From positions 1 through 64,000 of the forward strand of contig CAIMVG010000023.1 in NCBI GenBank assembly GCA_903844845.1: a DNA stretch of 64,000 nt, written 5' to 3'. Below the pieces are notes generated by a model that ran no database searches, was not told the DNA's origin, and was given only the letters and a program-made list of their open reading frames with translations. A program made the translations under genes and the position numbers. Of the stretch, positions 1 through 64,000 are shown one piece after another. Within the stretch, counting starts at the first letter, position 1, and every line of letters begins with the position of its first letter. The DNA comes from an uncultured Dehalococcoidia bacterium. GTDB taxonomy: Bacteria > Chloroflexota > Dehalococcoidia > Dehalococcoidales > UBA1222.

Positions 1-219
1 GGCAACAAAGAACGTGCGACGCTCCGGCGAACAATTAGCGGTGACGGAGCGGCGCACGAGGGAACGAGCCAGTTATAGCCATCGCCAACTTATTAGGCAT
101 GAACTGGCGAGTGACCGTTTCAACCTCCCGCTTGGCGCAAGGTGATTGGGGGGCGGGTAACAGTCCGCCCGTGAGCGGGCTGTTACGGTGGACACACTCA
201 AGACTTTTCAGGTGCGGGG

Positions 220-251
220 GCCAGTCGGCGGCGTGTGTGCGGACGACTGGC
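220..251. repeat. CAGTCG-family inverted repeat, copy 1
   Basis: Arms GCCAGTCG (220-227) and CGACTGGC (244-251) enclose a 16-base G/T-rich loop. The left flank is G-rich (GGTGCGGG) and the right flank reads AGGAGGCGGGGAC, resembling the flanks of copies 2-4. Confidence 0.75.
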
Positions 252-418
252 AGGAGGCGGGGACTATGAATACGTACCCTTCGACAGGACACCCGCTGAT
301 GTTTAACAGGAGAGCGGCTGCAACCCGGCGCTGCCTACCTCCTCTGCCGGGGTGCGCCGCGAAGAGCGAACCAGGCCTGAACCCGGGAGAACAAATCGTG
401 GATTTTGGCGGGGCGGAT

Positions 419-452
419 GCCAGTCGGTGCGGCGCCCGGAGCGGCGACTGGC
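419..452. repeat. CAGTCG-family inverted repeat, copy 2
   Basis: Arms GCCAGTCG and CGACTGGC enclose about 18 bases. The left flank is GGCGGGGCGGAT and the right flank AAGGGTGGGGAC. These flanks are the clearest form of the shared element. Confidence 0.75.
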
Positions 453-596
453 AAGGGTGGGGACCAGAGAGCTCGTGCCCTCTGTTTGATACAAACGCTT
501 TACCCTAGCCACTGCGAAGCAGATCGGCAGGGTAAAGCCTCCATAGCCGCAAGAAGCGTCATCCTCACCATCGGCGCCACATCGCAGGCGGGGCGG

Positions 597-634
597 GTTC
601 AGTCGGGCGGACGTGTCAGGAAGCGCGACTGAAC
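597..634. repeat. CAGTCG-family inverted repeat, copy 3
   Basis: Arms GTTCAGTCG and CGACTGAAC. The outer bases differ from copies 1 and 2 on both arms in a compensating way (GCC/GGC becomes GTTC/GAAC), so pairing is kept although the sequence changed. The left flank GGCGGGGCGG matches copy 2. Confidence 0.75.
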
Positions 635-681
635 GGGGTGAGGTGACCTCAGCTTTAGTTCAAGGTTGGGCGGAGGCGAGT

Positions 682-709
682 GCCAGTCGGCGTTTGTGTG
701 GCGACTGGC
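682..709. repeat. CAGTCG-family inverted repeat, copy 4
   Basis: Arms GCCAGTCG and CGACTGGC enclose a 12-base loop, the shortest of the set. The right flank ACGGGGATGAG resembles that of copy 3. It lies about 30 bases beyond the 3' end of the AbiEii-like gene, so it could also act as its transcript end. Confidence 0.75.
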
Positions 710-741
710 ACGGGGATGAGAGAGAATGTAAACAAACTCAA

Positions 742-1740
742 TTACGGCAAACTATTGATCTCTTTCTCTAGCGAAGCCAACCCTGACAGAATTTCATCAA
801 AGCTGGGAATAGTGCCGAAAAGCATTGGCTTCATTGATTCGTAGTCTCTGGCAAGTTCGGCTGCATGATACCCGGACGGGGATAATCGTAGACTGCCAGG
901 TTCTGCGGTTTCGTACTTGGACCAAGCCGAATGATAAAACTTATCCTTGAAGATCACCACAGCCTTAAGTAAGTCAAGCCTTTTAATCGCGCTCTCTCGG
1001 ACAGGAAGGCGGCTTAAACGGTATAAATCATAATAGTGTCGTGAATAGCGAGGCGGGAGCATTTTATCCACCGGACGATGAAACTCCTGGTGCAGGATAG
1101 TAGCCTTCTCCCAGAAAGTGCGCTCGGCCACAACTGTTGGGATGGTGGTGGACGGTTTAGTGAAAAACTCAGGGTATTTCTCGGCAGAGTACGGACGAAT
1201 TTCCTTCGGTTCATTGGGAGCCCAGGCTGCCAAAGGCCCGATTTCGAGTATTATTTCCGGTCGAATGGCTCTCAATTCGAACGCTTTCGGATATCGAATG
1301 AGTACGCCTTGTGGATTTTCTTTATCTACGCTAACTTCAATATCCGCTACAAGCCCCTTCAAGCCCTGGCGAACAGCAGGCGCGAACTCCCGCGCTAGAA
1401 ATTCCTCGCACTGCTGATTAGCAGCCTTGTTAAACGCATCTTGTTCATTTCTGCTGCGTTGTTTCAATAAATCGTCAGTAGAACAGCCGAGCAGGCGCCA
1501 ATCCAAGATGAGATCAACGTCTTCAGAAAAGCGTTCAATGGCGTCATAGGCCTTTGAAAGGCTGGTGCCGCCCTTGAAAGCCATCTTGTCCTTCCACGGA
1601 CTACTCTGGAAGAGGTAATCAAGAACCCAGCAAACCCAAAAGTCCTTTTCAATAATGGCTTCACTAATATTCATCGCCTGAGCGGATGCCCTGAATACGT
1701 CGCGCCGGTCCTTTTCTGAACGACGGGCAAAGTCACGCAT
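742..1740 (-). CDS. AbiEii-type nucleotidyltransferase toxin
   Basis: Probable toxin of an AbiE type IV toxin-antitoxin pair, 332 residues. Near the N-terminus it carries the family signature: KDFWVCWVL at about residue 32, FKGGTSLSKAY at about 55, and RFSEDVDLIL at about 70, the last two forming the nucleotidyltransferase GG[ST]..DxD core. AbiEii proteins transfer nucleotides to RNA targets and arrest growth, which limits phage. The start overlaps the end of the upstream antitoxin gene by 8 bases, so the two are translationally coupled. The gene lies in a defence island that ends at a tRNA fragment at 10925. Assignment to the family is firm; the exact substrate cannot be read from the sequence. 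Confidence 0.88.
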   Translation of the reverse strand: MRDFARRSEKDRRDVFRASAQAMNISEAIIEKDFWVCWVLDYLFQSSPWKDKMAFKGGTSLSKAYDAIERFSEDVDLILDWRLLGCSTDDLLKQRSRNEQDAFNKAANQQCEEFLAREFAPAVRQGLKGLVADIEVSVDKENPQGVLIRYPKAFELRAIRPEIILEIGPLAAWAPNEPKEIRPYSAEKYPEFFTKPSTTIPTVVAERTFWEKATILHQEFHRPVDKMLPPRYSRHYYDLYRLSRLPVRESAIKRLDLLKAVVIFKDKFYHSAWSKYETAEPGSLRLSPSGYHAAELARDYESMKPMLFGTIPSFDEILSGLASLEKEINSLP

Positions 1741-2356
1741 GATGCGCCTTCTTTTCTGCTGCCAATTCCTTGATGGCGTTATAAACCAGGGATGTTGAAT
1801 ATTTAGCCTCTTTGGCAGCTAGTTTAAGTTCAGTCGCGGAAAACTCCTCGCGGAGCTTGCCCATGATAGATCTGTCCACGCGGTTTTCCCCAAGGGCTTT
1901 AAGCGCCTGCACTAATAAAGCGGTTCTAGGGGAAAGACTGGTGGTTTCCTTGTTTGTCCGGTGTTTAAATACCAGAATACCGCCTTCCCATTCGTACTTC
2001 TTCGACGGACCGTCGCTGAAATACTGATATTGGGCAGGAACCTGTTTTGACAGCCCCAATAGATTTAACGCCGTGTCACCTGTTGGCATGACAGTCCAAC
2101 CGTTAGCCCGGGCTATTGCCCGGACAACTGAGTCAGGGTCCGGATTGGACGGGGCATTGAGCAAGGAACTAATAGTCGGAAAATGATAGACACCTTTCCT
2201 CAATCGGAGGATTGTGCCCTGTTTCGTTAAACGACCAAGCACCTGGCGTACAGTAACGAGGTCGGCTATATCCTGAAAATCCTTAGAATTAAAAATCCAA
2301 CCTCTGCCATGTACATAGATTCGTTGCCGTATTCTTTTAGTCACATCTCTAGGCAT
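1733..2356 (-). CDS. AbiEi-like / DUF6088 antitoxin, autorepressor
   Basis: 207-residue cognate antitoxin of the AbiEii-like protein. The N-terminal part has the winged-helix layout of AbiEi proteins (a DIADLVTVRQVLGRL helix pair followed by RLRKGVYHFP); the C-terminal part has the usual alpha/beta domain. The frame extends upstream to 2410, but I prefer the ATG at 2356, because the longer start would put a perfect palindrome (2373-2404) inside the gene and the preferred start has a GCGGGTG stretch upstream. AbiEi proteins repress their own operon by binding inverted repeats in the promoter, and the palindrome fits that role. Confidence 0.82.
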   Translation of the reverse strand: MPRDVTKRIRQRIYVHGRGWIFNSKDFQDIADLVTVRQVLGRLTKQGTILRLRKGVYHFPTISSLLNAPSNPDPDSVVRAIARANGWTVMPTGDTALNLLGLSKQVPAQYQYFSDGPSKKYEWEGGILVFKHRTNKETTSLSPRTALLVQALKALGENRVDRSIMGKLREEFSATELKLAAKEAKYSTSLVYNAIKELAAEKKAHHA

Positions 2357-2372
2357 ATCACACCCGCTTTCA

Positions 2373-2404
2373 TTGTCACGAATAATAGGTATATTTCGTG
2401 ACAA
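2373..2404 (-). promoter_or_regulatory. Operator-like palindrome of the abiE operon
   Basis: TTGTCACGAA (2373-2382) and TTCGTGACAA (2395-2404) are exact reverse complements separated by 12 A/T-rich bases. The palindrome lies 17 bases upstream of the chosen antitoxin start. This matches the known negative autoregulation of AbiE systems through promoter inverted repeats; binding itself is inferred. Confidence 0.65.
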
Positions 2405-2608
2405 AGTCAACTAGTTGCACTTATCCAAACTTCTTGAAAGCCAGTATCACGGCAAGGGCCATCCGGCTTTAATTGTTGCCTGCTGACGGTAACGAGGGAT
2501 GGCAGTTAGTATCTATTGGGTCAAGACATGTATACCAATATAAAACGGCAATTGTGGTGCAATGGCGAAATTTATACGCGAAAGGCTGGATTTTGACGAA
2601 AAATAGAA

Positions 2609-3520
2609 TCAACCCAAATAAACATTATTGTTGTGCCATTCCAAAGAAACCTTTGATGGGCGGTCCTTAGGGTTAGCAGGGAGCCTGATGGTGCTCCCTT
2701 GTAGCCGGTAATAGTCCTTGCCATTCTCGAATTCTTCTCTAATCCTGCCGCTGACCTCGACAATCATCGATGGTGTGATCGTGAGATATCCCCGGTCTAA
2801 CAGGGCGTGCAGGTCCCGCCTGAGAAGAATCCCGTTGCTGACGGTGTTCCCTCCCTGTTCGGAAAATTGCATGATATGGGCTGCGTCTAGAGCAGGGAGA
2901 GTGCGCTCGCTAGTCAGGGCGCAGCGGCGCTCGTAGGCGTCTGTAACCATAACACGGAAAGACCCCTGGCCGAGGCGCGGCAAAATTAGAACGGTATCAC
3001 CGTAGCGTGAACCTTCCTCGCGAATGATATTGGAAACCGTGGAACCGAAATGCAGGTTTTTCCAAATTGAGAGGCCCGGCTCAATTGAAAGGTCATAACC
3101 CTTTCCTTGGACGATATTACTTTTCCAGTCAGAAGGGATTGGTATCCATGCATCTCGCGGCAGAAAGAAAGGTTGTTCGAGAAGGATGCATCCAATGGTG
3201 TAATCGGACGTGCGCGACTCTGCTTCTCGCCTGTATTTCTCAACGCGGTGACGCATTTCAGGCAAACTTCTGGCCCCGTTTGACAGGCCGAATGATTCCC
3301 ATGCCAAGCTGATCGGGATGAGGCTCGAGTAAGCGAATACCCCGCCGCCGACTATATAATCGAGAGGGCTATGCAGTTTAAAGAGGAATAGTTCGCCAGG
3401 CAAAAGTGCTTTGAATCCCCGGTTGCCGGAAGGCTGCCAGAAATTGACCTCATCCAAACCTGGGGTTGCGCGCAGTAACTCGAACCAATCCCGGTCTGTG
3501 ACACCAACAAAAGCTTGCAT
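2609..3520 (-). CDS. HNH endonuclease with N-terminal PUA/EVE-like region
   Basis: 303 residues. The C-terminal third has an HNH nuclease core: RRCALTSE (zinc-knuckle strand), LDAAHI with the catalytic His, then NGILLRRDLHALLDRGYLTI with the Asn and last His. The N-terminal 130 residues (DRDWFELL...NFWQPSGNRGFKALLPGELFLFKLH) resemble EVE/PUA-like modified-base readers found in modification-dependent restriction enzymes. By context (between AbiE and a type I system) a role in restricting modified foreign DNA is likely, but specificity is inferred. The ATG has no strong ribosome binding site. Confidence 0.75.
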   Translation of the reverse strand: MQAFVGVTDRDWFELLRATPGLDEVNFWQPSGNRGFKALLPGELFLFKLHSPLDYIVGGGVFAYSSLIPISLAWESFGLSNGARSLPEMRHRVEKYRREAESRTSDYTIGCILLEQPFFLPRDAWIPIPSDWKSNIVQGKGYDLSIEPGLSIWKNLHFGSTVSNIIREEGSRYGDTVLILPRLGQGSFRVMVTDAYERRCALTSERTLPALDAAHIMQFSEQGGNTVSNGILLRRDLHALLDRGYLTITPSMIVEVSGRIREEFENGKDYYRLQGSTIRLPANPKDRPSKVSLEWHNNNVYLG

Positions 3521-3676
3521 ATCGTATCGGCGTTATCTTACTACCAGCAGACGGGGCTGTCTATGCTTCGGCAACTGGTTTGGGGTTGAGGTCATACTTC
3601 AGGGGGTTATTGTTTAAAGGATAAGGTCAAATTGACATGATCGCGCATATCGAATGCACACCCACCAATAAACCAA

Positions 3677-3699
3677 CAGTCCCCTTTGCAGGGGGACTG
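3677..3699. terminator. Hairpin terminator downstream of the excisionase-like gene
   Basis: CAGTCCCC (3677-3684) pairs with GGGGACTG (3692-3699) around a 7-base loop. On the plus strand it is followed by CCTTTTGTTTTT, and on the minus strand by a weaker TTGGTTTATT. It lies 32 bases past the end of the minus-strand excisionase-like gene. Confidence 0.6.
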
Positions 3700-3730
3700 C
3701 CTTTTGTTTTTGAGTTGCTGCGCAAGGAGG

Positions 3731-4090
3731 TTAACGGCTACTCACCTTATCGCTCAACAACATCTCCAATCTTATCCTAGGCACCAAAATCCTTTTACCG
3801 AACCTAATACTCGGTATTTGGCCTTGCCTAATCGCCTCATAAACTGCATTTCTACTCATGCCGAGGAGTTTGGATACTTCTGAGACCGATAGTGTGAGTT
3901 TTTCAGGCGGGAGATTGATTGAAGAAGGTAAGGGCAATTCGACATTACCTTGTATCAAATCACCCTTCAGAGCGCCCTGTTCTCTGATGTAAACCCTTGC
4001 AATGATTTTAGCGAGTATACGCAGGCCACCTTCAAATTGCGTGAGCTCCTGCGCGCTGAGGCTATCGCTGCTATCAAGACTGATTGGCAT
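3731..4090 (-). CDS. Excisionase-family helix-turn-helix protein
   Basis: 119 residues. The C-terminal 50 residues form a MerR/excisionase-type winged helix: LTLSVSEVSKLLGMSRNAVYEAIRQ, then GQIPSIRFGKRILVPR. The N-terminal half is acidic and unrelated to known domains. An ATG lies 12 bases further upstream, but that ATG is part of the ribosome binding site: GGAGG is followed by AAGCG and then the ATG at 4090, which I take as the start. Such proteins either aid excision of integrated elements or regulate them, which suits a tRNA-bounded island. No integrase is present in the window. Confidence 0.75.
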   Translation of the reverse strand: MPISLDSSDSLSAQELTQFEGGLRILAKIIARVYIREQGALKGDLIQGNVELPLPSSINLPPEKLTLSVSEVSKLLGMSRNAVYEAIRQGQIPSIRFGKRILVPRIRLEMLLSDKVSSR

Positions 4091-4114
4091 CGCTTCCTCC
4101 ATTTTAGAGATTAT

Positions 4115-4252
4115 TCAACTCGATATAGCTTTCTCAATTAGGCTTTCGGTACTATTTTCGAATCCCAATTGTTTGAAGTATGTGTTGACCCTGGTGCCTC
4201 CACCCCAACCTCCGGCAAGTTGGCGGTAATGGGCACGAATAGCCTGCCCCAT
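4115..4252 (-). CDS. Small uncharacterised ORF upstream of the excisionase-like gene
   Basis: A 45-codon frame starting MGQAIRAHYRQL and ending IEKAISS, stopping 24 bases before the excisionase-like start. Its composition (balanced charges, coding-like codon choice) looks protein-like, but there is no clear ribosome binding site and it starts inside the transposase-like scrap. It may be a real small gene, or the tail of a gene cut by the IS event. I do not recognise it. Confidence 0.3.
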   Translation of the reverse strand: MGQAIRAHYRQLAGGWGGGTRVNTYFKQLGFENSTESLIEKAISS

Positions 4253-4296
4253 GCCGAATGGAGTCTTTTGCGATTATAGACCTCCTCAATGAAATA
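4249..4296 (-). pseudogene. C-terminal remnant of an IS3-family transposase
   Basis: Read on the minus strand, this stretch gives YFIEEVYNRKRLHSAWG, which closely matches the conserved YIEEVYNRKRLHSALG end of IS3/IS150-type OrfB transposases. The frame is not open upstream (a TAG appears five codons before) and loses similarity after HSAWG. No inverted repeats or full transposase are nearby, so it is a decayed scrap. Confidence 0.5.
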
Positions 4297-4374
4297 GGGA
4301 AGCCTTTGCTAGGTGCCTTGACGCCAACGAAGGTGAAACTTATCAGCGACTCAATGGGGTGAGATTAAGACCAC

Positions 4375-5094
4375 CTATTCGTTATTGAATTCAACAATTA
4401 TAGGGAAGTGGTCGCTTCTTGTCAGCCACGATTTATCTTCGTCAATTTCAAAACGAGTACAGACCGAAACCAATGACTTCGAAGCAAAGCAATAATCAAT
4501 GTGATAATGTAATGCAATTTCACGGCTGCGATACTGAGCGTATGTGTTCTTCTTCTCTCCGCCTTGATTTTCCTTAGTTCGTTCGTGGTACAAACTGCGC
4601 ATATTCATAGCACCGAGATACTCAACTAGATTTGTATGGTTAAGCTTTCCGTGTTTATCATTCCATCGTTGATTGCTATTAAAATCTCCGATTATGATCG
4701 AATCGTTTCGCAGCAAATTCTCATATTGTTTTAAAGCCAAGTTGACCTGTTCGATATAGGGGAGTTTACGGTCATATTTAGCCCATATCGCAAAAAGGTT
4801 TAATTTCTGGGTGCTGAATTTCAGAGGGATGATGTAGCGGTAGTTATCCTGATATTCATCATGTAGTGCGAAGGAATATTTAGATTTGGCGGCCACCAGC
4901 ACGCCTTTATCTTTAAAATTCTTGTTATTATCTCGCCCGAACCACTTTATGTTGGGGTATCCCTCCAATTGGCTTTGCGGATTATGCTCTAAATCCTCGC
5001 TTTCCTGGATTACAAGGATATCTGGATTATATGCAGTCACAAACTCAATTTTGTTCCTGAATCCGCCCTGGCAGTTCCAACTAACAACTCTCAT
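4375..5094 (-). CDS. Endonuclease/exonuclease/phosphatase (EEP) family protein
   Basis: 239 residues, compact single-domain size for the EEP fold. The family motifs are present in order: VVSWNCQGG (Asn metal ligand) at the start, LVIQES (Glu) near residue 30, IIIGDFNSNQRW (GDFN, Asp/Asn pair) near 140, and TRSDHFPI (SDH, catalytic His) near the end. EEP enzymes hydrolyse phosphodiesters using Mg2+; members include exonuclease III and deoxyribonucleases. The substrate is not evident. AAGGA lies about 9 bases before the ATG. Within the island it may belong to defence, but it is not a known part of type I systems. Confidence 0.8.
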   Translation of the reverse strand: MRVVSWNCQGGFRNKIEFVTAYNPDILVIQESEDLEHNPQSQLEGYPNIKWFGRDNNKNFKDKGVLVAAKSKYSFALHDEYQDNYRYIIPLKFSTQKLNLFAIWAKYDRKLPYIEQVNLALKQYENLLRNDSIIIGDFNSNQRWNDKHGKLNHTNLVEYLGAMNMRSLYHERTKENQGGEKKNTYAQYRSREIALHYHIDYCFASKSLVSVCTRFEIDEDKSWLTRSDHFPIIVEFNNE

Positions 5095-5122
5095 TGATTG
5101 AATCCTTTTGGTTCATTCGAAT

Positions 5123-5149
5123 GTCAGCGGCGTGTGTATGGCGACTGGC
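5123..5149. repeat. CAGTCG-family inverted repeat, diverged copy 5
   Basis: The right arm CGACTGGC (5142-5149), the loop GGCGTGTGTATGG and the right flank ACGGGGCCGGGGTC match the copies at 220-709. The left arm is changed (TGTCAGCGG instead of TGCCAGTCGG), so pairing is weakened. It lies in the gap between the EEP gene and the hsdMS gene, over 4 kb from the other copies. Confidence 0.65.
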
Positions 5150-5211
5150 ACGGGGCCGGGGTCATCTGCTTGCAGCCACACCGTGCAAAAAGGGAAGAGT
5201 GTGAGGAACTT

Positions 5212-7707
5212 TTACTCGCTATTCCATACCTCGGCGATTTTGTCCTTGATTTTCCGTTTGTAGAGGGTGATGAGTTCTTTGCTAGCATTGACCAATGCCT
5301 GTTCTTTTTCGATTTCAGTAACTATTTTTTGTTGTGTGGAGGCCGGAGGTAATGGTACGAGTAACTTGCGGATATAACCCAAAGAAATAAACTTTTGAGT
5401 AGAGCCAGAGGAAAAGTTCACAAACTGATTATTGAATGATGCTGAACTTAAAATGTGCTTTAAATAATGTTTATTAACTTTACTCACCTGAAAAAACTTA
5501 ATTAAAGCGACATTTTTTATAGCAAATTCTCTATTAAGCTTTTCAACAATAATTGGATTCCCGATAGTCCCAATCATTGGCATAATGATATCACCATCAT
5601 CAACTTTGGAACGCTTGTTAATTCTATCTAAATCTTCTTTTGAAATCAGGTTAACATCTGAAAAATCCAATGTATTATCCTTAATATTTTTAGATGTAAT
5701 CAATGGATAACCTTCGAGAACATATTTAGGGCTTTCATGAGTTCCATCTCTCACATCGCAAATTTCCCCCAACTCCACCCTCGGCCAGGTAGGATCAACT
5801 GCAATCTTTGGTTTATAGTTTTCAACCACCTGCCGCGAACCGTCTATTATCCTCTGGTAACCTTCTACTTCGGTCATAATTTCCTTCTGGACGGGGAGAG
5901 GGGGGAGGGGGATTTGTATTTTCTTGATGTCTCTCAGAATTATTCTCTGTATTGCAGCCCCTCCCTTCATCTCTAACGCCTGCTCAAGGATGCGATCTTG
6001 GAGTAATAATAATTCAAGAAAGGCGGTAGTAATCACCTCTTGATTAGGTGTTAAAATTGCTAGAGAAGAAAGAACTCCGAATTCTTTGTCGAAATTAACT
6101 TTAGCAACTTTACCCACAGTCCCGTCTTTGGAGAAAAGAACATCTCCTAAAAAGGGTCTACATCCATTATTAACTAATAGTTTATAATCATCCGAACTAA
6201 TATATTTGCACTGTGTAAAATCGATAATACCATCATGTAAATCTCTTACTGTAATATATGGTATTCCCTCATTTGTAGTTGCAGGGCTGTGGTGTGATCC
6301 ATCAGTAATTTTGGCACAGACCTCTCCCAACGCCACCATCGACCACTTATGGCATAGCGTATCCACTATCCGATATCTCTCTACGCTCAAATTGTATTCG
6401 CCATTCTCGGCTATCTGGCTTTTCTTGACCACCAAACCCAAAGCCGAACTGCTTTCGGCTTTTCCTGACAGCGCAGCTTGCTTATATTCAGTAATGGCTT
6501 TCAAGGCTTCGGTTAGGTCACTCCCTGCTACCTGTTTCCTCTGAGCACCCAGGTCAAAGCCGTCGTTTTCTACTTTCACGAATAGAATGGAATCACTCAT
6601 ACGGGCTAGGCGTTTGTCCATCAGCAGAATGGAAGTCTTGACTCCTGAATAGGGCTGAAACACGCCTGCAGGCAAACTCACAACGGCGTAAAGGTAGTTA
6701 TCAACCAGCACCTTGCGCAGGGCTTTGTAGGCGTTACCCGACTGGAAAATAACACCCTCCGGAACGATGACACCAGCGCGCCCATTTTGGAGCAAATGTT
6801 CGGCGATGTAATCCACGAACAGGACTTCGGAACGTTTAGCCTGAACACTAAAATGCTGGTGGGGGATGATGCCGCCCTTGGGGGACATGAAAGGCGGATT
6901 GGCCATGATAACATCGTAATACTCGTTCCATTTATCTTCGCTGGTCAAAGTGTCGTATTCGGCGATTTGAGGGGTGGGAAAGCCGTGGAGATACATATTG
7001 ACGCGCGACAGGCGCACCATATCGGGCGCAATGTCATAACCCACGATGTTGTTAAGGAGTTTGCTTTTCTCATCCGGAAGCAACGCCGCGCCGTCTTTGC
7101 CGTCTTTGGCGTTTTGCTTGAGGATGTATTTGTAAGCTGAAATAAGGAACCCCGCGGTGCCGCAGGCAGGATCGAGGATGCGGTCGTCTTTCCTTGGCTC
7201 AACAGCTTCCACCATGAAGTCGATGATGTGGCGCGGTGTGAGGAACTGACCGGCATCACCCTGGGAACCCAGCACAGAAAGCAGGTATTCAAAGGCATTG
7301 CCTAACTGTTCCGAATGCTCGTAAGTGAAATCATTGATAGTCTTGAGAAACAGGCGCAGCGTTTCGGGGTCGCGATAGGGCAGGAAGGCGTTTTTGAAGA
7401 TGTCGCGGAAAAGCTGAGGCAGATTCTGGCTGGTCTGGAATTTTTCAATAGCTTCGCCGTAAAGAGATAACAACTGGTAACCGCCCGTTTCGGCAGACAT
7501 AAGGGTGGACCATGCATATTTCTCAAGGTCACCTGTGAAAAAGTGCCGTTTGCCGCCCAACTCCTCCGACTCCCTGTCCATGTCATCCATGAACTTGTAA
7601 ATAAGGGCGATGGTTATCTGCTCCACCTGCGATTTGGGGTCGGGGATTTTACCAACGAGAATATCCCGCGAGCTATCGATACGGCGCTTGGTAATGGAAT
7701 CAAGCAT
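5212..7707 (-). CDS. hsdM-hsdS: Type I restriction-modification HsdM-HsdS fusion
   Basis: 831 residues joining methylase and DNA-recognition subunits. Residues 1-430 are an N6-adenine methylase: helical N-terminal domain, SAM-binding DPACGTAGF at 179, catalytic NPPF at 270. Residues from about 450 carry two target-recognition domains that each begin alike (KWSMVALGEVCAKITDGSHHSP and WPRVELGEICDVRDGTHESP) and end in conserved helices (PLPPLPVQKEIMTEVE, PLPPASTQQKIVTEIE), the HsdS layout for a bipartite target. Separate hsdM and hsdS genes are usual in type I systems, so the fusion is noteworthy. AAGGAG precedes the ATG; the start is 9 bases past the hsdR stop. Confidence 0.9.
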   Translation of the reverse strand: MLDSITKRRIDSSRDILVGKIPDPKSQVEQITIALIYKFMDDMDRESEELGGKRHFFTGDLEKYAWSTLMSAETGGYQLLSLYGEAIEKFQTSQNLPQLFRDIFKNAFLPYRDPETLRLFLKTINDFTYEHSEQLGNAFEYLLSVLGSQGDAGQFLTPRHIIDFMVEAVEPRKDDRILDPACGTAGFLISAYKYILKQNAKDGKDGAALLPDEKSKLLNNIVGYDIAPDMVRLSRVNMYLHGFPTPQIAEYDTLTSEDKWNEYYDVIMANPPFMSPKGGIIPHQHFSVQAKRSEVLFVDYIAEHLLQNGRAGVIVPEGVIFQSGNAYKALRKVLVDNYLYAVVSLPAGVFQPYSGVKTSILLMDKRLARMSDSILFVKVENDGFDLGAQRKQVAGSDLTEALKAITEYKQAALSGKAESSSALGLVVKKSQIAENGEYNLSVERYRIVDTLCHKWSMVALGEVCAKITDGSHHSPATTNEGIPYITVRDLHDGIIDFTQCKYISSDDYKLLVNNGCRPFLGDVLFSKDGTVGKVAKVNFDKEFGVLSSLAILTPNQEVITTAFLELLLLQDRILEQALEMKGGAAIQRIILRDIKKIQIPLPPLPVQKEIMTEVEGYQRIIDGSRQVVENYKPKIAVDPTWPRVELGEICDVRDGTHESPKYVLEGYPLITSKNIKDNTLDFSDVNLISKEDLDRINKRSKVDDGDIIMPMIGTIGNPIIVEKLNREFAIKNVALIKFFQVSKVNKHYLKHILSSASFNNQFVNFSSGSTQKFISLGYIRKLLVPLPPASTQQKIVTEIEKEQALVNASKELITLYKRKIKDKIAEVWNSE

Positions 7708-7716
7708 GGGGGCTCC

Positions 7717-10236
7717 TTATGTGAACTGGTTTAATTTAACGTAGTCTTTGATGTATTCAGGTACTTTTTGGCGCCATTTTTTGTCAATGGCTTTATAGTC
7801 GGAAATATTGAAAACTGAATTAACATTGAGCGCGGTTAATTCGCCGCTGTCTATGATATCGCGCAGCTTTTGATTGGTGGCATAGGCCTTGAAGAAGTAT
7901 TTGACCGGCACAAGCTGACCGATATCATCAAGCTGATAATCGGCCACGAATTTCTGGAACTCCTCTTCCAGCACCTGGTTCTTGTTCCTGATGGCAGGAA
8001 TCAAGCCTAAAGCCTTTTCGATGAATTCCTGAAGTGTTACCCGCCGGTCAGCACCAACGGCGCGGTTCAGCTTTTCAAGCGTAATGTAATCTTCCGGCTT
8101 GTCGAGTATGTTTTGCTTCACATGCTCTAGAATGGGGCCCCATTTTTCTTCAACCAGTCTCTCGCGAATAAACGGATCTGCCTTAATCCTATCCTCGAAT
8201 TTGGCGAAGAGCATTCGGTCGATTTTCATGCCGTCCAGACCGATTTGCGTTTCGTTAAGGTATTTTAATGGATCAGGATTGAAATTGGTGTAATTGCCTC
8301 CCTGGGGCGGGGGTGGTGGCGGCAAACCCCCGCCAGAATCGCCAGTTACGGCGGGCAGTTTTAGTACTTCATTGTAATCGTAATGTTCTTCGAAATACTC
8401 GCAGTTGGCGAAGAAGTCGAAAAGTTTGAAGGTAGTTTTTTGTAGGTCCTGCGGCAGGGCAGCCTTTATTTTCAATCCCCTGGCGAAATCATGCTTGCGG
8501 GTGCCTCGGCCTTTGATTTGCACGAACTCTGTAGGCGAGAATATGGGGCGGATAAGACAAAGATTGAGAATATCTGTGCAATCATAGCCGGTTGTCATCA
8601 TGCCTACGGTAACACAAACCCGCGTTTTGCTGGACTTATAGTCAGCCAGAAAGTTGCCGGATCCGCCAAGGTTATTATTGGCAAAGTTTATGGACATTTG
8701 CTGGGCGTTAACTACATTTGAAGTAACCTGCATGGCAAAGTCGGACTGGTATTTGCCCGGGAACATGCGGTGGGCAATCTCGTTGAGGATGTTGGCCATT
8801 TTAGCCGCGTGTTTCTGAGAAGCGGAGAAAACGAGTGTTTTGCCTATTTCACCGCTGATAGGATCTCGCAAGGCGTTCGCCATAAACGACTCGCAGAAAA
8901 TCCTATTTGTCGGCTCGGAGAAAAACTTCTTTTCGAAGTCTCGCTGGAACAGGTTATCCTGGACTTCGTTACCTTCCTCATCAGTAAAAGCTACCGCGTA
9001 ACCTTCTTTGGAAAGTAACTGCGTCGTAATTTCGGTCCGGGCATCCACGACATAGGGGTTTACCAGATAACCTTCCTTGACGCCATCAATGAGCGAGTAA
9101 CGAAACGTGGGTTGGCCGTCTTCGCAGCCAAAAGTACGGTAGGTATCGAGAAGGATGCGGCGTTCCAGCTCGCGGGGGTCGTTTTGCCCCAACCGGCTTT
9201 CGTCTATCTTCTTCAGATAATCTTTCGGGGTTGCAGTCAATCCCAGCTTATAACCGACAGAGTATTCAAAAACGGCTCTGGAGTTGCCGCCAATGGAGCG
9301 GTGGGCCTCATCAGAAATAACCAGATCGAAATCTGTCGGCGAAAAAAGCTGGCGGTATTTGTTATTGCTTAGCAGAGATTGCACGGTTGTAATGACGATC
9401 TCCGCTTTCTGCCAATCATCCCTGTTCTGCTTGTAGATTACGATATGAGAATCATTTTTCAGAAGTTCACTAAAGGCCTTTTTGGCTTGATTTTCCAGTT
9501 CAATTCTATCCACCAGAAAAAGAACTCGAGTAGCGTTTCTGGTTTTGAGAAAGAGTTTGATGATGGCTGCGGCTGTTAAAGTTTTGCCGGTACCCGTGGC
9601 CATTTCTAACAAATAACGATTCTTGCCTTGTTGTGAAGCTTCCTGAATACGCCTCACCGCTCGAAGCTGGTATGGGCGTAAAAAGCCCAAATGATTGTCT
9701 TTATTAAACCCCAACCGCTTGTTTTCATCTTGCCATTCGGGGAAAGAAGCATAGTTCGGCTTCTGTGTTAAGACGATGTAATCTTCGTTGACGGCTTCTT
9801 CTGCCAGACGCATTTTATCCGGACGATATGTTTTGCGCTGGGTTAAAGAACCCACGGTGGGGAATTTGGTGATAATTGAAGGATTGCCGGTGTCAATATC
9901 CCAGAGATAATGCAGATTCCCGTTTGACAGGATAATGAAGCGGCAATTCAGACCGCGCGCATAATTTCTGGCCTGCTCTTTACCGTCGAGCGGGTGTTTA
10001 GATTCGGACTTGGCTTCAAGAACGGCTACGGGATAACCATTGTCATCATGAAGGGAATAATCGGCATGGCCGGCGGGCACGTTATCAAAATCATCACCCA
10101 GGTCGTCGCTTCTTTGCTTGATGGTTGTTTCGAGGTGGACATTAGCTTTGGATGTGGAGGTATCCAGGAGTCTCCAGCCAGATTCCTCCAGCATTTTGTT
10201 AATTTTAATTCGAGCTTTGGCTTCTTTTTCTACCAT
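7717..10236 (-). CDS. hsdR: Type I restriction enzyme R subunit
   Basis: 839 residues from the chosen ATG at 10236 (MVEKEAKARIKINKML); the frame is open to 10305, but the extra 23 residues do not fit the family. An N-terminal nuclease domain shows ADYSL and VLEAK (PD-(D/E)xK, about residues 59 and 77). Superfamily 2 translocase motifs follow: MATGTGKT at about 212, DEAH, and the GRGTRKHD arginine-finger region. The end matches the EcoEI-type R C-terminal domain. A run of six prolines in a glycine-rich linker (about 8290-8340) separates motor and C-terminal domain. It makes the cutting and translocating part of the system with the HsdMS fusion just downstream. Confidence 0.92.
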   Translation of the reverse strand: MVEKEAKARIKINKMLEESGWRLLDTSTSKANVHLETTIKQRSDDLGDDFDNVPAGHADYSLHDDNGYPVAVLEAKSESKHPLDGKEQARNYARGLNCRFIILSNGNLHYLWDIDTGNPSIITKFPTVGSLTQRKTYRPDKMRLAEEAVNEDYIVLTQKPNYASFPEWQDENKRLGFNKDNHLGFLRPYQLRAVRRIQEASQQGKNRYLLEMATGTGKTLTAAAIIKLFLKTRNATRVLFLVDRIELENQAKKAFSELLKNDSHIVIYKQNRDDWQKAEIVITTVQSLLSNNKYRQLFSPTDFDLVISDEAHRSIGGNSRAVFEYSVGYKLGLTATPKDYLKKIDESRLGQNDPRELERRILLDTYRTFGCEDGQPTFRYSLIDGVKEGYLVNPYVVDARTEITTQLLSKEGYAVAFTDEEGNEVQDNLFQRDFEKKFFSEPTNRIFCESFMANALRDPISGEIGKTLVFSASQKHAAKMANILNEIAHRMFPGKYQSDFAMQVTSNVVNAQQMSINFANNNLGGSGNFLADYKSSKTRVCVTVGMMTTGYDCTDILNLCLIRPIFSPTEFVQIKGRGTRKHDFARGLKIKAALPQDLQKTTFKLFDFFANCEYFEEHYDYNEVLKLPAVTGDSGGGLPPPPPPQGGNYTNFNPDPLKYLNETQIGLDGMKIDRMLFAKFEDRIKADPFIRERLVEEKWGPILEHVKQNILDKPEDYITLEKLNRAVGADRRVTLQEFIEKALGLIPAIRNKNQVLEEEFQKFVADYQLDDIGQLVPVKYFFKAYATNQKLRDIIDSGELTALNVNSVFNISDYKAIDKKWRQKVPEYIKDYVKLNQFT

Positions 10237-10353
10237 TGTTTCATTGCCTGGTATTCGTAGTCGTAATATTAGCACCTTCGTGGTCGATTTGTAACAGCAA
10301 TTCAAATCCCCATCGGGATATTATGAGGTTAAGGTTATTTGGAAAGGATCATA

Positions 10354-10818
10354 ATGCCGAGACTTATCCCGGAAATGCAAGAATTGCACGGAAAAGCTCT
10401 GGATGATTTGTTTGATTTAGGCAGAGATTTACCACGCGGCAGTTTTCGGTTAGTTGCCGAAAAATATGGCCTATCAGAACACACGCTGCGGGCGAAATAT
10501 TGGAGCAGAACTGATCAAAGGCCTTCGCCGTTTCTGCGTCCGAAACGAATAGTCATTAATGACTTGAAATTTGAGGCCAACCCTTTCCAGATAGCGGAAG
10601 CCATAAAGATACTGATACGCCAATTAAGGGCAGCGGAAGAAAAAAACTTAAACCTTCAAACGGAAATGGATTTGAACTTGAAAAAGTACAATGAACTGGA
10701 GCAAAAATATCGCAAGTTACTTGGCAAAAAATCACTAAATGATTCCCTAACATTTCACCAACCAACCCGATACACCGCCTTATTATCGACTATACTTCTA
10801 GGCACGGGATGGAAATAA
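10354..10818 (+). CDS. Uncharacterised HTH-like coiled-coil protein
   Basis: 154 residues, divergent from hsdR. The ATG at 10354 follows AAAGGAT with good spacing; a TTG 15 bases upstream is in frame but less likely. Residues 25-50 (GSFRLVAEKYGLSEHTLRAKYW) look like a helix-turn-helix; residues 85-125 are highly charged and predicted coiled coil. The last 20 residues are hydrophobic and odd for such a protein. I do not recognise a family. Position next to the restriction operon and 60 bases from the tRNA fragment suggests a regulator or accessory factor of the island. Confidence 0.6.
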   Translation: MPRLIPEMQELHGKALDDLFDLGRDLPRGSFRLVAEKYGLSEHTLRAKYWSRTDQRPSPFLRPKRIVINDLKFEANPFQIAEAIKILIRQLRAAEEKNLNLQTEMDLNLKKYNELEQKYRKLLGKKSLNDSLTFHQPTRYTALLSTILLGTGWK

Positions 10819-10878
10819 GCCATTAACACATTAGTTCTTATTTACGCACAAAACAACTCGTCCATTGGGGTGAATAAC

Positions 10879-10925
10879 GATTCCTAAACCGCGTGTCGTG
10901 CGTTCGACTCGCACCAGGGGCACCA
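10879..10925 (+). other. 3' fragment of tRNA-Arg(CCT), likely attachment site
   Basis: From 10881 the sequence is a canonical tRNA 3' part: anticodon loop TTCCTAA (10881-10887, anticodon CCT), stem half ACCGC, 5-base variable loop, T-arm GTGCG-TTCGACT-CGCAC (10898-10914), acceptor strand CAGGGGC, discriminator A, and encoded CCA (10923-10925). The bases before the loop (AACGA) do not pair with ACCGC and no 5' half is present. A displaced tRNA tail is the classic end mark of an element integrated by a tyrosine recombinase. Because the tail is on the plus strand, the element lies to the left, and the intact tRNA is expected left of position 1. Confidence 0.78.
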
Positions 10926-11263
10926 CTTTTCACGCCTAAATTCCCCTATTTTCAATGTTTTCCTCATTGGCATAACTAATAACGATAGCCGATCGATAAC
11001 GCGCGGGTTGGTTTTTAAGCACGAATTGCCCTTGTTATAGTATCTTTTAAGCTAAATTCTGTTTTGAAAGTATTTGCCCGCAAGATAAACATCGGGAAAT
11101 CCATTTGCTTCAATACTGGATGTGGGCTTTAAGGCCTAAGTTATTGACCCGGATAGCTACAATTAACTCGGATAACCTGCACTATAATGGCCATTGATGT
11201 TAACTATTTTGACTAAAACCATCCCAGGGGCTACCGGAACCGATGATGGCTGAGAGGTCTATG
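10926..11263. other. Intergenic region between the island end and the PAS gene
   Basis: AT-rich and without a gene, RNA motif or strong repeat that I can recognise. It should hold the promoter for the PAS-domain gene that starts near 11264. Confidence 0.5.
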
Positions 11264-13417
11264 ATGAGTAAAAACCACCAAAATACCCCCCAATCTTTTA
11301 AAAGAAAATTGTCGAGCTTGGAAAGCACTTCGTTAATTGAAAAAATCAAAAAACAGCCGGAATTTTGGAAGGCTCTTGAAGCCTATAATACCTTGCCTGC
11401 TGACCTTCGGGCAGACGCTCTAATAGCTCTAGGGATGACGGGTAACGATGATGATACTCTTCGCATCCTGACAAAAAGCCATTTTGTATTGCCTGGCGTT
11501 ACCCGCTGGGCATGTTTGAACTGCGGTGAATGTTGCAGATATGCCAAGAAAATAGCCACTTTTACGTATGAGAGTTGCGCATTTCTTTGCGAAGACAATA
11601 TGTGCGCCAAACATGACAGCCGATATCTTGTTTGCAAATGGTTCCCATTTTGGATTTATCAAAGTGATAAATATGGTCCGTTGTTAACGGTCAAACCATA
11701 TTGTTCGGGATATGGACATGGCGGAGTAGTCGATTATGAAAGCACTTCGCTGATGCTTTCAGGCTTATCTGAAGAATTAACAAAAAAGGATGATGGAGCG
11801 GTTGTGATCCACGAATTGCTTCATATACCCGGTTCAAAGGAGTGGGTATTTCCGTCACGTACTAATGTCGATAGATTATTGAAAAGTGTATCCAAATTAG
11901 ATAGCAAAAGTGATGCCCCATATCGGCCCGCTGAAGAACGAAAAGGCCAATTGTATTTCGCCCAGCATTACACGTCAGGTCTGCTTGGTCGCGTTGATGA
12001 TCCGCACCTGACGGTTAATGAAAATGGGATTATCGACGATGTAAATGCTGCTCTGTGCAATCTCTTCGGCTTGAAAGAAAACTTGTTGATCGGTCGGAGA
12101 TTATCTTCGCTTTTTGTCAATGAAGAAGGCGCGGAAAATGATTTTATGACCTGCCTTTATCGTGGTAAAGTAATCGCTATCCCGCACAGAATTAAACTGG
12201 ACAACGGTTCATCGGTTCCTGTGTTATTTAATGCCATGATTTATCGCGACCGGACAGATGGGTTGATACACGGGTGTCTTATTAATTTAAAGGAAACCTC
12301 GGATACTATTTACAATGAGTTGGCGCAATCAAAAAACTATGTTAGAGGCCTTATTGAAGCAAGCCTTGATGCCTTCATGGTGGTTAATATTGACGGGACG
12401 ATTGCAGATGTTAATCAGGCGTTGGTTAACATATCGGGATTTCCAAGGGAAAAACTAATTGGAACGTATTTTAACTCTTTTTTCACAAATCCCGAAAATG
12501 CCCGGAAGGGTATTTCGGATGCTTTAATAGACGGGAAAGTAAAGAATCTTGAGCTTGACCTGAAAACGGTCAGCGGGGAAACAATCCCGGTCTCTTTTAA
12601 TGCAACTCTTTTTTACAATCATGAAGGAATTAATCAGGGAATATTTGCCGTTGCCCGTGATATACGAGACATGCGAAACCATTTTAAACAACTGGAAGAT
12701 GCCAAATCCTATGCGCGGGGGTTGATAGAAAGCAGCCTTGATCTGATGGTAACGGTAGATCATGAAGGTCAAATAACAGATGTTAATCATGCGGCTACTG
12801 AATTGACGGGGTACAGTAGAGATGAGTTGGTCGGTTCAGAGTTTAAAAACTATTTTCTTGAGCAGAAACTCGCACAAGAAACCATCGCCACTGTTTTCGA
12901 AAAGGGAAAACTCAGGATGCGAGAGCTCACTCTCGTTACCAAAGCTCGGGTAACCATCCCGGTATCTTTTAACGCGAATGCATATTTCAACAGCCAAAAA
13001 GTTGTTCAGGGGGTTTTCGCTGTGGCACGGGATATTAGTGAAAGAATCAAGACAATTGAAAAATTGAAGGAAGCAGAAAACTATGCCAGGGGATTGCTCG
13101 AAAGTAGCATCGATCTTATGGTCGCCATAAATTGCGAAGGTATAATTACAGACGTAAATGAAGCGGCAGTTCGCCTGACCGGCTATTCTCGTGATGATTT
13201 GATAAGTACCCGGTTTCAGAATTATTTCACTGAACCGGACAGGGCGGCTGGAGGAATCAATCTTACTTTGAATAATGGATTTGTAAAAGACTATACGCTT
13301 GAATTATTTACTCAAAAAAAGGAAGGGGTTCCGGTTTCGTTTAATGCCAGCGTGTACACCAATCAAAAGGGGGCAGTTTTGGGCATTTTTGCGATAGCTC
13401 GGGATTTAAGAGTTTAA
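11264..13417 (+). CDS. YkgJ-type cysteine-cluster protein fused to four PAS domains
   Basis: 717 residues from the ATG at 11264, chosen because GAGAGG lies 6 bases upstream; earlier ATGs at 11243, 11246 and 11261 are possible. Residues 80-150 hold a YkgJ-type cluster (CLNCGECC, then spaced Cys in CAFLCEDNMC, CKWFPFW and PYCSGYG), which usually binds metal or an Fe-S centre. Four PAS domains follow, at about 235, 355, 480 and 605; the last three share (Y)ARGLIESSLD...DVN. The protein ends within the last PAS, with no kinase, HTH or cyclase. It is probably a cytosolic redox or ligand sensor acting through a partner protein. Confidence 0.8.
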   Translation: MSKNHQNTPQSFKRKLSSLESTSLIEKIKKQPEFWKALEAYNTLPADLRADALIALGMTGNDDDTLRILTKSHFVLPGVTRWACLNCGECCRYAKKIATFTYESCAFLCEDNMCAKHDSRYLVCKWFPFWIYQSDKYGPLLTVKPYCSGYGHGGVVDYESTSLMLSGLSEELTKKDDGAVVIHELLHIPGSKEWVFPSRTNVDRLLKSVSKLDSKSDAPYRPAEERKGQLYFAQHYTSGLLGRVDDPHLTVNENGIIDDVNAALCNLFGLKENLLIGRRLSSLFVNEEGAENDFMTCLYRGKVIAIPHRIKLDNGSSVPVLFNAMIYRDRTDGLIHGCLINLKETSDTIYNELAQSKNYVRGLIEASLDAFMVVNIDGTIADVNQALVNISGFPREKLIGTYFNSFFTNPENARKGISDALIDGKVKNLELDLKTVSGETIPVSFNATLFYNHEGINQGIFAVARDIRDMRNHFKQLEDAKSYARGLIESSLDLMVTVDHEGQITDVNHAATELTGYSRDELVGSEFKNYFLEQKLAQETIATVFEKGKLRMRELTLVTKARVTIPVSFNANAYFNSQKVVQGVFAVARDISERIKTIEKLKEAENYARGLLESSIDLMVAINCEGIITDVNEAAVRLTGYSRDDLISTRFQNYFTEPDRAAGGINLTLNNGFVKDYTLELFTQKKEGVPVSFNASVYTNQKGAVLGIFAIARDLRV

Positions 13418-13460
13418 TCAAACGAGTTTTGTGAAAGATAGCGCCTGACCGTTATAAATT

Positions 13461-13498
13461 AAAGAGGAACTGCCCGCCAAAGCGGGCAGTTCCTCTTT
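13461..13498. terminator. Bidirectional terminator between the PAS gene and livK
   Basis: A perfect 17-bp stem (13461-13477 with 13482-13498) around the loop CAAA, with a run of A on the left side and of T on the right. It lies between two convergent genes and can serve both strands. Confidence 0.88.
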
Positions 13499-13518
13499 AT
13501 TGTTTCTGGGTTTAGGAA

Positions 13519-14685
13519 TTAGGATAGGGAGATGACTTTGACGCGGGCATATGCATAGGTGGAGCCGCTCTTGACGACTTTCCATACCTCGTAGTCGCCG
13601 GAAACGCGGTCTCCGTTGGAGGCGAGGGTGATGGCTCCGCTTGCGCCGGGATAAGCCTTGGCCTCTTTGAGGACTTCGGCGGCGATCTTGGTGGTATCGG
13701 TGGTTCCGGCTACCTTCATGGCATTCATAGCCAGGTTGATCGCATCATAGGCAGTGTCGCTGTATGATCCGGGGGCAGATGTGTAAGCAGCCTTGAAGGC
13801 GGTTGTGAACGTTGCGTTGGCGGTTGACCCCTCGGGAGCGGTCGGGCGGGTGCCGATTAAGGAGGAAGCCATGAACTGGGCGGCCTCCGCGACGCTGATG
13901 GTCTTGTCCGCATAAACGCCTTCGGAGGCGATCCACTGGGCGGTGGTAAGTCCGAGTTGCAGCGCCTGTTTGTAAACGACGTCCGCATCATCGCCGTAGC
14001 CCACGTGTACAACACAATCTGGTGCGGCGGTCTTGATGGTCTGTAACTCGGTCAGGTAGTCGAGTTTGTTCTGATCATAGGTCAAATTGGCGACGATGGT
14101 GGCTTTTCCGGCCAACTGGGCCGAGATAACACTGGCAAGCCCTGTACCGTAGGCGTTATTCACTACGAGAATAGCAACCTTTTTATAACCGCCGTCGGTA
14201 ATCAGTTTGGCCATGGCCTGGCCCTGAAGGTTATCGGTGGCTGCGGTGCGGAATACGAACTGGCGGTATGCCTGGTTCGCGATGTCGGTCGATGTGGCTG
14301 AGGGTGAGATGAGGAGAATCTTGTTCTGTAGCGCATAGTCGGCGCAGGCTTTTACAGCGCCGCTGGTCATGGGGCCAATGATAACTTTACAGCCATCTAC
14401 TTCGGCAAGCTTCTTGAAAGCCGTGAAGCTGATGGTTGCGTCCGTGGCGCCGTCTTCAGTGAAGAGTTCAACCTGGTGCCCATTGATTCCGCCCGCAGCG
14501 TTGATCTGCGTGACAGCCAGTTTGACGCCGTCGCTGATGAGTCCTCCCATGTCTGCGAGGGCTCCGGTCAGGTCCATCACAGACCCGATTTTGATCGTGC
14601 CGCTGTTACTGCTGCAACTTGCGACTGGTACCGAAAGTACCAGCAAAAGCAAGCCCGCACAGGCGAGGGCCAGTTTCTTGAGCAT
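13519..14685 (-). CDS. livK: Branched-chain amino acid ABC transporter, binding lipoprotein
   Basis: 388 residues, periplasmic-binding-protein type 1 (Peripla_BP_6). A lipoprotein signal ends with the lipobox VASC (Cys 24). The mature part begins with the family start TIKIGSVMDLTGALADMGG and holds GGINGHQVELFTEDGATD and VIIGPMTSGA, typical of LivK/urea/amide-binding members. It captures substrate outside the membrane and hands it to LivHMGF, encoded just upstream on the same strand but separated by 174 bases, suggesting its own promoter. The exact ligand cannot be read from the sequence. Confidence 0.88.
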   Translation of the reverse strand: MLKKLALACAGLLLLVLSVPVASCSSNSGTIKIGSVMDLTGALADMGGLISDGVKLAVTQINAAGGINGHQVELFTEDGATDATISFTAFKKLAEVDGCKVIIGPMTSGAVKACADYALQNKILLISPSATSTDIANQAYRQFVFRTAATDNLQGQAMAKLITDGGYKKVAILVVNNAYGTGLASVISAQLAGKATIVANLTYDQNKLDYLTELQTIKTAAPDCVVHVGYGDDADVVYKQALQLGLTTAQWIASEGVYADKTISVAEAAQFMASSLIGTRPTAPEGSTANATFTTAFKAAYTSAPGSYSDTAYDAINLAMNAMKVAGTTDTTKIAAEVLKEAKAYPGASGAITLASNGDRVSGDYEVWKVVKSGSTYAYARVKVISLS

Positions 14686-14859
14686 GCATTTCTCCTTCTA
14701 TAAAATTTGACTGATGAATAATGCCGATGATATTACTACAGCCGTATAGGCGTGTCAATATGCCAGTGCGTGTTTTATGGCTGAACGTTGCCGAAAAACG
14801 TGTTGGGAACCGGGACTTGAAAAATTGCTTTTTCAAGGCTTTGGATTGGGAAAATAAAG

Positions 14860-15579
14860 TTACGTTCCTAATCCGAGGTAGCGCTTTTTGGCCTGTTCAT
14901 CGTTGAGCAACTCCCCGGCAGGGCCCTGCATGATGCATTTGCCCTCGACCAGGATGTATGCCCTGTTTGCGAAAGAAAGGGCCCGCTTGACGTTTTGTTC
15001 AATCATGACCAGCGCGGTGCCGCTTTGTCTCACAAGGGTGAGTTTGTCCAGTATGCCTTCTACGGATTTGGGGGAAAGCGAAGCCAATGGCTCATCCAGC
15101 ATCAACACCGAGGGTTTGCCCATCATGGCGCGCGCGATGGCCAGCATCTGGCGTTCGCCGCCTGAAAGCGTTCCGGCAAAAGATTTTGCACGGTGTTTCA
15201 ATTCGTGGAAAATCTCGAAGATGCCTTCTATCTCTGTGGCGATCTGGGAACGGTCGGAGCGGGTATATGCTCCCATTTGCAGGTTTTCTGTTATGGTCAG
15301 GTTGGCAAAAACGTTGTTGGTTTGAGGAATATACCCTATGCCTGAGGAAATCATCTTGTCCGCAGGCCTGCCGGTGATATCCTCACCCTTGTAGAACATT
15401 TTACCGCTGAGAAACTGGGCGAACCCGAAAAAACTTTTCAACAGGGTGGATTTGCCGCTCCCGTTGGGTCCGACGATGGCAACTATTTCGCCTGCTTCAA
15501 CTTCCAGCGAAACCCCGTCGACGATGACTATATCGCTATAGCCGGCGCGAACGTCAACTGACGCAAATATCGGTGCCAC
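14860..15579 (-). CDS. livF: Branched-chain amino acid ABC transporter ATPase LivF
   Basis: 239 residues from a GTG at 15579 (VAPIFASVDVRAGY), preferred to the ATG at 15606 because GGAGG lies 8 bases before the GTG, while the ATG has nothing. Walker A GPNGSGKS, signature LSGGERQ, Walker B VLMLDEP and the D/H-loop region are present, and the short form without a C-terminal extension is typical of LivF. The 5' end overlaps livG by 26 bases, with its ribosome binding site inside the livG coding region. It pairs with LivG to power uptake. Confidence 0.9.
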   Translation of the reverse strand: MAPIFASVDVRAGYSDIVIVDGVSLEVEAGEIVAIVGPNGSGKSTLLKSFFGFAQFLSGKMFYKGEDITGRPADKMISSGIGYIPQTNNVFANLTITENLQMGAYTRSDRSQIATEIEGIFEIFHELKHRAKSFAGTLSGGERQMLAIARAMMGKPSVLMLDEPLASLSPKSVEGILDKLTLVRQSGTALVMIEQNVKRALSFANRAYILVEGKCIMQGPAGELLNDEQAKKRYLGLGT

Positions 15580-16354
15580 CCGGTTCGCCTCCGATGTAGA
15601 TTTCATAAAACAATGGACTGGCGGCCACTTCCGCAGGCCTGCCTTCCAGAACTATCTTGCCGCGGTCCATTACATAAACCCAGTTGGCAAATTCCATTAC
15701 CAGTTCCATACGGTGTTCGATGATCAGTAAACTCATACCGCCGTGGCGGAACATCTCGATTTTTTCGAAAATCTTTTTGGCCAGGACTGGATTGACTCCG
15801 GCGGCCGGTTCATCGAGCAGCAGCAATTTGGGCTCTGCCATTATCGCGCGGCTGATCTCCAGCAATTTTTTCTGACCGCCTGACAGAGATCCTGCAGGTT
15901 CATTGGTGAGCCGTGTCAGGTCCATCAGTTTCAGTGTGTCGGTGGCTTTCTGCAGCATCGTTTCTTCTTGTTCTCGCCATTTTTTGCGTGAAAAGAGGCT
16001 TCCGGCAAACCTGTCTCCGCGGTTGCCCCTGGCAGCGATGAGCATGTTGTCGAGTACGCTCATCTGGTTGAAAAGGCGGGGGAATTGGAACGCATGCACG
16101 ATACCGCGATCGAATACTTCATTTGGCTGGAGTTCGTCGATGCTTTCACCTTCGAAATATATGCTGCCCTCGTCCGCGCGCTGGAGCCCGAAAATCGTCT
16201 TGAGCAGGCTGGTTTTACCGCAGCCGTTCGGTCCTACTAACGCTATGGTAGTGCGCCGTGGTATGTCCAGGCTGGCGCCGGCCACAGCGCACAAGCCGCC
16301 GTAGTTTTTCACTACGTCGCGTACTCTGAGGATCATCGGATCGATTTTAGACAT
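15554..16354 (-). CDS. livG: Branched-chain amino acid ABC transporter ATPase LivG
   Basis: 266 residues. Walker A GPNGCGKT, signature LSGGQKKLLE, Walker B LLLLDEPAAGVNP; the AGVNP stretch after Walker B is a LivG hallmark. The start overlaps the livM stop by 8 bases. It forms the ATPase heterodimer with LivF. Confidence 0.92.
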   Translation of the reverse strand: MSKIDPMILRVRDVVKNYGGLCAVAGASLDIPRRTTIALVGPNGCGKTSLLKTIFGLQRADEGSIYFEGESIDELQPNEVFDRGIVHAFQFPRLFNQMSVLDNMLIAARGNRGDRFAGSLFSRKKWREQEETMLQKATDTLKLMDLTRLTNEPAGSLSGGQKKLLEISRAIMAEPKLLLLDEPAAGVNPVLAKKIFEKIEMFRHGGMSLLIIEHRMELVMEFANWVYVMDRGKIVLEGRPAEVAASPLFYEIYIGGEPGGTDICVS

Positions 16355-17261
16355 TCACTGGCTCTTTCAATTTTGGCGGTTTCACCGGGCTCTCCTTAAG
16401 AAGGCCGCTCGGGCGGTAGAAGAGCACGAGGATGATAAGGATGCCAAACAGGATGTATTGAACATTTATCGGGTCCACTGGAAGATGGACGTAGTCCTTT
16501 AAAATGGCGGCGCTTTTTTGGAAAATCTGTACTACGGCAGCGCCCAGTATCACTCCCAGGTTGTTGCCCGGCCCTCCAAGCATTACCATCATCCAGATGG
16601 TAAACGTAAGGAAAGGCAAAAATGATCCGGGTTCGATATGTGCGCTGTATTGTGCGAAGAGAGCGCCTCCGATACCGGCGATGGCGGAGCCCATGATGAA
16701 AACCTGGGATTTATAACGCTGGATATTTTTGCCGTAGGACTGCGCTGCCGTCTGGTCTTCTCTTATGGCGCGCATTATGCGCCCGTAGGGTGAATTCGCT
16801 ACCAGTTGTGAGAAGATGAAGCAAATTCCCAGAAATGCGAAAGCCAATCCGATGTTGGCGAGGCGGATGGCCATGAGGGTTTGAAAGTGAAATATCTGCG
16901 TGATGGAAATTCCGTTATAGCCGCCGCCGATCCCCTGGTTCTGGATGATGGTTCTTAAAATCTCTCCCGAGGTTAAGGTAACAATCGCAAGGTAATCTTC
17001 CCTGAGGCGCAGTGCGGGAAGCGACACCAGGAAGCCGAAGGCAGCCGCAGATACGGCCGAGGCAACCATACAGACGCCGAAGTTCACTCCTGCTTGTGCG
17101 AGGATGGCATATGTGTAGGCGCCAACCATGAAGAAGGCGACTTTACCGAAATTGCTCAAACCCGTGAACCCGTATTCCAGGTTGAGGCTGATGGCAGCTA
17201 TCGAATAGATGCCGATCATCACTACCATGTCCAGCAGATTCATCAGAAGGCCGTAGGTCAT
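16347..17261 (-). CDS. livM: Branched-chain amino acid ABC transporter permease LivM
   Basis: 304 residues, strongly hydrophobic with about eight to ten membrane segments. The family stretches EYGFTGLSNFGKVAFFMVGAY at the N-terminus and the EA-A-like loop GRIMRAIREDQTAAQSYGKN (about residue 180), the contact site for the ATPases, are present. It starts 1 base after the livH stop and overlaps livG. Confidence 0.92.
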   Translation of the reverse strand: MTYGLLMNLLDMVVMIGIYSIAAISLNLEYGFTGLSNFGKVAFFMVGAYTYAILAQAGVNFGVCMVASAVSAAAFGFLVSLPALRLREDYLAIVTLTSGEILRTIIQNQGIGGGYNGISITQIFHFQTLMAIRLANIGLAFAFLGICFIFSQLVANSPYGRIMRAIREDQTAAQSYGKNIQRYKSQVFIMGSAIAGIGGALFAQYSAHIEPGSFLPFLTFTIWMMVMLGGPGNNLGVILGAAVVQIFQKSAAILKDYVHLPVDPINVQYILFGILIILVLFYRPSGLLKESPVKPPKLKEPVNV

Positions 17262-17262
17262 A

Positions 17263-18168
17263 TTAGTTTCCCTTGAAAAGCCGTGTCAGGCCTTCAGGTT
17301 TTATCAGAAGCACTACTATCAGGATGACGAAGGATATGGCTGTGCGGTAATCAGAAGCCAGCCCGAATTGGGCAAGGATCACCACTCCGACGTTTTCAGC
17401 CAGTCCGATGATAAATGCGGCGGCGATGGCCCCGTAGAAACTCCCGATCCCGCCAAGGACGGTCACCGCGAACACAGATAGAAGGATATTCCAGCCCATG
17501 GTGGGGGAAAACGACGCTTTCATCCCGATAAATAAACCGGCCATGCCGGCCAGTCCTGCCGAAAGGAACCAGGTTGTCAGAAGGACTCTCCCGGTATTGA
17601 TGCCTGAGGCCATGGCTAATTGAGGGTTACTCGCTGTTGCGCGTATGGCTCTTCCGATGTTGGTCCTTGTGAGAAGCAGTTGCATGGAAACCCCTGCTAC
17701 AAGAGCTGCCGCAATCGGCAAAATCCATGGTATATATATCCGGAATGGACCGATGTTTGACGCCTCTGGCCATGGAAGGGTGAATGACTGAGTGCCTCCC
17801 GGCCAAATTTCTATTATCACATATCGGATGATGAAACCGAGTGCCATGGACCCGATCATGAGGTGGATCAGGCTGGAACCACGGCGCAAAAGAGGGCCGA
17901 ATATTATTTTATAACTCATCAGCCCGAGGCTGCCTGACACCAGAAATGCGCATAGGATGCACACCAATACCGTCAGTGGCAAAGGAAGGTGCAATAAATT
18001 AGCAATGAAGAAACCTGTGTATGCGCCGAGGGTCATGAACTCTGCGTGGGCAAAATTGGGGAATTTGGATAAACCGTAGGTAAGGGTAAGCGCGACCGCT
18101 GAAAGCAGGTATACGCTTCCGGTTTGTATGGAGAACAATAAAATCTGTGCCCAGGGTGTATTTGCCAT
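17263..18168 (-). CDS. livH: Branched-chain amino acid ABC transporter permease LivH
   Basis: 301 residues, hydrophobic throughout. Recognised from the N-terminal TGSVYLLSAVALTLTYGLSKF and NFAHAEFMTLGAY, and the ATPase-contact loop GRAIRATASNPQLAMASGIN. It is the first gene of the livHMGF cluster; its promoter should lie in the 141-base gap shared with the divergent azlCD genes. Confidence 0.92.
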   Translation of the reverse strand: MANTPWAQILLFSIQTGSVYLLSAVALTLTYGLSKFPNFAHAEFMTLGAYTGFFIANLLHLPLPLTVLVCILCAFLVSGSLGLMSYKIIFGPLLRRGSSLIHLMIGSMALGFIIRYVIIEIWPGGTQSFTLPWPEASNIGPFRIYIPWILPIAAALVAGVSMQLLLTRTNIGRAIRATASNPQLAMASGINTGRVLLTTWFLSAGLAGMAGLFIGMKASFSPTMGWNILLSVFAVTVLGGIGSFYGAIAAAFIIGLAENVGVVILAQFGLASDYRTAISFVILIVVLLIKPEGLTRLFKGN

Positions 18169-18327
18169 GTCAACCTAAACTAATAAATTTAATGGCGTCT
18201 AAACGGCGGATAAAAATCGTGGAAAATTATAACACAAAGCGGGTAGGCACATGCAACTGTATATAAACGTCGTCGGGAGGTTTTACGTGGTTGTGATTTA
18301 TTTCGTCTTGTGGAATACTTCCGTGAG

Positions 18328-19041
18328 ATGAAATACGACCAGTTCAAGGAAGGTTCCAGGTCTGCCATCCCGATTGTGTTGGGGTTCATACCCGTTGGGA
18401 TCGCTTTTGGGGTTCTGGCTATCAAATCCGGCTTGACCGCTTATGAAGCCATCGCCATGAGCCTTATAGTGTATGCGGGGGCGAGCCAGTTCATCGTCGT
18501 TGACATGCTGGCGGCGGGCGCAGCCTTCTTGCCTATCATCCTGACGACTTTTTTGGTAAATCTGCGTCATTTTTTAATGAGTTCGACAGTTTCGTCCTAT
18601 TTCAAGCAGAAATCCCTTTTCGAGACCGCCGCCATAGCCGCCGAGTTGACTGACGAGTCTTTTTCGGTGGCTATGGCGGATCCTGTCAAAATCATCGGGC
18701 GGCCGAGCTTTCTCTTTGGTCTGCAGGTTACATCGCAATTAGCCTGGATCTCCGGAACTGCCCTGGGAGCGGTTTTCGGGCCTCTCCTCGACAGTTCATC
18801 GTACGGCATCCCATTCGCGCTCCCTGCGTTGTTTATCTGTCTGCTGGTTCTTCAGCTGAAAAATATGAGGCACGTGCTGGTTATGCTCGTAGCGGGTGTG
18901 CTTTCGGTCATTTTTAAGAACTTGCTCCCCGGTAACTGGAACCTGGTCATCGCTGCTTTGATGGCCTCGGGCGCGGGGATTTGGCTGGCGAGAAATGAAA
19001 CTGACGAGGTTAATCAAGTCGAAGGGGTCGGGCCGGGATGA
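18328..19041 (+). CDS. azlC: AzlC-type branched-chain amino acid exporter subunit
   Basis: 237 residues from the ATG at 18328 (a GTG at 18310 is also in frame; neither has a good ribosome binding site). The family signatures IPIVLGFIPVGIAFGVLA, IVYAGASQFI and NLRHFLMS are clear. AzlC and AzlD form a transporter that exports branched-chain amino acids or analogues. The stop overlaps the azlD start in ATGA. Confidence 0.88.
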   Translation: MKYDQFKEGSRSAIPIVLGFIPVGIAFGVLAIKSGLTAYEAIAMSLIVYAGASQFIVVDMLAAGAAFLPIILTTFLVNLRHFLMSSTVSSYFKQKSLFETAAIAAELTDESFSVAMADPVKIIGRPSFLFGLQVTSQLAWISGTALGAVFGPLLDSSSYGIPFALPALFICLLVLQLKNMRHVLVMLVAGVLSVIFKNLLPGNWNLVIAALMASGAGIWLARNETDEVNQVEGVGPG

Positions 19042-19358
19042 GATTAAGCATATTGTTGCTGATATTCGGCATGGCTGCTGTTACATTTCTGCCTCGCTTC
19101 ATTCCGCTTGCTCTGTTCACAAGGTGGTCGTTGCCGGAGGGTGTCAGGCGGGCATTACACTTCATGCCCACCGCGATAATGGCGGCCATCGTATTCCCGG
19201 TATTGTTTTCCTCTCCCGAAGGGAACATTATTTTTGAACCGCGATTGGTCCTCGCGGCCGTTCCCGTGTTTATTTTCTCGGTCCGGGTAAAAAATCTCTG
19301 GGGGGCGGTTGTGTTGGGGATGATTGTGTACTGGGCCCTCGGGTTTTTTCTCAGGTAA
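19038..19358 (+). CDS. azlD: AzlD-type branched-chain amino acid exporter subunit
   Basis: 106 residues, about four membrane segments, starting MRLSILLLIFGMAAVTFLPR, with the AzlD-typical TFLPRFIPLALF and HFMPTAIMAAIVFPVLF. It overlaps azlC by 4 bases. Together they are divergent from the liv uptake operon, so import and export of the same class of substrate may be regulated from one intergenic region. Confidence 0.88.
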   Translation: MRLSILLLIFGMAAVTFLPRFIPLALFTRWSLPEGVRRALHFMPTAIMAAIVFPVLFSSPEGNIIFEPRLVLAAVPVFIFSVRVKNLWGAVVLGMIVYWALGFFLR

Positions 19359-19424
19359 CCGGCAGGCTGGTGCCTTGTTTGGTGAAGATCTCGAGGAGCT
19401 TCGGCGGGGGCACGGCAATGGGCT

Positions 19425-19820
19425 CTATTTTTTGCTGAGCAGCCTTTCAGCTTTTTCGTCGTCACTGGTTTTCAGGACTATCCTTGCGGTCCCGGGTTTC
19501 TGGTCCATAAATGCGTAAAAATAAACGATGTTGATGCCCGCCTCAGCCAGCGGCAGGACGACGGTGTTCAAAAGGCCGCTGGGTATGTCCGGGATTTCTG
19601 CGCTGAGCATGTTATCCGTACGTTCGGTGAATCCGGATTTCTTGAGCGCTTTTGCCCCTTTCTCGGGGTCGTCCATTATCATCCGCACGATGCCGAAATC
19701 TGCATTTTCGCTTACCGATACTGCTCGCAGGTTCACACTGGCGGTGTCGAGCGCCTGTAAAATCGCTTGTAAACGGCCCTCCTGATTTTCGGCGAATACT
19801 GATACCTGTTTGATTTTCAT
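19425..19820 (-). CDS. Tandem ACT-domain protein
   Basis: 131 residues made of two ACT domains: the first starts KQVSVFAENQEGRLQAILQAL, the second covers residues 68-131 (LNTVVLPLAEAGINIVYFYAF). ACT domains bind amino acids and transmit this to an enzyme or regulator. It follows the PaaK-like gene by 16 bases in the same operon, an arrangement often seen beside aryl-CoA ligases and 2-oxoacid oxidoreductases, so it may sense aromatic or branched amino acids. Confidence 0.82.
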   Translation of the reverse strand: MKIKQVSVFAENQEGRLQAILQALDTASVNLRAVSVSENADFGIVRMIMDDPEKGAKALKKSGFTERTDNMLSAEIPDIPSGLLNTVVLPLAEAGINIVYFYAFMDQKPGTARIVLKTSDDEKAERLLSKK

Positions 19821-19836
19821 TTTTTTACCTCAAGGT

Positions 19837-21150
19837 TCAAGTTTTCGGCAATTCGGAGCGGTCCACGACCCTCTTGGCCTTGCCCTCCGTGCGTGCCAGT
19901 TTTTTAGGTTCCACGAGTTTGATTCGGGCTTTTATACCGAGCACGCTGTCCAACTCGCGTTGCAATGTTGTTTGCAGGGCTGACATCTTCGTCATTTCAT
20001 CGGAGAATATGCCTTCAGAAACCTCTACCCAAACCTCAAGTTCGTCGGACGAGAAGGCGTTTTGACGGTCTACCACGATCATGTACTGCGGTTCTATCCC
20101 CTCCACGGTCAACAGGACGCTTTCTATTTGAGAAGGGAATACCGAGACCCCCCGCACGCGTATCATGTCGTCGCTGCGCCCGGTGATGCGGGACATCCTC
20201 ACCATCGTGCGGCCGCAGCCGCAGGTTTCTATATTCAGGCTGGTGAGGTCTTTTGTTCGGAAGCGCAGTATGGGTTGCGCTTCCTTATTGATAGTGGTGA
20301 TGACCAGTTCCCCTTCCTGTCCGTAAGGCAATTGGATGCCGGTTGCAGGGTCTATTATTTCCACCAGGAAGTTGTCTTCCCAGATATGCATGCCGGTTTT
20401 ATGGGGACATTCCACCGCCACCCCTGGACCGACGATTTCGGTGAGCCCGTAAATCCCGAGGGCAGTTATTCCAAGCTTGTTTTCGATGTCGATACGCATA
20501 TTCTCCGACCATGGTTCTGCCCCCAGGATCCCCAACCGGAGCGCGGTTTTCTTGATATCGATTCCCATTTCAATTGCGGTCTCATGCATGATTAGAGCGT
20601 ACGAAGGGGTGCAGGAGATGGCCGTTGTCCCGAGGTCCTGCAGCAGCATCAACTGGCGTTTGGTGTTGCCGGTGGAAGCGGGCACGACGGTGGCTCCTAG
20701 CCGTTCCGCCCCGTAATGCAGGCCGAGGCCCCCGGTGAAAAGGCCGTAGCCGTATGCATTTTGCAAAACGTCTTCGCGGGTCATCCCGGCGCATGCGAGG
20801 GAACGGGCTATGAGTTCGGCCCAGACGTCTACGTCCTTCTGGGTATATGGTGCGATGACAGGCTTGCCGGTAGTGCCGGAGGAAGAGTGCACCCGGACGA
20901 TCTCGTCCCGTGGGACGCACGTCAGCCCGAGGGGATAGTTGTCTCTGAAGTCAAGCTTGCTTGTGAATGGCAGGCGGGCCAGGTCTTTAAGGGTCTTGAT
21001 ATCTTCAGGTACGACCCCGTTTTTTTTGAGTGCATTTTTGTAAAACGGCACTCGCTCGAACACATAACTGACTGTTTTCTTAAGTTGCTCGAGTTGAAAG
21101 GATTCCAGGTCGGTTCTGGACATGGTTTCTGTCTTGGGGCTTCGGATCAT
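19837..21150 (-). CDS. paaK: Phenylacetate-CoA ligase family protein
   Basis: 437 residues, an AMP-forming acyl/aryl-CoA ligase of the PaaK group. The P-loop VHSSSGTTGKP is at about residue 95; ISCTPSYAL, GAEPWSENMR, GIYGLTEIVGPGV and RTKDLTSL follow in the expected order, and the C-terminal GRSDDMIRVRGVSVFP is typical. ATG at 21150 is chosen because GGAG lies 6 bases before it; the frame also opens at 21162. It probably activates phenylacetate, indoleacetate or another aryl acid derived from amino acid breakdown; the substrate is not provable here. Confidence 0.9.
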   Translation of the reverse strand: MIRSPKTETMSRTDLESFQLEQLKKTVSYVFERVPFYKNALKKNGVVPEDIKTLKDLARLPFTSKLDFRDNYPLGLTCVPRDEIVRVHSSSGTTGKPVIAPYTQKDVDVWAELIARSLACAGMTREDVLQNAYGYGLFTGGLGLHYGAERLGATVVPASTGNTKRQLMLLQDLGTTAISCTPSYALIMHETAIEMGIDIKKTALRLGILGAEPWSENMRIDIENKLGITALGIYGLTEIVGPGVAVECPHKTGMHIWEDNFLVEIIDPATGIQLPYGQEGELVITTINKEAQPILRFRTKDLTSLNIETCGCGRTMVRMSRITGRSDDMIRVRGVSVFPSQIESVLLTVEGIEPQYMIVVDRQNAFSSDELEVWVEVSEGIFSDEMTKMSALQTTLQRELDSVLGIKARIKLVEPKKLARTEGKAKRVVDRSELPKT

Positions 21151-21278
21151 GTTAATCTCCATTCGGAACGGGGTGTTTTAAATACCCCGGATTGATAAAA
21201 AAACCGGGAATGATTTCTGGATCCCGGGATATTACATTTGTGAATATAGTAACAGGTAAACGGCGGCTGGACAAGAGG

Positions 21279-24200
21279 CTAAATGCTCGACGGTCTGGCG
21301 CAATATCTTATGATTTCGGCGAAGTTGTTGATTTTTGTCTGGTTGTTTGTTTCCATGATGCCGTCATAGGTCAAGCTGATCCAGGGCTTCTGGTGGTCCC
21401 GGGAGAACTTTTCCGCCATTGCCGCAACGATGCCTCCCGGCATGCAGCCGTGTGGCATCACCGATATGACTCCGGCAAATCGGGGGTTATCCATCCACTC
21501 CAGTCCCGTTCCGATGCTTAATACCGCCTCGCTGCCGCATCTCGGGGACATGTATTGCTTTGTTCTGGACAGCACTTCTTCTATCGTGGGGTCGTTTCCG
21601 TCTCTGAGCGTACCTTCGACGGCAGCGTGCAGTTGTTCGTTGTCCATTTTGAGGATGCCGTGTTTGACGAAACTCGCAGGGATCTTTCTGAGGCGTTTGA
21701 AACGCAGATTGTCTTCCCGGTTGCGAAATGAAGTGTATTGCATCCATTCGCTCATCGGAGAAACGACGACTTCGAGGCCGGCAGCTTCGCAGTCCTTCAC
21801 TAAACCGCGGTTGCTGAAAATATTGGTTCGCAGGAATATTTCCCCGTTGATTCCGACAAGCGGTTTGCGCGGACGCGAATCATCTCTGATACGTGAAAAG
21901 GCCCCTGCTGCTTGCCTGAGGATAGGTTTAAAAGCTTTTTTTGAACGGGCGGCTGTCACCAGCAATTGCAGGTATTCGTTGAACAGTTTTTCTGCCGAAC
22001 CGCTTTCTTTTTCGTAGGGACGGGAACGCCAAAGGAGCCTTTCCAGCCAGTCGACGGCAAAAACGCCGCCCAGGCCGTAGCGGAGCAGTCCGGGGCCGAA
22101 GTTGATGTCCCGGTAGGCGTTATTCGAAATTGTAGTGTGTACTCTGGCATCATATCCAAGCTCCCTGAGGGCTTTATCCTGCTCCAATGCGTATTTTCCA
22201 AGTCGGCACGGCCCGTAAGAACCCGCCATGAGCAATTGCACATTGGGGGCGGCCAAAGGGTTGGATTGAAAGAATTTAAGGAAATCACCCAGGGTGACCC
22301 TGTATGGCAAACACTCGGTTCCGGTGGTGACCTGGTTCGCAAGAAGCAGGTTCTGTTCGTCGGGCTCCGGAAGAACGGTAACACGGCATCCTGCTGATTG
22401 CATGACCGCGCCGGCGATCTCGATAAAAGGAGCCATTCTTGGTAATACGAATGTCGTGTCTACATTGTTTATAGGGGCGCTGGAGCGGCGTACCGAAGCA
22501 GGGGTAGGGATTTTTGAGCCCTCTGTCATGGTATAACTGCAGATAGTATCGACGAACGCTTCCAGCCGTGTCACAAGCCCGGCTTCGGCAGCATGCTCGT
22601 CTATTTCGAGTTGCCCCATGGGCTTTCCCCCCATGATGTCTTCGAGGAGTGGAATGATAAAGGAGTTGGGCCCGCAGCCGAAGTTGGTCAGGGCGAGCCC
22701 GAAAAGATTGGGCTCACCGGCGATGATTGCCGCCGCTGATATCAGTTTGCTCTCATATGACCAGTAAGGACGGTCAGAATAATCAGTTGGGCTGATTTTG
22801 CCGAGGGGCAGCAGGTCCATCGGGATGGGAACGACGCCCAACCCGGCCAGTGTCTCGGCGATGCCGAGGTTAGCGCCGGAGTCCTGTGCCATATAAGAGC
22901 GGGAAAGTATGACTACTCCCTTTTTCCCGGTTTCGCGGAGTTGTTTCAATACTTGTTCGCCAAGTCGCGTCCTCTCCTCGTAGAATTTATTCTGGGCTGC
23001 CAGCCCTGCGAGGGCGGCCTTCCTCCCGGGTCCACGGTTTAAACCCATGTCTTCGGCGGACTTGGTTAAGTTGCGGATTACTTCCTCGTCCCCGCGGCTG
23101 AAATCTAATACAGGTGATATCAATTTCGCGCCGAGCCCGAGCACCTCTCGTACGATGAAAGGTGCAGCCTGGACTAATGGGCATGTGTATTTCTGGTTTT
23201 CATCGCCTTCTTTTAAATCCAGGCGGATGGCAGAAGGGTAGATGACATAATCCGTTCTACCCATGAGGTTATCTATGTGGCCGTGCATGAGTTTGATCGG
23301 GAAACAGCTGTCGCTGTAAGCCAGTTCCGAGGCTCTTTCAATAACGCTGGACGTAGTTTTGCCGGAAATCAAGATGCGGGCTCCGAGCGAGTTAAGGAAA
23401 CTGACCAGCATGGGGGCGAAGTCGTATGTGAGGAGGGCGCGGGGGATCCCGACTACAGGGCCTTTTCCGCTTCCTTCCTTGTAATCCTTGAAGAGCAATT
23501 TTTCGCGTTCGTCGAATGCTGTAACCAGTTTCTTCATCCCGCTTCGGCTGTCGTATCGGTCGCATCGGCTTCCGTAATAAGTGGGTTCAGCCGTCTCAAG
23601 AGACATGCGTGTTATTGTGCAGTTGTTATCGCAAGATTGGCAGATGAACGTCGAAAGGTCGCAATTTTGGCTGGCGGCATGTTCGAAGCCTTTGAAATTG
23701 CTCGCTTTTCCGGAGGTATTCTCCTTTGCCATGAGTGCGGCGCCGATCGCTCCTGAAACCTCGCAATGTTCCGGGACCGTGATTACCCTTTTACCGAGTT
23801 GTTCGCGGAAGGCCGAAACCACAGCGTCGTTGTAAAAGACGGCTCCGGTAAGGATGACCCGCTCTCCCAGTTTCCGGTGGCCGACCACTTTGGAAAGGTA
23901 GTTTTTAGCGATGGAATTAGCCAGGCTCGCGGTTATGACTTCGATAGGTACCCCTTCTTGCTGGGCCAATGCAACCGATTGTCCCATGAAAGCCGCACAC
24001 CGGGTTCCGAGGTCGATGGTATAGGGCGCATTGAATGCCAGCCGCGCAAACTCCCCGTCGGTGACCTTGACCCCGAGCATTTCCGCCAGTTCGTCGATAA
24101 AGCTGCCGGTGCCTGCTGCGCAGGATTTATTCATCTGGTAATCGACGACTATGCCTTTGCGTTTGATGACCAGTTTGGAGTCTTGCCCGCCGATCTCGAT

Positions 24201-25400
24201 GATATCTGCCAGTGGATCTATTTCGGCGGCTCCGCGTGTCTGGGCGGTTATCTCGTTCTTGACAAGGTCAGCTCCGATAAAGTTTCCAACCAGGTAACGG
24301 CCGGATCCGGTTACTCCTGCGCCTGCTATTTTTATTGATCCGGCGTTCGCTTTTAGCAGGTTGTTAAAGAGTTGCCGGATTGCGTCTACAGGCCGGCCGG
24401 ATGTCATGATGTAGTTTTTGGTTAATACTTTGCCGTTTTCATCGAGGATGACCGCTTTGGTGCTGGTCGAGCCCACGTCTACACCGAGATATCCGATGGC
24501 AGGTGAGGATATGATCATCCCGGCCCCGGGATTTCGGCAGGCCTTACCGGTCAGGCCCGGAGACCGGAAAGATTTTTGACTCTCTGTCTGGCGAAGCGGG
24601 AAGTTAGGGTTGGATTTACAGTCTCTTGACAATAATGCCGCACCGAAAGCCTCTGTGTAGATCGCATCTTTAGGCACGGTGATCCGCACGGGATGTTTGT
24701 TTCTTTCAGAAATTGCCTCGCAAAGTGCTTCAACTATTGCCGGCGCTGCAGAAAGGCCGCCCACCAGGTAAACAGGCTCGTCGAAAGCTCCTCCGTTCAG
24801 GGACGAGACCATCCGGGCCACAGATTCACAGAGGGCGTACAGCATAGATGGCAGCGATACGCCTTTCTGCTGCAAGTGTATCAAATCGCTTTTGGCGAAT
24901 ACGCTGCATCGTGCGGCGATCCTCGGGGTTGCCCCTTCATGCTCGAGGGCCAACCTGGAAAAGTCTTCCAGGCTGATCCCGAGACGGTAAGCTTGTTGTT
25001 CGATAAAACGTCCGGTGCCTGCCGCGCAAAGCGGGTTGGTGACCACTTTCCATGGTTTTTTAAGTCCATCTTCCAAACGGATGATGAGGGTGCTGTGTCC
25101 CCCGAGTTGAATTATGGTTCTGGCGTCCGGGTGATGCTCCAGCAAACCGGCTGCCACGGCCAGTGGCGATGTGTATAGCCCTGGATTGAAAAATGAAGGG
25201 ATGATCGTTCTGCCTGAGCCGGAAACGCCAAGGCCGGTTATCCCTTCAAGGTTACTTATCTTCCCCGTTGCTTCGTTAACGGCCGAGACTGCGTCCGCAG
25301 TTATGCGTACGTTTTCTTTCCCGATCAAGGTGCCGGAATCGTCGATGAGGCAGGCTTTTACATTGGAAGAACCGATGTCCAGTCCGAGGAATTTATTCAT
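21279..25400 (-). CDS. Giant 2-hydroxyacyl-CoA dehydratase activase-like protein
   Basis: 1373 residues. It holds two ATPase domains of the BadF/BcrA/HgdC activase type. The first starts FLGLDIGSSNVKACLIDD and has CAAGTGRFIEQQA; the second begins near residue 305 with YLGVDVGSTSTKAVILDENG and has EIGGQDSK and CAAGTGSFIDELA, whose Cys and that of RCAAFMGQS ligate a shared [4Fe-4S] cluster in activases. A DUF2229-like region follows (about 640-860), then a 500-residue domain related to the dehydratase family. The start is the ATG at 25400; a TTG five codons upstream is possible. It probably delivers ATP-driven low-potential electrons, but its own target enzyme is not in the window. Confidence 0.85.
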   Translation of the reverse strand: MNKFLGLDIGSSNVKACLIDDSGTLIGKENVRITADAVSAVNEATGKISNLEGITGLGVSGSGRTIIPSFFNPGLYTSPLAVAAGLLEHHPDARTIIQLGGHSTLIIRLEDGLKKPWKVVTNPLCAAGTGRFIEQQAYRLGISLEDFSRLALEHEGATPRIAARCSVFAKSDLIHLQQKGVSLPSMLYALCESVARMVSSLNGGAFDEPVYLVGGLSAAPAIVEALCEAISERNKHPVRITVPKDAIYTEAFGAALLSRDCKSNPNFPLRQTESQKSFRSPGLTGKACRNPGAGMIISSPAIGYLGVDVGSTSTKAVILDENGKVLTKNYIMTSGRPVDAIRQLFNNLLKANAGSIKIAGAGVTGSGRYLVGNFIGADLVKNEITAQTRGAAEIDPLADIIEIGGQDSKLVIKRKGIVVDYQMNKSCAAGTGSFIDELAEMLGVKVTDGEFARLAFNAPYTIDLGTRCAAFMGQSVALAQQEGVPIEVITASLANSIAKNYLSKVVGHRKLGERVILTGAVFYNDAVVSAFREQLGKRVITVPEHCEVSGAIGAALMAKENTSGKASNFKGFEHAASQNCDLSTFICQSCDNNCTITRMSLETAEPTYYGSRCDRYDSRSGMKKLVTAFDEREKLLFKDYKEGSGKGPVVGIPRALLTYDFAPMLVSFLNSLGARILISGKTTSSVIERASELAYSDSCFPIKLMHGHIDNLMGRTDYVIYPSAIRLDLKEGDENQKYTCPLVQAAPFIVREVLGLGAKLISPVLDFSRGDEEVIRNLTKSAEDMGLNRGPGRKAALAGLAAQNKFYEERTRLGEQVLKQLRETGKKGVVILSRSYMAQDSGANLGIAETLAGLGVVPIPMDLLPLGKISPTDYSDRPYWSYESKLISAAAIIAGEPNLFGLALTNFGCGPNSFIIPLLEDIMGGKPMGQLEIDEHAAEAGLVTRLEAFVDTICSYTMTEGSKIPTPASVRRSSAPINNVDTTFVLPRMAPFIEIAGAVMQSAGCRVTVLPEPDEQNLLLANQVTTGTECLPYRVTLGDFLKFFQSNPLAAPNVQLLMAGSYGPCRLGKYALEQDKALRELGYDARVHTTISNNAYRDINFGPGLLRYGLGGVFAVDWLERLLWRSRPYEKESGSAEKLFNEYLQLLVTAARSKKAFKPILRQAAGAFSRIRDDSRPRKPLVGINGEIFLRTNIFSNRGLVKDCEAAGLEVVVSPMSEWMQYTSFRNREDNLRFKRLRKIPASFVKHGILKMDNEQLHAAVEGTLRDGNDPTIEEVLSRTKQYMSPRCGSEAVLSIGTGLEWMDNPRFAGVISVMPHGCMPGGIVAAMAEKFSRDHQKPWISLTYDGIMETNNQTKINNFAEIIRYCARPSSI

Positions 25401-26113
25401 GTAGCGTACATTCAATCATATATATGGTAAAGGGCGCAAGGGATTTGGATGGATCCCGTATTGACGCGTATTTCCGGTCAATGTGTAACATTTTATATAA
25501 TATTGAGTGATTGTAGGGATAATCCTACAAAGGTATGAGACAAATACTGATAGACAATGACCTTCTTTAGGACTACACTACACATTTAGCATTGGGTGTT
25601 ATATAATTGTTCATATTATCCGCAATCATGTGGTTGAAGATATATTTTTAATAACTGGTGATCCTGGCTGGTATTAAGTCTTAATTTTTACTATACTTGG
25701 GTAGTTTTGGGATTCATTTTACTGAAAGAAAGAATTAAAATTGAAATACGATCGTTTCTTGAAGATTGACGATAGAAAGGCGCAAGATTAAGTTCTTGGG
25801 CCTTAAATAGTTTAATACCCAGTTTAAAGGCCTTGGCGGGGTAAACCGGGGTGAGTGGGTCGAGCCAACCCAATCTGGAATCATAGCCTCCCCCTTGCGT
25901 GTGCGGTGCCTCGGGTTTAATCGGGTTTTACGGTGTGACATCCAGGCAACATATTAATAAATGAATATCTGATTCTTCGCAACGGAATGTTCTGCGGAAC
26001 AATCACCGAAGATGAGTTAACGAATAAAATATTCTATGAAGGAGGGAACAAGCAGAAGAATAAAATAATGGGGTCCTGTAATTTATATTTTTATAGGAGG
26101 CTATCAAAAAAAC
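25401..26113. other. Long intergenic region before the molybdenum hydroxylase operon
   Basis: About 700 AT-rich bases with no convincing gene. Two inverted repeats stand out: TTGTAGG/CCTACAA at 25511-25530, operator-like, and a longer imperfect pair around GGCCTT...AAGGCC at 25799-25832. AAGGAGGG at 26040 and AGGAGG at 26097-26102 look like ribosome binding sites. A molybdenum-cofactor riboswitch might be expected here, but I cannot match its fold by eye. Confidence 0.5.
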
Positions 26114-26854
26114 ATGTCAGAAGAGGAAAAGACTAACAAACCTGGGATTTCCAGAAGGGAATTCCTGAAAGATGCCGGTATGGTTGTCGGCGGAGTGACC
26201 GTTGGTTCGCTGGCTTTTGCTAATGCTTGTTCCAAGACGACCACTTCGACGCTAACTTCCACCCAGACCAAAACTGTTACCCCTGCCCCCATCACCATCA
26301 CCAACACCGCCGGTGTTTACACCGACCCCGTGGACGGGCAGACCTTCTCGTCGCTCGATGCGATGAAAGCCCACTTCAACACCGTGCATCCTAATGGGGA
26401 CGCGGCCATCGTTTCTTTCACCGTCAACGGCACGGTTCAAGCTTTCCAGGTCAAACCCTACTGGTCTCTGGCTCGCGTACTGCGCGAGGGCCTCGGCCTG
26501 TTTGCCTTGAAGGAAGGCTGCAACTACGGCGAGTGCGGCGCGTGCACAGTCAACGTGAACGGCACCGCCATATTTGCCTGCATGATGCTTGCCTGCGAAA
26601 TGGAAGGCGCAACGGTACTGACCGTCGAGGGCCTTTCTCCGTCTGGTACGCTCAGCCCCGTACAGCAGAAGTTTTTCGACACCGAGGCCTTCGGGTGCGG
26701 TATCTGCACTCCTGGTTTCGTGATGGCGGCTAATGCGCTTTACAAAGCTACTCCTAAACCGACTCTTGCACAGGTACAGCAGGCGCTGTCCGGGCATATT
26801 TGCATGTGCAGTAACCTCACCAGGACGGTTAATGCTCTAGTAGGGGGTGTTTAA
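26114..26854 (+). CDS. PaoA-like [2Fe-2S] subunit of a Tat-exported molybdenum hydroxylase
   Basis: 246 residues. The N-terminus carries a Tat signal (SRREFLKD plus a hydrophobic stretch ending FANAC, possibly a lipid-modification site). Two [2Fe-2S] clusters are complete: the plant-ferredoxin type C136-x4-C141-x2-C144-x11-C156 and the helical type C195-x2-C198-x31-C230-x-C232. An extra segment (residues 67-97) precedes the ferredoxin domain and resembles a C2H2 finger with its cysteines lost. It passes electrons between the Mo and FAD subunits and should carry the complex through the Tat pore. AGGAGG is 13 bases from the ATG, rather far. Three-gene layout as in E. coli PaoABC. Confidence 0.88.
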   Translation: MSEEEKTNKPGISRREFLKDAGMVVGGVTVGSLAFANACSKTTTSTLTSTQTKTVTPAPITITNTAGVYTDPVDGQTFSSLDAMKAHFNTVHPNGDAAIVSFTVNGTVQAFQVKPYWSLARVLREGLGLFALKEGCNYGECGACTVNVNGTAIFACMMLACEMEGATVLTVEGLSPSGTLSPVQQKFFDTEAFGCGICTPGFVMAANALYKATPKPTLAQVQQALSGHICMCSNLTRTVNALVGGV

Positions 26855-26856
26855 AA

Positions 26857-29691
26857 ATGTCACTCGTAGCACCGTATACAGTAGTTAACGACCCGAAACT
26901 CCATGATCCTATGGCCGCCATGATTGTCACCGGGCGTCTCGATTTCCCGGATGACCGCCTGGCTGGCAGAAAACTCTGGGCCGCGGTCAAGACCTCGACC
27001 AATGCCCATGGTTCCATCCTTGCCGATGCCGGCACCATTACTGCCGTCAACGTCGGCAATGCTGGCAGCGCTTATACTTCTGCCCCCACCGTCACCTTCA
27101 CCGGCGGCGGCGGCACTGGCGCTTCAGCGACCGCGACTCTTAGCGCAACCGGCACGATTTCCGGTATCACTCTCAACAACGCGGGCAGTGGTTATACCTC
27201 CGCTCCCACCATCACACTGACCGGTGGTGCCGGCACCGGCGCTACCGCGACCGTTGCTTTCACCATGGGCAAACTTCATATTGATACAGCCGCTGCCCTG
27301 GCTTTCCCGGGGGTCCGCGGTGTATTCCATGCTGGCTCCTTCCCTGCCGGCAGTTCGGCGGCAGGCGCCTTTGCTACCAGCTGGACCAACTATGGCGTCG
27401 TCATCGCGGCCGTTGTGGCCGATGACTGGGAAACTGCCCGCTGGGCGTGCAACCTGGTAAACGTGACCTACAACTCTCCTCTTCCCGTCGTCTTCGACGC
27501 GGATGCTGCTATGAGCGCTAGTTCCCCTCTATCCGGTCGCCAGGCTACCGGCAATGTCACTACCAGCACTCAGACCCGACTTGACGCTGCAGGAAACGGC
27601 GCTGCCTACGGTCTCGCGCATTGCGACAAGACCATGCAGTTCACCACTGATTGGACACCGACCCAGCAGCACAATCCCATCCATCCCAAAACGGGCCTCG
27701 CCTATTTCACGGGCGATCCCGGATCACAGACGGTTCAGGGCACTGGCGACTGCTACGGTTTCAGCGTAACTCAGAACGCCATGAGCCATCTCAACAGCTT
27801 GTACTCTTCCGTCAACATGCCTCAGCAGCAGACTCATTATTCAGCTCATGCCTGCGGCGGCGGTTTTGGTGACGGTGAAAGCACTGTTCAGATGTCCATG
27901 GCAGCAGTTTTGTCCCAAGCCCTGGGCGGAGCCCCTGTCGTCTTAAAACTCTCCCGCAAAGATCACAACCACATTGGCGGACGCCAGTACGATACCAAGG
28001 GCGTATTCAATATCGGTTACAACAAAGACGGGACCATCGTCGCCTGGCAGGGCGGCTGGTACGGCAACGGCGGCGGCGCCAGCGGTATGTGGTATGGCCC
28101 CAGGACTACCTATAAGATTCCGTATATTGACTGGACCGCCTACAATATCTATACCAATACTCCCGCCCGCAACTCCTGGCGCGACGTGGCCGACATCGAA
28201 GGTGGAGGGGCGTTTGAACGCTGCTTCGACCTTATTGCGGCTGATCTTGGTATGGATCCTTATGCCCTGCGTCAGAAAAACCTGATGGGTGTTCTTGATC
28301 ATGACCAGGACGGAACTAAACTGATCTGGAGCGACAAGTGCGTCAATGACTGTCTCGCTCAGGCCTATTCCGCCAGCGGTTATGCCACCAAGTGGCATGC
28401 CCCGAATACCAAGACCCTCCCCGATGGCAGGAAACACGGTATCGCCATCGGCGGTCGCCAGGACTCCCACGGCGGTATGAGCGGCGGCGGTCGTTACGGC
28501 CACATCATGATGGGTGGTACTCACACCAACGGCAGCGTTGAGATGTACATGGGCGGTTCCAGGGCCTCTATGGGCCCCCAGGCCGCCATGATGGTCGTCG
28601 TCGCTGAAGTCCTCGGGTTGCCCTACAGCGCAGTCAGGCTGGCTGAATGGGGTAACGGCGATATCACCCTTGCCGACGGTATGCAGAATGGTTCGAGCCA
28701 CACCCCCGGCGCCGGTTCTGCCTTCTACATGGCCGCACTCGACATGCGCACGCGCATTTTCAACAGGGCTTGCGGTCTCGCTCCTTTGAATGCGGTCGTT
28801 CCTGCTGGTGTGACCCAGGCTAAAGCCACCGCCGTTCTTTCCACCGTTTTCCCCGGCGGCACCATCGCCAGCTTCACCATCACCAACGGCGGTTCCGGCT
28901 ATACTGGTGTTCCGGCTGTCACCATCTCCGGCGGCGGCGGCACCTCAGCATCCGCGACCGCTCATGTCACCAATGGTGTCGTCGATTCCATTGTCGTAAC
29001 AAACCCTGGTTCCGGCTTCACTACCGTACCCACGGTTGTCATTTCCGCGGTTACCCCCGACCTGCTTGATGCCGCCAATGGCAGTATCTTCCTCAAGAGC
29101 GATTCCACCAAGACCGTAACCCATGCCACCTGTACCAGCGGCTGGGATCCTCAGATCTCCGTCGCCCAGGGTTGGGGTTCCTACCTCAGAACTGCCGCAG
29201 TGGGGGATTCCCCCATTGGCTCTGCCTGCAACAGCACCGGAGCTGCCGCCGCCTGCATCGAGGTAGCGGTCGATACTAATACTGGAGAAGTTGAGATCCT
29301 CAGTTACGTTAATGCAACTTCCACCGGCACCACCCTCTTCAAACCGGGTGTGCAGAAAGAAATGATGTCCGGCAACGAAGCCGGTATAGGCCAATGGCTC
29401 TTCTACGGCGACGTCTACGATCCCACCACCGCCGCCGTGCTTCAGATGTCGCATGGTTGCTTCAGCCACCCGACCGCCATGGACCTCTATCCCACTGCTA
29501 ACACCTACATTGAAGTACAGCACAATAGCCCTTCGGGCCCGCTGGGATGCCATGGTATGGCAGAACCGGCTTCCGGCGAAGGAAACGTCATCTGGCAGGC
29601 TATCTACAATGCCATCGGCGTTTTCCCTGACCATAATCATGGAGCCGGCAGCCCGAACGTAATTCTCAAGGCTCTCGGTAAGGCTACCTAG
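26857..29691 (+). CDS. Molybdenum hydroxylase catalytic subunit with repeat insertions
   Basis: 944 residues, the xanthine-dehydrogenase/aldehyde-oxidase Mo subunit. Core elements: GRLDFPDDRLAGRKLWAAV near the start, HACGGGFGDGE (about 331) for cofactor contact, and the end segment GMAEPASGEGN with Glu 903 matching the catalytic base. Two stretches are not part of the fold: residues 57-135 and about 656-731, each holding two glycine-rich repeats of the type AGSGYTSAPT-x-T-x-TGG-x-GTGA, seen in surface proteins. The first lies exactly between AHGSIL and IDTAAALAFPGV, normally joined by a short turn. The start is 2 bases after the previous stop. Probable oxidation of an aldehyde or aromatic substrate outside the cell membrane. 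Confidence 0.88.
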   Translation: MSLVAPYTVVNDPKLHDPMAAMIVTGRLDFPDDRLAGRKLWAAVKTSTNAHGSILADAGTITAVNVGNAGSAYTSAPTVTFTGGGGTGASATATLSATGTISGITLNNAGSGYTSAPTITLTGGAGTGATATVAFTMGKLHIDTAAALAFPGVRGVFHAGSFPAGSSAAGAFATSWTNYGVVIAAVVADDWETARWACNLVNVTYNSPLPVVFDADAAMSASSPLSGRQATGNVTTSTQTRLDAAGNGAAYGLAHCDKTMQFTTDWTPTQQHNPIHPKTGLAYFTGDPGSQTVQGTGDCYGFSVTQNAMSHLNSLYSSVNMPQQQTHYSAHACGGGFGDGESTVQMSMAAVLSQALGGAPVVLKLSRKDHNHIGGRQYDTKGVFNIGYNKDGTIVAWQGGWYGNGGGASGMWYGPRTTYKIPYIDWTAYNIYTNTPARNSWRDVADIEGGGAFERCFDLIAADLGMDPYALRQKNLMGVLDHDQDGTKLIWSDKCVNDCLAQAYSASGYATKWHAPNTKTLPDGRKHGIAIGGRQDSHGGMSGGGRYGHIMMGGTHTNGSVEMYMGGSRASMGPQAAMMVVVAEVLGLPYSAVRLAEWGNGDITLADGMQNGSSHTPGAGSAFYMAALDMRTRIFNRACGLAPLNAVVPAGVTQAKATAVLSTVFPGGTIASFTITNGGSGYTGVPAVTISGGGGTSASATAHVTNGVVDSIVVTNPGSGFTTVPTVVISAVTPDLLDAANGSIFLKSDSTKTVTHATCTSGWDPQISVAQGWGSYLRTAAVGDSPIGSACNSTGAAAACIEVAVDTNTGEVEILSYVNATSTGTTLFKPGVQKEMMSGNEAGIGQWLFYGDVYDPTTAAVLQMSHGCFSHPTAMDLYPTANTYIEVQHNSPSGPLGCHGMAEPASGEGNVIWQAIYNAIGVFPDHNHGAGSPNVILKALGKAT
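27025..27261 (+). repeat. Glycine-rich repeat pair inserted in the Mo subunit, site 1
   Basis: Encodes residues 57-135: two repeats of about 38 residues, the units sharing SAPT, TGG and GTGA. The DNA copies are visibly related to each other and to those at 28822-29049. It interrupts the N-terminal domain between two strands. Confidence 0.75.
28822..29049 (+). repeat. Glycine-rich repeat pair inserted in the Mo subunit, site 2
   Basis: Encodes residues 656-731: one full unit (NGGSGYTGVPAVTISGGGG) and a second truncated one (NPGSGFTTVPTVVIS). Same family as the pair at 27025. Confidence 0.75.
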
Positions 29692-29704
29692 GAGGATATG
29701 CAAA

Positions 29705-30709
29705 ATGAATCTGTTTACGCACGTTAACGCAACAACCATAGCCGAGGCCACCGCTGCTACCGCGAAAGCCGGGACTGCGCCTATCGCCGGCGGCTCGGAT
29801 CTTCTTACCTACCTTAGGACCATGTGTTCTCCTAACGCCCCCACGAATCTGGTCAACCTGAAGACCGTCGTTCCCTCGATGGCCTACATCAAGGAAGAAG
29901 GCGGTTTCCTGAAGGTCGGGGCCTTGACCACTCTGACTGCCATCGCCAACGATTCGACGACCCTCGCGAAGTACACTGCTTTGGCCCAGGCGGCTCTTTC
30001 CGTTGCCAGTCCCGAACTTCGCAACCAGGGCACCATCGGCGGCAATATCTGCCAGAAGCCCCGCTGCCAGTATTTCCGGTTCGATAACGACGATTTCAAG
30101 TGCTTGCGCAAGGATCCTGCCGGCACCTGTTTCGCCCTGACCGGCGTGAATACCTATCACTCGGTCTTCGGGCCCCTGAATGGCTGCGTAGCGGCCTTGC
30201 CTTCGGACATCGCTCCGGTACTGGTAGCTATGAATGCCAACATTGTGACCACTGTAAAGACCTGGAAGGCCGCAGATTTCTTCGTCGTCCCCAATGTAGC
30301 GGATGCTCGAAGAGAACAGATCAATGCCCTTGCCGCAGGGGAAATTGTAACTGAAATCCAGATCCCCACCCCCGCAACAGGCAGCAAGAGCGCCTACATG
30401 AAATGGTCCTTCCGTAAATCCATTGACTTCCCGCTGGTATCCGCGGCTGTCTTGACCACGGTCGCCGGCGGCAGTGTCACCGCGGCCAGCATCGTGCTTG
30501 GCGCCGTGTACGGCCAGCCCAGGGTAGCCACGGGCGCCCAGACGGCATTGGTCGGACAGGCCATTAACGCCACTTCCGCCACCGCGGCTGGCACCGCAGC
30601 CGCCACTGGCACCACAGTCCTCCCGACTCCCGGCGGAACTAACAGCAACAGCTATAAAGTCCAGATCATCAAGGTCATGGTACAGAAGGCTGTGCTGGCT
30701 ACCGCCTAG
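29705..30709 (+). CDS. FAD subunit of the molybdenum hydroxylase, PaoB-like
   Basis: 334 residues, CoxM-type FAD-binding fold: AGGSDLLTYLR (about 28), LKVGALTTLTAIAND (about 69) and IGGNICQ (111). Between residues 114 and 145 it holds four cysteines (C116, C121, C133, C142) in the segment NICQKPRCQYFR...CLRKDPAGTC, matching the extra [4Fe-4S] loop found in E. coli PaoB (YagS) and 4-hydroxybenzoyl-CoA reductase. This supports a PaoABC-like identity. The C-terminal end is Ala/Thr-rich. GGAGG precedes the ATG, and it ends the operon before a strong terminator. It passes electrons to an unknown outside acceptor. Confidence 0.88.
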   Translation: MNLFTHVNATTIAEATAATAKAGTAPIAGGSDLLTYLRTMCSPNAPTNLVNLKTVVPSMAYIKEEGGFLKVGALTTLTAIANDSTTLAKYTALAQAALSVASPELRNQGTIGGNICQKPRCQYFRFDNDDFKCLRKDPAGTCFALTGVNTYHSVFGPLNGCVAALPSDIAPVLVAMNANIVTTVKTWKAADFFVVPNVADARREQINALAAGEIVTEIQIPTPATGSKSAYMKWSFRKSIDFPLVSAAVLTTVAGGSVTAASIVLGAVYGQPRVATGAQTALVGQAINATSATAAGTAAATGTTVLPTPGGTNSNSYKVQIIKVMVQKAVLATA

Positions 30710-30733
30710 CACTGAAACCGTCCTTTAAACGGC

Positions 30734-30767
30734 AAGAGAACCCCGGGGATTTCCCCGGGGTTCTCTT
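30734..30767 (+). terminator. Terminator of the molybdenum hydroxylase operon
   Basis: A 16-bp perfect stem (30734-30749 with 30752-30767) rich in G/C, followed by TTTAT. It lies 24 bases after the FAD-subunit stop. Confidence 0.85.
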
Positions 30768-30936
30768 TATAACGAATAGAGAGTCGTCTAATTTACTATG
30801 TTCTCGATTAGTGCTATAAATAAGGAACCATGCATCCAAATTCCTGAGAGACCCAGGTCACAGTATATTGCCAGGGATTAGAGTAATATAGATTTATACA
30901 AAAATATGATTAGATTCAATTTGAAAAGAAGACGAT

Positions 30937-31569
30937 ATGTTGAAAAATAATTTTAAAGTTCAAAAGAAATACTTAGCGTTCGGTATCATAGTTCCTTTGC
31001 TTCTTGCGACCGCTTTTATTAAAGTGCCCTGCCCGGTTTGCGAAGGGACAGGTAATATCTCATCGACTGGTATGGAAAATGTGTCCATCGTTGCAAGCTC
31101 TTTCACCTTGAAGACTACAGGCGATGTACACGGCTGCGTCGAATACAGGGCATATGTTTACGACGTAGTTCTCACACTCAAGAATGCCAGTGTTGACCCC
31201 AACATCCCTGACAAGGATGCGATGGGCTATGTGATGCTTGGCCTGGTTGATAACAAAGACAGTAAATTACTGGCAACCCAGTATTCGGTGGTGGTGGTTC
31301 CCAAAAATGCGCAAAATACAGTTGCTTTTACTACTACCTTCACAACTTCTCTGGATAGTCCGGCTGCAACAAACGTTACTGCTGAACCTGTGATTATGCA
31401 GAAGGCGTGCCCGGTCTGCGGGGGAAGTGGTAAGATATCGTTGAATCATCTGCCTCTGGTGAATCTCATGAACAAGAGTTTCACTGCAGGACAGGTGATT
31501 GATCTTCCCAACTTGTCTCCTATTGGCGCTGATAGCCCGTGGGATACCAGTAACCCGCTCGACACGTAA
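30937..31569 (+). CDS. Membrane-anchored protein with two CxxCxGxG motifs
   Basis: 210 residues, family not recognised. One hydrophobic segment (residues 13-28) makes an anchor or uncleaved signal. Just outside it lies CPVCEGTGNIS (about 32); a second CPVCGGSGKIS lies near 153. These are DnaJ-type zinc knuckles, four Cys in total, enough for one zinc site formed across the protein. Between them is a beta-rich domain of about 110 residues. Its own terminator follows. It could be an extracytoplasmic chaperone or metal-binding protein; function not assigned. Confidence 0.7.
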   Translation: MLKNNFKVQKKYLAFGIIVPLLLATAFIKVPCPVCEGTGNISSTGMENVSIVASSFTLKTTGDVHGCVEYRAYVYDVVLTLKNASVDPNIPDKDAMGYVMLGLVDNKDSKLLATQYSVVVVPKNAQNTVAFTTTFTTSLDSPAATNVTAEPVIMQKACPVCGGSGKISLNHLPLVNLMNKSFTAGQVIDLPNLSPIGADSPWDTSNPLDT

Positions 31570-31599
31570 CCTCGGGTCTGCATACAGCGGAAGTTAAAT

Positions 31600-31648
31600 A
31601 ATAACAAATCCCCGATGATACTGATGTTGTCATCGGGGATTTGTTATT
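31600..31648 (+). terminator. Terminator after the CxxCxGxG protein gene
   Basis: A 19-bp perfect stem (31600-31618 with 31630-31648) around an 11-base loop, with an A-rich left and T-rich right side. An open frame starting at 31641 overlaps it, which is one reason for choosing a later start for the next gene. Confidence 0.8.
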
Positions 31649-31730
31649 TAGCCGTATTTTTAGTAGAATGCGGATTGACTATGCAGGCTTTTTCAAGCCT
31701 GTTTTGATGTATGGAAAACCGGAGGTCAAA

Positions 31731-32879
31731 ATGGCCAATTGGCAGGCAAGGTATGAAGCACTGAAACTCTATATTGCGGACCATCCCGCTATCGAGATTA
31801 CCTCTAATAGTACGTCTATTCCCGGGGATGTAAGGCCCGGGTTCTACGCGATATTTGATGATATCCTGGCAGAATATGTCAGAGAATTATATGCTCCGCA
31901 ACTCGGGGAAGCGTCTCTGGCGATTTCTAAATTGTCCGAAGCCAAGGCCAGACTCGCCCTCCTTGTTGACCTGAAAACAGAGGTAACCCCCAATCTCGGG
32001 TTTTTTCTGGCTGACCCGGTTGCCGGGCTTACACGCAGCACGTTTACGCTCCTGTTAAGCCTTGTCCGGAATAACATCACAGTCGCGGATTTTGAACGGG
32101 AATCCGATAAGATTATTCAAGATTCGTATCCCGGTTTTATGCGTGAGATCTACCTTCAATGGAGCGTTCTTTCTCTGATAACCTTGTTGGGGCCGGACCA
32201 GGTTTATAGTGTGCCCGTGCCGGATGAAACCCATGACCCGCGTTATACCGAATCTGAGTTGAGGCCTGGAAACTATGAAGATGTCCCCCAGGTGGTTGCG
32301 GCAGAGAAGATATCGCTTTATGGCAGTCATTACGTTCCTGAGATTGTCCCGAAACTGATTTTCCATTCCAGTCGGCTTGATAAGTATGTCGCTATACGGA
32401 CCGATTATCACAAGGTCTTTTGCTTGATCAGAAAACTGCATGAAATCATAAAAGGGCTGGAATGGTACCAGCTTAAAGATATCGTTAATAAATTTGGCGT
32501 ATTCAACCTTTGGCCAGACATAGGCCTCTACCTGGACGATAATCCTGAGCAGTTGCGTATACTGATGACCTACACGGAGGCTTTGCGTCCGGATATGGTT
32601 TTGGACGTTTGGAACAGCGATGGGCAAGATGTCGAAAACGGGCTGGAGATGGCGCGGCGGCACTGCAACGTTTTGCTTCCCCGCAAGGAGATGTTTGTCA
32701 TCAGCCGTGCTGCGGTTCTCAAGCAGAAAGCCGCCGCCTCTGCGCCTGTTGAGTCTTCAAACAGCGAAGATCTATCCGCGGAACCCTGGGTAGATCTGAG
32801 GGTGCTTGAGGTTGGGTATGACGCTAGCGGTCTGGAACCTGTTGTCGCCTGTTTGGCAAAAACTGAAGCGCTGGAATAA
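31731..32879 (+). CDS. Uncharacterised protein, 382 residues
   Basis: Start ATG at 31731 follows GGAGG with 5-base spacing; the frame is open to 31641 but that runs into the terminator hairpin. It begins ANWQARYEALKLYIADHPAIEI. No signal peptide or membrane segment; mixed alpha/beta composition with many Leu, Asp and Glu. I do not recognise a family. No partner gene overlaps it. Confidence 0.65.
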   Translation: MANWQARYEALKLYIADHPAIEITSNSTSIPGDVRPGFYAIFDDILAEYVRELYAPQLGEASLAISKLSEAKARLALLVDLKTEVTPNLGFFLADPVAGLTRSTFTLLLSLVRNNITVADFERESDKIIQDSYPGFMREIYLQWSVLSLITLLGPDQVYSVPVPDETHDPRYTESELRPGNYEDVPQVVAAEKISLYGSHYVPEIVPKLIFHSSRLDKYVAIRTDYHKVFCLIRKLHEIIKGLEWYQLKDIVNKFGVFNLWPDIGLYLDDNPEQLRILMTYTEALRPDMVLDVWNSDGQDVENGLEMARRHCNVLLPRKEMFVISRAAVLKQKAAASAPVESSNSEDLSAEPWVDLRVLEVGYDASGLEPVVACLAKTEALE

Positions 32880-32934
32880 AAGCTGCCGGGGATGCCGTCC
32901 GCCTTTTCCGGGTTAAAAGTTGTCTAACGGCTGT

Positions 32935-33357
32935 TCAGATCTGGTAGAGCGTCGCTTTGACCCCGGGTTTCAGATCGACGCAGGCATTGATGAGGTCCTT
33001 CCCTGCGGGGCAGGCAATGATGATGATCCATGGTGATTCTTTCGTATAAGAAACCGGGTATTCTACGCAAACGCCCGGCTTTGACAGGTGGATAGTGCAG
33101 CGTCCTTCAATTAGAAACCGGCAAGGGGCTTCCATTATTAGCAACCCGTCGCCCGCTTCGGTCATAGTTTGGCGCTCTTTTTTAGGTATCCTCATGGCGT
33201 CGCGTTTGCTGAGGTTGATTGCTGGGTAATGCGTGCCGTCGCAGCACCCTAGGCATCCCTGGCATTTTGTATTCGCTATCAGCCATCTCACATTTTGGGC
33301 GCTCCATTCTAGTCCCTTCATCTGGTAGGCTGCCCAATCTTTTAATTCAATCGCCAT
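32935..33357 (-). CDS. YkgJ-family cysteine-cluster protein
   Basis: 140 residues. Starts with a short helical lead, then CQGCLGCC (about residue 33), CRFLIEGRCTIH and the tail segment GVCVEYP and IIACPAG: eight cysteines, the family's metal or Fe-S binding pattern. It shares the family of the N-terminal domain of the PAS protein at 11264. Function of the family is not well defined. Single gene on the minus strand. Confidence 0.8.
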   Translation of the reverse strand: MAIELKDWAAYQMKGLEWSAQNVRWLIANTKCQGCLGCCDGTHYPAINLSKRDAMRIPKKERQTMTEAGDGLLIMEAPCRFLIEGRCTIHLSKPGVCVEYPVSYTKESPWIIIIACPAGKDLINACVDLKPGVKATLYQI

Positions 33358-33506
33358 TCAACACCAACCGATTTACCTTTAATTTCTTGTTCTAACTTTC
33401 GTTGGCGTTTTGAATATCGAAACGCCCGGAGTGATGCCGGTAGTATATCACTAGCCCGGACTTGACCGTTAGAGATTGTTCCTCGAACGCGATGTTTTGG
33501 AACAAT

Positions 33507-34061
33507 CTATGCGGGAGTTACTACTATTACACCTATCTCTGTGGCGTTATAAGGCGAGACGGTGAAACCGAAAATTCCGGGCGTATCGAACATGTAACTC
33601 CATGATAATCCAAGTGGGGACGTTATTCCGAAAAACAGCATATCGACGCTTTCTATGAAGAATGGCTTGTTATCCACATTGACAAAGGTTACCACTGTTC
33701 CTGCTTTGATGAACATGAGGTTTGGGCGCAATTCGTAAGCATCCATGTAGAATGTGGCGGCAGGTTGGTTGGGGTCGGGTGGATTATAAGCGCCTTCCAG
33801 GATTGGATAATCCGAAATCGGAGCTGGAGGCGCGATGGTTGCGGGAAGTTTTGTGTTCTCATCCGTTGTTATTGCTGCAGTAGGTAGCGGCGTATATACG
33901 GTTGTTGCGATAGTTGATGAAGTCACTGGAACCGTGGTTGATGAAGGGGTAGCCGAACTTGACACAATCTGTTGACAGCCTGAGACGGCGATTGTCAATA
34001 ATGCCACTCCAACGCCGAAAGTGATTATTTCCCAAGGTAAGTGTTTGGTCCATTTATTCAT
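33507..34061 (-). CDS. Cupredoxin-like lipoprotein without copper ligands
   Basis: 184 residues from the ATG at 34061 (a GTG three codons earlier is also possible). Signal peptide with lipobox VSGC, then a Ser/Thr/Pro-rich linker (about 30-75). The last 80 residues look like a small blue-copper domain: IKAGTVVTFVNVDNKPFFIESVDM and FDTPGIFGFTVSPYNATEIGVIVV. The places of the copper-binding His and Cys are taken by Phe, Val and Asn, so copper binding is unlikely. It may be a structural or binding module. A 10-bp inverted repeat (33473-33508) overlaps its stop. Confidence 0.65.
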   Translation of the reverse strand: MNKWTKHLPWEIITFGVGVALLTIAVSGCQQIVSSSATPSSTTVPVTSSTIATTVYTPLPTAAITTDENTKLPATIAPPAPISDYPILEGAYNPPDPNQPAATFYMDAYELRPNLMFIKAGTVVTFVNVDNKPFFIESVDMLFFGITSPLGLSWSYMFDTPGIFGFTVSPYNATEIGVIVVTPA

Positions 34062-34111
34062 TGGTCTCACGATTTTCCATCCGGTAAAAAATCTAAAATG
34101 ATAGTTAGTGA

Positions 34112-34789
34112 TTATTGCACAATCCTGATATAGGTTACGCCTTTAACCCATGCTGTTCCTTCTCTTCCGGGTACCACCAGGCGAAGAGGGTACCCGCGGT
34201 CGGCCGGTAATCCTTGCCCGTTGTATTTGTACGCAAGGAATATGTCCCCTGAGAGCACGCCCTGTTCCTGAACTGAAAAGGGGGCGGCGTACCCTGAAGA
34301 GTCCATGACGTTAACCTGGGTTGCTTCGGATTTTATGCCGCTTGCGGTTAAGATGGATATTAAGGGCACCCCGGTCCATTCACTTGTTTCATCGAATACG
34401 CCCGGGCAGGTCAGTGTGACCGTTTTTGTGACCGAAGGAAATTGTAGGATGGAATCATAGTTGAGCGTGAGTGGAGTGTTGACTAATCCATCCACTGATA
34501 GAGAATAGTTGACGGGTGAGGAGTTGATGTTTGGCAAAGGTGAAGCCGGCGAGCTTGCCTGATTGACCGGCGCGTTCGTCGTAGGGCCAGTGCCCTCGGA
34601 TGCTCCCTTGGCCGGAACTATGGCAGGCATTTCGGCGGTTTTATCGGTGCTGTTGCAGGCATTTAAAAAGGCTATAGGCGTTAACAAGTATAACCCTATT
34701 GCCAGCAGGCCGTCTTTAAGGAATTTCCTGCGTGAGATTTGCCCCGGTTCTTTGCTTGTAATTACGTCCACTTTTATATCCTTGGACAA
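34112..34789 (-). CDS. Tat-exported sulfite-oxidase-fold molybdopterin protein
   Basis: 225 residues. Tat signal SRRKFLKDG followed by a hydrophobic stretch ending LNAC (possible lipoprotein site). A Ser/Pro linker leads to a compact molybdopterin-binding domain: YSLSVDGLVNTPLTL, TLTCPGVFDETSEWTGVPL with Cys as likely Mo ligand, and GYPLRLVVPGREGTAWVKGV. It resembles the core domain of YedY/MsrP and sulfite oxidase relatives without their dimerisation domain. It sits next to the cupredoxin-like lipoprotein (50-base gap, same strand), so the two may work together outside the membrane. Substrate unknown. Confidence 0.82.
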   Translation of the reverse strand: MSKDIKVDVITSKEPGQISRRKFLKDGLLAIGLYLLTPIAFLNACNSTDKTAEMPAIVPAKGASEGTGPTTNAPVNQASSPASPLPNINSSPVNYSLSVDGLVNTPLTLNYDSILQFPSVTKTVTLTCPGVFDETSEWTGVPLISILTASGIKSEATQVNVMDSSGYAAPFSVQEQGVLSGDIFLAYKYNGQGLPADRGYPLRLVVPGREGTAWVKGVTYIRIVQ

Positions 34790-34950
34790 TTATTGATAAT
34801 AATCCACAATGATTGTAATGGAATGACGATATTATGTATATGATAATTATCACCCATGTTATTTAATAGGCGCTGTTAGCTTCGGTAAAAGGCGTTTTTG
34901 TATCTATAATTTATATCTTGGATATCTTGTGGATTTGTAAGGATATAAAC

Positions 34951-34974
34951 GAGGGGCGCCGGCCGGCGCCCCTC
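34951..34974 (-). terminator. Terminator after the diheme lipoprotein gene
   Basis: A self-complementary G/C-rich sequence GAGGGGCGCC-GGCC-GGCGCCCCTC, 28 bases beyond the end of the minus-strand gene and followed on that strand by GTTTATATCC. Confidence 0.7.
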
Positions 34975-35002
34975 TGTTAGGTACAAAACTCGAGATTGAA
35001 AA

Positions 35003-35524
35003 CTAGACCGGGGTGTGGCAGTTAAGACACTGGTCGTCCGTGCGCCCTTTATGATCCTGAATGGAGCCGGGAACAACATTGTAGATTCCAACATTTACGA
35101 GGGCTCCGTTAATTGAACCATTCCAGGACGGGGCAACAGGATATTGAGCATAAAGTCCCACGCCGTGGCAATCTGAACAATTCGTCAGAGCAGCCATACC
35201 GTAAGAGAAAGAATCTGGCGTGGTGGGCAAGAAAGCTAACCCGGTTGGAACGGCGGGTTGAGTTGTTGTCACAGGTGCCACGGTGACGGTGGTAGCGGGG
35301 ATCGTTGTAACACCGCCCGGCAGGGTGATGGTAACGGCGGGTAAAGTCGTTACGCCGCCTGGAAGCGTAATAGTCTTACCTGGAACTGTGTTGCCTGGGG
35401 ACGTGAAGGTTATCGGCGGGATAGACTTGGTTACCGTAGTTGTTGTTGTGGTAGAACAACCCAGTGCAACCAGCGCGATTGAAATCACAGAAACGATCAG
35501 TAGCAGCGAGGACTTTTTTGGCAC
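35003..35524 (-). CDS. Diheme c-type lipoprotein with Thr/Pro stalk
   Basis: 173 residues. Signal with a lipobox-like ALGC at residue 23, then a Thr/Val/Pro stalk with two near-identical units (TLPGGVTTLPAV, TLPGGVTTIPAT). The C-terminal 65 residues hold two haem-binding motifs, CSDCH and CLNCH, the second ending the protein. It should be an outer-face electron carrier; the Mo protein and cupredoxin-like lipoprotein downstream on the same strand are natural partners, though there is a terminator between. Confidence 0.82.
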   Translation of the reverse strand: MPKKSSLLLIVSVISIALVALGCSTTTTTTVTKSIPPITFTSPGNTVPGKTITLPGGVTTLPAVTITLPGGVTTIPATTVTVAPVTTTQPAVPTGLAFLPTTPDSFSYGMAALTNCSDCHGVGLYAQYPVAPSWNGSINGALVNVGIYNVVPGSIQDHKGRTDDQCLNCHTPV

Positions 35525-35731
35525 TTCGATTTCTCCTTTTTAGTCGTTATTTTATATATAAGCGTTTTTTTTCTGGGCAGTCAAGGGTTATCGTATAAAA
35601 ATAGTTAAATAGATATTACATATTTAGACGTTCATCGGGTTTTATGCCTGAGATTTGATACAACTGAAAATAAAACGAGACGCTGGTGAAGTGAAATGAT
35701 GCGGGTGATTGGATATCCGGCGAGATTATTT

Positions 35732-36616
35732 TCAGGCTTCTACCCTTGGGGGAGGCGGAGCAGTTTTAAGTTCGGAAATGAACATGGCTCCCAGCACGCA
35801 GGCCGCGCCGCTCAGGATGCGGAACGTTAGTTGGTTTCCTCCGATGAACACTCCGAATAAACCTGCGAAAACGGGCTCCATTGTCATCACTACCGCAGCC
35901 CGTGTAGGAGGTACCAGAGACTGGGCCCATGTCTGGATGAGAAAGCCTGCTGCGGTGGCGAGGATGGCTGTGATTGCCACGGCGCCCCATGATCCTCCGT
36001 CTGGCGGTAGAGTTATACCTCCGGGCACGGCTGCGACCAGCGTGATAAGCGCCACAACGCCAATCTGGACTAATGCGAAGCTGTAAGCATCATAATGGGC
36101 GGACCATTCTCCCAGCCCGACTATGTGCAGTGCGAAAAAGAGCGCGCAGGCCAGGGTAAGTAGTTCTCCTGGTCCTATCGTCCAGCCGTGCAATGAAAGC
36201 AGGCCGAGGCCGACTGTGGCCAGTATGACGGCTAATATGGTATTGCGGTTGGCTCCGCGTCTTAAGAGTATCCATGACATTACAGGGGTCAAGACTACGA
36301 ACATGCCGGTGATAAATCCCGAAACAGAGGCGGAAGTGTGCTGTAGTCCGTATGTTTGTGTGATATAACCGAGGCCCAGTACGACTCCCAGAGCGCTTGC
36401 GCGGATCAACGCTGTCCGGCTCATTCCTCGGAAACAACCGGGGCGGACGGCGTACATGACGATAGTCGCCACACTGAATCGTACGGTCAGGAAGTCCATG
36501 ACGGGCATCCGTTTGATGGTGTCCTGAACCACCAGGAATGTGCCGCCCCATACGGCGGTGATGCCTACAAGCGCTGCCAGCGCAAGGTTGGGGCGTGATT
36601 TCCAATTCGCAAACAT
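35732..36616 (-). CDS. EamA-family (DMT) transporter
   Basis: 294 residues, the usual size for a ten-segment drug/metabolite transporter with two EamA repeats. It starts NLALAALVGITAVWGGTFLVVQDTIKRMP, and the second repeat has SLVPPTRAAVVMTMEPVFAGLFG, both typical. Substrate unknown; members export amino acids or metabolites. Confidence 0.88.
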   Translation of the reverse strand: MFANWKSRPNLALAALVGITAVWGGTFLVVQDTIKRMPVMDFLTVRFSVATIVMYAVRPGCFRGMSRTALIRASALGVVLGLGYITQTYGLQHTSASVSGFITGMFVVLTPVMSWILLRRGANRNTILAVILATVGLGLLSLHGWTIGPGELLTLACALFFALHIVGLGEWSAHYDAYSFALVQIGVVALITLVAAVPGGITLPPDGGSWGAVAITAILATAAGFLIQTWAQSLVPPTRAAVVMTMEPVFAGLFGVFIGGNQLTFRILSGAACVLGAMFISELKTAPPPPRVEA

Positions 36617-36660
36617 CTGTGCTCCGTTCCCCGGTCAAGGCTCAGTCTGCCGTACTTCAA

Positions 36661-36789
36661 TGCGAAAAACAGGGTTCATTATACTAGCAGTATTCAACCT
36701 GGCTTGGCTACTTCCGTTGGAAAGGATAGGACTGGCTGCCTCGGGTACGTTATGGGCCGTGAATGGGATATTCAAAATATTTAAATGAA
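36661..36789 (+). CDS. Possible 42-residue membrane peptide
   Basis: ATG at 36661 to TGA at 36789: starts MRKTGFIILAVFNLAWLLPL and has one or two hydrophobic segments. It lies in the gap between two real genes. There is no clear ribosome binding site, so it may be chance; the composition resembles small inner-membrane proteins. Confidence 0.3.
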
Positions 36790-36802
36790 ATGTAAATAAG
36801 AC

Positions 36803-36831
36803 TTTACAAATAGAGTATAGTATGTTACAAT
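36803..36831 (+). promoter_or_regulatory. Sigma-70-type promoter of the membrane protein/XRE pair
   Basis: TTTACA (36803-36808), a 17-base spacer, and TACAAT (36826-36831). The next gene starts 26 bases further on. Confidence 0.65.
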
Positions 36832-36856
36832 TGCGTGAGAATGATCCGGGAAAGGA

Positions 36857-37246
36857 ATGATAAGAGTGGGGAAAAGGGTAACGGACAGGACAATCTATGT
36901 CGTTTCTGCTTTGATAGTCGTATCGTGGCCTGTTGCGGCTTTCTTACTCGCCGTACTCAAAATAGGGCTGGCTTTTCGCATACTGATTGCGCTCGTACCT
37001 GTCGGCATTTTGGTCTGGCAGATTGTGCTTTGTTACAGGTATTTACAGGAGCAGGACGAGGTGCAGAAACGCATTCTTCTGAACGGATTGGCGGTTGGTT
37101 TCGCTGGGGCGTTACCGATTATTTTCCTGCTGGGGTTCCTCATGGAAGCCGGCATAAAACTGCCGTTCAGGTTCATGGATGCAGGCTACTTTCTTGAGGT
37201 CGCGTTTCTTGTTGGCTACGCGGTAGCTTGGAAGCGTTACCAGTGA
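36857..37246 (+). CDS. Four-segment membrane protein paired with an XRE regulator
   Basis: 129 residues with four hydrophobic segments (about 13-36, 38-62, 74-98, 106-124). AAAGGA directly touches the ATG, so a GTG at 36866 with better spacing could be the true start. It overlaps the following small XRE-type regulator by 4 bases, a recurring bacterial pairing in which the membrane protein may be a sensor. Function unknown. Confidence 0.7.
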   Translation: MIRVGKRVTDRTIYVVSALIVVSWPVAAFLLAVLKIGLAFRILIALVPVGILVWQIVLCYRYLQEQDEVQKRILLNGLAVGFAGALPIIFLLGFLMEAGIKLPFRFMDAGYFLEVAFLVGYAVAWKRYQ

Positions 37247-37437
37247 AAAACCGGCTCAGGATATTAAGGGCAGAGTACGACTGGACACAGGAAGACCTTG
37301 CCCGAAAATTGGGTGTTTCGCGTCAGGCGATTATAGCTATTGAGAAAGAGAAATACGATCCAAGCTTGCCGCTTGCGTTCAAAATTGCCCGGCTTTTCGA
37401 TAAACCGGTCGAAGAGATATTTAAGTTTGAACCATGA
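37243..37437 (+). CDS. XRE-family transcriptional regulator
   Basis: 64 residues from the GTG at 37243, which overlaps the preceding stop as GTGA and has GGAAG upstream. It is just a helix-turn-helix: RAEYDWTQEDLARKLGVSRQ, then EKEKYDPSLPLAFKIARLF, a form known from small YgzD-like regulators. It probably controls its own operon with the membrane protein. Confidence 0.88.
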   Translation: MKNRLRILRAEYDWTQEDLARKLGVSRQAIIAIEKEKYDPSLPLAFKIARLFDKPVEEIFKFEP

Positions 37438-37488
37438 CGGCAAAATTTTTCAGATGCCAGGATATGGTCGCGGAATGGTCGTATAAGG

Positions 37489-38331
37489 TTAAAGACGGGA
37501 CTCTATCCATCCTCGCATATCTTCGAAGACTATGGCTCTCTCCGGCTCGTTGAATATTTCATGAAAAAGGCCGGGGTACCGTTTGAGTGTCTTGTCTTTT
37601 GAAGAAATTTTCTTAAAGAGGATATCGCTGCCTTCCGGGTTGGACAGGCGGTCCTCCGAACCCTGCATGATCAGCGTGGGCACCGTTATTGAAGTCATCA
37701 GGGCGGGTATCGTTTTTTCGATGGCTTGTATGATTTCGAAGCCGAGGCGGGCGCTGATTTTCCCTGTATAGACTAATGGGTCTTTCAGGTATGCCTCGAC
37801 GACTGCTGGGTCCTTGCTGATTGAACTGGCATCCAGTCTGGTGACTCCGGCCGTCGGAAAGACCCGTGAGGCTATCCTGGCCAGGAATTTATCTTTTTTG
37901 GTGATACTTGAACCTGCTTTGAGAGCTGGAGCCGAGAGGATTAATCCCGAAAGTTTTGTCTGGTGAAGTTCAGCATAGGCCGTAGCGATCGTTCCGCCGA
38001 GGCTATGCCCGATCATAAATAATTTAATATCAGGGTTTTGACGCCTGGCGATATCGACGAACTCATCGAGGTCAAGTACATAATCGTTGAAGCGGTTTAT
38101 GTAGCCTCTTCTGCCATCTGAAGGCCCGTGTCCCTGGTTGTCCATGCCGGAGACTAGGTATCCTGATGGAACGAATTCATTCACAAGGTTGAGATAGCGT
38201 CCGCTGTGTTCCGCCAGCCCGTGAACCACGACCAGTCCGGCTTTCAAATTGGCAGAAGGCGCCCAGCTCTGATAAAAGAGCCGAGTGCCTTCTGTGCGAT
38301 TGAAATAACCTGACTCGTGCCGGATTTCCAT
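37489..38331 (-). CDS. Alpha/beta hydrolase, lysophospholipase/monoacylglycerol lipase type
   Basis: 280 residues. VVHGLAEHSGRYLNLV (oxyanion region) near residue 35, FMIGHSLGGTIA with the nucleophile Ser near 105, Asp in QGSEDRL near 230 and His in YPGLFHEIFNEPE near 258. The pattern is typical for PldB-like serine hydrolases. It lies 9 bases after an acyl carrier protein gene, hinting at lipid metabolism. Confidence 0.87.
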   Translation of the reverse strand: MEIRHESGYFNRTEGTRLFYQSWAPSANLKAGLVVVHGLAEHSGRYLNLVNEFVPSGYLVSGMDNQGHGPSDGRRGYINRFNDYVLDLDEFVDIARRQNPDIKLFMIGHSLGGTIATAYAELHQTKLSGLILSAPALKAGSSITKKDKFLARIASRVFPTAGVTRLDASSISKDPAVVEAYLKDPLVYTGKISARLGFEIIQAIEKTIPALMTSITVPTLIMQGSEDRLSNPEGSDILFKKISSKDKTLKRYPGLFHEIFNEPERAIVFEDMRGWIESRL

Positions 38332-38340
38332 GGCCCTAGC

Positions 38341-38751
38341 CTATTTGGGCTTGATATTTTTGGATGCCGTTTTTTCAGCGGTTTGAGGGGTTTTCTTTAC
38401 TGCCGCAGGGGGTGCCGCAGGTTTGCTCTTTGGGGCAGCGGTCGGAGCCTTGGCGACCGCAGAGGGCGTTGCGGCGGACGCAGTCTTGACGTCTTTATCG
38501 GTTATTCCCTTCGCCTTTAGATAGTCAACCGCGTCCTGCACCGTTTTGATTTTGGCTGCGTCTTCGTCGGGGATTTTTACGGGCGTCTCACTGGTGGAGA
38601 ACTCCTCTTCCAATCCCATGATTAGTTCGACGAGGTCCAGCGAATCGGCTCCGAGGTCGTCTGTAAAACTGGATGAGGGCGTTACCGCATCCTCTTTTGC
38701 TCCGAGTCTGGCCGCGGTTACTTTTGTTACACGTTCTAAAATCGTTGGCAA
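38341..38751 (-). CDS. acpP: Acyl carrier protein with Ala/Pro/Lys-rich tail
   Basis: 136 residues; normal ACPs are 75-85. The first 80 residues are a standard ACP with the phosphopantetheine Ser in ADSLDLVEL (Ser 37). The remaining 50 are low-complexity Ala, Pro, Lys and Thr ([16 protein letters not shown]) with high positive charge. The DNA stays in frame to a stop, so the tail is not a simple read-through by one base change visible here. Neighbours are a FabK-type flavoprotein and a lipase-like hydrolase. Confidence 0.88.
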
Positions 38752-38816
38752 ATTGATCTCCTTCTACTTTTCTTTTATAAAATATTTTATGATTTTTGCG
38801 TGAGAACGTTATGACT

Positions 38817-40031
38817 TCAGGATTGGAACGAGGCCATGCTGGCGTTTAAAAATCTTGCAAGGCTTTCTCCGAATTCCCGCTTAGCGGCGCTGGAATATCC
38901 TTTTCCGAGCGAAGAAATAAGCTTCGGGACTGTGGTGATCTTTTTCAGCCGGTATACATTGGCCCCGCAGAAAGCAAAACCCTGGGAAAGGTGCCCTCGT
39001 TGCGCGTTCACCAAGGCAAGAAAAATGCAATACGGACTCGAGAGATAGTCGCAGGTTTTGACACAATGGCAATAACATTTGAATGGTTTCTTTCTGCCCG
39101 CTCGAACGTCGTCGATGAAACTATTGTTTATTGCCCTTCCGGGCATTCCCACAGGGCTCTTGATGATAGTGATATCCTCTTTTCGTGCATTAAGGTAGGC
39201 CTCTTTGAAACCGGGTGCTGCGTCGCATTCTTCGGTTGCAACGAACCGCGTGGCTATCTGTACTCCGCTCGCGCCAAGCCTTATAAACTTATAGATGTCG
39301 GCTCCGGTGAAAATACCTCCCCCGGCGATGACCGGGATAGGCCTTTCCGCTATGGGTACGAAGGCCTGCACTTCTTGAATTACCGCTGGAACGAGTTTTT
39401 CAAGTCGGTTCTCAGGCGATTCGATCTCGTCCGGTTTGAAACCAAGATGCCCGCCTGCCAGGGGGCCTTCTACAACAAATCCGTCTGGTAAATAGCCGAA
39501 ATCCTCAAGCCATTTTTTGCAGATTATTCTTGCAGCTCTGGCCGAAGAAACGATGGGGACCAGGCGAGTCGGACCTTTCAAATCGATCAGCCCCGGCAAC
39601 CCTAGCGGCAAGCCGGCGCCCGAAAAGATGATGTCGATGCCTTCGTCGGCAGCTGCTTTGACCATTTCTGCATAGTCGGAGAGAGCCACCATGAGGTTGA
39701 CGCCAAGGACTCCCTTGGTTTTTTGTCGAGCTTTTTTGATCTCTTTGCCTAGGGCTCGGCGGGAGGCCGCATCGTAATTCTTGGCGAAATCGGGTTCGAA
39801 CATACCGATTCCAGCCGCCCCTATAACGCCAACGCCGCCGGCGCTGGCAACAGCAGAGGCCAGTCCCGAAAGCGAAATGCCCACGGCCATCCCGCCTTGG
39901 ATAATCGGCACCCTGGCGACGTGCTGGCCTATTTTAAGGGCTGGCATCCTGATGAGGCCAAGCGTATCGGCGATGTCGGAATTTTCAGGAAGATTTGGCT
40001 TTGAAGATGAATCAATTGGATTAATAATCAT
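38817..40031 (-). CDS. Nitronate monooxygenase / FabK-type flavoprotein
   Basis: 404 residues, TIM-barrel FMN enzyme of the NPD family: PIIQGGMAVGISLSGLASAV at the N-terminus, GVNLMVAL, VVEGPLAGGHLGF, and FMN-phosphate loops PVIAGGGIFTG and GASGVQIATRFVATEE. A Cys-rich segment near 325 (CYCHCVKTCDYLSSPYC) is unusual. The neighbouring ACP gene makes an enoyl-ACP reductase II role possible; nitronate oxidation is unlikely in an anaerobe. Specific activity is inferred. Confidence 0.82.
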   Translation of the reverse strand: MIINPIDSSSKPNLPENSDIADTLGLIRMPALKIGQHVARVPIIQGGMAVGISLSGLASAVASAGGVGVIGAAGIGMFEPDFAKNYDAASRRALGKEIKKARQKTKGVLGVNLMVALSDYAEMVKAAADEGIDIIFSGAGLPLGLPGLIDLKGPTRLVPIVSSARAARIICKKWLEDFGYLPDGFVVEGPLAGGHLGFKPDEIESPENRLEKLVPAVIQEVQAFVPIAERPIPVIAGGGIFTGADIYKFIRLGASGVQIATRFVATEECDAAPGFKEAYLNARKEDITIIKSPVGMPGRAINNSFIDDVRAGRKKPFKCYCHCVKTCDYLSSPYCIFLALVNAQRGHLSQGFAFCGANVYRLKKITTVPKLISSLGKGYSSAAKREFGESLARFLNASMASFQS

Positions 40032-40286
40032 ATTACATTCAGTTTTTTAAAAGGCAACGTTTTAAGTTCAAATTGAATTGTTTGGTTTGCCGCTATGTCT
40101 AAAGATTTGAAAAAGAATGTATAATATCTTCAGGGTGGTTTCAATAATTCATTGATGTAACGTTCAGTATACCATCTGGGCAATGGCTAGTCCAATTCGA
40201 TTATCCGATTTCACGAAATTACTCGTGTTTTTGAGATATCAGCTGTTTGGAAAATCAAACTATATTCAATTTGAGGGTGAAACAAT

Positions 40287-41768
40287 TTGAGCGGGCACAA
40301 AAATCTCTCTAAATCCAGGTATATGAATGGCATTCAATGCCATAAGGCACTCTGGATTGCGATAAATGAACCTTTAAGGATTCCGAAAGTCAATGAGACT
40401 ACCCAGAATATTTTTGACCAGGGGCACCTTTTAGGGGAATTGGCGCAGGCTCTGTTCCCTGATGGGATAAACGTTAACAGGCCGAGCATCAGTGAGAACC
40501 TTCGCGACACCAAATCCGCTCTTGTCCTGCGGAAACCCCTCTTCGAAGCCGGGTTTTCGGCTGCTCGTCTTTTTTGTCGCGTTGATGTCCTGAACCCGTC
40601 CCAGGGTACGAGATGGGATATTATCGAAGTTAAAAGCACTACCGAGATCCGTGACGAGCATCTTCACGATGTTGCCTTTCAGCTTCATTGCTGTTTGCTT
40701 GCAGGAATTGAGGTCGACCGTTGCAGGATCATTTATCTTGATAGGGACTACGTTAAAAATGGTGAGATTGACCCCGTCAAATTATTCAAGAGCGAAGATG
40801 TTACTGAGCGGTTGGCCGGGTTTACCAGCGGGATTGAGGAGCGCATCGACGAGATGTTGGAGATGATTGCTTCTCCTGTTTGTCCGGAAACGCCTTTGGG
40901 GCAGCATTGCAACGCGCCCTATTCCTGCGTCCTCCAGGAAGAATGCTGGGCCTTCCTGCCTGAGAATCATGTCATGACGCTTTATTATGGCAAGAAACTT
41001 GGTGAAGATCTTCTTATCCATGGAATCAAAGATATATGCGATATTCCGTCCGACGTTGCCCTTAATCCCAAACAGCAGATTCAGAAAGATTGTGTCATTT
41101 TAGGCCAGCCGCATATCGATCGGGATGCGATTCGGAAATTCTTAGACAATTTAAAGTACCCGTTGTATTTTATGGACTTTGAGACCTTTATGACGGCTAT
41201 TCCTATTTACGATGGAACCAGGCCCTACCAGAGCATTCCGTTTCAATTCTCGGTTCATGAAGTTAAATCTCCTGGCGCGAAACCTGAAAACATTTCCTTT
41301 TTGGCTGAAGGTAAAAACGACCCCCGCCCTGAATTTTTATTGGCGCTTCAAAAAGCTGTTGGGAAGAGCGGAACTATTTTGGTCTATTATGAAGCCTTCG
41401 AAAAAACCCGCTTGAAAGAATTGGCAGCCGCTTTTCCATCATATGAAAGTTGGGTGAATGGGATAGCTGAAAAAATTGTTGACCTGCTGGGGCCGTTCAA
41501 GGATTTTAGTTATTACCACCCGGCGCAGGGTGGTAGTGCGTCACTTAAAAAGGTTATGCCCGCCGTGACCGGTATCAGTTATTCAGGCCTCGGGATTTCG
41601 CATGGGGACGTCGCCAGTCTCAGGTATATGCAGGCGACATTTGGCGAGACATCTGCCGGGGAAAGAAGAAAAATAAGAGAGGATCTCCTTACATATTGCG
41701 GACAGGATACCGGTGGTATGGTCAGTATTGTAGAGACCTTGATGGCCGAATCGCGGCGTTTGCTATAA
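40287..41768 (+). CDS. DUF2779 protein, Cas4-like nuclease plus exonuclease-like domain
   Basis: 493 residues from a TTG, with GAGGGTG 9 bases upstream. The N-terminal half resembles Cas4/RecB nucleases: C18 near the start, D..IIEVKSTTE motif near residue 110, and a Cys group CNAPYSCVLQEEC near 210 that could hold an Fe-S cluster. The C-terminal half has YFMDFETF (about 295), a later YYEAFEKTRLKEL and YCGQDTGGM, resembling DEDD-type exonucleases. The family DUF2779 has no settled function; DNA processing is inferred. It stands alone on the plus strand. Confidence 0.75.
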   Translation: MSGHKNLSKSRYMNGIQCHKALWIAINEPLRIPKVNETTQNIFDQGHLLGELAQALFPDGINVNRPSISENLRDTKSALVLRKPLFEAGFSAARLFCRVDVLNPSQGTRWDIIEVKSTTEIRDEHLHDVAFQLHCCLLAGIEVDRCRIIYLDRDYVKNGEIDPVKLFKSEDVTERLAGFTSGIEERIDEMLEMIASPVCPETPLGQHCNAPYSCVLQEECWAFLPENHVMTLYYGKKLGEDLLIHGIKDICDIPSDVALNPKQQIQKDCVILGQPHIDRDAIRKFLDNLKYPLYFMDFETFMTAIPIYDGTRPYQSIPFQFSVHEVKSPGAKPENISFLAEGKNDPRPEFLLALQKAVGKSGTILVYYEAFEKTRLKELAAAFPSYESWVNGIAEKIVDLLGPFKDFSYYHPAQGGSASLKKVMPAVTGISYSGLGISHGDVASLRYMQATFGETSAGERRKIREDLLTYCGQDTGGMVSIVETLMAESRRLL

Positions 41769-41890
41769 GTAATTGTTGAATGGAAAATTTGATTTTACTA
41801 AATGGTGAAGTTTTGTTTACTTGAGAATAGAAACCTTACGTGAAGATTGCGGCAACGAGTTGTTAGTGAAATTTAAGAATGAAAATCTGC

Positions 41891-42625
41891 CTAGATCATC
41901 CATCCTCTGTCATTGTTCTCTTCCCCTGCGCTGTTTTGGCTGAATTCCTTGAAGATTTTGAGCACCTGCTCTCGGAGTTTGTCTTCTGGGACTGATATTC
42001 CCGAATTTTTTTCAACCCTGTTCAAGCGTTCTTCCAATTGCCTCTGTTCATTCAATACTAGTTTAATAGCTTCGGCTATAGGGTCTGGTAATTTGCCATG
42101 TTCAAGGTCGACCTGGGTTTTGCGGTGTTCTTCAACTATGCGGCCCGGAACGCCTACTACCGTAGCCCCGGCTGGAACGGTTCGTGTCACTACCGAACCC
42201 GCGCCGATTTTTGCGCTGTCGCCGATTGTGATGGCGCCCAGCACAATTGCCCCTGCTCCAATCACTACATTGTTCCCGATGGTCGGGTGCCGTTTGCCCT
42301 TATTGAGCGTGGTGCCGGCTAATTCTGTCCCTGCATACATAAGGACGTCATCGCCGATTTCGGATGTTTCCCCGATTACGACTCCGGCCCCGTGATCGAT
42401 GAAAAAGCGCCGGCCGATTTTGGCCCCCGGATGAATTTCGATATTGGTCAAAAATCGCCCCCATTGTGAAACCATTCGTCCTGCTAATTTTATATGGTGG
42501 GTCCAAAGCCAGTGTGCAACACGATGATTCCAGAGAGCATGCAACCCGGGGTAGCAAGTGATAACCTCCAGCCAACTGCGGGCAGCAGGATCTTTGGCAA
42601 ATACATTTTGTATGTCCTCTCTCAT
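41891..42625 (-). CDS. cysE: Serine O-acetyltransferase
   Basis: 244 residues; a left-handed beta-helix of hexapeptide repeats with [29 protein letters not shown], the serine-acetyltransferase core with catalytic His, and [22 protein letters not shown]. It makes O-acetylserine for cysteine. The C-terminal 60 residues are coiled-coil-like and longer than usual. It lies 24 bases after nadA in the same operon. Confidence 0.9.
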
Positions 42626-42649
42626 TTCGTGTTCCTCGCTTCTCCGGGG

Positions 42650-43624
42650 TTAAACCACCTGAAGCATGCGCTCCACCGCGGATTTTGCCCTGAGACGGAT
42701 TTCCTCCGGCACAGTGACTGCGGGTTTCATGTCTTGAAGGCACCAAAGCACTTTTTCGAGAGTGGTTCTTTTCATATTGGGACAGATGGCCTCAGGGAAA
42801 ACCGGAATAAATTCCTTCCCCGGATTTTCTTGTTGTAATCTGTGAATGATTCCTGCTTCGGTTACAACAATCATTTGGTGAACTTTCGGATCTTTCGCAT
42901 AACGGATCATGCCTCCGGTACTGAGCACGGCATCGGAGATTTCGTGAACCTCGGGACGACATTCAGGGTGCGCAATTACCACCGCGTCGGGATATGTGTT
43001 TTTTAAATTGAGGATGTGTTTGGGAAGGATACGGGCATGAGTTGGGCAGAAACCGGGCCAAAGATGAAGTTTCTTGCCGGTCTGCGAAGCCACCCATTGG
43101 CCAAGGTATTTGTCGGGTACGAAAATGATTTCCCTCTCGGTTAGGCTCTCCACCACCTTTATGGCATTCGCGGATGTGCAACAGATATCGCTCTCCGCTT
43201 TTACTTCCGCCGAAGAATTAACATAACAAACGACTGGTATCCCTGGAAGTTCTTTTTTCTTCGAACGCAATGTTTGCGCGTTAATCATATCTGCCATAAG
43301 GCAACCCGCATGGGGGTCTGGCAGCAAAACGGTTTTGTGTGGCGAGAGGATAAACGCAGTCTCAGCCATAAAATGAACGCCGCAGAAGACGATGACCTCA
43401 TGAGTCGTCCTGGCGGCGTATTGTGACAGCTCAAGAGAATCGCCGACGAAATCAGCGATTTCCTGAATATCGTCTGGTTGGTAGTTATGCGCGAAGATTA
43501 TTGCGTTATGCTTAGTTTTAAGGTTCTGAATTTCAAATTTAATGTCATGGCCGCTGTTCCGTGTCGGCGGATTAGTGGCGATGTCCTTAGCCGGTGAAAG
43601 TCTTGTATTTTTCGGTTCCGTCAT
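42650..43624 (-). CDS. nadA: Quinolinate synthase
   Basis: 324 residues. Condenses iminoaspartate with dihydroxyacetone phosphate in NAD synthesis. AHNYQPDDIQEIADFVGDSLELSQ and the three [4Fe-4S] Cys (FCGVHFM, CCTSANA and the last Cys in FPEAICP) are found. GGAAGG lies 6 bases before the ATG. The gene overlaps the preceding AIR-synthase-like gene by 38 bases. Confidence 0.93.
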   Translation of the reverse strand: MTEPKNTRLSPAKDIATNPPTRNSGHDIKFEIQNLKTKHNAIIFAHNYQPDDIQEIADFVGDSLELSQYAARTTHEVIVFCGVHFMAETAFILSPHKTVLLPDPHAGCLMADMINAQTLRSKKKELPGIPVVCYVNSSAEVKAESDICCTSANAIKVVESLTEREIIFVPDKYLGQWVASQTGKKLHLWPGFCPTHARILPKHILNLKNTYPDAVVIAHPECRPEVHEISDAVLSTGGMIRYAKDPKVHQMIVVTEAGIIHRLQQENPGKEFIPVFPEAICPNMKRTTLEKVLWCLQDMKPAVTVPEEIRLRAKSAVERMLQVV

Positions 43625-44654
43625 AAAAAGCCTTCCAAAAAGGGTCGACGTTAGGGTGCTGTAGTGGATAAATCCGGTTGTTTTTGAGTAATACCATGCC
43701 CTTGGATTTTTCTGTAAATTCTCCTGCTATCGAAGCCAGTATGCCCTTGGAAGTGATGGCATCGACTATCTGTTGGGCGGATTTGGCGCGGCACGCGATT
43801 ATCAAGGTTCCTTCACTGATTGAAGCGTAAGGGTCGATTTGGAAAAGGCCGCAAATTTCTTTAACACAATCTTCAACAACGATTTTGTCTTGATCGACGA
43901 TGATCCCACAACTTGCGGCTTCAGCCACTTCAAACAGCGCTCCCCATATTCCGCATTCCGTCGCATCATGCATGGCTGTAACGCCATTATCCCGGACTCC
44001 GCAGGCCACTGCTACCTGTGCTTCTTCGACGACGGACATTTTAGAGAACAATTTATCGGCCTTGCGAGCGAATTCTTGGCCGAATTCTTTTATGATAATC
44101 TTTGGAAACATAGCAGCTAGAATTCCGCAGGCTTCAATCGCCGGTCCCTTGGTAATTATAAGGGCATCGCCGGGTCTGATGAATCTTGGACTGACATAAC
44201 TTTCAAGCGATCCTACACCCATCAGTGTTGCACCACCTACCATGGGATAGTGGCAGTTTTCATATCTTGCGGTGTGCCCCGTGACGATAGATATCCCGAG
44301 CTTACGGCATTCGTGGTGCATGGTTTCCCACATCAAGGTGAGTTGGTCCTTGGTTATTTCCATCGGGAGATTGAGGTCGATACTGAGATACCGCGGAGAT
44401 AATCCCGATGTAACCGAATCGGAAGCGAGGATTTGGATGGCAAACCACGCCGCCCGTTCCCATCCATATTCGGGGACGATGAATACGGGGTCACATGTAA
44501 GTGAGACGGCTTGCCCCCCGATTTCGATAATACCCACGTCTGTTCCATGCCGTGGGCCAACGAGTATTTGGGTGCTATCGGCGCCAAGGCGCGGGAAGAT
44601 GATTTCGCTAAAGATTTCGGATGAAATCTTGCCAATCTCGGGTATCTCGGTCAT
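43587..44654 (-). CDS. AIR-synthase-related (HypE/ThiL-like) protein
   Basis: 355 residues with the PurM fold: GTDVGIIEIGGQAVSLTCDP, ASDSVTSGLSPRYLSIDL, IVTGHTARYEN and the C-terminal GTLIIACR. The family binds ATP and includes HypE, ThiL and SelD; the HypE C-terminal Cys tail is absent (ends KYKTFTG), so it is not a classical HypE. Exact substrate unknown. It begins an operon with nadA and cysE. Confidence 0.8.
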   Translation of the reverse strand: MTEIPEIGKISSEIFSEIIFPRLGADSTQILVGPRHGTDVGIIEIGGQAVSLTCDPVFIVPEYGWERAAWFAIQILASDSVTSGLSPRYLSIDLNLPMEITKDQLTLMWETMHHECRKLGISIVTGHTARYENCHYPMVGGATLMGVGSLESYVSPRFIRPGDALIITKGPAIEACGILAAMFPKIIIKEFGQEFARKADKLFSKMSVVEEAQVAVACGVRDNGVTAMHDATECGIWGALFEVAEAASCGIIVDQDKIVVEDCVKEICGLFQIDPYASISEGTLIIACRAKSAQQIVDAITSKGILASIAGEFTEKSKGMVLLKNNRIYPLQHPNVDPFWKAFYDGTEKYKTFTG

Positions 44655-44740
44655 TCTCGGTTCCTCCGGGAACTCTGTGAAATAAAAAAGCAGACCTCTG
44701 ATTTAGGCTAAAAAGGGGATGCCTGTCAGAAAATCTGCCT

Positions 44741-44980
44741 TTATGGGTTACATGAACTGTCGTCTAGAGAATGTAGAAAGATGTCAGGGATGGCGGGAAC
44801 CTGCCTTTGTACCCATTGCTGCAGGCAGCACATCGAGCAAAAACTGAAGCGATCAAAAGAATCTTTGTCGCGGAGGCGGGATACTATCACCCACCCGCTC
44901 AATGCATCTCCAAGCGCTTGACCGGGGGCCATTTCAACTTGCCGGCCGCAGGCATGACAGGCGCGCCATGAATCGGACAT
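44741..44980 (-). CDS. Small zinc-ribbon-like protein
   Basis: 79 residues with CHACG at the start and CSMCC near residue 48, enough Cys for one zinc site. No known family. It lies 86 bases upstream of the AIR-synthase-like gene and on the same strand. GGGAG precedes the ATG by about 11 bases. Confidence 0.55.
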   Translation of the reverse strand: MSDSWRACHACGRQVEMAPGQALGDALSGWVIVSRLRDKDSFDRFSFCSMCCLQQWVQRQVPAIPDIFLHSLDDSSCNP

Positions 44981-45401
44981 TTAGCTTCTTTCTCCCATGA
45001 CAACCTGTATCCATTAATGGTAGCGCCAAATATGCTCTGTGTCAATCATATGAGACTATTGAACATCTGATATTCCGGTTGGGGCTTTTTTGAATCGGTT
45101 GGGGAGTGGATGCGAACTTGGAGGAGCGGGATGCCGAGAATGCCCTGGATAGAACGTGTACATAGGTGCGGAGGAGGCCAGAGGCAGTCTTTAAGATGGA
45201 CAGATTCAGATCTGTCACAGACGATGTGAGGTGAGCGACTAGAGGGCAAGTAATTTTCGCCCTGGTAAATAGCCCAGAAGAGAATGGCGGGAGAATTATC
45301 AATATAGTACGATAATACTGGTTGAAATATACTTCTGGGTCTTGTTATATTGACTTAAATAGTTAAGAATGTATCGGATAAGTGATTAAAAGGTAGGTAA
45401 T
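44981..45401. other. Intergenic region with a degraded reading frame
   Basis: About 420 bases. On the plus strand, 45108-45300 reads like a broken coding frame: GVDANLEERDAENALDRTCT, stop, VRRRPEAVFKMDRFRSVTDDVR, stop, ATRGQVIFALVNSPEENGGRI. Codon-like composition but two stops and no start. I found no known RNA motif here. Confidence 0.35.
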
Positions 45402-45947
45402 ATGAAACCTGAAGATAACAAAAACAACAATTTCGGTAGTCCGGCTGATGTCATGATGTTGCTTGCTCAGGAGGCTGAGGATGTAATCTCGGTGGCAGGG
45501 AAAGCTGCCAGACAGGAAGCGGACGATGAAACCGAAAAAATGCTGCGTCAGTACGAACAAAAAACGAAGCAGATTGTTCTCAAAATCCGGGAAGAAGCTC
45601 GCGCCCGGGCTGAGGATATGGCTTCTCGTTTTCGTGACGCCTTGATATTGAGAGTAGAAGAAGCATCGACCGCCTCCCTTGAAGAGGCGATTAAAAGCAT
45701 TGATATTAAGGCCGAACAGATTGTCAAACACCTTCAGGAGTCTGTCAGAAAAGATACTAGGCAAGCGCTCGCAGAAGGTCTGGTTGCCGGCGATGAAACA
45801 CTTAAATCGAATCGCGCGTTGAATGAACCGGACAAAATTTCACCAAAACCAGGACTGGGGATACACGAACAAACCAGTAAGGTTAGTAATGAAGCCGACA
45901 CTGCTCCCAAGGCGCCTGAAGATTTTGAAAACTGGTTGATGCAGTAA
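45402..45947 (+). CDS. Uncharacterised coiled-coil protein
   Basis: 181 residues. Residues 20-120 are a long charged helix rich in Ala, Glu, Lys and Arg (KMLRQYEQKTKQIVLKIREE), resembling stalk proteins such as ATPase E-subunits or DivIVA; the C-terminal 50 residues are disordered and end FENWLMQ. No firm family. Confidence 0.65.
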   Translation: MKPEDNKNNNFGSPADVMMLLAQEAEDVISVAGKAARQEADDETEKMLRQYEQKTKQIVLKIREEARARAEDMASRFRDALILRVEEASTASLEEAIKSIDIKAEQIVKHLQESVRKDTRQALAEGLVAGDETLKSNRALNEPDKISPKPGLGIHEQTSKVSNEADTAPKAPEDFENWLMQ

Positions 45948-45953
45948 ACCCGG

Positions 45954-46886
45954 TTAAGTCATCCTTTCTACTCTAACCTGCGGGAGGATATTTTGCACAT
46001 CCCTCTGTCGAGCCAGGGTTGTGCCGGGGCTCAGCACCGCCGCCGTTCCCATGGCGACGGCCAGTCTGCAAGCATCTAGGAGCGGCTCATTTTTTGCAAA
46101 GGATATTGCAAGGCCGGCTACTGCCGAATCTCCTGCCCCGACCGTGCTTAAGGTTTTCACCTGAGGTGGGGCCGCTTTCACAATTTCATTGTGGCTCGCA
46201 GCGATAAGTCCGTCCTTGCCTGTTGAGATCACTGCGATTTCGACTCCCATCTCCGTTATCTTCCTGGCAGCTGCTGCGATCTCGTTTTCCGATAACAAAG
46301 ATCTGCCTAAAAGTTCTTCGGCTTCTCTTATATTTGGTTTGACCAGAAATGGGCCGGCTTTAATGCCCTCTTTGAGAAAAATGTCTGATGAGTCCAGGAT
46401 TGTTTTGATTCCTTTTTTGCGTGCTTGTTTTATGATGATCGAATAAATATCGGATGGCAGACCTGGAGGAACCGAACCTCCGCACACGAGGATGTCAGGT
46501 GCAGGGATAAGTTCCCAGACTCTGTTAACTAGTTCGGTTACTTCAATCATGGAAATCTCTGGTCCCGGTGTGTTAATACGTATTTGCTCAGACGAATCAG
46601 TCAGGTTGATGATATAACAGCTGCGGGTTTCATTTGCTATAGGGATAAAGGAGTAAGGGACACCCTCCTGGGCGAGCAGCGTGGTCATTGTTACTCCCTC
46701 ATGGCCGCCGGAGAACCCGAAAGCCATTGTCTCACCGCCCATTTCGTGTACCGCGCGCGAAACGTCGAGGCCCTTCCCCCCGGCATACTGGACAACTGCC
46801 CGGCTGCGGTTTGTTTCATTTATTTCGAGTCTTGTCACTGAAATATATTTGTCCAGGCAGGGGTTTAGAGTGATTGTAGCGATCAC
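45954..46886 (-). CDS. PfkB-type sugar kinase, 1-phosphofructokinase/LacC-like
   Basis: 310 residues. Ribokinase fold: TLNPCLDKYISV at the start, QYAGGKGLDVSRAVHEMGG sugar-binding motif, and VGAGDSAVAGLA with the catalytic Asp. The TLNP start groups it with FruK/LacC kinases that phosphorylate a sugar phosphate to the 1,6-bisphosphate. The start overlaps the stop of the LacD-type aldolase gene by 4 bases. Confidence 0.88.
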   Translation of the reverse strand: MIATITLNPCLDKYISVTRLEINETNRSRAVVQYAGGKGLDVSRAVHEMGGETMAFGFSGGHEGVTMTTLLAQEGVPYSFIPIANETRSCYIINLTDSSEQIRINTPGPEISMIEVTELVNRVWELIPAPDILVCGGSVPPGLPSDIYSIIIKQARKKGIKTILDSSDIFLKEGIKAGPFLVKPNIREAEELLGRSLLSENEIAAAARKITEMGVEIAVISTGKDGLIAASHNEIVKAAPPQVKTLSTVGAGDSAVAGLAISFAKNEPLLDACRLAVAMGTAAVLSPGTTLARQRDVQNILPQVRVERMT

Positions 46887-47890
46887 AACGGTTCTCCATA
46901 GCTCGAATGCCAGTCCTGGGTAATGTCCCCAAGGTCGTGTTCAGAAAAACCCAATTTTTTATACCATGGAGTAGCGAATTTATCTGCCGCTTCGGTTAAA
47001 CGTTTCAATCTATCGGCCGCCACAGTCGTTAAAAATTTGTGCAGGGCAGAGGGATCGGTCATTCCTACTGCTTCCTGCCACACCGCCCGGCCTGCCAGAA
47101 AACCGGAAGCCCCACTGCGGCAGGCGAGTTCGACCTCTTTGAGAAAAGACTCGAAACTTGCTCCGGCACTCAGTATCACCCATGGTTTGGTCGAAGCTGT
47201 ATTTAATTTTTCGCAAAAACGAAGTAACTCCCCGTCGTCCGATACGAAGCCGATGTCGGCGGGAAATTCGGCTTTGAGTACGTCTACTGGCATCGATGTC
47301 ATGTCTTTAGCGGTCTGGATCACCACTTGTGGCTTGGCGCGCGCAAAGCCATCCTTTTCAGCCATTTCTTTTTCAAGCGGATAGCTGACTGGTTCTACAA
47401 GAAAAGGAATATCATGAAGTTGACACTTCGCACTGATTTCTCGGACTAGTCCGAGTTGCCTGTTTGTCACTTCGTTCAGGTCGGGCCTGTAATAAACCAG
47501 CATTTTTGCCGCCGAAGCGCCCATTCCTTTGATCTTGGCGACGTCCCAACCGTTCACTAGGTTGGTTTCCCGGCTGAACCTGGTACCCTTATAACCAGTT
47601 GTTTCAAGACTGACCAACAGCCCGCAGGTCTTGGGTATTAAATTCCGGACGATACACTGTGCGGCTCCGTAAATAGGGTCTAGGAGCACAGCGCTTGCTT
47701 GGGGAGCCAATGCCTCACAAAGCTCAAGTTTGAAATCTGTCATTTTCCTGGAACAGGTATCGGGATTTTCATGATCGCAAAGTTGGCTTTCCAGAGAACC
47801 CCTGTGATCCATAGCACACATCGAGAAGATGCCTTCGGGGCCTGCAATTTGTTGAAGTCCTCGGATTTTTCCGATGCTGAGAGTATTCAT
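46883..47890 (-). CDS. lacD: LacD-type tagatose/fructose 1,6-bisphosphate aldolase
   Basis: 335 residues from the ATG at 47890 (the frame opens at a TTG at 47932). MCAMDHRGSLES near the start, LLDPIYGAA, AAKMLVYYRPD (the Schiff-base Lys), PFLVEPVSYPL and WVILSAGASFESF fit the class I LacD family. It cleaves tagatose or fructose 1,6-bisphosphate. With the adjacent kinase it makes a two-step sugar-phosphate unit; no lactose or PTS genes accompany it, so the role may be glycolytic. Confidence 0.87.
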   Translation of the reverse strand: MNTLSIGKIRGLQQIAGPEGIFSMCAMDHRGSLESQLCDHENPDTCSRKMTDFKLELCEALAPQASAVLLDPIYGAAQCIVRNLIPKTCGLLVSLETTGYKGTRFSRETNLVNGWDVAKIKGMGASAAKMLVYYRPDLNEVTNRQLGLVREISAKCQLHDIPFLVEPVSYPLEKEMAEKDGFARAKPQVVIQTAKDMTSMPVDVLKAEFPADIGFVSDDGELLRFCEKLNTASTKPWVILSAGASFESFLKEVELACRSGASGFLAGRAVWQEAVGMTDPSALHKFLTTVAADRLKRLTEAADKFATPWYKKLGFSEHDLGDITQDWHSSYGEPL

Positions 47891-48027
47891 TGCTGTAAAA
47901 TCTATTATGAGATAATGCCAGGTGTTAATCAACCGAATTCATACGCAGGTATTGTGGATACTCGGTCATTTTTACAGTCTCCATGATTCGTGATACATTG
48001 TGATGTCACATACTGATTGCAACATAT

Positions 48028-48885
48028 ATGTCAATTAAGATTCAAAAAGCATCCAATATAGGTTTCTGCATGGGCGTTCGCCGCGCGATAGATATCATCA
48101 CGTCTGCCGCAGATCAACATGGAGGGGTAGAAACTCTCGGGGCTCTTGTTCATAATCAGCAGGTCCTTAAAAAACTGGCTGATCACGGTGTTCGAATCAT
48201 TGAAAATGTGTTAGATGTAAAGGGCGATACGGTATTTATCAGTGCACACGGGGTTGGTCCTAAAGTGATGGAAGAGATCGAATCTCGGGGGTTGAATGCG
48301 ATTGACACTACTTGCCCGTTTGTGAAGCGCGCGCAGGTAGCCGCACGTCGGCTGGCTGAAGATGGTTTTTATACGATAGTTTTCGGAGATTTTGGGCATC
48401 CGGAAGTCAAGGGAATACTGGGGTGGGCAAATGGAAACGGTATGGCGACACTCGTTTCAGGGGATTTGAAACAGATTGAGCACCTGCCGCACAAGCTCGG
48501 CATACTTTCTCAGACCACCCAGATACCTGAATCCTTTTCAACCTTTGTTAAAGATGTTATCGATATCGGCCTTGTGAAAGATGCGGAAATAAGGGTGATT
48601 GATACCCTGTGCCATGATATCCGCCGCCGGCAGGCTGACACGCTAAATATGGCACAGAAATCGGATCTTGTTCTCGTTATCGGCGGGCGAAACAGCGCCA
48701 ATACCAAACATCTTTATGAGTTGTGTTCTACTGTTGCAGATACGTACCAGATTGAGACTGCGGCCGAGATTAATCCTGGATGGCTTGATAACAAAAATGA
48801 AATCGGGGTGACCGCAGGGGCCTCGACAGACGACGAGACCATCGACGATGTGATGACCAGGTTGCATCATATTACCGGAATATGA
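48028..48885 (+). CDS. ispH: 4-hydroxy-3-methylbut-2-enyl diphosphate reductase
   Basis: 285 residues. Last enzyme of the MEP isoprenoid route. The three cluster cysteines are found in GFCMGVRRA (Cys 14), TTCPFVKRA and TLCHDIRRRQ; HNQQVL and GHPEVKG are also typical. No N- or C-terminal extension. Confidence 0.94.
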   Translation: MSIKIQKASNIGFCMGVRRAIDIITSAADQHGGVETLGALVHNQQVLKKLADHGVRIIENVLDVKGDTVFISAHGVGPKVMEEIESRGLNAIDTTCPFVKRAQVAARRLAEDGFYTIVFGDFGHPEVKGILGWANGNGMATLVSGDLKQIEHLPHKLGILSQTTQIPESFSTFVKDVIDIGLVKDAEIRVIDTLCHDIRRRQADTLNMAQKSDLVLVIGGRNSANTKHLYELCSTVADTYQIETAAEINPGWLDNKNEIGVTAGASTDDETIDDVMTRLHHITGI

Positions 48886-48949
48886 TATACGGAATTTTCG
48901 GTGCCGACATAACGAGGACTAAGTTACACTTTTTCGCTGAAGGAGCATT

Positions 48950-49930
48950 ATGAAAAAACGCGTTTTTTCCGGTGTCCGACCTACTGGGCGCTTGCATATT
49001 GGTAATTATCTGGGTGCGGTCAAAAATTACGTCGCACTTCAGGATGAATACGAATGTGTTTATTGTATTGTAGACCTCCACGCGTTAACTACGCTCGAGG
49101 AAACAAATAGGCTGCAGTCGAACATATATGAGGCGTTGCTCGATCTGTTAGCCGCAGGACTGGATCCCGAAAAAAGTATCATATTCGTTCAGTCTCATGT
49201 GCCGGAGATAAACGAACTGTTTACCCTGCTGGGGATGGTAACGCCGCTAGGGTGGTTACTACGTGTGCCTACTTTTAAAGAGAAAGCCAGGTTGCATCCG
49301 CAAAATATCAATTATGGGCTTGTGGGGTATCCGGTTTTAATGACCTCTGACATAGTGTTATATAAGGGTGAGGTGGTTCCCGTTGGGGAGGACCAGTTGC
49401 CGCATCTTGAACTTGCCCGCGAGATAGTCAGGAGGTTTAACGAACACTTCGGGGAGACCTTTCCTGAACCTCAGGCGAAATTAACGAATTTCCCCATGGT
49501 CATTGGACTCGATGGCAAAGACAAGATGAGTAAGTCGTTGGGTAATCACATCGAGCTGGCCGCGACCGCCGAAGAGACCACTAAAAAGATAATGTCCGCA
49601 GTGACGGACCCTGCACGTAAATTACGCACAGATGCCGGGCATCCCGAGATATGCAATATATTTAAATTGCGAAGTTATTTTGAATCTTCGGTTGCAACTG
49701 CTCTGAACAAGGATTGCCGGGCAGCCGCCATCGGATGTGTGGATTGCAAAAAAGCGCTGGCGGCGGCAATCAATGCCGATCTGGCTCCCTTGCGTGCCCG
49801 GCGTGCCGAACTTGCCGCACGTCCCGAATATGTCATAGATATTATGCAAGATGGCGCGCGGAGGGCGCAAATTATCGCAAAGCAAACACTTGCAGAAGTG
49901 AAACAGAAAATGGGATTGGTTCCGATTTAA
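48950..49930 (+). CDS. trpS: Tryptophanyl-tRNA synthetase
   Basis: 326 residues, class I synthetase. HIGH-like GRLHIGNYLGAV near residue 13 and KMSKS in DKMSKSLGNH near 190. GGAG lies 6 bases before the ATG. The gap to ispH is only 64 bases and too short for a T-box leader. A strong terminator follows. Confidence 0.95.
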   Translation: MKKRVFSGVRPTGRLHIGNYLGAVKNYVALQDEYECVYCIVDLHALTTLEETNRLQSNIYEALLDLLAAGLDPEKSIIFVQSHVPEINELFTLLGMVTPLGWLLRVPTFKEKARLHPQNINYGLVGYPVLMTSDIVLYKGEVVPVGEDQLPHLELAREIVRRFNEHFGETFPEPQAKLTNFPMVIGLDGKDKMSKSLGNHIELAATAEETTKKIMSAVTDPARKLRTDAGHPEICNIFKLRSYFESSVATALNKDCRAAAIGCVDCKKALAAAINADLAPLRARRAELAARPEYVIDIMQDGARRAQIIAKQTLAEVKQKMGLVPI

Positions 49931-49965
49931 TTCAATCCACTTCAGTATTCCGGTTGGTCGAAATA

Positions 49966-49999
49966 AAAGAACGAGCGAGAGTTACTCTGCTCGTTCTTT
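49966..49999 (+). terminator. Terminator of trpS
   Basis: AAAGAACGAGC (49966-49976) pairs with GCTCGTTCTTT (49989-49999); the inner AGAG/CTCT extends the stem. ATTTTT follows. The T run is on the plus strand, and the A run on the left makes it usable by the convergent minus gene too. Confidence 0.85.
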
Positions 50000-50017
50000 A
50001 TTTTTAGGTGATAATTG

Positions 50018-50476
50018 TTATGACCCGATGATTGAAGTGCGTGTCAGGTCTTTTTTAGTATGCATAATCTGCAGGATAGTCCTGTCATAATTAAAGAAAA
50101 AAGAAAACAGTATCGTAATCTCAAAGGCAATGCTCGGAAGATGAGCAACCCAATTGCCCCGTCCCGCTCCGAGCCCCAGAAATAAAAGGACCACCCCAAA
50201 AATCGCTGCTCCGGCAAGTCCCATCTTGGCGAGTTTTTGTTTGTTTAAGACCAATATTCCGAGTACCAGCTCGACTATTGCGAAGAGAATAACATATATA
50301 AATATATGAGACACGACAGAATCCATCCAGAAGTTTTGGAGGAAATTAGGCCAGGCAAACTCCCCTCCTTTGTTGTAAGCGGAGGGGGATGCGACCCCGA
50401 GTATCGCGTTAATTATCGCGCCGGCAATAAAGACGCATCCCCAGAAAAGCCTGATAAAATTAGCGATTTTCCTCAT
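50018..50476 (-). CDS. DoxX-like membrane protein
   Basis: 152 residues with four membrane segments: FIRLFWGCVFIAGAIINAILG, then IFIYVILFAIVELVLGILVL, AGAAIFGVVLLFLGLG, and IAFEITILFSFFF. The layout resembles the DoxX/DUF417 group, but similarity is weak. It overlaps the aminotransferase end by 17 bases. Confidence 0.65.
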   Translation of the reverse strand: MRKIANFIRLFWGCVFIAGAIINAILGVASPSAYNKGGEFAWPNFLQNFWMDSVVSHIFIYVILFAIVELVLGILVLNKQKLAKMGLAGAAIFGVVLLFLGLGAGRGNWVAHLPSIAFEITILFSFFFNYDRTILQIMHTKKDLTRTSIIGS

Positions 50477-51671
50477 TATTCTTCCGAATCTTGGTAACGA
50501 ATCGTTTTATCCGCACCAGCGCTTCTTCAAGTTCAGGCAAAGAAGTTGCATAACAGCATCGTACATAACCTTCGCCGCAGGCTCCGAAAGCAGTCCCGGG
50601 AACTACTGCGACCTTCTCTTCCTGAAGGAGTTTTTCAGCGAATGTCTCTGAATTCATTCCGGTGGAGGTGATATTTGGGAAAGCGTAAAAGGCGCCTTTG
50701 GGTTCGAAGCATGAAAAGCCGATATCGCGAAGGCCTTTTACAATAACCTTTCGCCTTCGGTTGTAATCAGCTACCATTTCGAGTACGTTGTCTTCACCTC
50801 CGCGCAGCGCTTCAAGTGCGGCTACCTGGGCCATCGTGGGGGCGCACATAATGGTGTACTGGTGTATTTTGGTCATGGCGGCGATGATTTCCTTGGGCCC
50901 TGCCGCATAGCCGATTCTCCAGCCGGTCATTGCATATGCCTTTGAAAATCCGCCGAGCAGGATTGTTCTTTTCTGCATGCCGGGAAGTGCTGCGAAACAA
51001 GTATGTTCGACACCATAAACCAGGCGCGAATAGATTTCGTCGGAGATGACAAGCAGATCATTGTTGCATGCCACCTCGGCCACCGAAGCCAATTTTTCCC
51101 GGGGCATCACTGCGCCGGTTGGATTGGCGGGGTATCCGGAGAGGATGGCTTTTGTGCTAGGGGTAAGCGCATTTTCGATATCGGAAGCACTGATTTCGAA
51201 GTTGTTGGCTTCGAAAGTTTGCACCATTATTGGTATCCCTCCCGAAAGAGACACGGCAGCCGGGTAAGCTACATAGCAGGGTGCGGGGATGATGACCTGG
51301 TCTCCAGGGTCTATGGTAGCTCTCATGGCAAGGTCAAGGGCTTCGCTGACTCCAACGGTGATGAGAAGTTCGGTCTCTGGGTCGTATTTCACTCCGTATT
51401 TTTGGTGCAGGTGGTTAGCAAGCTCCCTGCGTAATTCCGGAGTGCCAAGGTTCGAGGTATACATCGTACGGCCTTGTTCGAGTGAATAGATTGCTGCTTC
51501 CCTGATATGCCATGGAGTTGTGTAATCCGGCTCCCCGACTCCAAGGGAAATTACTCCATCCATGGATGCCAGCAGATCGAAAAATTTCCTGATCCCGGAG
51601 GGCGCGATACTATGGGCCCTTTGGGAGACGGGGCTTTTACTCTTTGTTACGGTTTTGCGGCTCGTACTCAT
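50460..51671 (-). CDS. Class I/II PLP-dependent aminotransferase
   Basis: 403 residues. LGVGEPDYTTPWHIREAA, YPANPTGAV, SDEIYSRLVY and the PLP-Lys segment GGFSKAYAMTGWRIGY are present, typical of aspartate/aromatic aminotransferases of the Ib group. The N-terminal 20 residues are a basic extension. It lies 11 bases after an Lrp-type regulator gene, which may control it. Confidence 0.9.
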   Translation of the reverse strand: MSTSRKTVTKSKSPVSQRAHSIAPSGIRKFFDLLASMDGVISLGVGEPDYTTPWHIREAAIYSLEQGRTMYTSNLGTPELRRELANHLHQKYGVKYDPETELLITVGVSEALDLAMRATIDPGDQVIIPAPCYVAYPAAVSLSGGIPIMVQTFEANNFEISASDIENALTPSTKAILSGYPANPTGAVMPREKLASVAEVACNNDLLVISDEIYSRLVYGVEHTCFAALPGMQKRTILLGGFSKAYAMTGWRIGYAAGPKEIIAAMTKIHQYTIMCAPTMAQVAALEALRGGEDNVLEMVADYNRRRKVIVKGLRDIGFSCFEPKGAFYAFPNITSTGMNSETFAEKLLQEEKVAVVPGTAFGACGEGYVRCCYATSLPELEEALVRIKRFVTKIRKNNEENR

Positions 51672-51682
51672 GACTGGTTCCG

Positions 51683-52168
51683 TTAGAGAATCACAGCCTG
51701 ACGTTTGCTGTCTTCTTTGATATCGAAAATTTCGCCGTCTTCTTTATAACGCTTGAGAACAAAATGGCTGGCCGTTCCGGTCACTCCCTCTATTGGTGCG
51801 AGTTTACGGGTGACGAACTCGGCGACTTCCTGCATGGATTTTCCCTCGACCAGCACCGCGAGATCATATGTGCCAGACATCAAATATACAGTGCGGGCTT
51901 CATCGAATCGATAGATGCGCTCGGCTATCGCATCGAATCCAACTTCACGCTGCGGTGTAATTTTTACCTCAATAAGGGCCCAGACGTGTTCGTTGCCTAC
52001 TTTGTCCCAGTTGACTAGTGCTTTGTATTTAACGATCGCGCGCTCGTTTTCGGCCTGCTTGATGGTTTTACCGACTTCGTCAGCCGTCAAACCAGTCATG
52101 GCGGATATCTGGGTGTGCGTCAGTTTGCCGTCTTGTTCAAGAATTTTGAGGACTTCTTTATTAAGCAT
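51683..52168 (-). CDS. Lrp/AsnC-family regulator
   Basis: 161 residues. N-terminal helix-turn-helix (LTHTQISAMTGLTADEVGKTIKQAE) and a C-terminal RAM/ligand-binding domain (YLMSGTYDLAVLVEGKSMQEVAEFV). GAGGTGAC precedes the ATG. It probably senses an amino acid and regulates the aminotransferase gene downstream. Confidence 0.9.
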   Translation of the reverse strand: MLNKEVLKILEQDGKLTHTQISAMTGLTADEVGKTIKQAENERAIVKYKALVNWDKVGNEHVWALIEVKITPQREVGFDAIAERIYRFDEARTVYLMSGTYDLAVLVEGKSMQEVAEFVTRKLAPIEGVTGTASHFVLKRYKEDGEIFDIKEDSKRQAVIL

Positions 52169-52334
52169 TTAAGTCACCTCGCTTGGGGAAATTTGAGCCA
52201 TCATTATAGCAGAAGTTTATGAGTTTTGCCGTAATCCAAACAAGCGCGATATGATTTCGATGCTGATGGTCCCCGGGGGTATAACTAATTCCACTGTCCG
52301 AGGAATGGCTTGGAGATGGGAGAGCCCACTGTTT

Positions 52335-53267
52335 CTAACGTTGGGCTGCGCCGATTAATTCCGCGAATTTAACATTGTTTGCGGCGACGTAACTTTCAAG
52401 GCCTTCTACGATATCTGTCGCGGCTGCAGGGTTTACCAGCGTCGCGGTGCCAACTTCAACGGCTGTGGCACCGGCCAGAATGAATTCGAGCGCATCCTGG
52501 GAGGTCATTATGCCTCCACCGCCGATCACGGGCACATCAACTGCTGAAGATACCTGGTAGACCATGTAGAGTGCGATCGGTTTGATGGCTGGCCCGGAAA
52601 GTCCCCCTGTTTTATTGCCGAGTATCGGCTTGCGCTTTTTGGTGTCGATAGCCATGCCTTTAAGTGTATTTATCAAGGATATGGCGTCTGATCCGGCACC
52701 GGCTACGGCTTTGGCGACGGCGACTATGTCGCACGCGTTCGGGGTGAGTTTGACGATTACGGGCAGGGAAGTGGCGTTTTTGACTGCGCTTGTTACACGG
52801 GCAGCAGAGTCTGGGTTAGCGCCGAACTCCATGCAACCTGAGGCGACGTTGGGGCAGCTTATGTTTATTTCTAGTCCGCTTATACCTGGCACCCCTTCAA
52901 GTGTCCGCGCCAATTCCGCGTATTCCTCGAGGCTTTCGCCAGCGATATTAACGATGACCGGGACCCGCCATCCCGCCCAAATTTTGGACTTAGTGGCTAT
53001 CAGCGCCTCCACCCCCATGTTTTGCAATCCGATGGCGTTCAACATGCCGGAGGGTGTTTCGGCGATTCGTGGCTGTTTGTTGCCCTCGCGTGGAGCTAGG
53101 GTGGTTCCTTTACAGATGATAGCGCCAAGGCGCTGGATGTCACAGACCCCGCTCATCTCGTCGCCGTAGCCGAACGTTCCCGAGGCGGCGATCACGGGGT
53201 TATGGAGCAGAAGGCCACGGGGGTTATGAGGTGCGAGTTGAACGCTTAAGGCGTTTATTGTATCCAA
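52335..53267 (-). CDS. pyrD: Dihydroorotate dehydrogenase, class 1B type
   Basis: 310 residues. NPVIAASGTFGYG, GLQNMGVEAL, EINISCPNVASG (catalytic Cys) and VIGGGGIMTSQDALEF (FMN phosphate site) mark the NAD-linked class 1B enzyme. Its usual partner PyrK is not adjacent. It catalyses the fourth step of pyrimidine synthesis. Confidence 0.93.
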   Translation of the reverse strand: MDTINALSVQLAPHNPRGLLLHNPVIAASGTFGYGDEMSGVCDIQRLGAIICKGTTLAPREGNKQPRIAETPSGMLNAIGLQNMGVEALIATKSKIWAGWRVPVIVNIAGESLEEYAELARTLEGVPGISGLEINISCPNVASGCMEFGANPDSAARVTSAVKNATSLPVIVKLTPNACDIVAVAKAVAGAGSDAISLINTLKGMAIDTKKRKPILGNKTGGLSGPAIKPIALYMVYQVSSAVDVPVIGGGGIMTSQDALEFILAGATAVEVGTATLVNPAAATDIVEGLESYVAANNVKFAELIGAAQR

Positions 53268-53386
53268 AGTGTCATAATTATAATCTCAGGTCACGATAAC
53301 GGCAAACACTGTCTGAATAATTAATTGAAGGAGGGTAAAAATGAGGTTGATAGATTCAAAGGTGCGAAGGCTTTGATTTGTTGGAA

Positions 53387-54283
53387 TTATTTCAATTTAT
53401 CTGTTGCCGATTGCATATCCGGCGGCAACGGGGCGGTGAATTCAACAATGTTCCCATTGGAAGGCAATTTGAAGCTCAAACGTCCGGCGTGCAGGGCCTG
53501 TCTCCCGATTATCTCGGATTTTGAACCGTAAATGGCATCGCCGACTATCGCGTGGCCCATGCAGGCGAAATGCACTCTGATTTGGTGTGTGCGGCCGGTT
53601 TCCGGCCGGGCTTCCACGAGCGTGTATCCAGCATAATATTTCAATACCGTGTATTGTGTCCTGGCTGGTCGCCCTGTTTCACAGACAGCCATCCTCTGGC
53701 GGTGCGCACGGTCACGACCGATAGGTGCGTCGATGATGCCGGTTTTAGGTGTCATTCCGCCTTTTAAAAGGGCGATATAAGCTTTTTTTACCGTTCGCGA
53801 TTTGAACTGGTCGGAAAGGTTTTCAAGGGCGGAACGCGTTTTTGCGATGATTATCAGCCCGGAGGTGTCCTTGTCCAGACGGTGAACTATCCCCGGCCGC
53901 TCGGCATTATCTGCTTCTGGCAGGCTCGGAAGGTGTGATAGGACGGCATTGACCAGCGTGTGAGTTGGATTCCCCGGAGCGGGGTGTGTGGTCATGCCGG
54001 CGGGCTTGTTCACGACTATAAGGTCGGCATCTTCGTAGATGATATCGAGTGCAATATCTTCCGCCTGATGCCTCGCGGGTTCGGGCGGGGCTATGAAAAC
54101 AGAAACGACATCTCTCTCTTTTAGCTTTAGGCTGCTTCTGGCTGGTTTGCCGTTGAGGGTGATGTTTCCGTCTTCGATAAGTTTTTGAATGAAACTGCGG
54201 GAGAGTTCCGGAAGTTTCTGTACTACGAAGAGGTCGAGCCTTGCACCCGAGTTATCTGCGGTCAGTAGAACTGGTTGAATCAC
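53387..54283 (-). CDS. rluD: RluD-type 23S rRNA pseudouridine synthase
   Basis: 298 residues from a GTG at 54283, chosen because GGAG lies 7 bases upstream; the frame extends to 54343. An S4 domain (ARLDLFVVQKLPELSRSFIQKLIEDG) is followed by the catalytic HRLDKDTSGLIIIAK with the Asp, and RPETGRTHQIRVH. The start overlaps lspA by 32 bases, a common pairing. Confidence 0.92.
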   Translation of the reverse strand: MIQPVLLTADNSGARLDLFVVQKLPELSRSFIQKLIEDGNITLNGKPARSSLKLKERDVVSVFIAPPEPARHQAEDIALDIIYEDADLIVVNKPAGMTTHPAPGNPTHTLVNAVLSHLPSLPEADNAERPGIVHRLDKDTSGLIIIAKTRSALENLSDQFKSRTVKKAYIALLKGGMTPKTGIIDAPIGRDRAHRQRMAVCETGRPARTQYTVLKYYAGYTLVEARPETGRTHQIRVHFACMGHAIVGDAIYGSKSEIIGRQALHAGRLSFKLPSNGNIVEFTAPLPPDMQSATDKLK

Positions 54284-54782
54284 CGTTTGTCTCCGTCCCA
54301 TAGGCGCGGATAAGGTTGAATGCCAGCAAAATGCCTCCGACAACCAGCGATGAGTCGGCTATGTTGAAATCTGGCCACCCACCCACCTTGATAAAATCAG
54401 TCACGTGTCCAATAATAGCACGGTCTATCAGATTTCCAAGAGTGCCGCCTAGGACTAGCCCAAGGGCGAAGATGGTAGTTTTCCAGGTAAGGAAAGAAAA
54501 GCGTTTACTTAAAACCAGCGCGATGTAGAGGACGGCTAGCACTCCCAGCGAAGAAATGATGCTGAGAAGGATCCTCGAGTTCTGTAACATCCCGAAGGCT
54601 GCACCGGTATTTTCACCATGTGTGAACCGAAAGAACCCTGTCTGTGGCCAAGAACCATTGAGGGCGATAGCATTGGAAACCCACCATTTGGTAAGCCTGT
54701 CCGTCGTCACCACGACGGCTGCGGTTAATGGGAAAATGATCGAGGTGCGATTTGCTTTATCGGGCATTTTTCTGGGCGTCAT
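54252..54782 (-). CDS. lspA: Lipoprotein signal peptidase II
   Basis: 176 residues, four membrane segments. Catalytic Asp motifs GGTLGNLIDRAIIGHVTDFI and FNIADSSLVVG are present, as is FTHGENTGAAFGML. It cleaves lipoprotein signals; the window encodes several lipoproteins it would serve. Overlaps both neighbours. Confidence 0.93.
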   Translation of the reverse strand: MTPRKMPDKANRTSIIFPLTAAVVVTTDRLTKWWVSNAIALNGSWPQTGFFRFTHGENTGAAFGMLQNSRILLSIISSLGVLAVLYIALVLSKRFSFLTWKTTIFALGLVLGGTLGNLIDRAIIGHVTDFIKVGGWPDFNIADSSLVVGGILLAFNLIRAYGTETNGDSTSSTDRR

Positions 54783-55110
54783 TCATACAGAGTTTGGCCG
54801 TGGGCATAGCTTCAAGCCGGGCTAGTTCTATCTGCCGGCCGCACTTTTCACATTTTCCGAATGTTCCGAGGTCAAATTTTTTAAGGGCCGATTCGATGTC
54901 TACCATCTCCTCCATCACGCGTTGTTCCTGGGCTACCATGTTCTCGAGGTCGGCGGTTTCGCTGGCTTCTTCTTCACGCTTGCCGAATGGGCTACCCTCG
55001 CGCCGCTCTTCCGATGAACGGTTATCGCGTATGTGCTGAAGTTGTTCGGCCATGCGCTTGTGTTCTTTTTCAAGCCGTTGCCGGATTATTTTGTAATTAA
55101 CGTCGATCAT
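54757..55110 (-). CDS. TraR/DksA-family protein with an incomplete zinc finger
   Basis: 117 residues from the ATG at 55110 (GGGAG 6 bases upstream). A helical N-terminal part with charged heptads is followed by GTFGKCEKCGRQIELARLEAMPTAKLCMNDAQK. The first three Cys are in place, but the fourth is Asp (CMND instead of CxxC). Such proteins bind RNA polymerase. It is upstream of and overlaps lspA. Confidence 0.85.
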   Translation of the reverse strand: MIDVNYKIIRQRLEKEHKRMAEQLQHIRDNRSSEERREGSPFGKREEEASETADLENMVAQEQRVMEEMVDIESALKKFDLGTFGKCEKCGRQIELARLEAMPTAKLCMNDAQKNAR

Positions 55111-55379
55111 AGACTTCTCCCTACGGTGCCGCGATGCGTATTCGGTGTATCCCAATGCCTACGTTGAATTATGTTGCAAAAAAACGGTGAAAACAAAGAC
55201 TGTTCAGCCAGATTTAACCGGCAAAACTTAAACCGTATCGAGCCATCCACCGGCGTGGGTAGCTGATTCGCGCTGCAGGGGAGTTATGCATATTTGCCAC
55301 TGCTAACCAGTGTAGCCCATTTTTTTACATTATTCAATAGTCTGTTGTTGCGCCTGTTCCGGGCCTGAAATCTATAGAC

Positions 55380-55724
55380 TTACCCGAGCTCTCCGGTGAG
55401 TTCCCGCCCACCCAGTAGGTGCAGGTGGATGTGTTGCACCATCTGTCCCCCTTCTGGACCGCAATTGATGGCAACCCGGTAGCCTTTTTGTTCGATAGCT
55501 TCGCCCCGCGCGAGTTTCACGGCTACATGGAGCAAGTATCCCATGAGTTGCTGGTCGCGCAGGTCTAGTTCTGCCAGGTCGGCATAGTGTTTTTTGGGGA
55601 TGATAAGGACATGGGTCGGGGCCTGGGGATGTATGTCCCTGAAGGCAAAAACGCGATCGTCTTCAAATACCTTCGAACTTGGGATTATTCCGGCAGCTAT
55701 TTTGCAGAAGATACAATTTTCCAT
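55380..55724 (-). CDS. HIT-family nucleotide-binding protein
   Basis: 114 residues from the ATG at 55724, which follows AGGAGG by 10 bases; the frame extends upstream into fumB but that part is spurious. It begins ENCIFCKIAAGIIPSSKVFEDD and ends with the histidine triad QHIHLHLLGGR. Hydrolyses nucleoside phosphoramidates or similar. Last gene of the nadK operon. Confidence 0.9.
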   Translation of the reverse strand: MENCIFCKIAAGIIPSSKVFEDDRVFAFRDIHPQAPTHVLIIPKKHYADLAELDLRDQQLMGYLLHVAVKLARGEAIEQKGYRVAINCGPEGGQMVQHIHLHLLGGRELTGELG

Positions 55725-55731
55725 CTTCGTT

Positions 55732-56286
55732 CTACCTCCTGCGGTATTTGGCAATCTGTTCTTCGAAAAGGTCACCCCCGCGCGTATCATTGGCGACGAT
55801 GACAGGGAAATCTTCAACTTCGAGCCGCATGATCGCTTCCGCCCCCAGTTCGGGAAAAGCAATGGTTTCAGCTTTTCTCACCGTTGTTGCAAGAAGCGCT
55901 CCGGCACCGCCGTAAGTTACGAAATAGCTCGCATGGTGCTTTTTCAGAGCCTCCCTTACTTCTGCCGACCTCTCTCCTTTACCGATCATCGCCCCCAGTC
56001 CGGCGGCCAATAGGGCGGGAGTGAAAGCATCCATACGGGAGCTCGTTGTGGGGCCGCACGAACCGATGACCTGCCCCGGCCTTGCCGGTGTTGGGCCCAT
56101 GTAATAGATGGTCTGACCCCTGAGTTCGAATGGGAGGGGTGTCCCTGCCGCCAAGGCTTCGACGAGAAGTTTATGTGCGGCATCCCGGGCTGTGTAGATC
56201 ACGCCAGAAAGAGAGATTGAGTCCCCGGCGCACAACTTTTTCCGGATTTTTTCGTCTACGGGGGACACTATGTTCCAGATAGCCAC
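55732..56286 (-). CDS. Fe-S fumarase, beta subunit
   Basis: 184 residues from a GTG that shares one base with the stop of the alpha gene. GDSISLSGVIYTARDAAHK, YYMGPTPARPGQVIGSCGPTTSSRMD and KGERSAEVREAL are the class I fumarase/tartrate dehydratase beta signature. It forms the C-terminal half of the enzyme. Confidence 0.92.
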   Translation of the reverse strand: MAIWNIVSPVDEKIRKKLCAGDSISLSGVIYTARDAAHKLLVEALAAGTPLPFELRGQTIYYMGPTPARPGQVIGSCGPTTSSRMDAFTPALLAAGLGAMIGKGERSAEVREALKKHHASYFVTYGGAGALLATTVRKAETIAFPELGAEAIMRLEVEDFPVIVANDTRGGDLFEEQIAKYRRR

Positions 56287-57131
56287 TATAAAACTACCTC
56301 GGCATGCCTGGCGCTATGGCATTGCAGGTTAATGGACAGGGGCAAACTGGCGAAATGGCATGGGCGCGACTCTGCATGCACCGCAAGTGCTGTAACAGTG
56401 CCGCCCATCCCCAGCGGCCCGATTCCCAGCTTATTGATCCTCTCCAGTACCTTCTTTTCTAGTAGCGCATTTTCAGGGTCGGAACTCGGCCAGCCGAGCG
56501 GGCGGAGCAGCGCTTTCTTCGCCATAATCATCGCTTTTTCTGCAGTGGCGCCGATACCCAATCCGATTACAAGGGGAGGGCAAGCGTTGCCTCCGGCGGT
56601 TTTAACCGTGGACTCGACGGCATCGATGATGCCCTGTTCGCCGGCGCCGGGTTTGAGCATGACGAGGCGACTCATGTTCTCGGCTCCGCCTCCCTTGGGC
56701 ATGAATCCTATTTTTATTTTATCACCGGGCACAATTTCAAAATGGATGATGGGAGGGGTATTGTCTCCGGTGTTTAGTCTTTTTGTGAAAGGCTGTGCCA
56801 CGATTGATTTACGCAGGTACCCTTCGGTGTAACCTTGCCTGATTCCTTGTGCGATTGAGGCATTCAGGTCTCCCCCCGTAAAATGCACTTCTTGCCCGAT
56901 ATCTAGAAACACGATAGGCGCGCCGCAATCCTGACAGAGGGGCAGGTTCTGGGTTTTTGCCACCCGTACGTTGTCGATGAGCCTGTCGAGTGCTTCACGG
57001 CCGATAGGTGATGCCTCGTTTTCGCGCGCCTTCTTCAGCGCCTCCAGCAGGTCGTCTCCCAGTGCAGTATTGGTTTTCTGGGCGAGCCGGGCGACGGCCT
57101 GGGTGATGTCCTTTACGTCGATTTCTCTCAT
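56286..57131 (-). CDS. Fe-S fumarase, alpha subunit
   Basis: 281 residues from the ATG at 57131 (the frame extends upstream but only this part fits the family). Three cluster Cys lie in LPLCQDCGAP, NACPPLV and RPCHFASLP. It overlaps the NUDIX gene by 4 bases. With the beta subunit it interconverts fumarate and malate. Confidence 0.92.
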   Translation of the reverse strand: MREIDVKDITQAVARLAQKTNTALGDDLLEALKKARENEASPIGREALDRLIDNVRVAKTQNLPLCQDCGAPIVFLDIGQEVHFTGGDLNASIAQGIRQGYTEGYLRKSIVAQPFTKRLNTGDNTPPIIHFEIVPGDKIKIGFMPKGGGAENMSRLVMLKPGAGEQGIIDAVESTVKTAGGNACPPLVIGLGIGATAEKAMIMAKKALLRPLGWPSSDPENALLEKKVLERINKLGIGPLGMGGTVTALAVHAESRPCHFASLPLSINLQCHSARHAEVVL

Positions 57132-57670
57132 GGATTCGAACTGTTCTTGAATTCGAAGTAGAACAAAAGACCGGCGATGGTTTTGGCATCCTGTATTTGT
57201 CCCGTGAGGATGAGTTCCCGCGCTTGGCTTAATGATAATCTGACAAGTTTTATTTCCTCGGTGTCGTCCGCGATAAGCCGAGAAGGGCTCAGACCGGTTG
57301 CCAGGAAAAGGTGCAGGTATTCGCTGGCGTAACCCGGTGCGGAATAAAATCCTCCGAGGCATCTGAGGCTCTCTGGGATATATCCGGTTTCTTCCTGCAT
57401 TTCGCGCCTGGCGGTCATTTCGGGTGTTTCACCGGGGTCGATCCCGCCCGCAGGCAATTCGAGGAGGTTTTTGCCTGCGGCATGCCTGAACTGGCGTACA
57501 AGCAGCACATGATTTTCTTCGTCTATGGCCACTATGACTACTGCTCCGTCGTGTTCGATAACTTCGCGTACGGTCTTCTGGCCCGAGGGCAGAGCCACAT
57601 CGTCAACCCTCAGTCGGATGGTATGCCCTTGGTAGATAAACCGGCTGGAAAGGGTACGGTATCCTGTCAT
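57128..57670 (-). CDS. NUDIX hydrolase, ADP-ribose pyrophosphatase type
   Basis: 180 residues. Complete Nudix box GGIDPGETPEMTARREMQEETGY at about residue 75 and LLELPAGG ahead of it. YSAPGYASEYLHLFLA fits the ADP-ribose pyrophosphatase group. Overlaps its neighbours by 4 bases on each side. Confidence 0.9.
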   Translation of the reverse strand: MTGYRTLSSRFIYQGHTIRLRVDDVALPSGQKTVREVIEHDGAVVIVAIDEENHVLLVRQFRHAAGKNLLELPAGGIDPGETPEMTARREMQEETGYIPESLRCLGGFYSAPGYASEYLHLFLATGLSPSRLIADDTEEIKLVRLSLSQARELILTGQIQDAKTIAGLLFYFEFKNSSNP

Positions 57671-58137
57671 GGCTGTTTGAACCTGTAGATTAGCGCAGCC
57701 TCATCACAATTGGGGAACTTTGGACATCGGTAGCATTCGCCCCATATCTTATGAGGGAGCGTTGATTTGTCCTCTTCAATAAACCCGCATTTTTGAAAAA
57801 ATCCCTTGACATAGGTCAGCGCGAAAATATTGGGTATCCCGAGGCGTTTAGCCTCGTCAAGGCATGCCTCCACCAGCTTTTCCCCCAGTCCATGGTGGCG
57901 GTGTTCTTCGCTGACGGCGAGCGATTTCACCTCCGCTAGGTCGCTCCACGCGATGTGAAGGGCAGCACATGCGATGACTTCTCCGTTCTCACGGGCGACG
58001 AAAAAATCGCGGATGTTTTCATATATCTCAGATAGAGGTCTGGCTAGCATCTCTCCGCGTTCGGCGAAAGAGTTGACTATCTTCTGTATCCTTACTGCGT
58101 CGTCTATCCTGGCTTTTTCAATTGTGTAAGGCATCAT
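57667..58137 (-). CDS. GNAT-family N-acetyltransferase, ArgA-like
   Basis: 156 residues. Acetyl-CoA loop SLAVSEEHRHHGLGEKLVEACLDEAK, and the tail FALTYVKGFFQKCGFIEEDKSTLPHKIW matches the short N-acetylglutamate synthase type. A Cys group C-x2-C-x5-C near the end is typical there. Sits in the nadK operon, start 1 base after its stop. Confidence 0.85.
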   Translation of the reverse strand: MMPYTIEKARIDDAVRIQKIVNSFAERGEMLARPLSEIYENIRDFFVARENGEVIACAALHIAWSDLAEVKSLAVSEEHRHHGLGEKLVEACLDEAKRLGIPNIFALTYVKGFFQKCGFIEEDKSTLPHKIWGECYRCPKFPNCDEAALIYRFKQP

Positions 58138-58138
58138 A

Positions 58139-58972
58139 TTATCCCTTCAGTTTGCGCTGCAGCGAAGCGTAAAAATATCCGGGCGGGTCTATCCTTAAAA
58201 ACCGAGTTAACTTGGTACTGGCTTTTATAGTGATCATCGCCCCGTCGAAAAGTTCGATGCTGATATGCCCGTCGATGCTCAGCGTGGCAGGGTTGGGCGT
58301 CGAAAGTTGAAGCGTGATTACGCTTTCCGGGTTTAATACGAGTGGATAGTGCATCGAAAGGTGTGGCAGAATGGGCACCAGGAGAAGGTCGGTTGACCTT
58401 GGGTTGAGGACCGGTCCCCCGGCGGCCAGGGAGTAGCCGGTACTCCCGGTCGCAGTGGCAACCAGGGCCCCGTCTGCCTTGTATGTGTCAACTCTTGCGC
58501 CGTCAATGGCAGCTGTGACCTCTATGATGCGGGCGATTGCACCGCGGGCCACCACTACGTCGTTTAGCGCATGAAAACTGAGATGTTCCTTTTCGCCCCG
58601 TACCGTTTGAAACAATTCCGCGTCCAGCATCGCACGTTCATCGATCCATCCCTTTCCATCAAGGAGCGCGATGAGTTTTTCGCCATTGTCGTCTGCTGGT
58701 ATTTCCGTTAAAAACCCGAGTTGACCGAGGTTTATCCCCGTGATGGGGATGATCAAACCGTCGAGCAGTTGCGATACGCGGAGTATCGTTCCGTCTCCTC
58801 CTACGGTCAGAATAAGGTCGGTCCCTGGGAAGAGGGGGCAGATTTCGGAGGCGTCCCAGGCAGAACTCAACCAGTATTCCAGCCCCCTGGATTCAAGGAT
58901 GCCCGCCAGTTTCCTGGTTAGTTCGGGGGCGCGTATGTTAAAGGGGTGATACGCTATGCCGACTTTTTTCAT
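58139..58972 (-). CDS. nadK: NAD kinase
   Basis: 277 residues. LTVGGDGTILRVSQ (GGDG), GINLGQLGFLTEI, and GSTGYSLAAGGPVLNP are the family's key motifs. It makes NADP. First gene of the six-gene operon ending with the HIT gene. Confidence 0.94.
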   Translation of the reverse strand: MKKVGIAYHPFNIRAPELTRKLAGILESRGLEYWLSSAWDASEICPLFPGTDLILTVGGDGTILRVSQLLDGLIIPITGINLGQLGFLTEIPADDNGEKLIALLDGKGWIDERAMLDAELFQTVRGEKEHLSFHALNDVVVARGAIARIIEVTAAIDGARVDTYKADGALVATATGSTGYSLAAGGPVLNPRSTDLLLVPILPHLSMHYPLVLNPESVITLQLSTPNPATLSIDGHISIELFDGAMITIKASTKLTRFLRIDPPGYFYASLQRKLKG

Positions 58973-59002
58973 GTGCTATCTCTTTTGGATTTTATCGAAG
59001 GG

Positions 59003-59323
59003 TTACTTACGTACGGATAGGAAAAGGATGACGACCCCGAGCAGCATCAGGAGAACCGCACCCGCTGAAGCGGTAAACAGTATGTCGAATATTTTGAGCG
59101 TGCTGGCGAGGACGAGGATACCGATGACAAGAAAGACGCCCCCGAGCGCCCTCAGACGGAAGCTCCTTCCGCTTTTTATCTGTGCCTCTTCTATCTCTTC
59201 AGGTGTCGCTTGCCTGGGAGCCGGGTGAACGGCGTTCGTGCCCGCTGGCATTCCGCGGAAAACGATAAGTACCACGGCGGCTATTATCAACAAGAGGATA
59301 ATTTCAGATAAACCGAGCTTCAT
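59003..59323 (-). CDS. Small membrane protein
   Basis: 106 residues: one N-terminal membrane segment (SEIILLLIIAAVVLIVF), a charged loop, and two C-terminal ones (GGVFLVIGILVLASTL, AGAVLLMLLGVVILFL). The N-terminus resembles Tat/MttA-like starts but lacks the rest. Function unknown. Confidence 0.65.
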   Translation of the reverse strand: MKLGLSEIILLLIIAAVVLIVFRGMPAGTNAVHPAPRQATPEEIEEAQIKSGRSFRLRALGGVFLVIGILVLASTLKIFDILFTASAGAVLLMLLGVVILFLSVRK

Positions 59324-59445
59324 TTATGTCCCCGTTTGCCCTGACTATTCAACTGTTAATAGCATAGCATAATGAGGGTTCATGGCAAATAACCCCTGGA
59401 AACTTAATGGATACATGGGCGCCCGTGGCTTTGATCCGCCGTCGG

Positions 59446-60633
59446 TTAGTTCGCACCTCGTCGATAGAGGGCCGATACGGTAACAAGAATGATGCCGGCG
59501 GCTGAGAAGCAGACGGCGAATACCAGCAAAGGGTTAGTGGCGGTGTCAGCCAGTTGTATTATCCAGGGTTGTAGGGAAACGGGAATGCCCGAAAGCGATG
59601 CAATCCGGCTGTGAATCAATACCCGGGTAACGACCACCGCTGCCGTCTCGAGTATCCCGTAACAGGCGAAAGTTCTCCCCAGCACCAGGTAAGTCTTTTT
59701 CAAGTTGAAGTTGGTCAGGGTTATGAGCGCCATAATAAAGAGCGACAGGCCGACGAGCCCCCAGAAGCCTTTCTGGTAATAAATCACGCCTTGCCGGACG
59801 TCCTTGAGGGTGCGCTGCGCATCGTCGAGACGTCCTGTGATAGGAATAGGTAAGCTGATCCCGGTTTCGGCGACGATGTCGACAGAAGCAGGGATCTTGG
59901 GCAGGGTGACTTGCCAGGCTATGTCGAAACCCAGAGAGAGAAGGTCCGGCGGGAGACTGGCGAAATCGGATGGAGGAGATGCTAGCACGGCAGTTTTAAG
60001 AGCCGAATAGATGCTGTCTATTACGGGGCCGACGGGTACGTTCAGGTCCAGGCTTTGACTGTTGCCGAGCATGTAGTCATAAATCCTGGGAAGGAGCATG
60101 GCGACCTGGGATTTGAAGTAGGGCTGGATCACTGCATCGACGGTTGGGAGATAAGGTGTAGGGTCCAGGTCGGTGCCTCCGATGTTAAGGTCGGGCAGGT
60201 TGTCGACAATTACCTGGTTGATATAGGGTGTTAAATCCATCTGGTTGATGATGGATGCCGCGAGCGACGGGTCCATCAGGCTTGACCTTAGAGTCGTTTT
60301 CAGGTCGATGGCATGGCCATAGATAAGATATGCGTAGACGTCAGAAACAGCCTTGTCGAGGGCGTTTTTGAGCGCCGGTGAGTTTTTTTCTATAGCAGAC
60401 TGGAGGCCGACGATGATCTCTGGATGTTCCGCCAGTTCATCGGTTTTTTGAAGCTCGGGGACGGCTTTTTCATTGAAGATTCCTACGATGTTCAGTCTAT
60501 CGATTTGCGATGTGATAAAATGCGGGTTGAACGCAGTCGCGCTTGCCATAACCGCCGCTCCCATGCCTATCAGGCAGATGAACAGCATGATACTCAGTAA
60601 TACGTTTGCGATTTCCCGGGCAATCCTCACCAT
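59446..60633 (-). CDS. Uncharacterised membrane protein with large outer domain
   Basis: 395 residues: one N-terminal membrane segment (LLSIMLFICLIGMGAAVM), a domain of about 245 residues likely outside, and three C-terminal segments (from GFWGLVGLSLFIMALITL on). No family recognised. Confidence 0.65.
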   Translation of the reverse strand: MVRIAREIANVLLSIMLFICLIGMGAAVMASATAFNPHFITSQIDRLNIVGIFNEKAVPELQKTDELAEHPEIIVGLQSAIEKNSPALKNALDKAVSDVYAYLIYGHAIDLKTTLRSSLMDPSLAASIINQMDLTPYINQVIVDNLPDLNIGGTDLDPTPYLPTVDAVIQPYFKSQVAMLLPRIYDYMLGNSQSLDLNVPVGPVIDSIYSALKTAVLASPPSDFASLPPDLLSLGFDIAWQVTLPKIPASVDIVAETGISLPIPITGRLDDAQRTLKDVRQGVIYYQKGFWGLVGLSLFIMALITLTNFNLKKTYLVLGRTFACYGILETAAVVVTRVLIHSRIASLSGIPVSLQPWIIQLADTATNPLLVFAVCFSAAGIILVTVSALYRRGAN

Positions 60634-60815
60634 TTTTTACGCCTCTTTAGATTTGGTATGCTACCACCGCCCTCCGGGGGTGTCAAAATTGCCTGTGCGG
60701 ACTCTGACACACCGTGTTGTGGGCTATGGATTTATTCCGGTTATCTGTCTGAATGGAGTTTTTCATCGGAAGGTTTTTGTGACTGCCTTAGAGGCAAATC
60801 GCGTCCTCCAACCCC

Positions 60816-60845
60816 TTGACAAACCAGTGTTAGACATGCTAAATT
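60816..60845 (+). promoter_or_regulatory. Sigma-70-type promoter of hrcA-grpE-dnaK
   Basis: TTGACA (60816-60821) and TAAATT (60840-60845) with an 18-base spacer. Transcription would start near 60852, inside the CIRCE element. Confidence 0.7.
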
Positions 60846-60846
60846 A

Positions 60847-60873
60847 TTAGCAGTCTCAATGATTGATTGCTAA
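60847..60873 (+). promoter_or_regulatory. CIRCE operator
   Basis: TTAGCAGTC, 9 bases, GATTGCTAA. This is the HrcA-binding CIRCE layout (9-9-9); the arms differ from the TTAGCACTC/GAGTGCTAA consensus at two places. It lies between promoter and hrcA start, as expected for autorepression by HrcA. Confidence 0.85.
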
Positions 60874-60877
60874 TTAT

Positions 60878-61918
60878 ATGTTGCGCCCTCGCGAAGAATT
60901 AATTCTTAGGTCCATCATTCGGCAGTACATATCCCGCGCTGTACCCGTTTCCTCTTCGAGCGTGCTGGATGAGTGTGGCCTGGATGTGAGTTCGGCAACC
61001 GTGCGCAATGATGTGGTCAGACTAGAAGAGGAGGGTTACATCCTTCGCCCGCACCACGCTGCGGGTTCCGTACCTTCGGACAAAGGTTACAGACACCACG
61101 TTGAATCCCTCAAAATTATGGAACTGCCTCTGGGAGAACAGTTCCTTATCAACCACCTTTTTCACCAGGTTGAAGATAAACTGGAAGAATGGCTTAACCT
61201 CGCAGTCACATTGCTTGCCCAGCAGGTCAAGAATGTCGCCGTAGTTACAACTCCACAACCGGTGGCGGCGCAGTTTAAGCATGTGGAGCTAGTGTCCATT
61301 CAGCCGAATCTCGCTCTTGTAGTGCTGGTATTAAATGGAGCCAAAGTTCGACAGCAATTGGTTAATTTTGAAGAATCGGTCACCCAGGAATCATTGACGA
61401 ACATGGCCCAAAAACTGAATAAGTTGTTTGCAACTAGGTCGATGGCCCACATGGCAACAATAATTGACACGTTCCCAGCTTATGAAAAACGCGTCATCGA
61501 GCATATACTCCATATGATGGAGGCCGAAGAGGCACAAAGCGGGCAGGGGCTTTTCCTAGAAGGATGGCACTTCCTGATCAATCAGCCGGAATTCAGCCAG
61601 GGACCTCGCCTCGTGAATCTTATCAATTTGGCCGAGCAAAACAAACTTGTCGACCTTATGCGACCTGAAAACCCTTCCGAGCATGGTGTGCGAGTCATAA
61701 TAGGAGCCGAAAACAAAGACGAGGCTATCCAGGGGTGCAGCCTTGTCATAAGCCGGTACGGGCTTCCCGGCGAACCGCTCGGGAGCATCGCGGTGGTAGG
61801 CCCCACCCGTATGGAATATGAACGTACTATCGCGGTCATCAGCTATGTTTCATCGCTTGTGAGCCTGTTGGTGACTGAGCTTTATGGAGAAGCTCCACAG
61901 AACAACAAACGAAACTGA
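60878..61918 (+). CDS. hrcA: Heat-inducible repressor HrcA
   Basis: 346 residues from the ATG at 60878; an in-frame TTG at 60863 lies inside the CIRCE and is rejected. N-terminal winged helix (SSATVRNDVVRLEEEGYILRPHHAAGSVPSDKGYR) and C-terminal GAFs-like domain with VVGPTRMEYERTIAVISYVS. Binds CIRCE with GroE help. No clear ribosome binding site. Confidence 0.93.
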   Translation: MLRPREELILRSIIRQYISRAVPVSSSSVLDECGLDVSSATVRNDVVRLEEEGYILRPHHAAGSVPSDKGYRHHVESLKIMELPLGEQFLINHLFHQVEDKLEEWLNLAVTLLAQQVKNVAVVTTPQPVAAQFKHVELVSIQPNLALVVLVLNGAKVRQQLVNFEESVTQESLTNMAQKLNKLFATRSMAHMATIIDTFPAYEKRVIEHILHMMEAEEAQSGQGLFLEGWHFLINQPEFSQGPRLVNLINLAEQNKLVDLMRPENPSEHGVRVIIGAENKDEAIQGCSLVISRYGLPGEPLGSIAVVGPTRMEYERTIAVISYVSSLVSLLVTELYGEAPQNNKRN

Positions 61919-61943
61919 ACAATACTTTTTACAGGATGTGAAA

Positions 61944-62516
61944 ATGACCGATCCGAGATCCGAAGAAAACGAACAGAACAAGGATATTTTCGAGCGTCCC
62001 GAAGAACTATCGTCTCCGGCTGACCTCAGCACGATTAAACAGGACCTCGTCGAAGCAAGGGCAAAAGCCCAGGAATATCTGGAAGGCTGGCAGCGCGGGC
62101 AGGCGGATTTTGTAAACCTTAAAAGGCGTCTCGAGCAGGATAAAGCAGATGCCGTAAAATATGCGAACTCAGGGCTGATTATCAAAGTAATCCCTGTACT
62201 CGATGATTTTGAGCGCGCCGTCGGGGCGGTTCCGGCTTCTATGGCTGGTGAAGCCTGGGTTGACGGCATCAACGGCATCGCGCGCAAGCTCTTTGCCGTC
62301 CTGGAGGCAATGGGTGTAGGCCGCATTCAGGCACAGGGAGAAAACTTCGATCCCTCCATGCATGAGGCGGTGGGAAGCGTACCCGGTGAGGAGGGCAAGG
62401 TTGTGATGGAACTTGCGACCGGTTACCGCCTGAACGAGCGTGTGCTGAGGCCTGCAAAAGTTCTCGTTGGCAACGGCGAGGATGATAAAAGCCCAATGCA
62501 AGCCGATGGTAGTTAA
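61944..62516 (+). CDS. grpE: Nucleotide exchange factor GrpE
   Basis: 190 residues from the ATG at 61944 (AGGATGTG upstream). A charged coiled coil is followed by the beta domain NFDPSMHEAVGSVPGEEGKVVMELATGYRLNERVLRPAKV. Helps DnaK exchange ADP. Confidence 0.94.
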   Translation: MTDPRSEENEQNKDIFERPEELSSPADLSTIKQDLVEARAKAQEYLEGWQRGQADFVNLKRRLEQDKADAVKYANSGLIIKVIPVLDDFERAVGAVPASMAGEAWVDGINGIARKLFAVLEAMGVGRIQAQGENFDPSMHEAVGSVPGEEGKVVMELATGYRLNERVLRPAKVLVGNGEDDKSPMQADGS

Positions 62517-62586
62517 ATTCGCGACTCAGGATATAGGAATCCGTTAGATTTAATTTGGTAAAGCAAAAGAGAGGAGTAACTGGAAC

Positions 62587-64000
62587 ATGTCAAAAGCAGT
62601 TGGTATCGACTTGGGAACTACATTTAGCGAAATATCAGTCATGCAAGGCGGCGAACCGGTGGTCATCCCTTCAGCGGAAGGCGGCAATATCACCCCTTCG
62701 GTGGTAGCGGTCAGTAAAACCGGCGAACGCCTGGTAGGGCAGGTTGCCCGTCGCCAGGCTATCGTCAATCCGGAGAATACAATTTATCTCACCAAGCGTT
62801 TCATGGGGCGTAAGTGGGGTGAGCCCCAGGGGCGCGAACTGACCGTTGAAGACGACGCCAAGCGCAAACCATTTAAAGTGGTGAAAGGACTCAACAACGA
62901 GGTCAAGATGGTCATGGGTGGCAAGGAATACAGCCCGCCCGAGATTTCGGCCATGATCCTCCAGAAGCTGAAAGCTGATGCTGAGGCCTACCTGGGCGAA
63001 AAAGTCACCGAGGCTGTCATCACCGTGCCTGCATATTTCAACGACGCCCAGCGCCAGGCCACCAAAGACGCGGGGCAGATCGCTGGCTTGAAAGTCCTGC
63101 GTATAATCAACGAGCCTACTGCAGCAGCGCTTGCCTACGGTCTCGATAAAAAGAAGGACGAGACCATTGCCGTGTATGACCTTGGCGGAGGTACGTTCGA
63201 TATCTCTATCCTCGAACTCGGCGAAGGCACTTTCCAGGTCAAGTCTACCGCTGGCGATACCCATCTCGGCGGGGACGATTTCGACCAGAAGATCATGGAC
63301 TGGCTGGCGGATGAATTCAAGCGCGATCAGGGCATTGATCTTCGCAAGGACAAGATGGCCATGCAGCGTCTCAAGGAAGCCGCAGAAAAAGCCAAGATCG
63401 AGCTTTCCACCGTGCAGTCCACTGATGTCAATCTTCCCTTCATCACCGCTGACGCCAGCGGCCCCAAGCATCTCAATATCAACCTGACCCGCTCCAAGCT
63501 GGAACAACTGGTGATGGAGCTCGTGGAGAAAACGATTGGTCCTTGTAAGCAAGCCCTTACCGATTCTGGCAAAACGGCATCCCAGATAGACGAGGTCATC
63601 CTCGTCGGGGGCCAGACCCGCATGCCGCTGGTCCAACAGAAAGTCAAGGAACTCTTCGGTAAAGAACCTAACAAGAGTGTTAACCCGGATGAAGTCGTCG
63701 CTATCGGCGCAGCTATCCAGGCGGGCGTTCTCAAGGGTGAAGTTAAAGACGTCCTTCTTCTGGACGTTATCCCGCTGACCTTGGGCATCGAGACGATGGG
63801 TGGTGTCGCCACTCCCCTTATCACCCGCAACACTACCATCCCCACCTCCAAGACCCAGGTATTCAGCACTGCTTCTGACAACCAACCGAGCGTGGAGATT
63901 AATGTACTCCAGGGTGAACGCCCAATGGCTAGCGATAACCGCCAGTTGGGTAAGTTCGTGCTTGACGGCATCCTCCCTGCTCCCCGTGGCATCCCCCAGG
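62587..64000 (+). CDS. dnaK: Chaperone DnaK, 5' part (cut by the window end)
   Basis: At least 471 codons, with no stop before the window end. Starts [20 protein letters not shown], then [19 protein letters not shown]-type and [16 protein letters not shown] motifs of the Hsp70 ATPase; the last bases reach the substrate domain. GGAG lies 10 bases before the ATG. Third gene of the HrcA-controlled operon. Confidence 0.95.

Follow-up and report, generated by a model that had tools for sequence, protein, structure and literature searches.

A PaoABC-like, Tat-exported molybdenum hydroxylase from an uncultured Dehalococcoidia bacterium with two phage-type repeat domains in predicted surface loops of its molybdenum subunit

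Introduction

Among described enzymes, the closest points of comparison for the locus reported here include Escherichia coli PaoABC, in which PaoA bears a Tat leader, aromatic aldehydes are the preferred substrates and there is no dimerisation through the molybdenum domain (PMC3958847). For the domains that interrupt the enzyme, comparisons come from tailed phages: domain I of the T4 tail sheath protein gp18 is a six-stranded barrel with a helix, inserted in domain II, from which it protrudes, and binds the baseplate and the retracted tail fibres (review, PMC3004832), while weak carbohydrate binding has been proposed for the Ig-like accessory domains of tailed phages (a proposal quoted in PMC9230969).

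Here, we describe a molybdenum hydroxylase encoded by an uncultured Dehalococcoidia bacterium (Chloroflexota; Dehalococcoidales; UBA1222; GenBank assembly GCA_903844845.1) on the first 64,000 nucleotides of contig CAIMVG010000023.1—the stretch of DNA that was analysed, hereafter the window—in which a glycine-rich repeat occurs at two places within the molybdenum (Mo) subunit. A first-pass annotation, made from the sequence alone, knew of no described enzyme of this class with such inserts. Our own survey of the literature, incomplete in its coverage, likewise found no description of a molybdenum hydroxylase with such inserts, nor of the repeat family; nevertheless, the enzyme is not unique, as four relatives share the trait.

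Results

The Mo subunit is encoded by an uninterrupted open reading frame (26857..29691, forward strand; 944 aa, comprising a core of about 775 aa and two inserts), flanked by genes for an Fe-S subunit (26114..26854, forward strand; 246 aa, 2 × [2Fe-2S], Pfam Fer2_2 6e-20) and a FAD subunit (29705..30709, forward strand; 334 aa, Pfam FAD_binding_5 and CO_deh_flav_C). Pfam recognises in the Mo subunit the Mo-binding domains of the xanthine-oxidase family, MoCoBD_1 (2.8e-28) and MoCoBD_2 (3.3e-13), together with the a/b hammerhead (Ald_Xan_dh_C, likewise above cut-off), in keeping with its first assignment to the molybdenum hydroxylases. When the active-site motifs were scored (GGxFG loop, arginine of the W/FR motif, glutamine of the Q loop and C-terminal glutamate), the catalytic residues proved to be retained: in the alignment, G334, G338 and R442 are invariant in 22 relatives and E903 is nearly so, and Q306 and N307 are invariant in five insert-bearing relatives. 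Of the insert-bearing proteins, that of the window lies on the longest branch (1.25 changes per column), and its WRDVADIEG takes the place of the WRCVGDPP found in most relatives; its substrate may therefore have changed.

Export of the complex, proposed from the outset, is borne out by the adjacent Fe-S subunit, which carries a Tat signal (NCBIfam TAT_signal_seq, TIGR01409, above cut-off). The same signal is found on the Fe-S subunit in four orthologous operons, in all of which the genes run Fe-S, Mo, FAD as far as the contig can be read. At the N-terminus of the window's Fe-S subunit (SRREFLKDAG...AFANAC), a lipobox-like cysteine follows the Tat signal, with FLSSC, FLSAC and FLGAC in orthologues, which suggests a lipid anchor. 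Fe-S subunits of the family also have a C2H2-like motif (CPxDG..F.S...L..H....HP) between the Tat signal and the [2Fe-2S] domain, the cysteine of which has been lost from the window's Fe-S subunit (YTDPVDG).

The best matches of the FAD subunit in the PDB are 5y6q_B (6.4e-36) and PaoB (5g5g_B, 5.1e-31), and four extra cysteines (C121, C133, C142 and C161), in register with those of PaoB, are candidate ligands of an additional, PaoB-like [4Fe-4S] cluster. Scores against NCBIfam equivalogs fell far below the cut-offs for PaoC (72.6 against 1180 bits), PaoA (106.3 against 322) and the three subunits of 4-hydroxybenzoyl-CoA reductase (TIGR03193-03195; 149.4 against 994.55 for the Mo subunit, 124 against 257.8 and 133.5 against 404.55 bits), so we call the complex PaoABC-like rather than filing it as PaoABC. 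Export makes a CoA thioester an unlikely substrate, and the complex is probably a PaoABC-like exported aldehyde oxidoreductase. About 3.4 kb downstream, on the opposite strand, lies a gene for a sulfite-oxidase-type molybdopterin protein (34112-34789; Oxidored_molyb 2.4e-29).

Alignment, a single-unit profile and DSSP were used together to delimit the two inserts. Insert 1 (27022..27276, forward strand; residues 56-140, 85 aa) lies within the a/b-hammerhead domain, between AHGSIL and HIDTAAAL. Insert 2 (28795..29046, forward strand; residues 647-730, 84 aa) is preceded by a helix (615-639) and APLNA and followed by AVTPDLLDAANGS. The first-pass annotation had put the repeats at residues 57-135 and 656-731, the right places with slightly tight limits. 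In 14 insert-less paralogues of the family, including five from the window's genome—which encodes five Mo subunits of xanthine-oxidase type besides this one—there are only 0-5 residues at the first site and 0-2 at the second; without its inserts, the window protein would be 775 aa long, about the size of these paralogues.

In an AlphaFold2 (AF2) model of the Mo subunit (overall pLDDT 84.1; inserts 87-96), both inserts are predicted to occupy surface loops. About 700 residues of the modelled core align by VIA-align with the Methylobacillus aldehyde oxidase (5y6q_C, Z 38.3), PaoC (5g5g_C, Z 36.4) and xanthine oxidase, so the inserts are predicted to leave the core undisturbed, as the first reading of the sequence had supposed. 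Since GC3 in the inserts equals that in the rest of the gene, they are neither a recent acquisition nor a misassembled piece; the single open frame, the equal GC3 and the presence of inserts in four other genes from metagenome-assembled genomes (MAGs) rule out an assembly error or frameshift.

The repeat unit spans about 38 residues (pattern ItxVtVtNxGSGYTSAPTVTiTGGGGsGAtATAtv), and each insert holds two units' worth. A single-unit profile, built from phage repeats and Mo site-1 inserts, finds two successive full units in insert 1 (27031..27144, forward strand, residues 59-96, E 1e-17; and 27151..27261, forward strand, residues 99-135, E 7e-17). Insert 2 belongs to the same family, as had been claimed, but is shifted in phase, beginning with the last third of a unit, continuing with a full unit and ending with the first two thirds of another. 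Its opening C-strand half unit (28807..28845, forward strand, residues 651-663) covers profile positions 27-39 with an E-value of 0.4 when taken alone, backed by orthologues and by a model strand at 656-661; the full unit (28858..28968, forward strand, residues 668-704) scores E 2e-12 and the closing A-B half unit (28975..29046, forward strand, residues 707-730; profile positions 1-24) E 6e-8. The profile had no match in two insert-less paralogues, and the repeats are not a chance resemblance.

This make-up in two phases agrees with the six strands that DSSP assigns to each insert in the AF2 model: 59-68, 78-82, 90-95, 101-108, 118-122 and 130-136 in insert 1, in the order ABC-A'B'C', and 656-661, 670-677, 688-691, 699-705, 708-716 and 726-729 in insert 2, in the order C-ABC-A'B'. 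Insert 1 modelled alone reaches a pLDDT of 94. Since two units that form a closed pair may be opened at more than one point, we read the predicted folds as circular permutations of one two-unit domain opened at two points. A two-unit, six-stranded insertion domain is thus a better description of the repeats than a cell-wall repeat.

The closest relatives of this domain are phage virion proteins. Independent phage-family profiles (PHROGs) recover both inserts, at 1.7e-17 and 5.6e-14, the families concerned being head closure Hc2, baseplate wedge, tail fibre and virion structural proteins. Among annotated phages there are 395 matching records, mostly from cyanophages, with matches inside neck, sheath, tube and baseplate proteins, and BFVD returns phage proteins at E 2.7e-6 with TM about 0.8. 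No family in Pfam or NCBIfam scored above cut-off for the repeat (best LtfC, 18 of 27 bits, and XDD4, 18.8 of 40 bits), a plasmid collection gave a single weak match, and sequence searches returned no convincing relative with a solved structure. Foldseek comparison of the insert with the PDB gave nothing significant (best E 0.87). VIA-align against the PDB placed residues 99-188 of T4 gp18 first, at a Z of 6.0 that lies in the chance range for an arrangement (rmsd 3.0, 74 aligned residues; next Z 2.4). We treat the likeness to gp18 domain I as a weak lead, which need not mean kinship and may reflect a common arrangement only.

In the Chloroflexota, the repeat is uncommon (17/400 genomes at 1e-6). 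Besides the Mo subunit, exported proteins of the phylum into which the domain is spliced are di-haem peroxidases, multicopper oxidases, a Tat ferredoxin, SecD and a DUF2589 protein. Both phases of the domain recur: full units in the Persinger tail sheath, the PseuP_224 tail tube and one site of a multicopper oxidase (L243), and the half-full-half form at the other site of L243, in L248 and in two di-haem cytochrome c peroxidase-like proteins (L035 on G041:C1 and L038 on G040:C1; CCP_MauG 2e-30), where it sits in the linker between the haem domains. A paralogue of L038 without the insert (L272), encoded a few kb away in the same genome (G040), supports insertion in the peroxidase.

Multicopper oxidases with the units occur in ten genomes, two of them Pfam-confirmed and the others recognised by eye from their common sequence. 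These exported proteins (L240, L242-L244, L247-L249, L253, L263 and L265) have the units at several loops or in N-terminal arrays, and one such site seems to hold both permuted forms, in different genomes (L243 and L263). The ferredoxin, a Tat-signal 4Fe-4S protein from a termite-gut Dehalococcoidia genome (L226/L269; G009:C36, 315-1499), has four GSGYT units just ahead of its last cysteine motif, and the gene that follows starts like an AOR-type (tungsten aldehyde) oxidoreductase. SecD (L040; G057:C138, 1117-3216) carries about four units in its extracytoplasmic P1 domain; GSGYT repeat makes up much of a 4057-aa secreted protein (L036; G132:C16); and a prepilin-like protein from the window's genus (L227; G001:C54) has GSGYT units and is split by an apparent frameshift.

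Genes with both inserts at these sites occur in three genomes from other genera (L015, L016 and L017, on G004:C28, G005:C54 and G007:C6), and one further gene has only the second insert (L022, on G004:C16). The first-pass annotation had allowed that the repeats might be absent from all homologues of the same operon; as they recur at the same sites in relatives, this is not so. The insert-bearing contigs came to light in a scan of public genomes and belong to the termite-gut Dehalococcoidia MAGs Lab288P3bin99, Th196P4bin31 and Nt197P3bin126, whose sample codes point to the termites Labiotermes labralis, Termes hospes and Neocapritermes taracua (PMC7024585). Scanning public-genome contigs with the window protein alone gave no match, whereas an alignment-based scan found the relatives. 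A search across 393 genomes of the class, using a profile of insert 2 and its flanks, gave full matches only within the window's family; among molybdenum hydroxylases outside that family, the insert was found in none of 34 other relatives, nor across the 393 genomes of the class.

The inserts appear to have been inherited site by site, because each is closer to its same-site counterpart in L015 (similarity scores of 243 for the first and 206 for the second) than the two window inserts are to each other (158); the same scores rule out a recent internal duplication from one site to the other. Between the window protein and L015, the inserts are 57-60% identical and the core 40%; this difference does not imply selection for a site-specific ligand, as phage pairs that are unrelated show comparable identity to the window. 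In the tree, the four two-insert genes group together with weak support (50/85) and L022 is set apart from them. A single origin of insert 2, with all five genes in one clade, is weakly rejected (p-AU 0.033). The inserts of L015 and L022, from one genome, are 70% identical, and insert 2 of L022 may have been gained separately, may be what is left after a loss, or may have come by exchange between paralogues within the genome.

Discussion

We propose that a Tat-exported, PaoABC-like complex carries two phage-type, two-unit domains in loops of its Mo subunit that act as docking modules, a reading that we hold at slightly better than even odds (roughly 55%). The Fe-S, Mo and FAD heterotrimer, Tat-exported and probably lipid-anchored, would most likely oxidise aldehydes outside the cytoplasm. 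An ancestor would have gained two copies of an autonomous six-stranded domain, putatively from phage genes, in two surface loops of the Mo subunit; either permuted form would bring the chain ends close together and thus fit a loop with the core undisturbed. The two barrels would then protrude and dock the enzyme, once exported, on a polymer or partner outside the cell, much as tail fibres and baseplate are held by the outward-pointing domain I of gp18 in the T4 tail sheath. Judged by the roles of gp18 domain I and of the surface domains of phages (PMC9230969), docking would be the likeliest role of the inserts. The first-pass annotation had suggested the cell wall, a partner or a polymeric substrate as what the repeats may bind.

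The main rival, which we consider unlikely though worth weighing, is that the inserts are tolerated passengers: a robust, promiscuous domain captured from phage genes that folds by itself in permissive loops, harmless and with no specific task. The domain does turn up in many unrelated hosts, including SecD and a phage tail tube, which have no function in common; most paralogues do without it; and L022, with an insert at site 2 only, indicates that insert 1 is dispensable. Yet the inserts are intact at both sites in four genera whose cores are 57-68% different, and the repeat motif has not decayed.

Less probable still is a module for redox partnership or self-association, by which the enzyme would dock to one particular electron acceptor outside the cytoplasm or to its own copies. 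Elsewhere in the phylum, the domain is carried mostly by redox proteins that are exported (multicopper oxidase, di-haem peroxidase and Tat ferredoxin) and, as the Mo domain of PaoABC takes no part in dimerisation, that surface is free (PMC3958847); against this, no possible partner in the window's genome carries the domain, and SecD, DUF2589 and phage proteins have it too. An anchor to the cell wall, as first suggested for these repeats, or to the S-layer would be in line with the long repeat arrays of very large proteins that the phylum secretes (for example, 4057 aa in G132). It is very improbable, because no other protein of the window's genome carries the domain (the Mo enzyme is its sole locus there at E 1e-3, where several surface proteins would be expected) and because a lipobox-like anchor site is already present on the Fe-S subunit.

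If the inserts do dock the enzyme, they would tie the decoration domains of phages to the positioning of redox enzymes outside the cell, a connection open to testing, with the insert-less paralogues of the window's genome as natural controls; the rule of a closed pair opened at two points could predict where such a domain fits. A broader and decidedly speculative extension of the docking reading is that the GSGYT pair circulates, in either permutation, between genes for phage virions and genes for exported redox enzymes as a general means of docking on extracellular polymers, which in the guts of soil-feeding termites might be humic or lignin-derived material.

Among known enzymes, E. coli PaoABC (5g5g) and the Methylobacillus KY4400 aldehyde oxidase (5y6q) resemble the window complex in having three separate subunits, the same Mo-subunit fold, a small Fe-S subunit (PaoA) that bears the Tat signal and a FAD subunit with four extra cysteines. 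They differ in that the gene order in the window is Fe-S, Mo, FAD, in an identity of about 20%, and in the Mo chains of the solved structures (731 and 748 modelled residues), which leave no room for either insert. 4-Hydroxybenzoyl-CoA reductase (HcrABC, 1rm6), also of the xanthine-oxidase family, is the enzyme against which the Mo and FAD subunits score highest in NCBIfam, but these scores lie far under the equivalog cut-offs, HcrA has no inserts and the window complex is exported.

Among known domains, gp18 domain I (3fo8, residues 98-188) is inserted into another domain and six-stranded, as the window's inserts are predicted to be, but has an added helix, and sequence searches do not place it in the repeat family. 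The Ig-like accessory domains that tailed phages carry are likewise promiscuous, beta-rich surface decorations, but differ in sequence, and the insert has no match to a Pfam Ig family. The two-unit inserts of phages themselves—in the Persinger tail sheath, the PseuP_224 tail tube and cyanophage neck and baseplate wedge proteins—share the sequence family and size of those in the window and also sit inside a conserved domain, but there the host is a component of the virion and not an enzyme.
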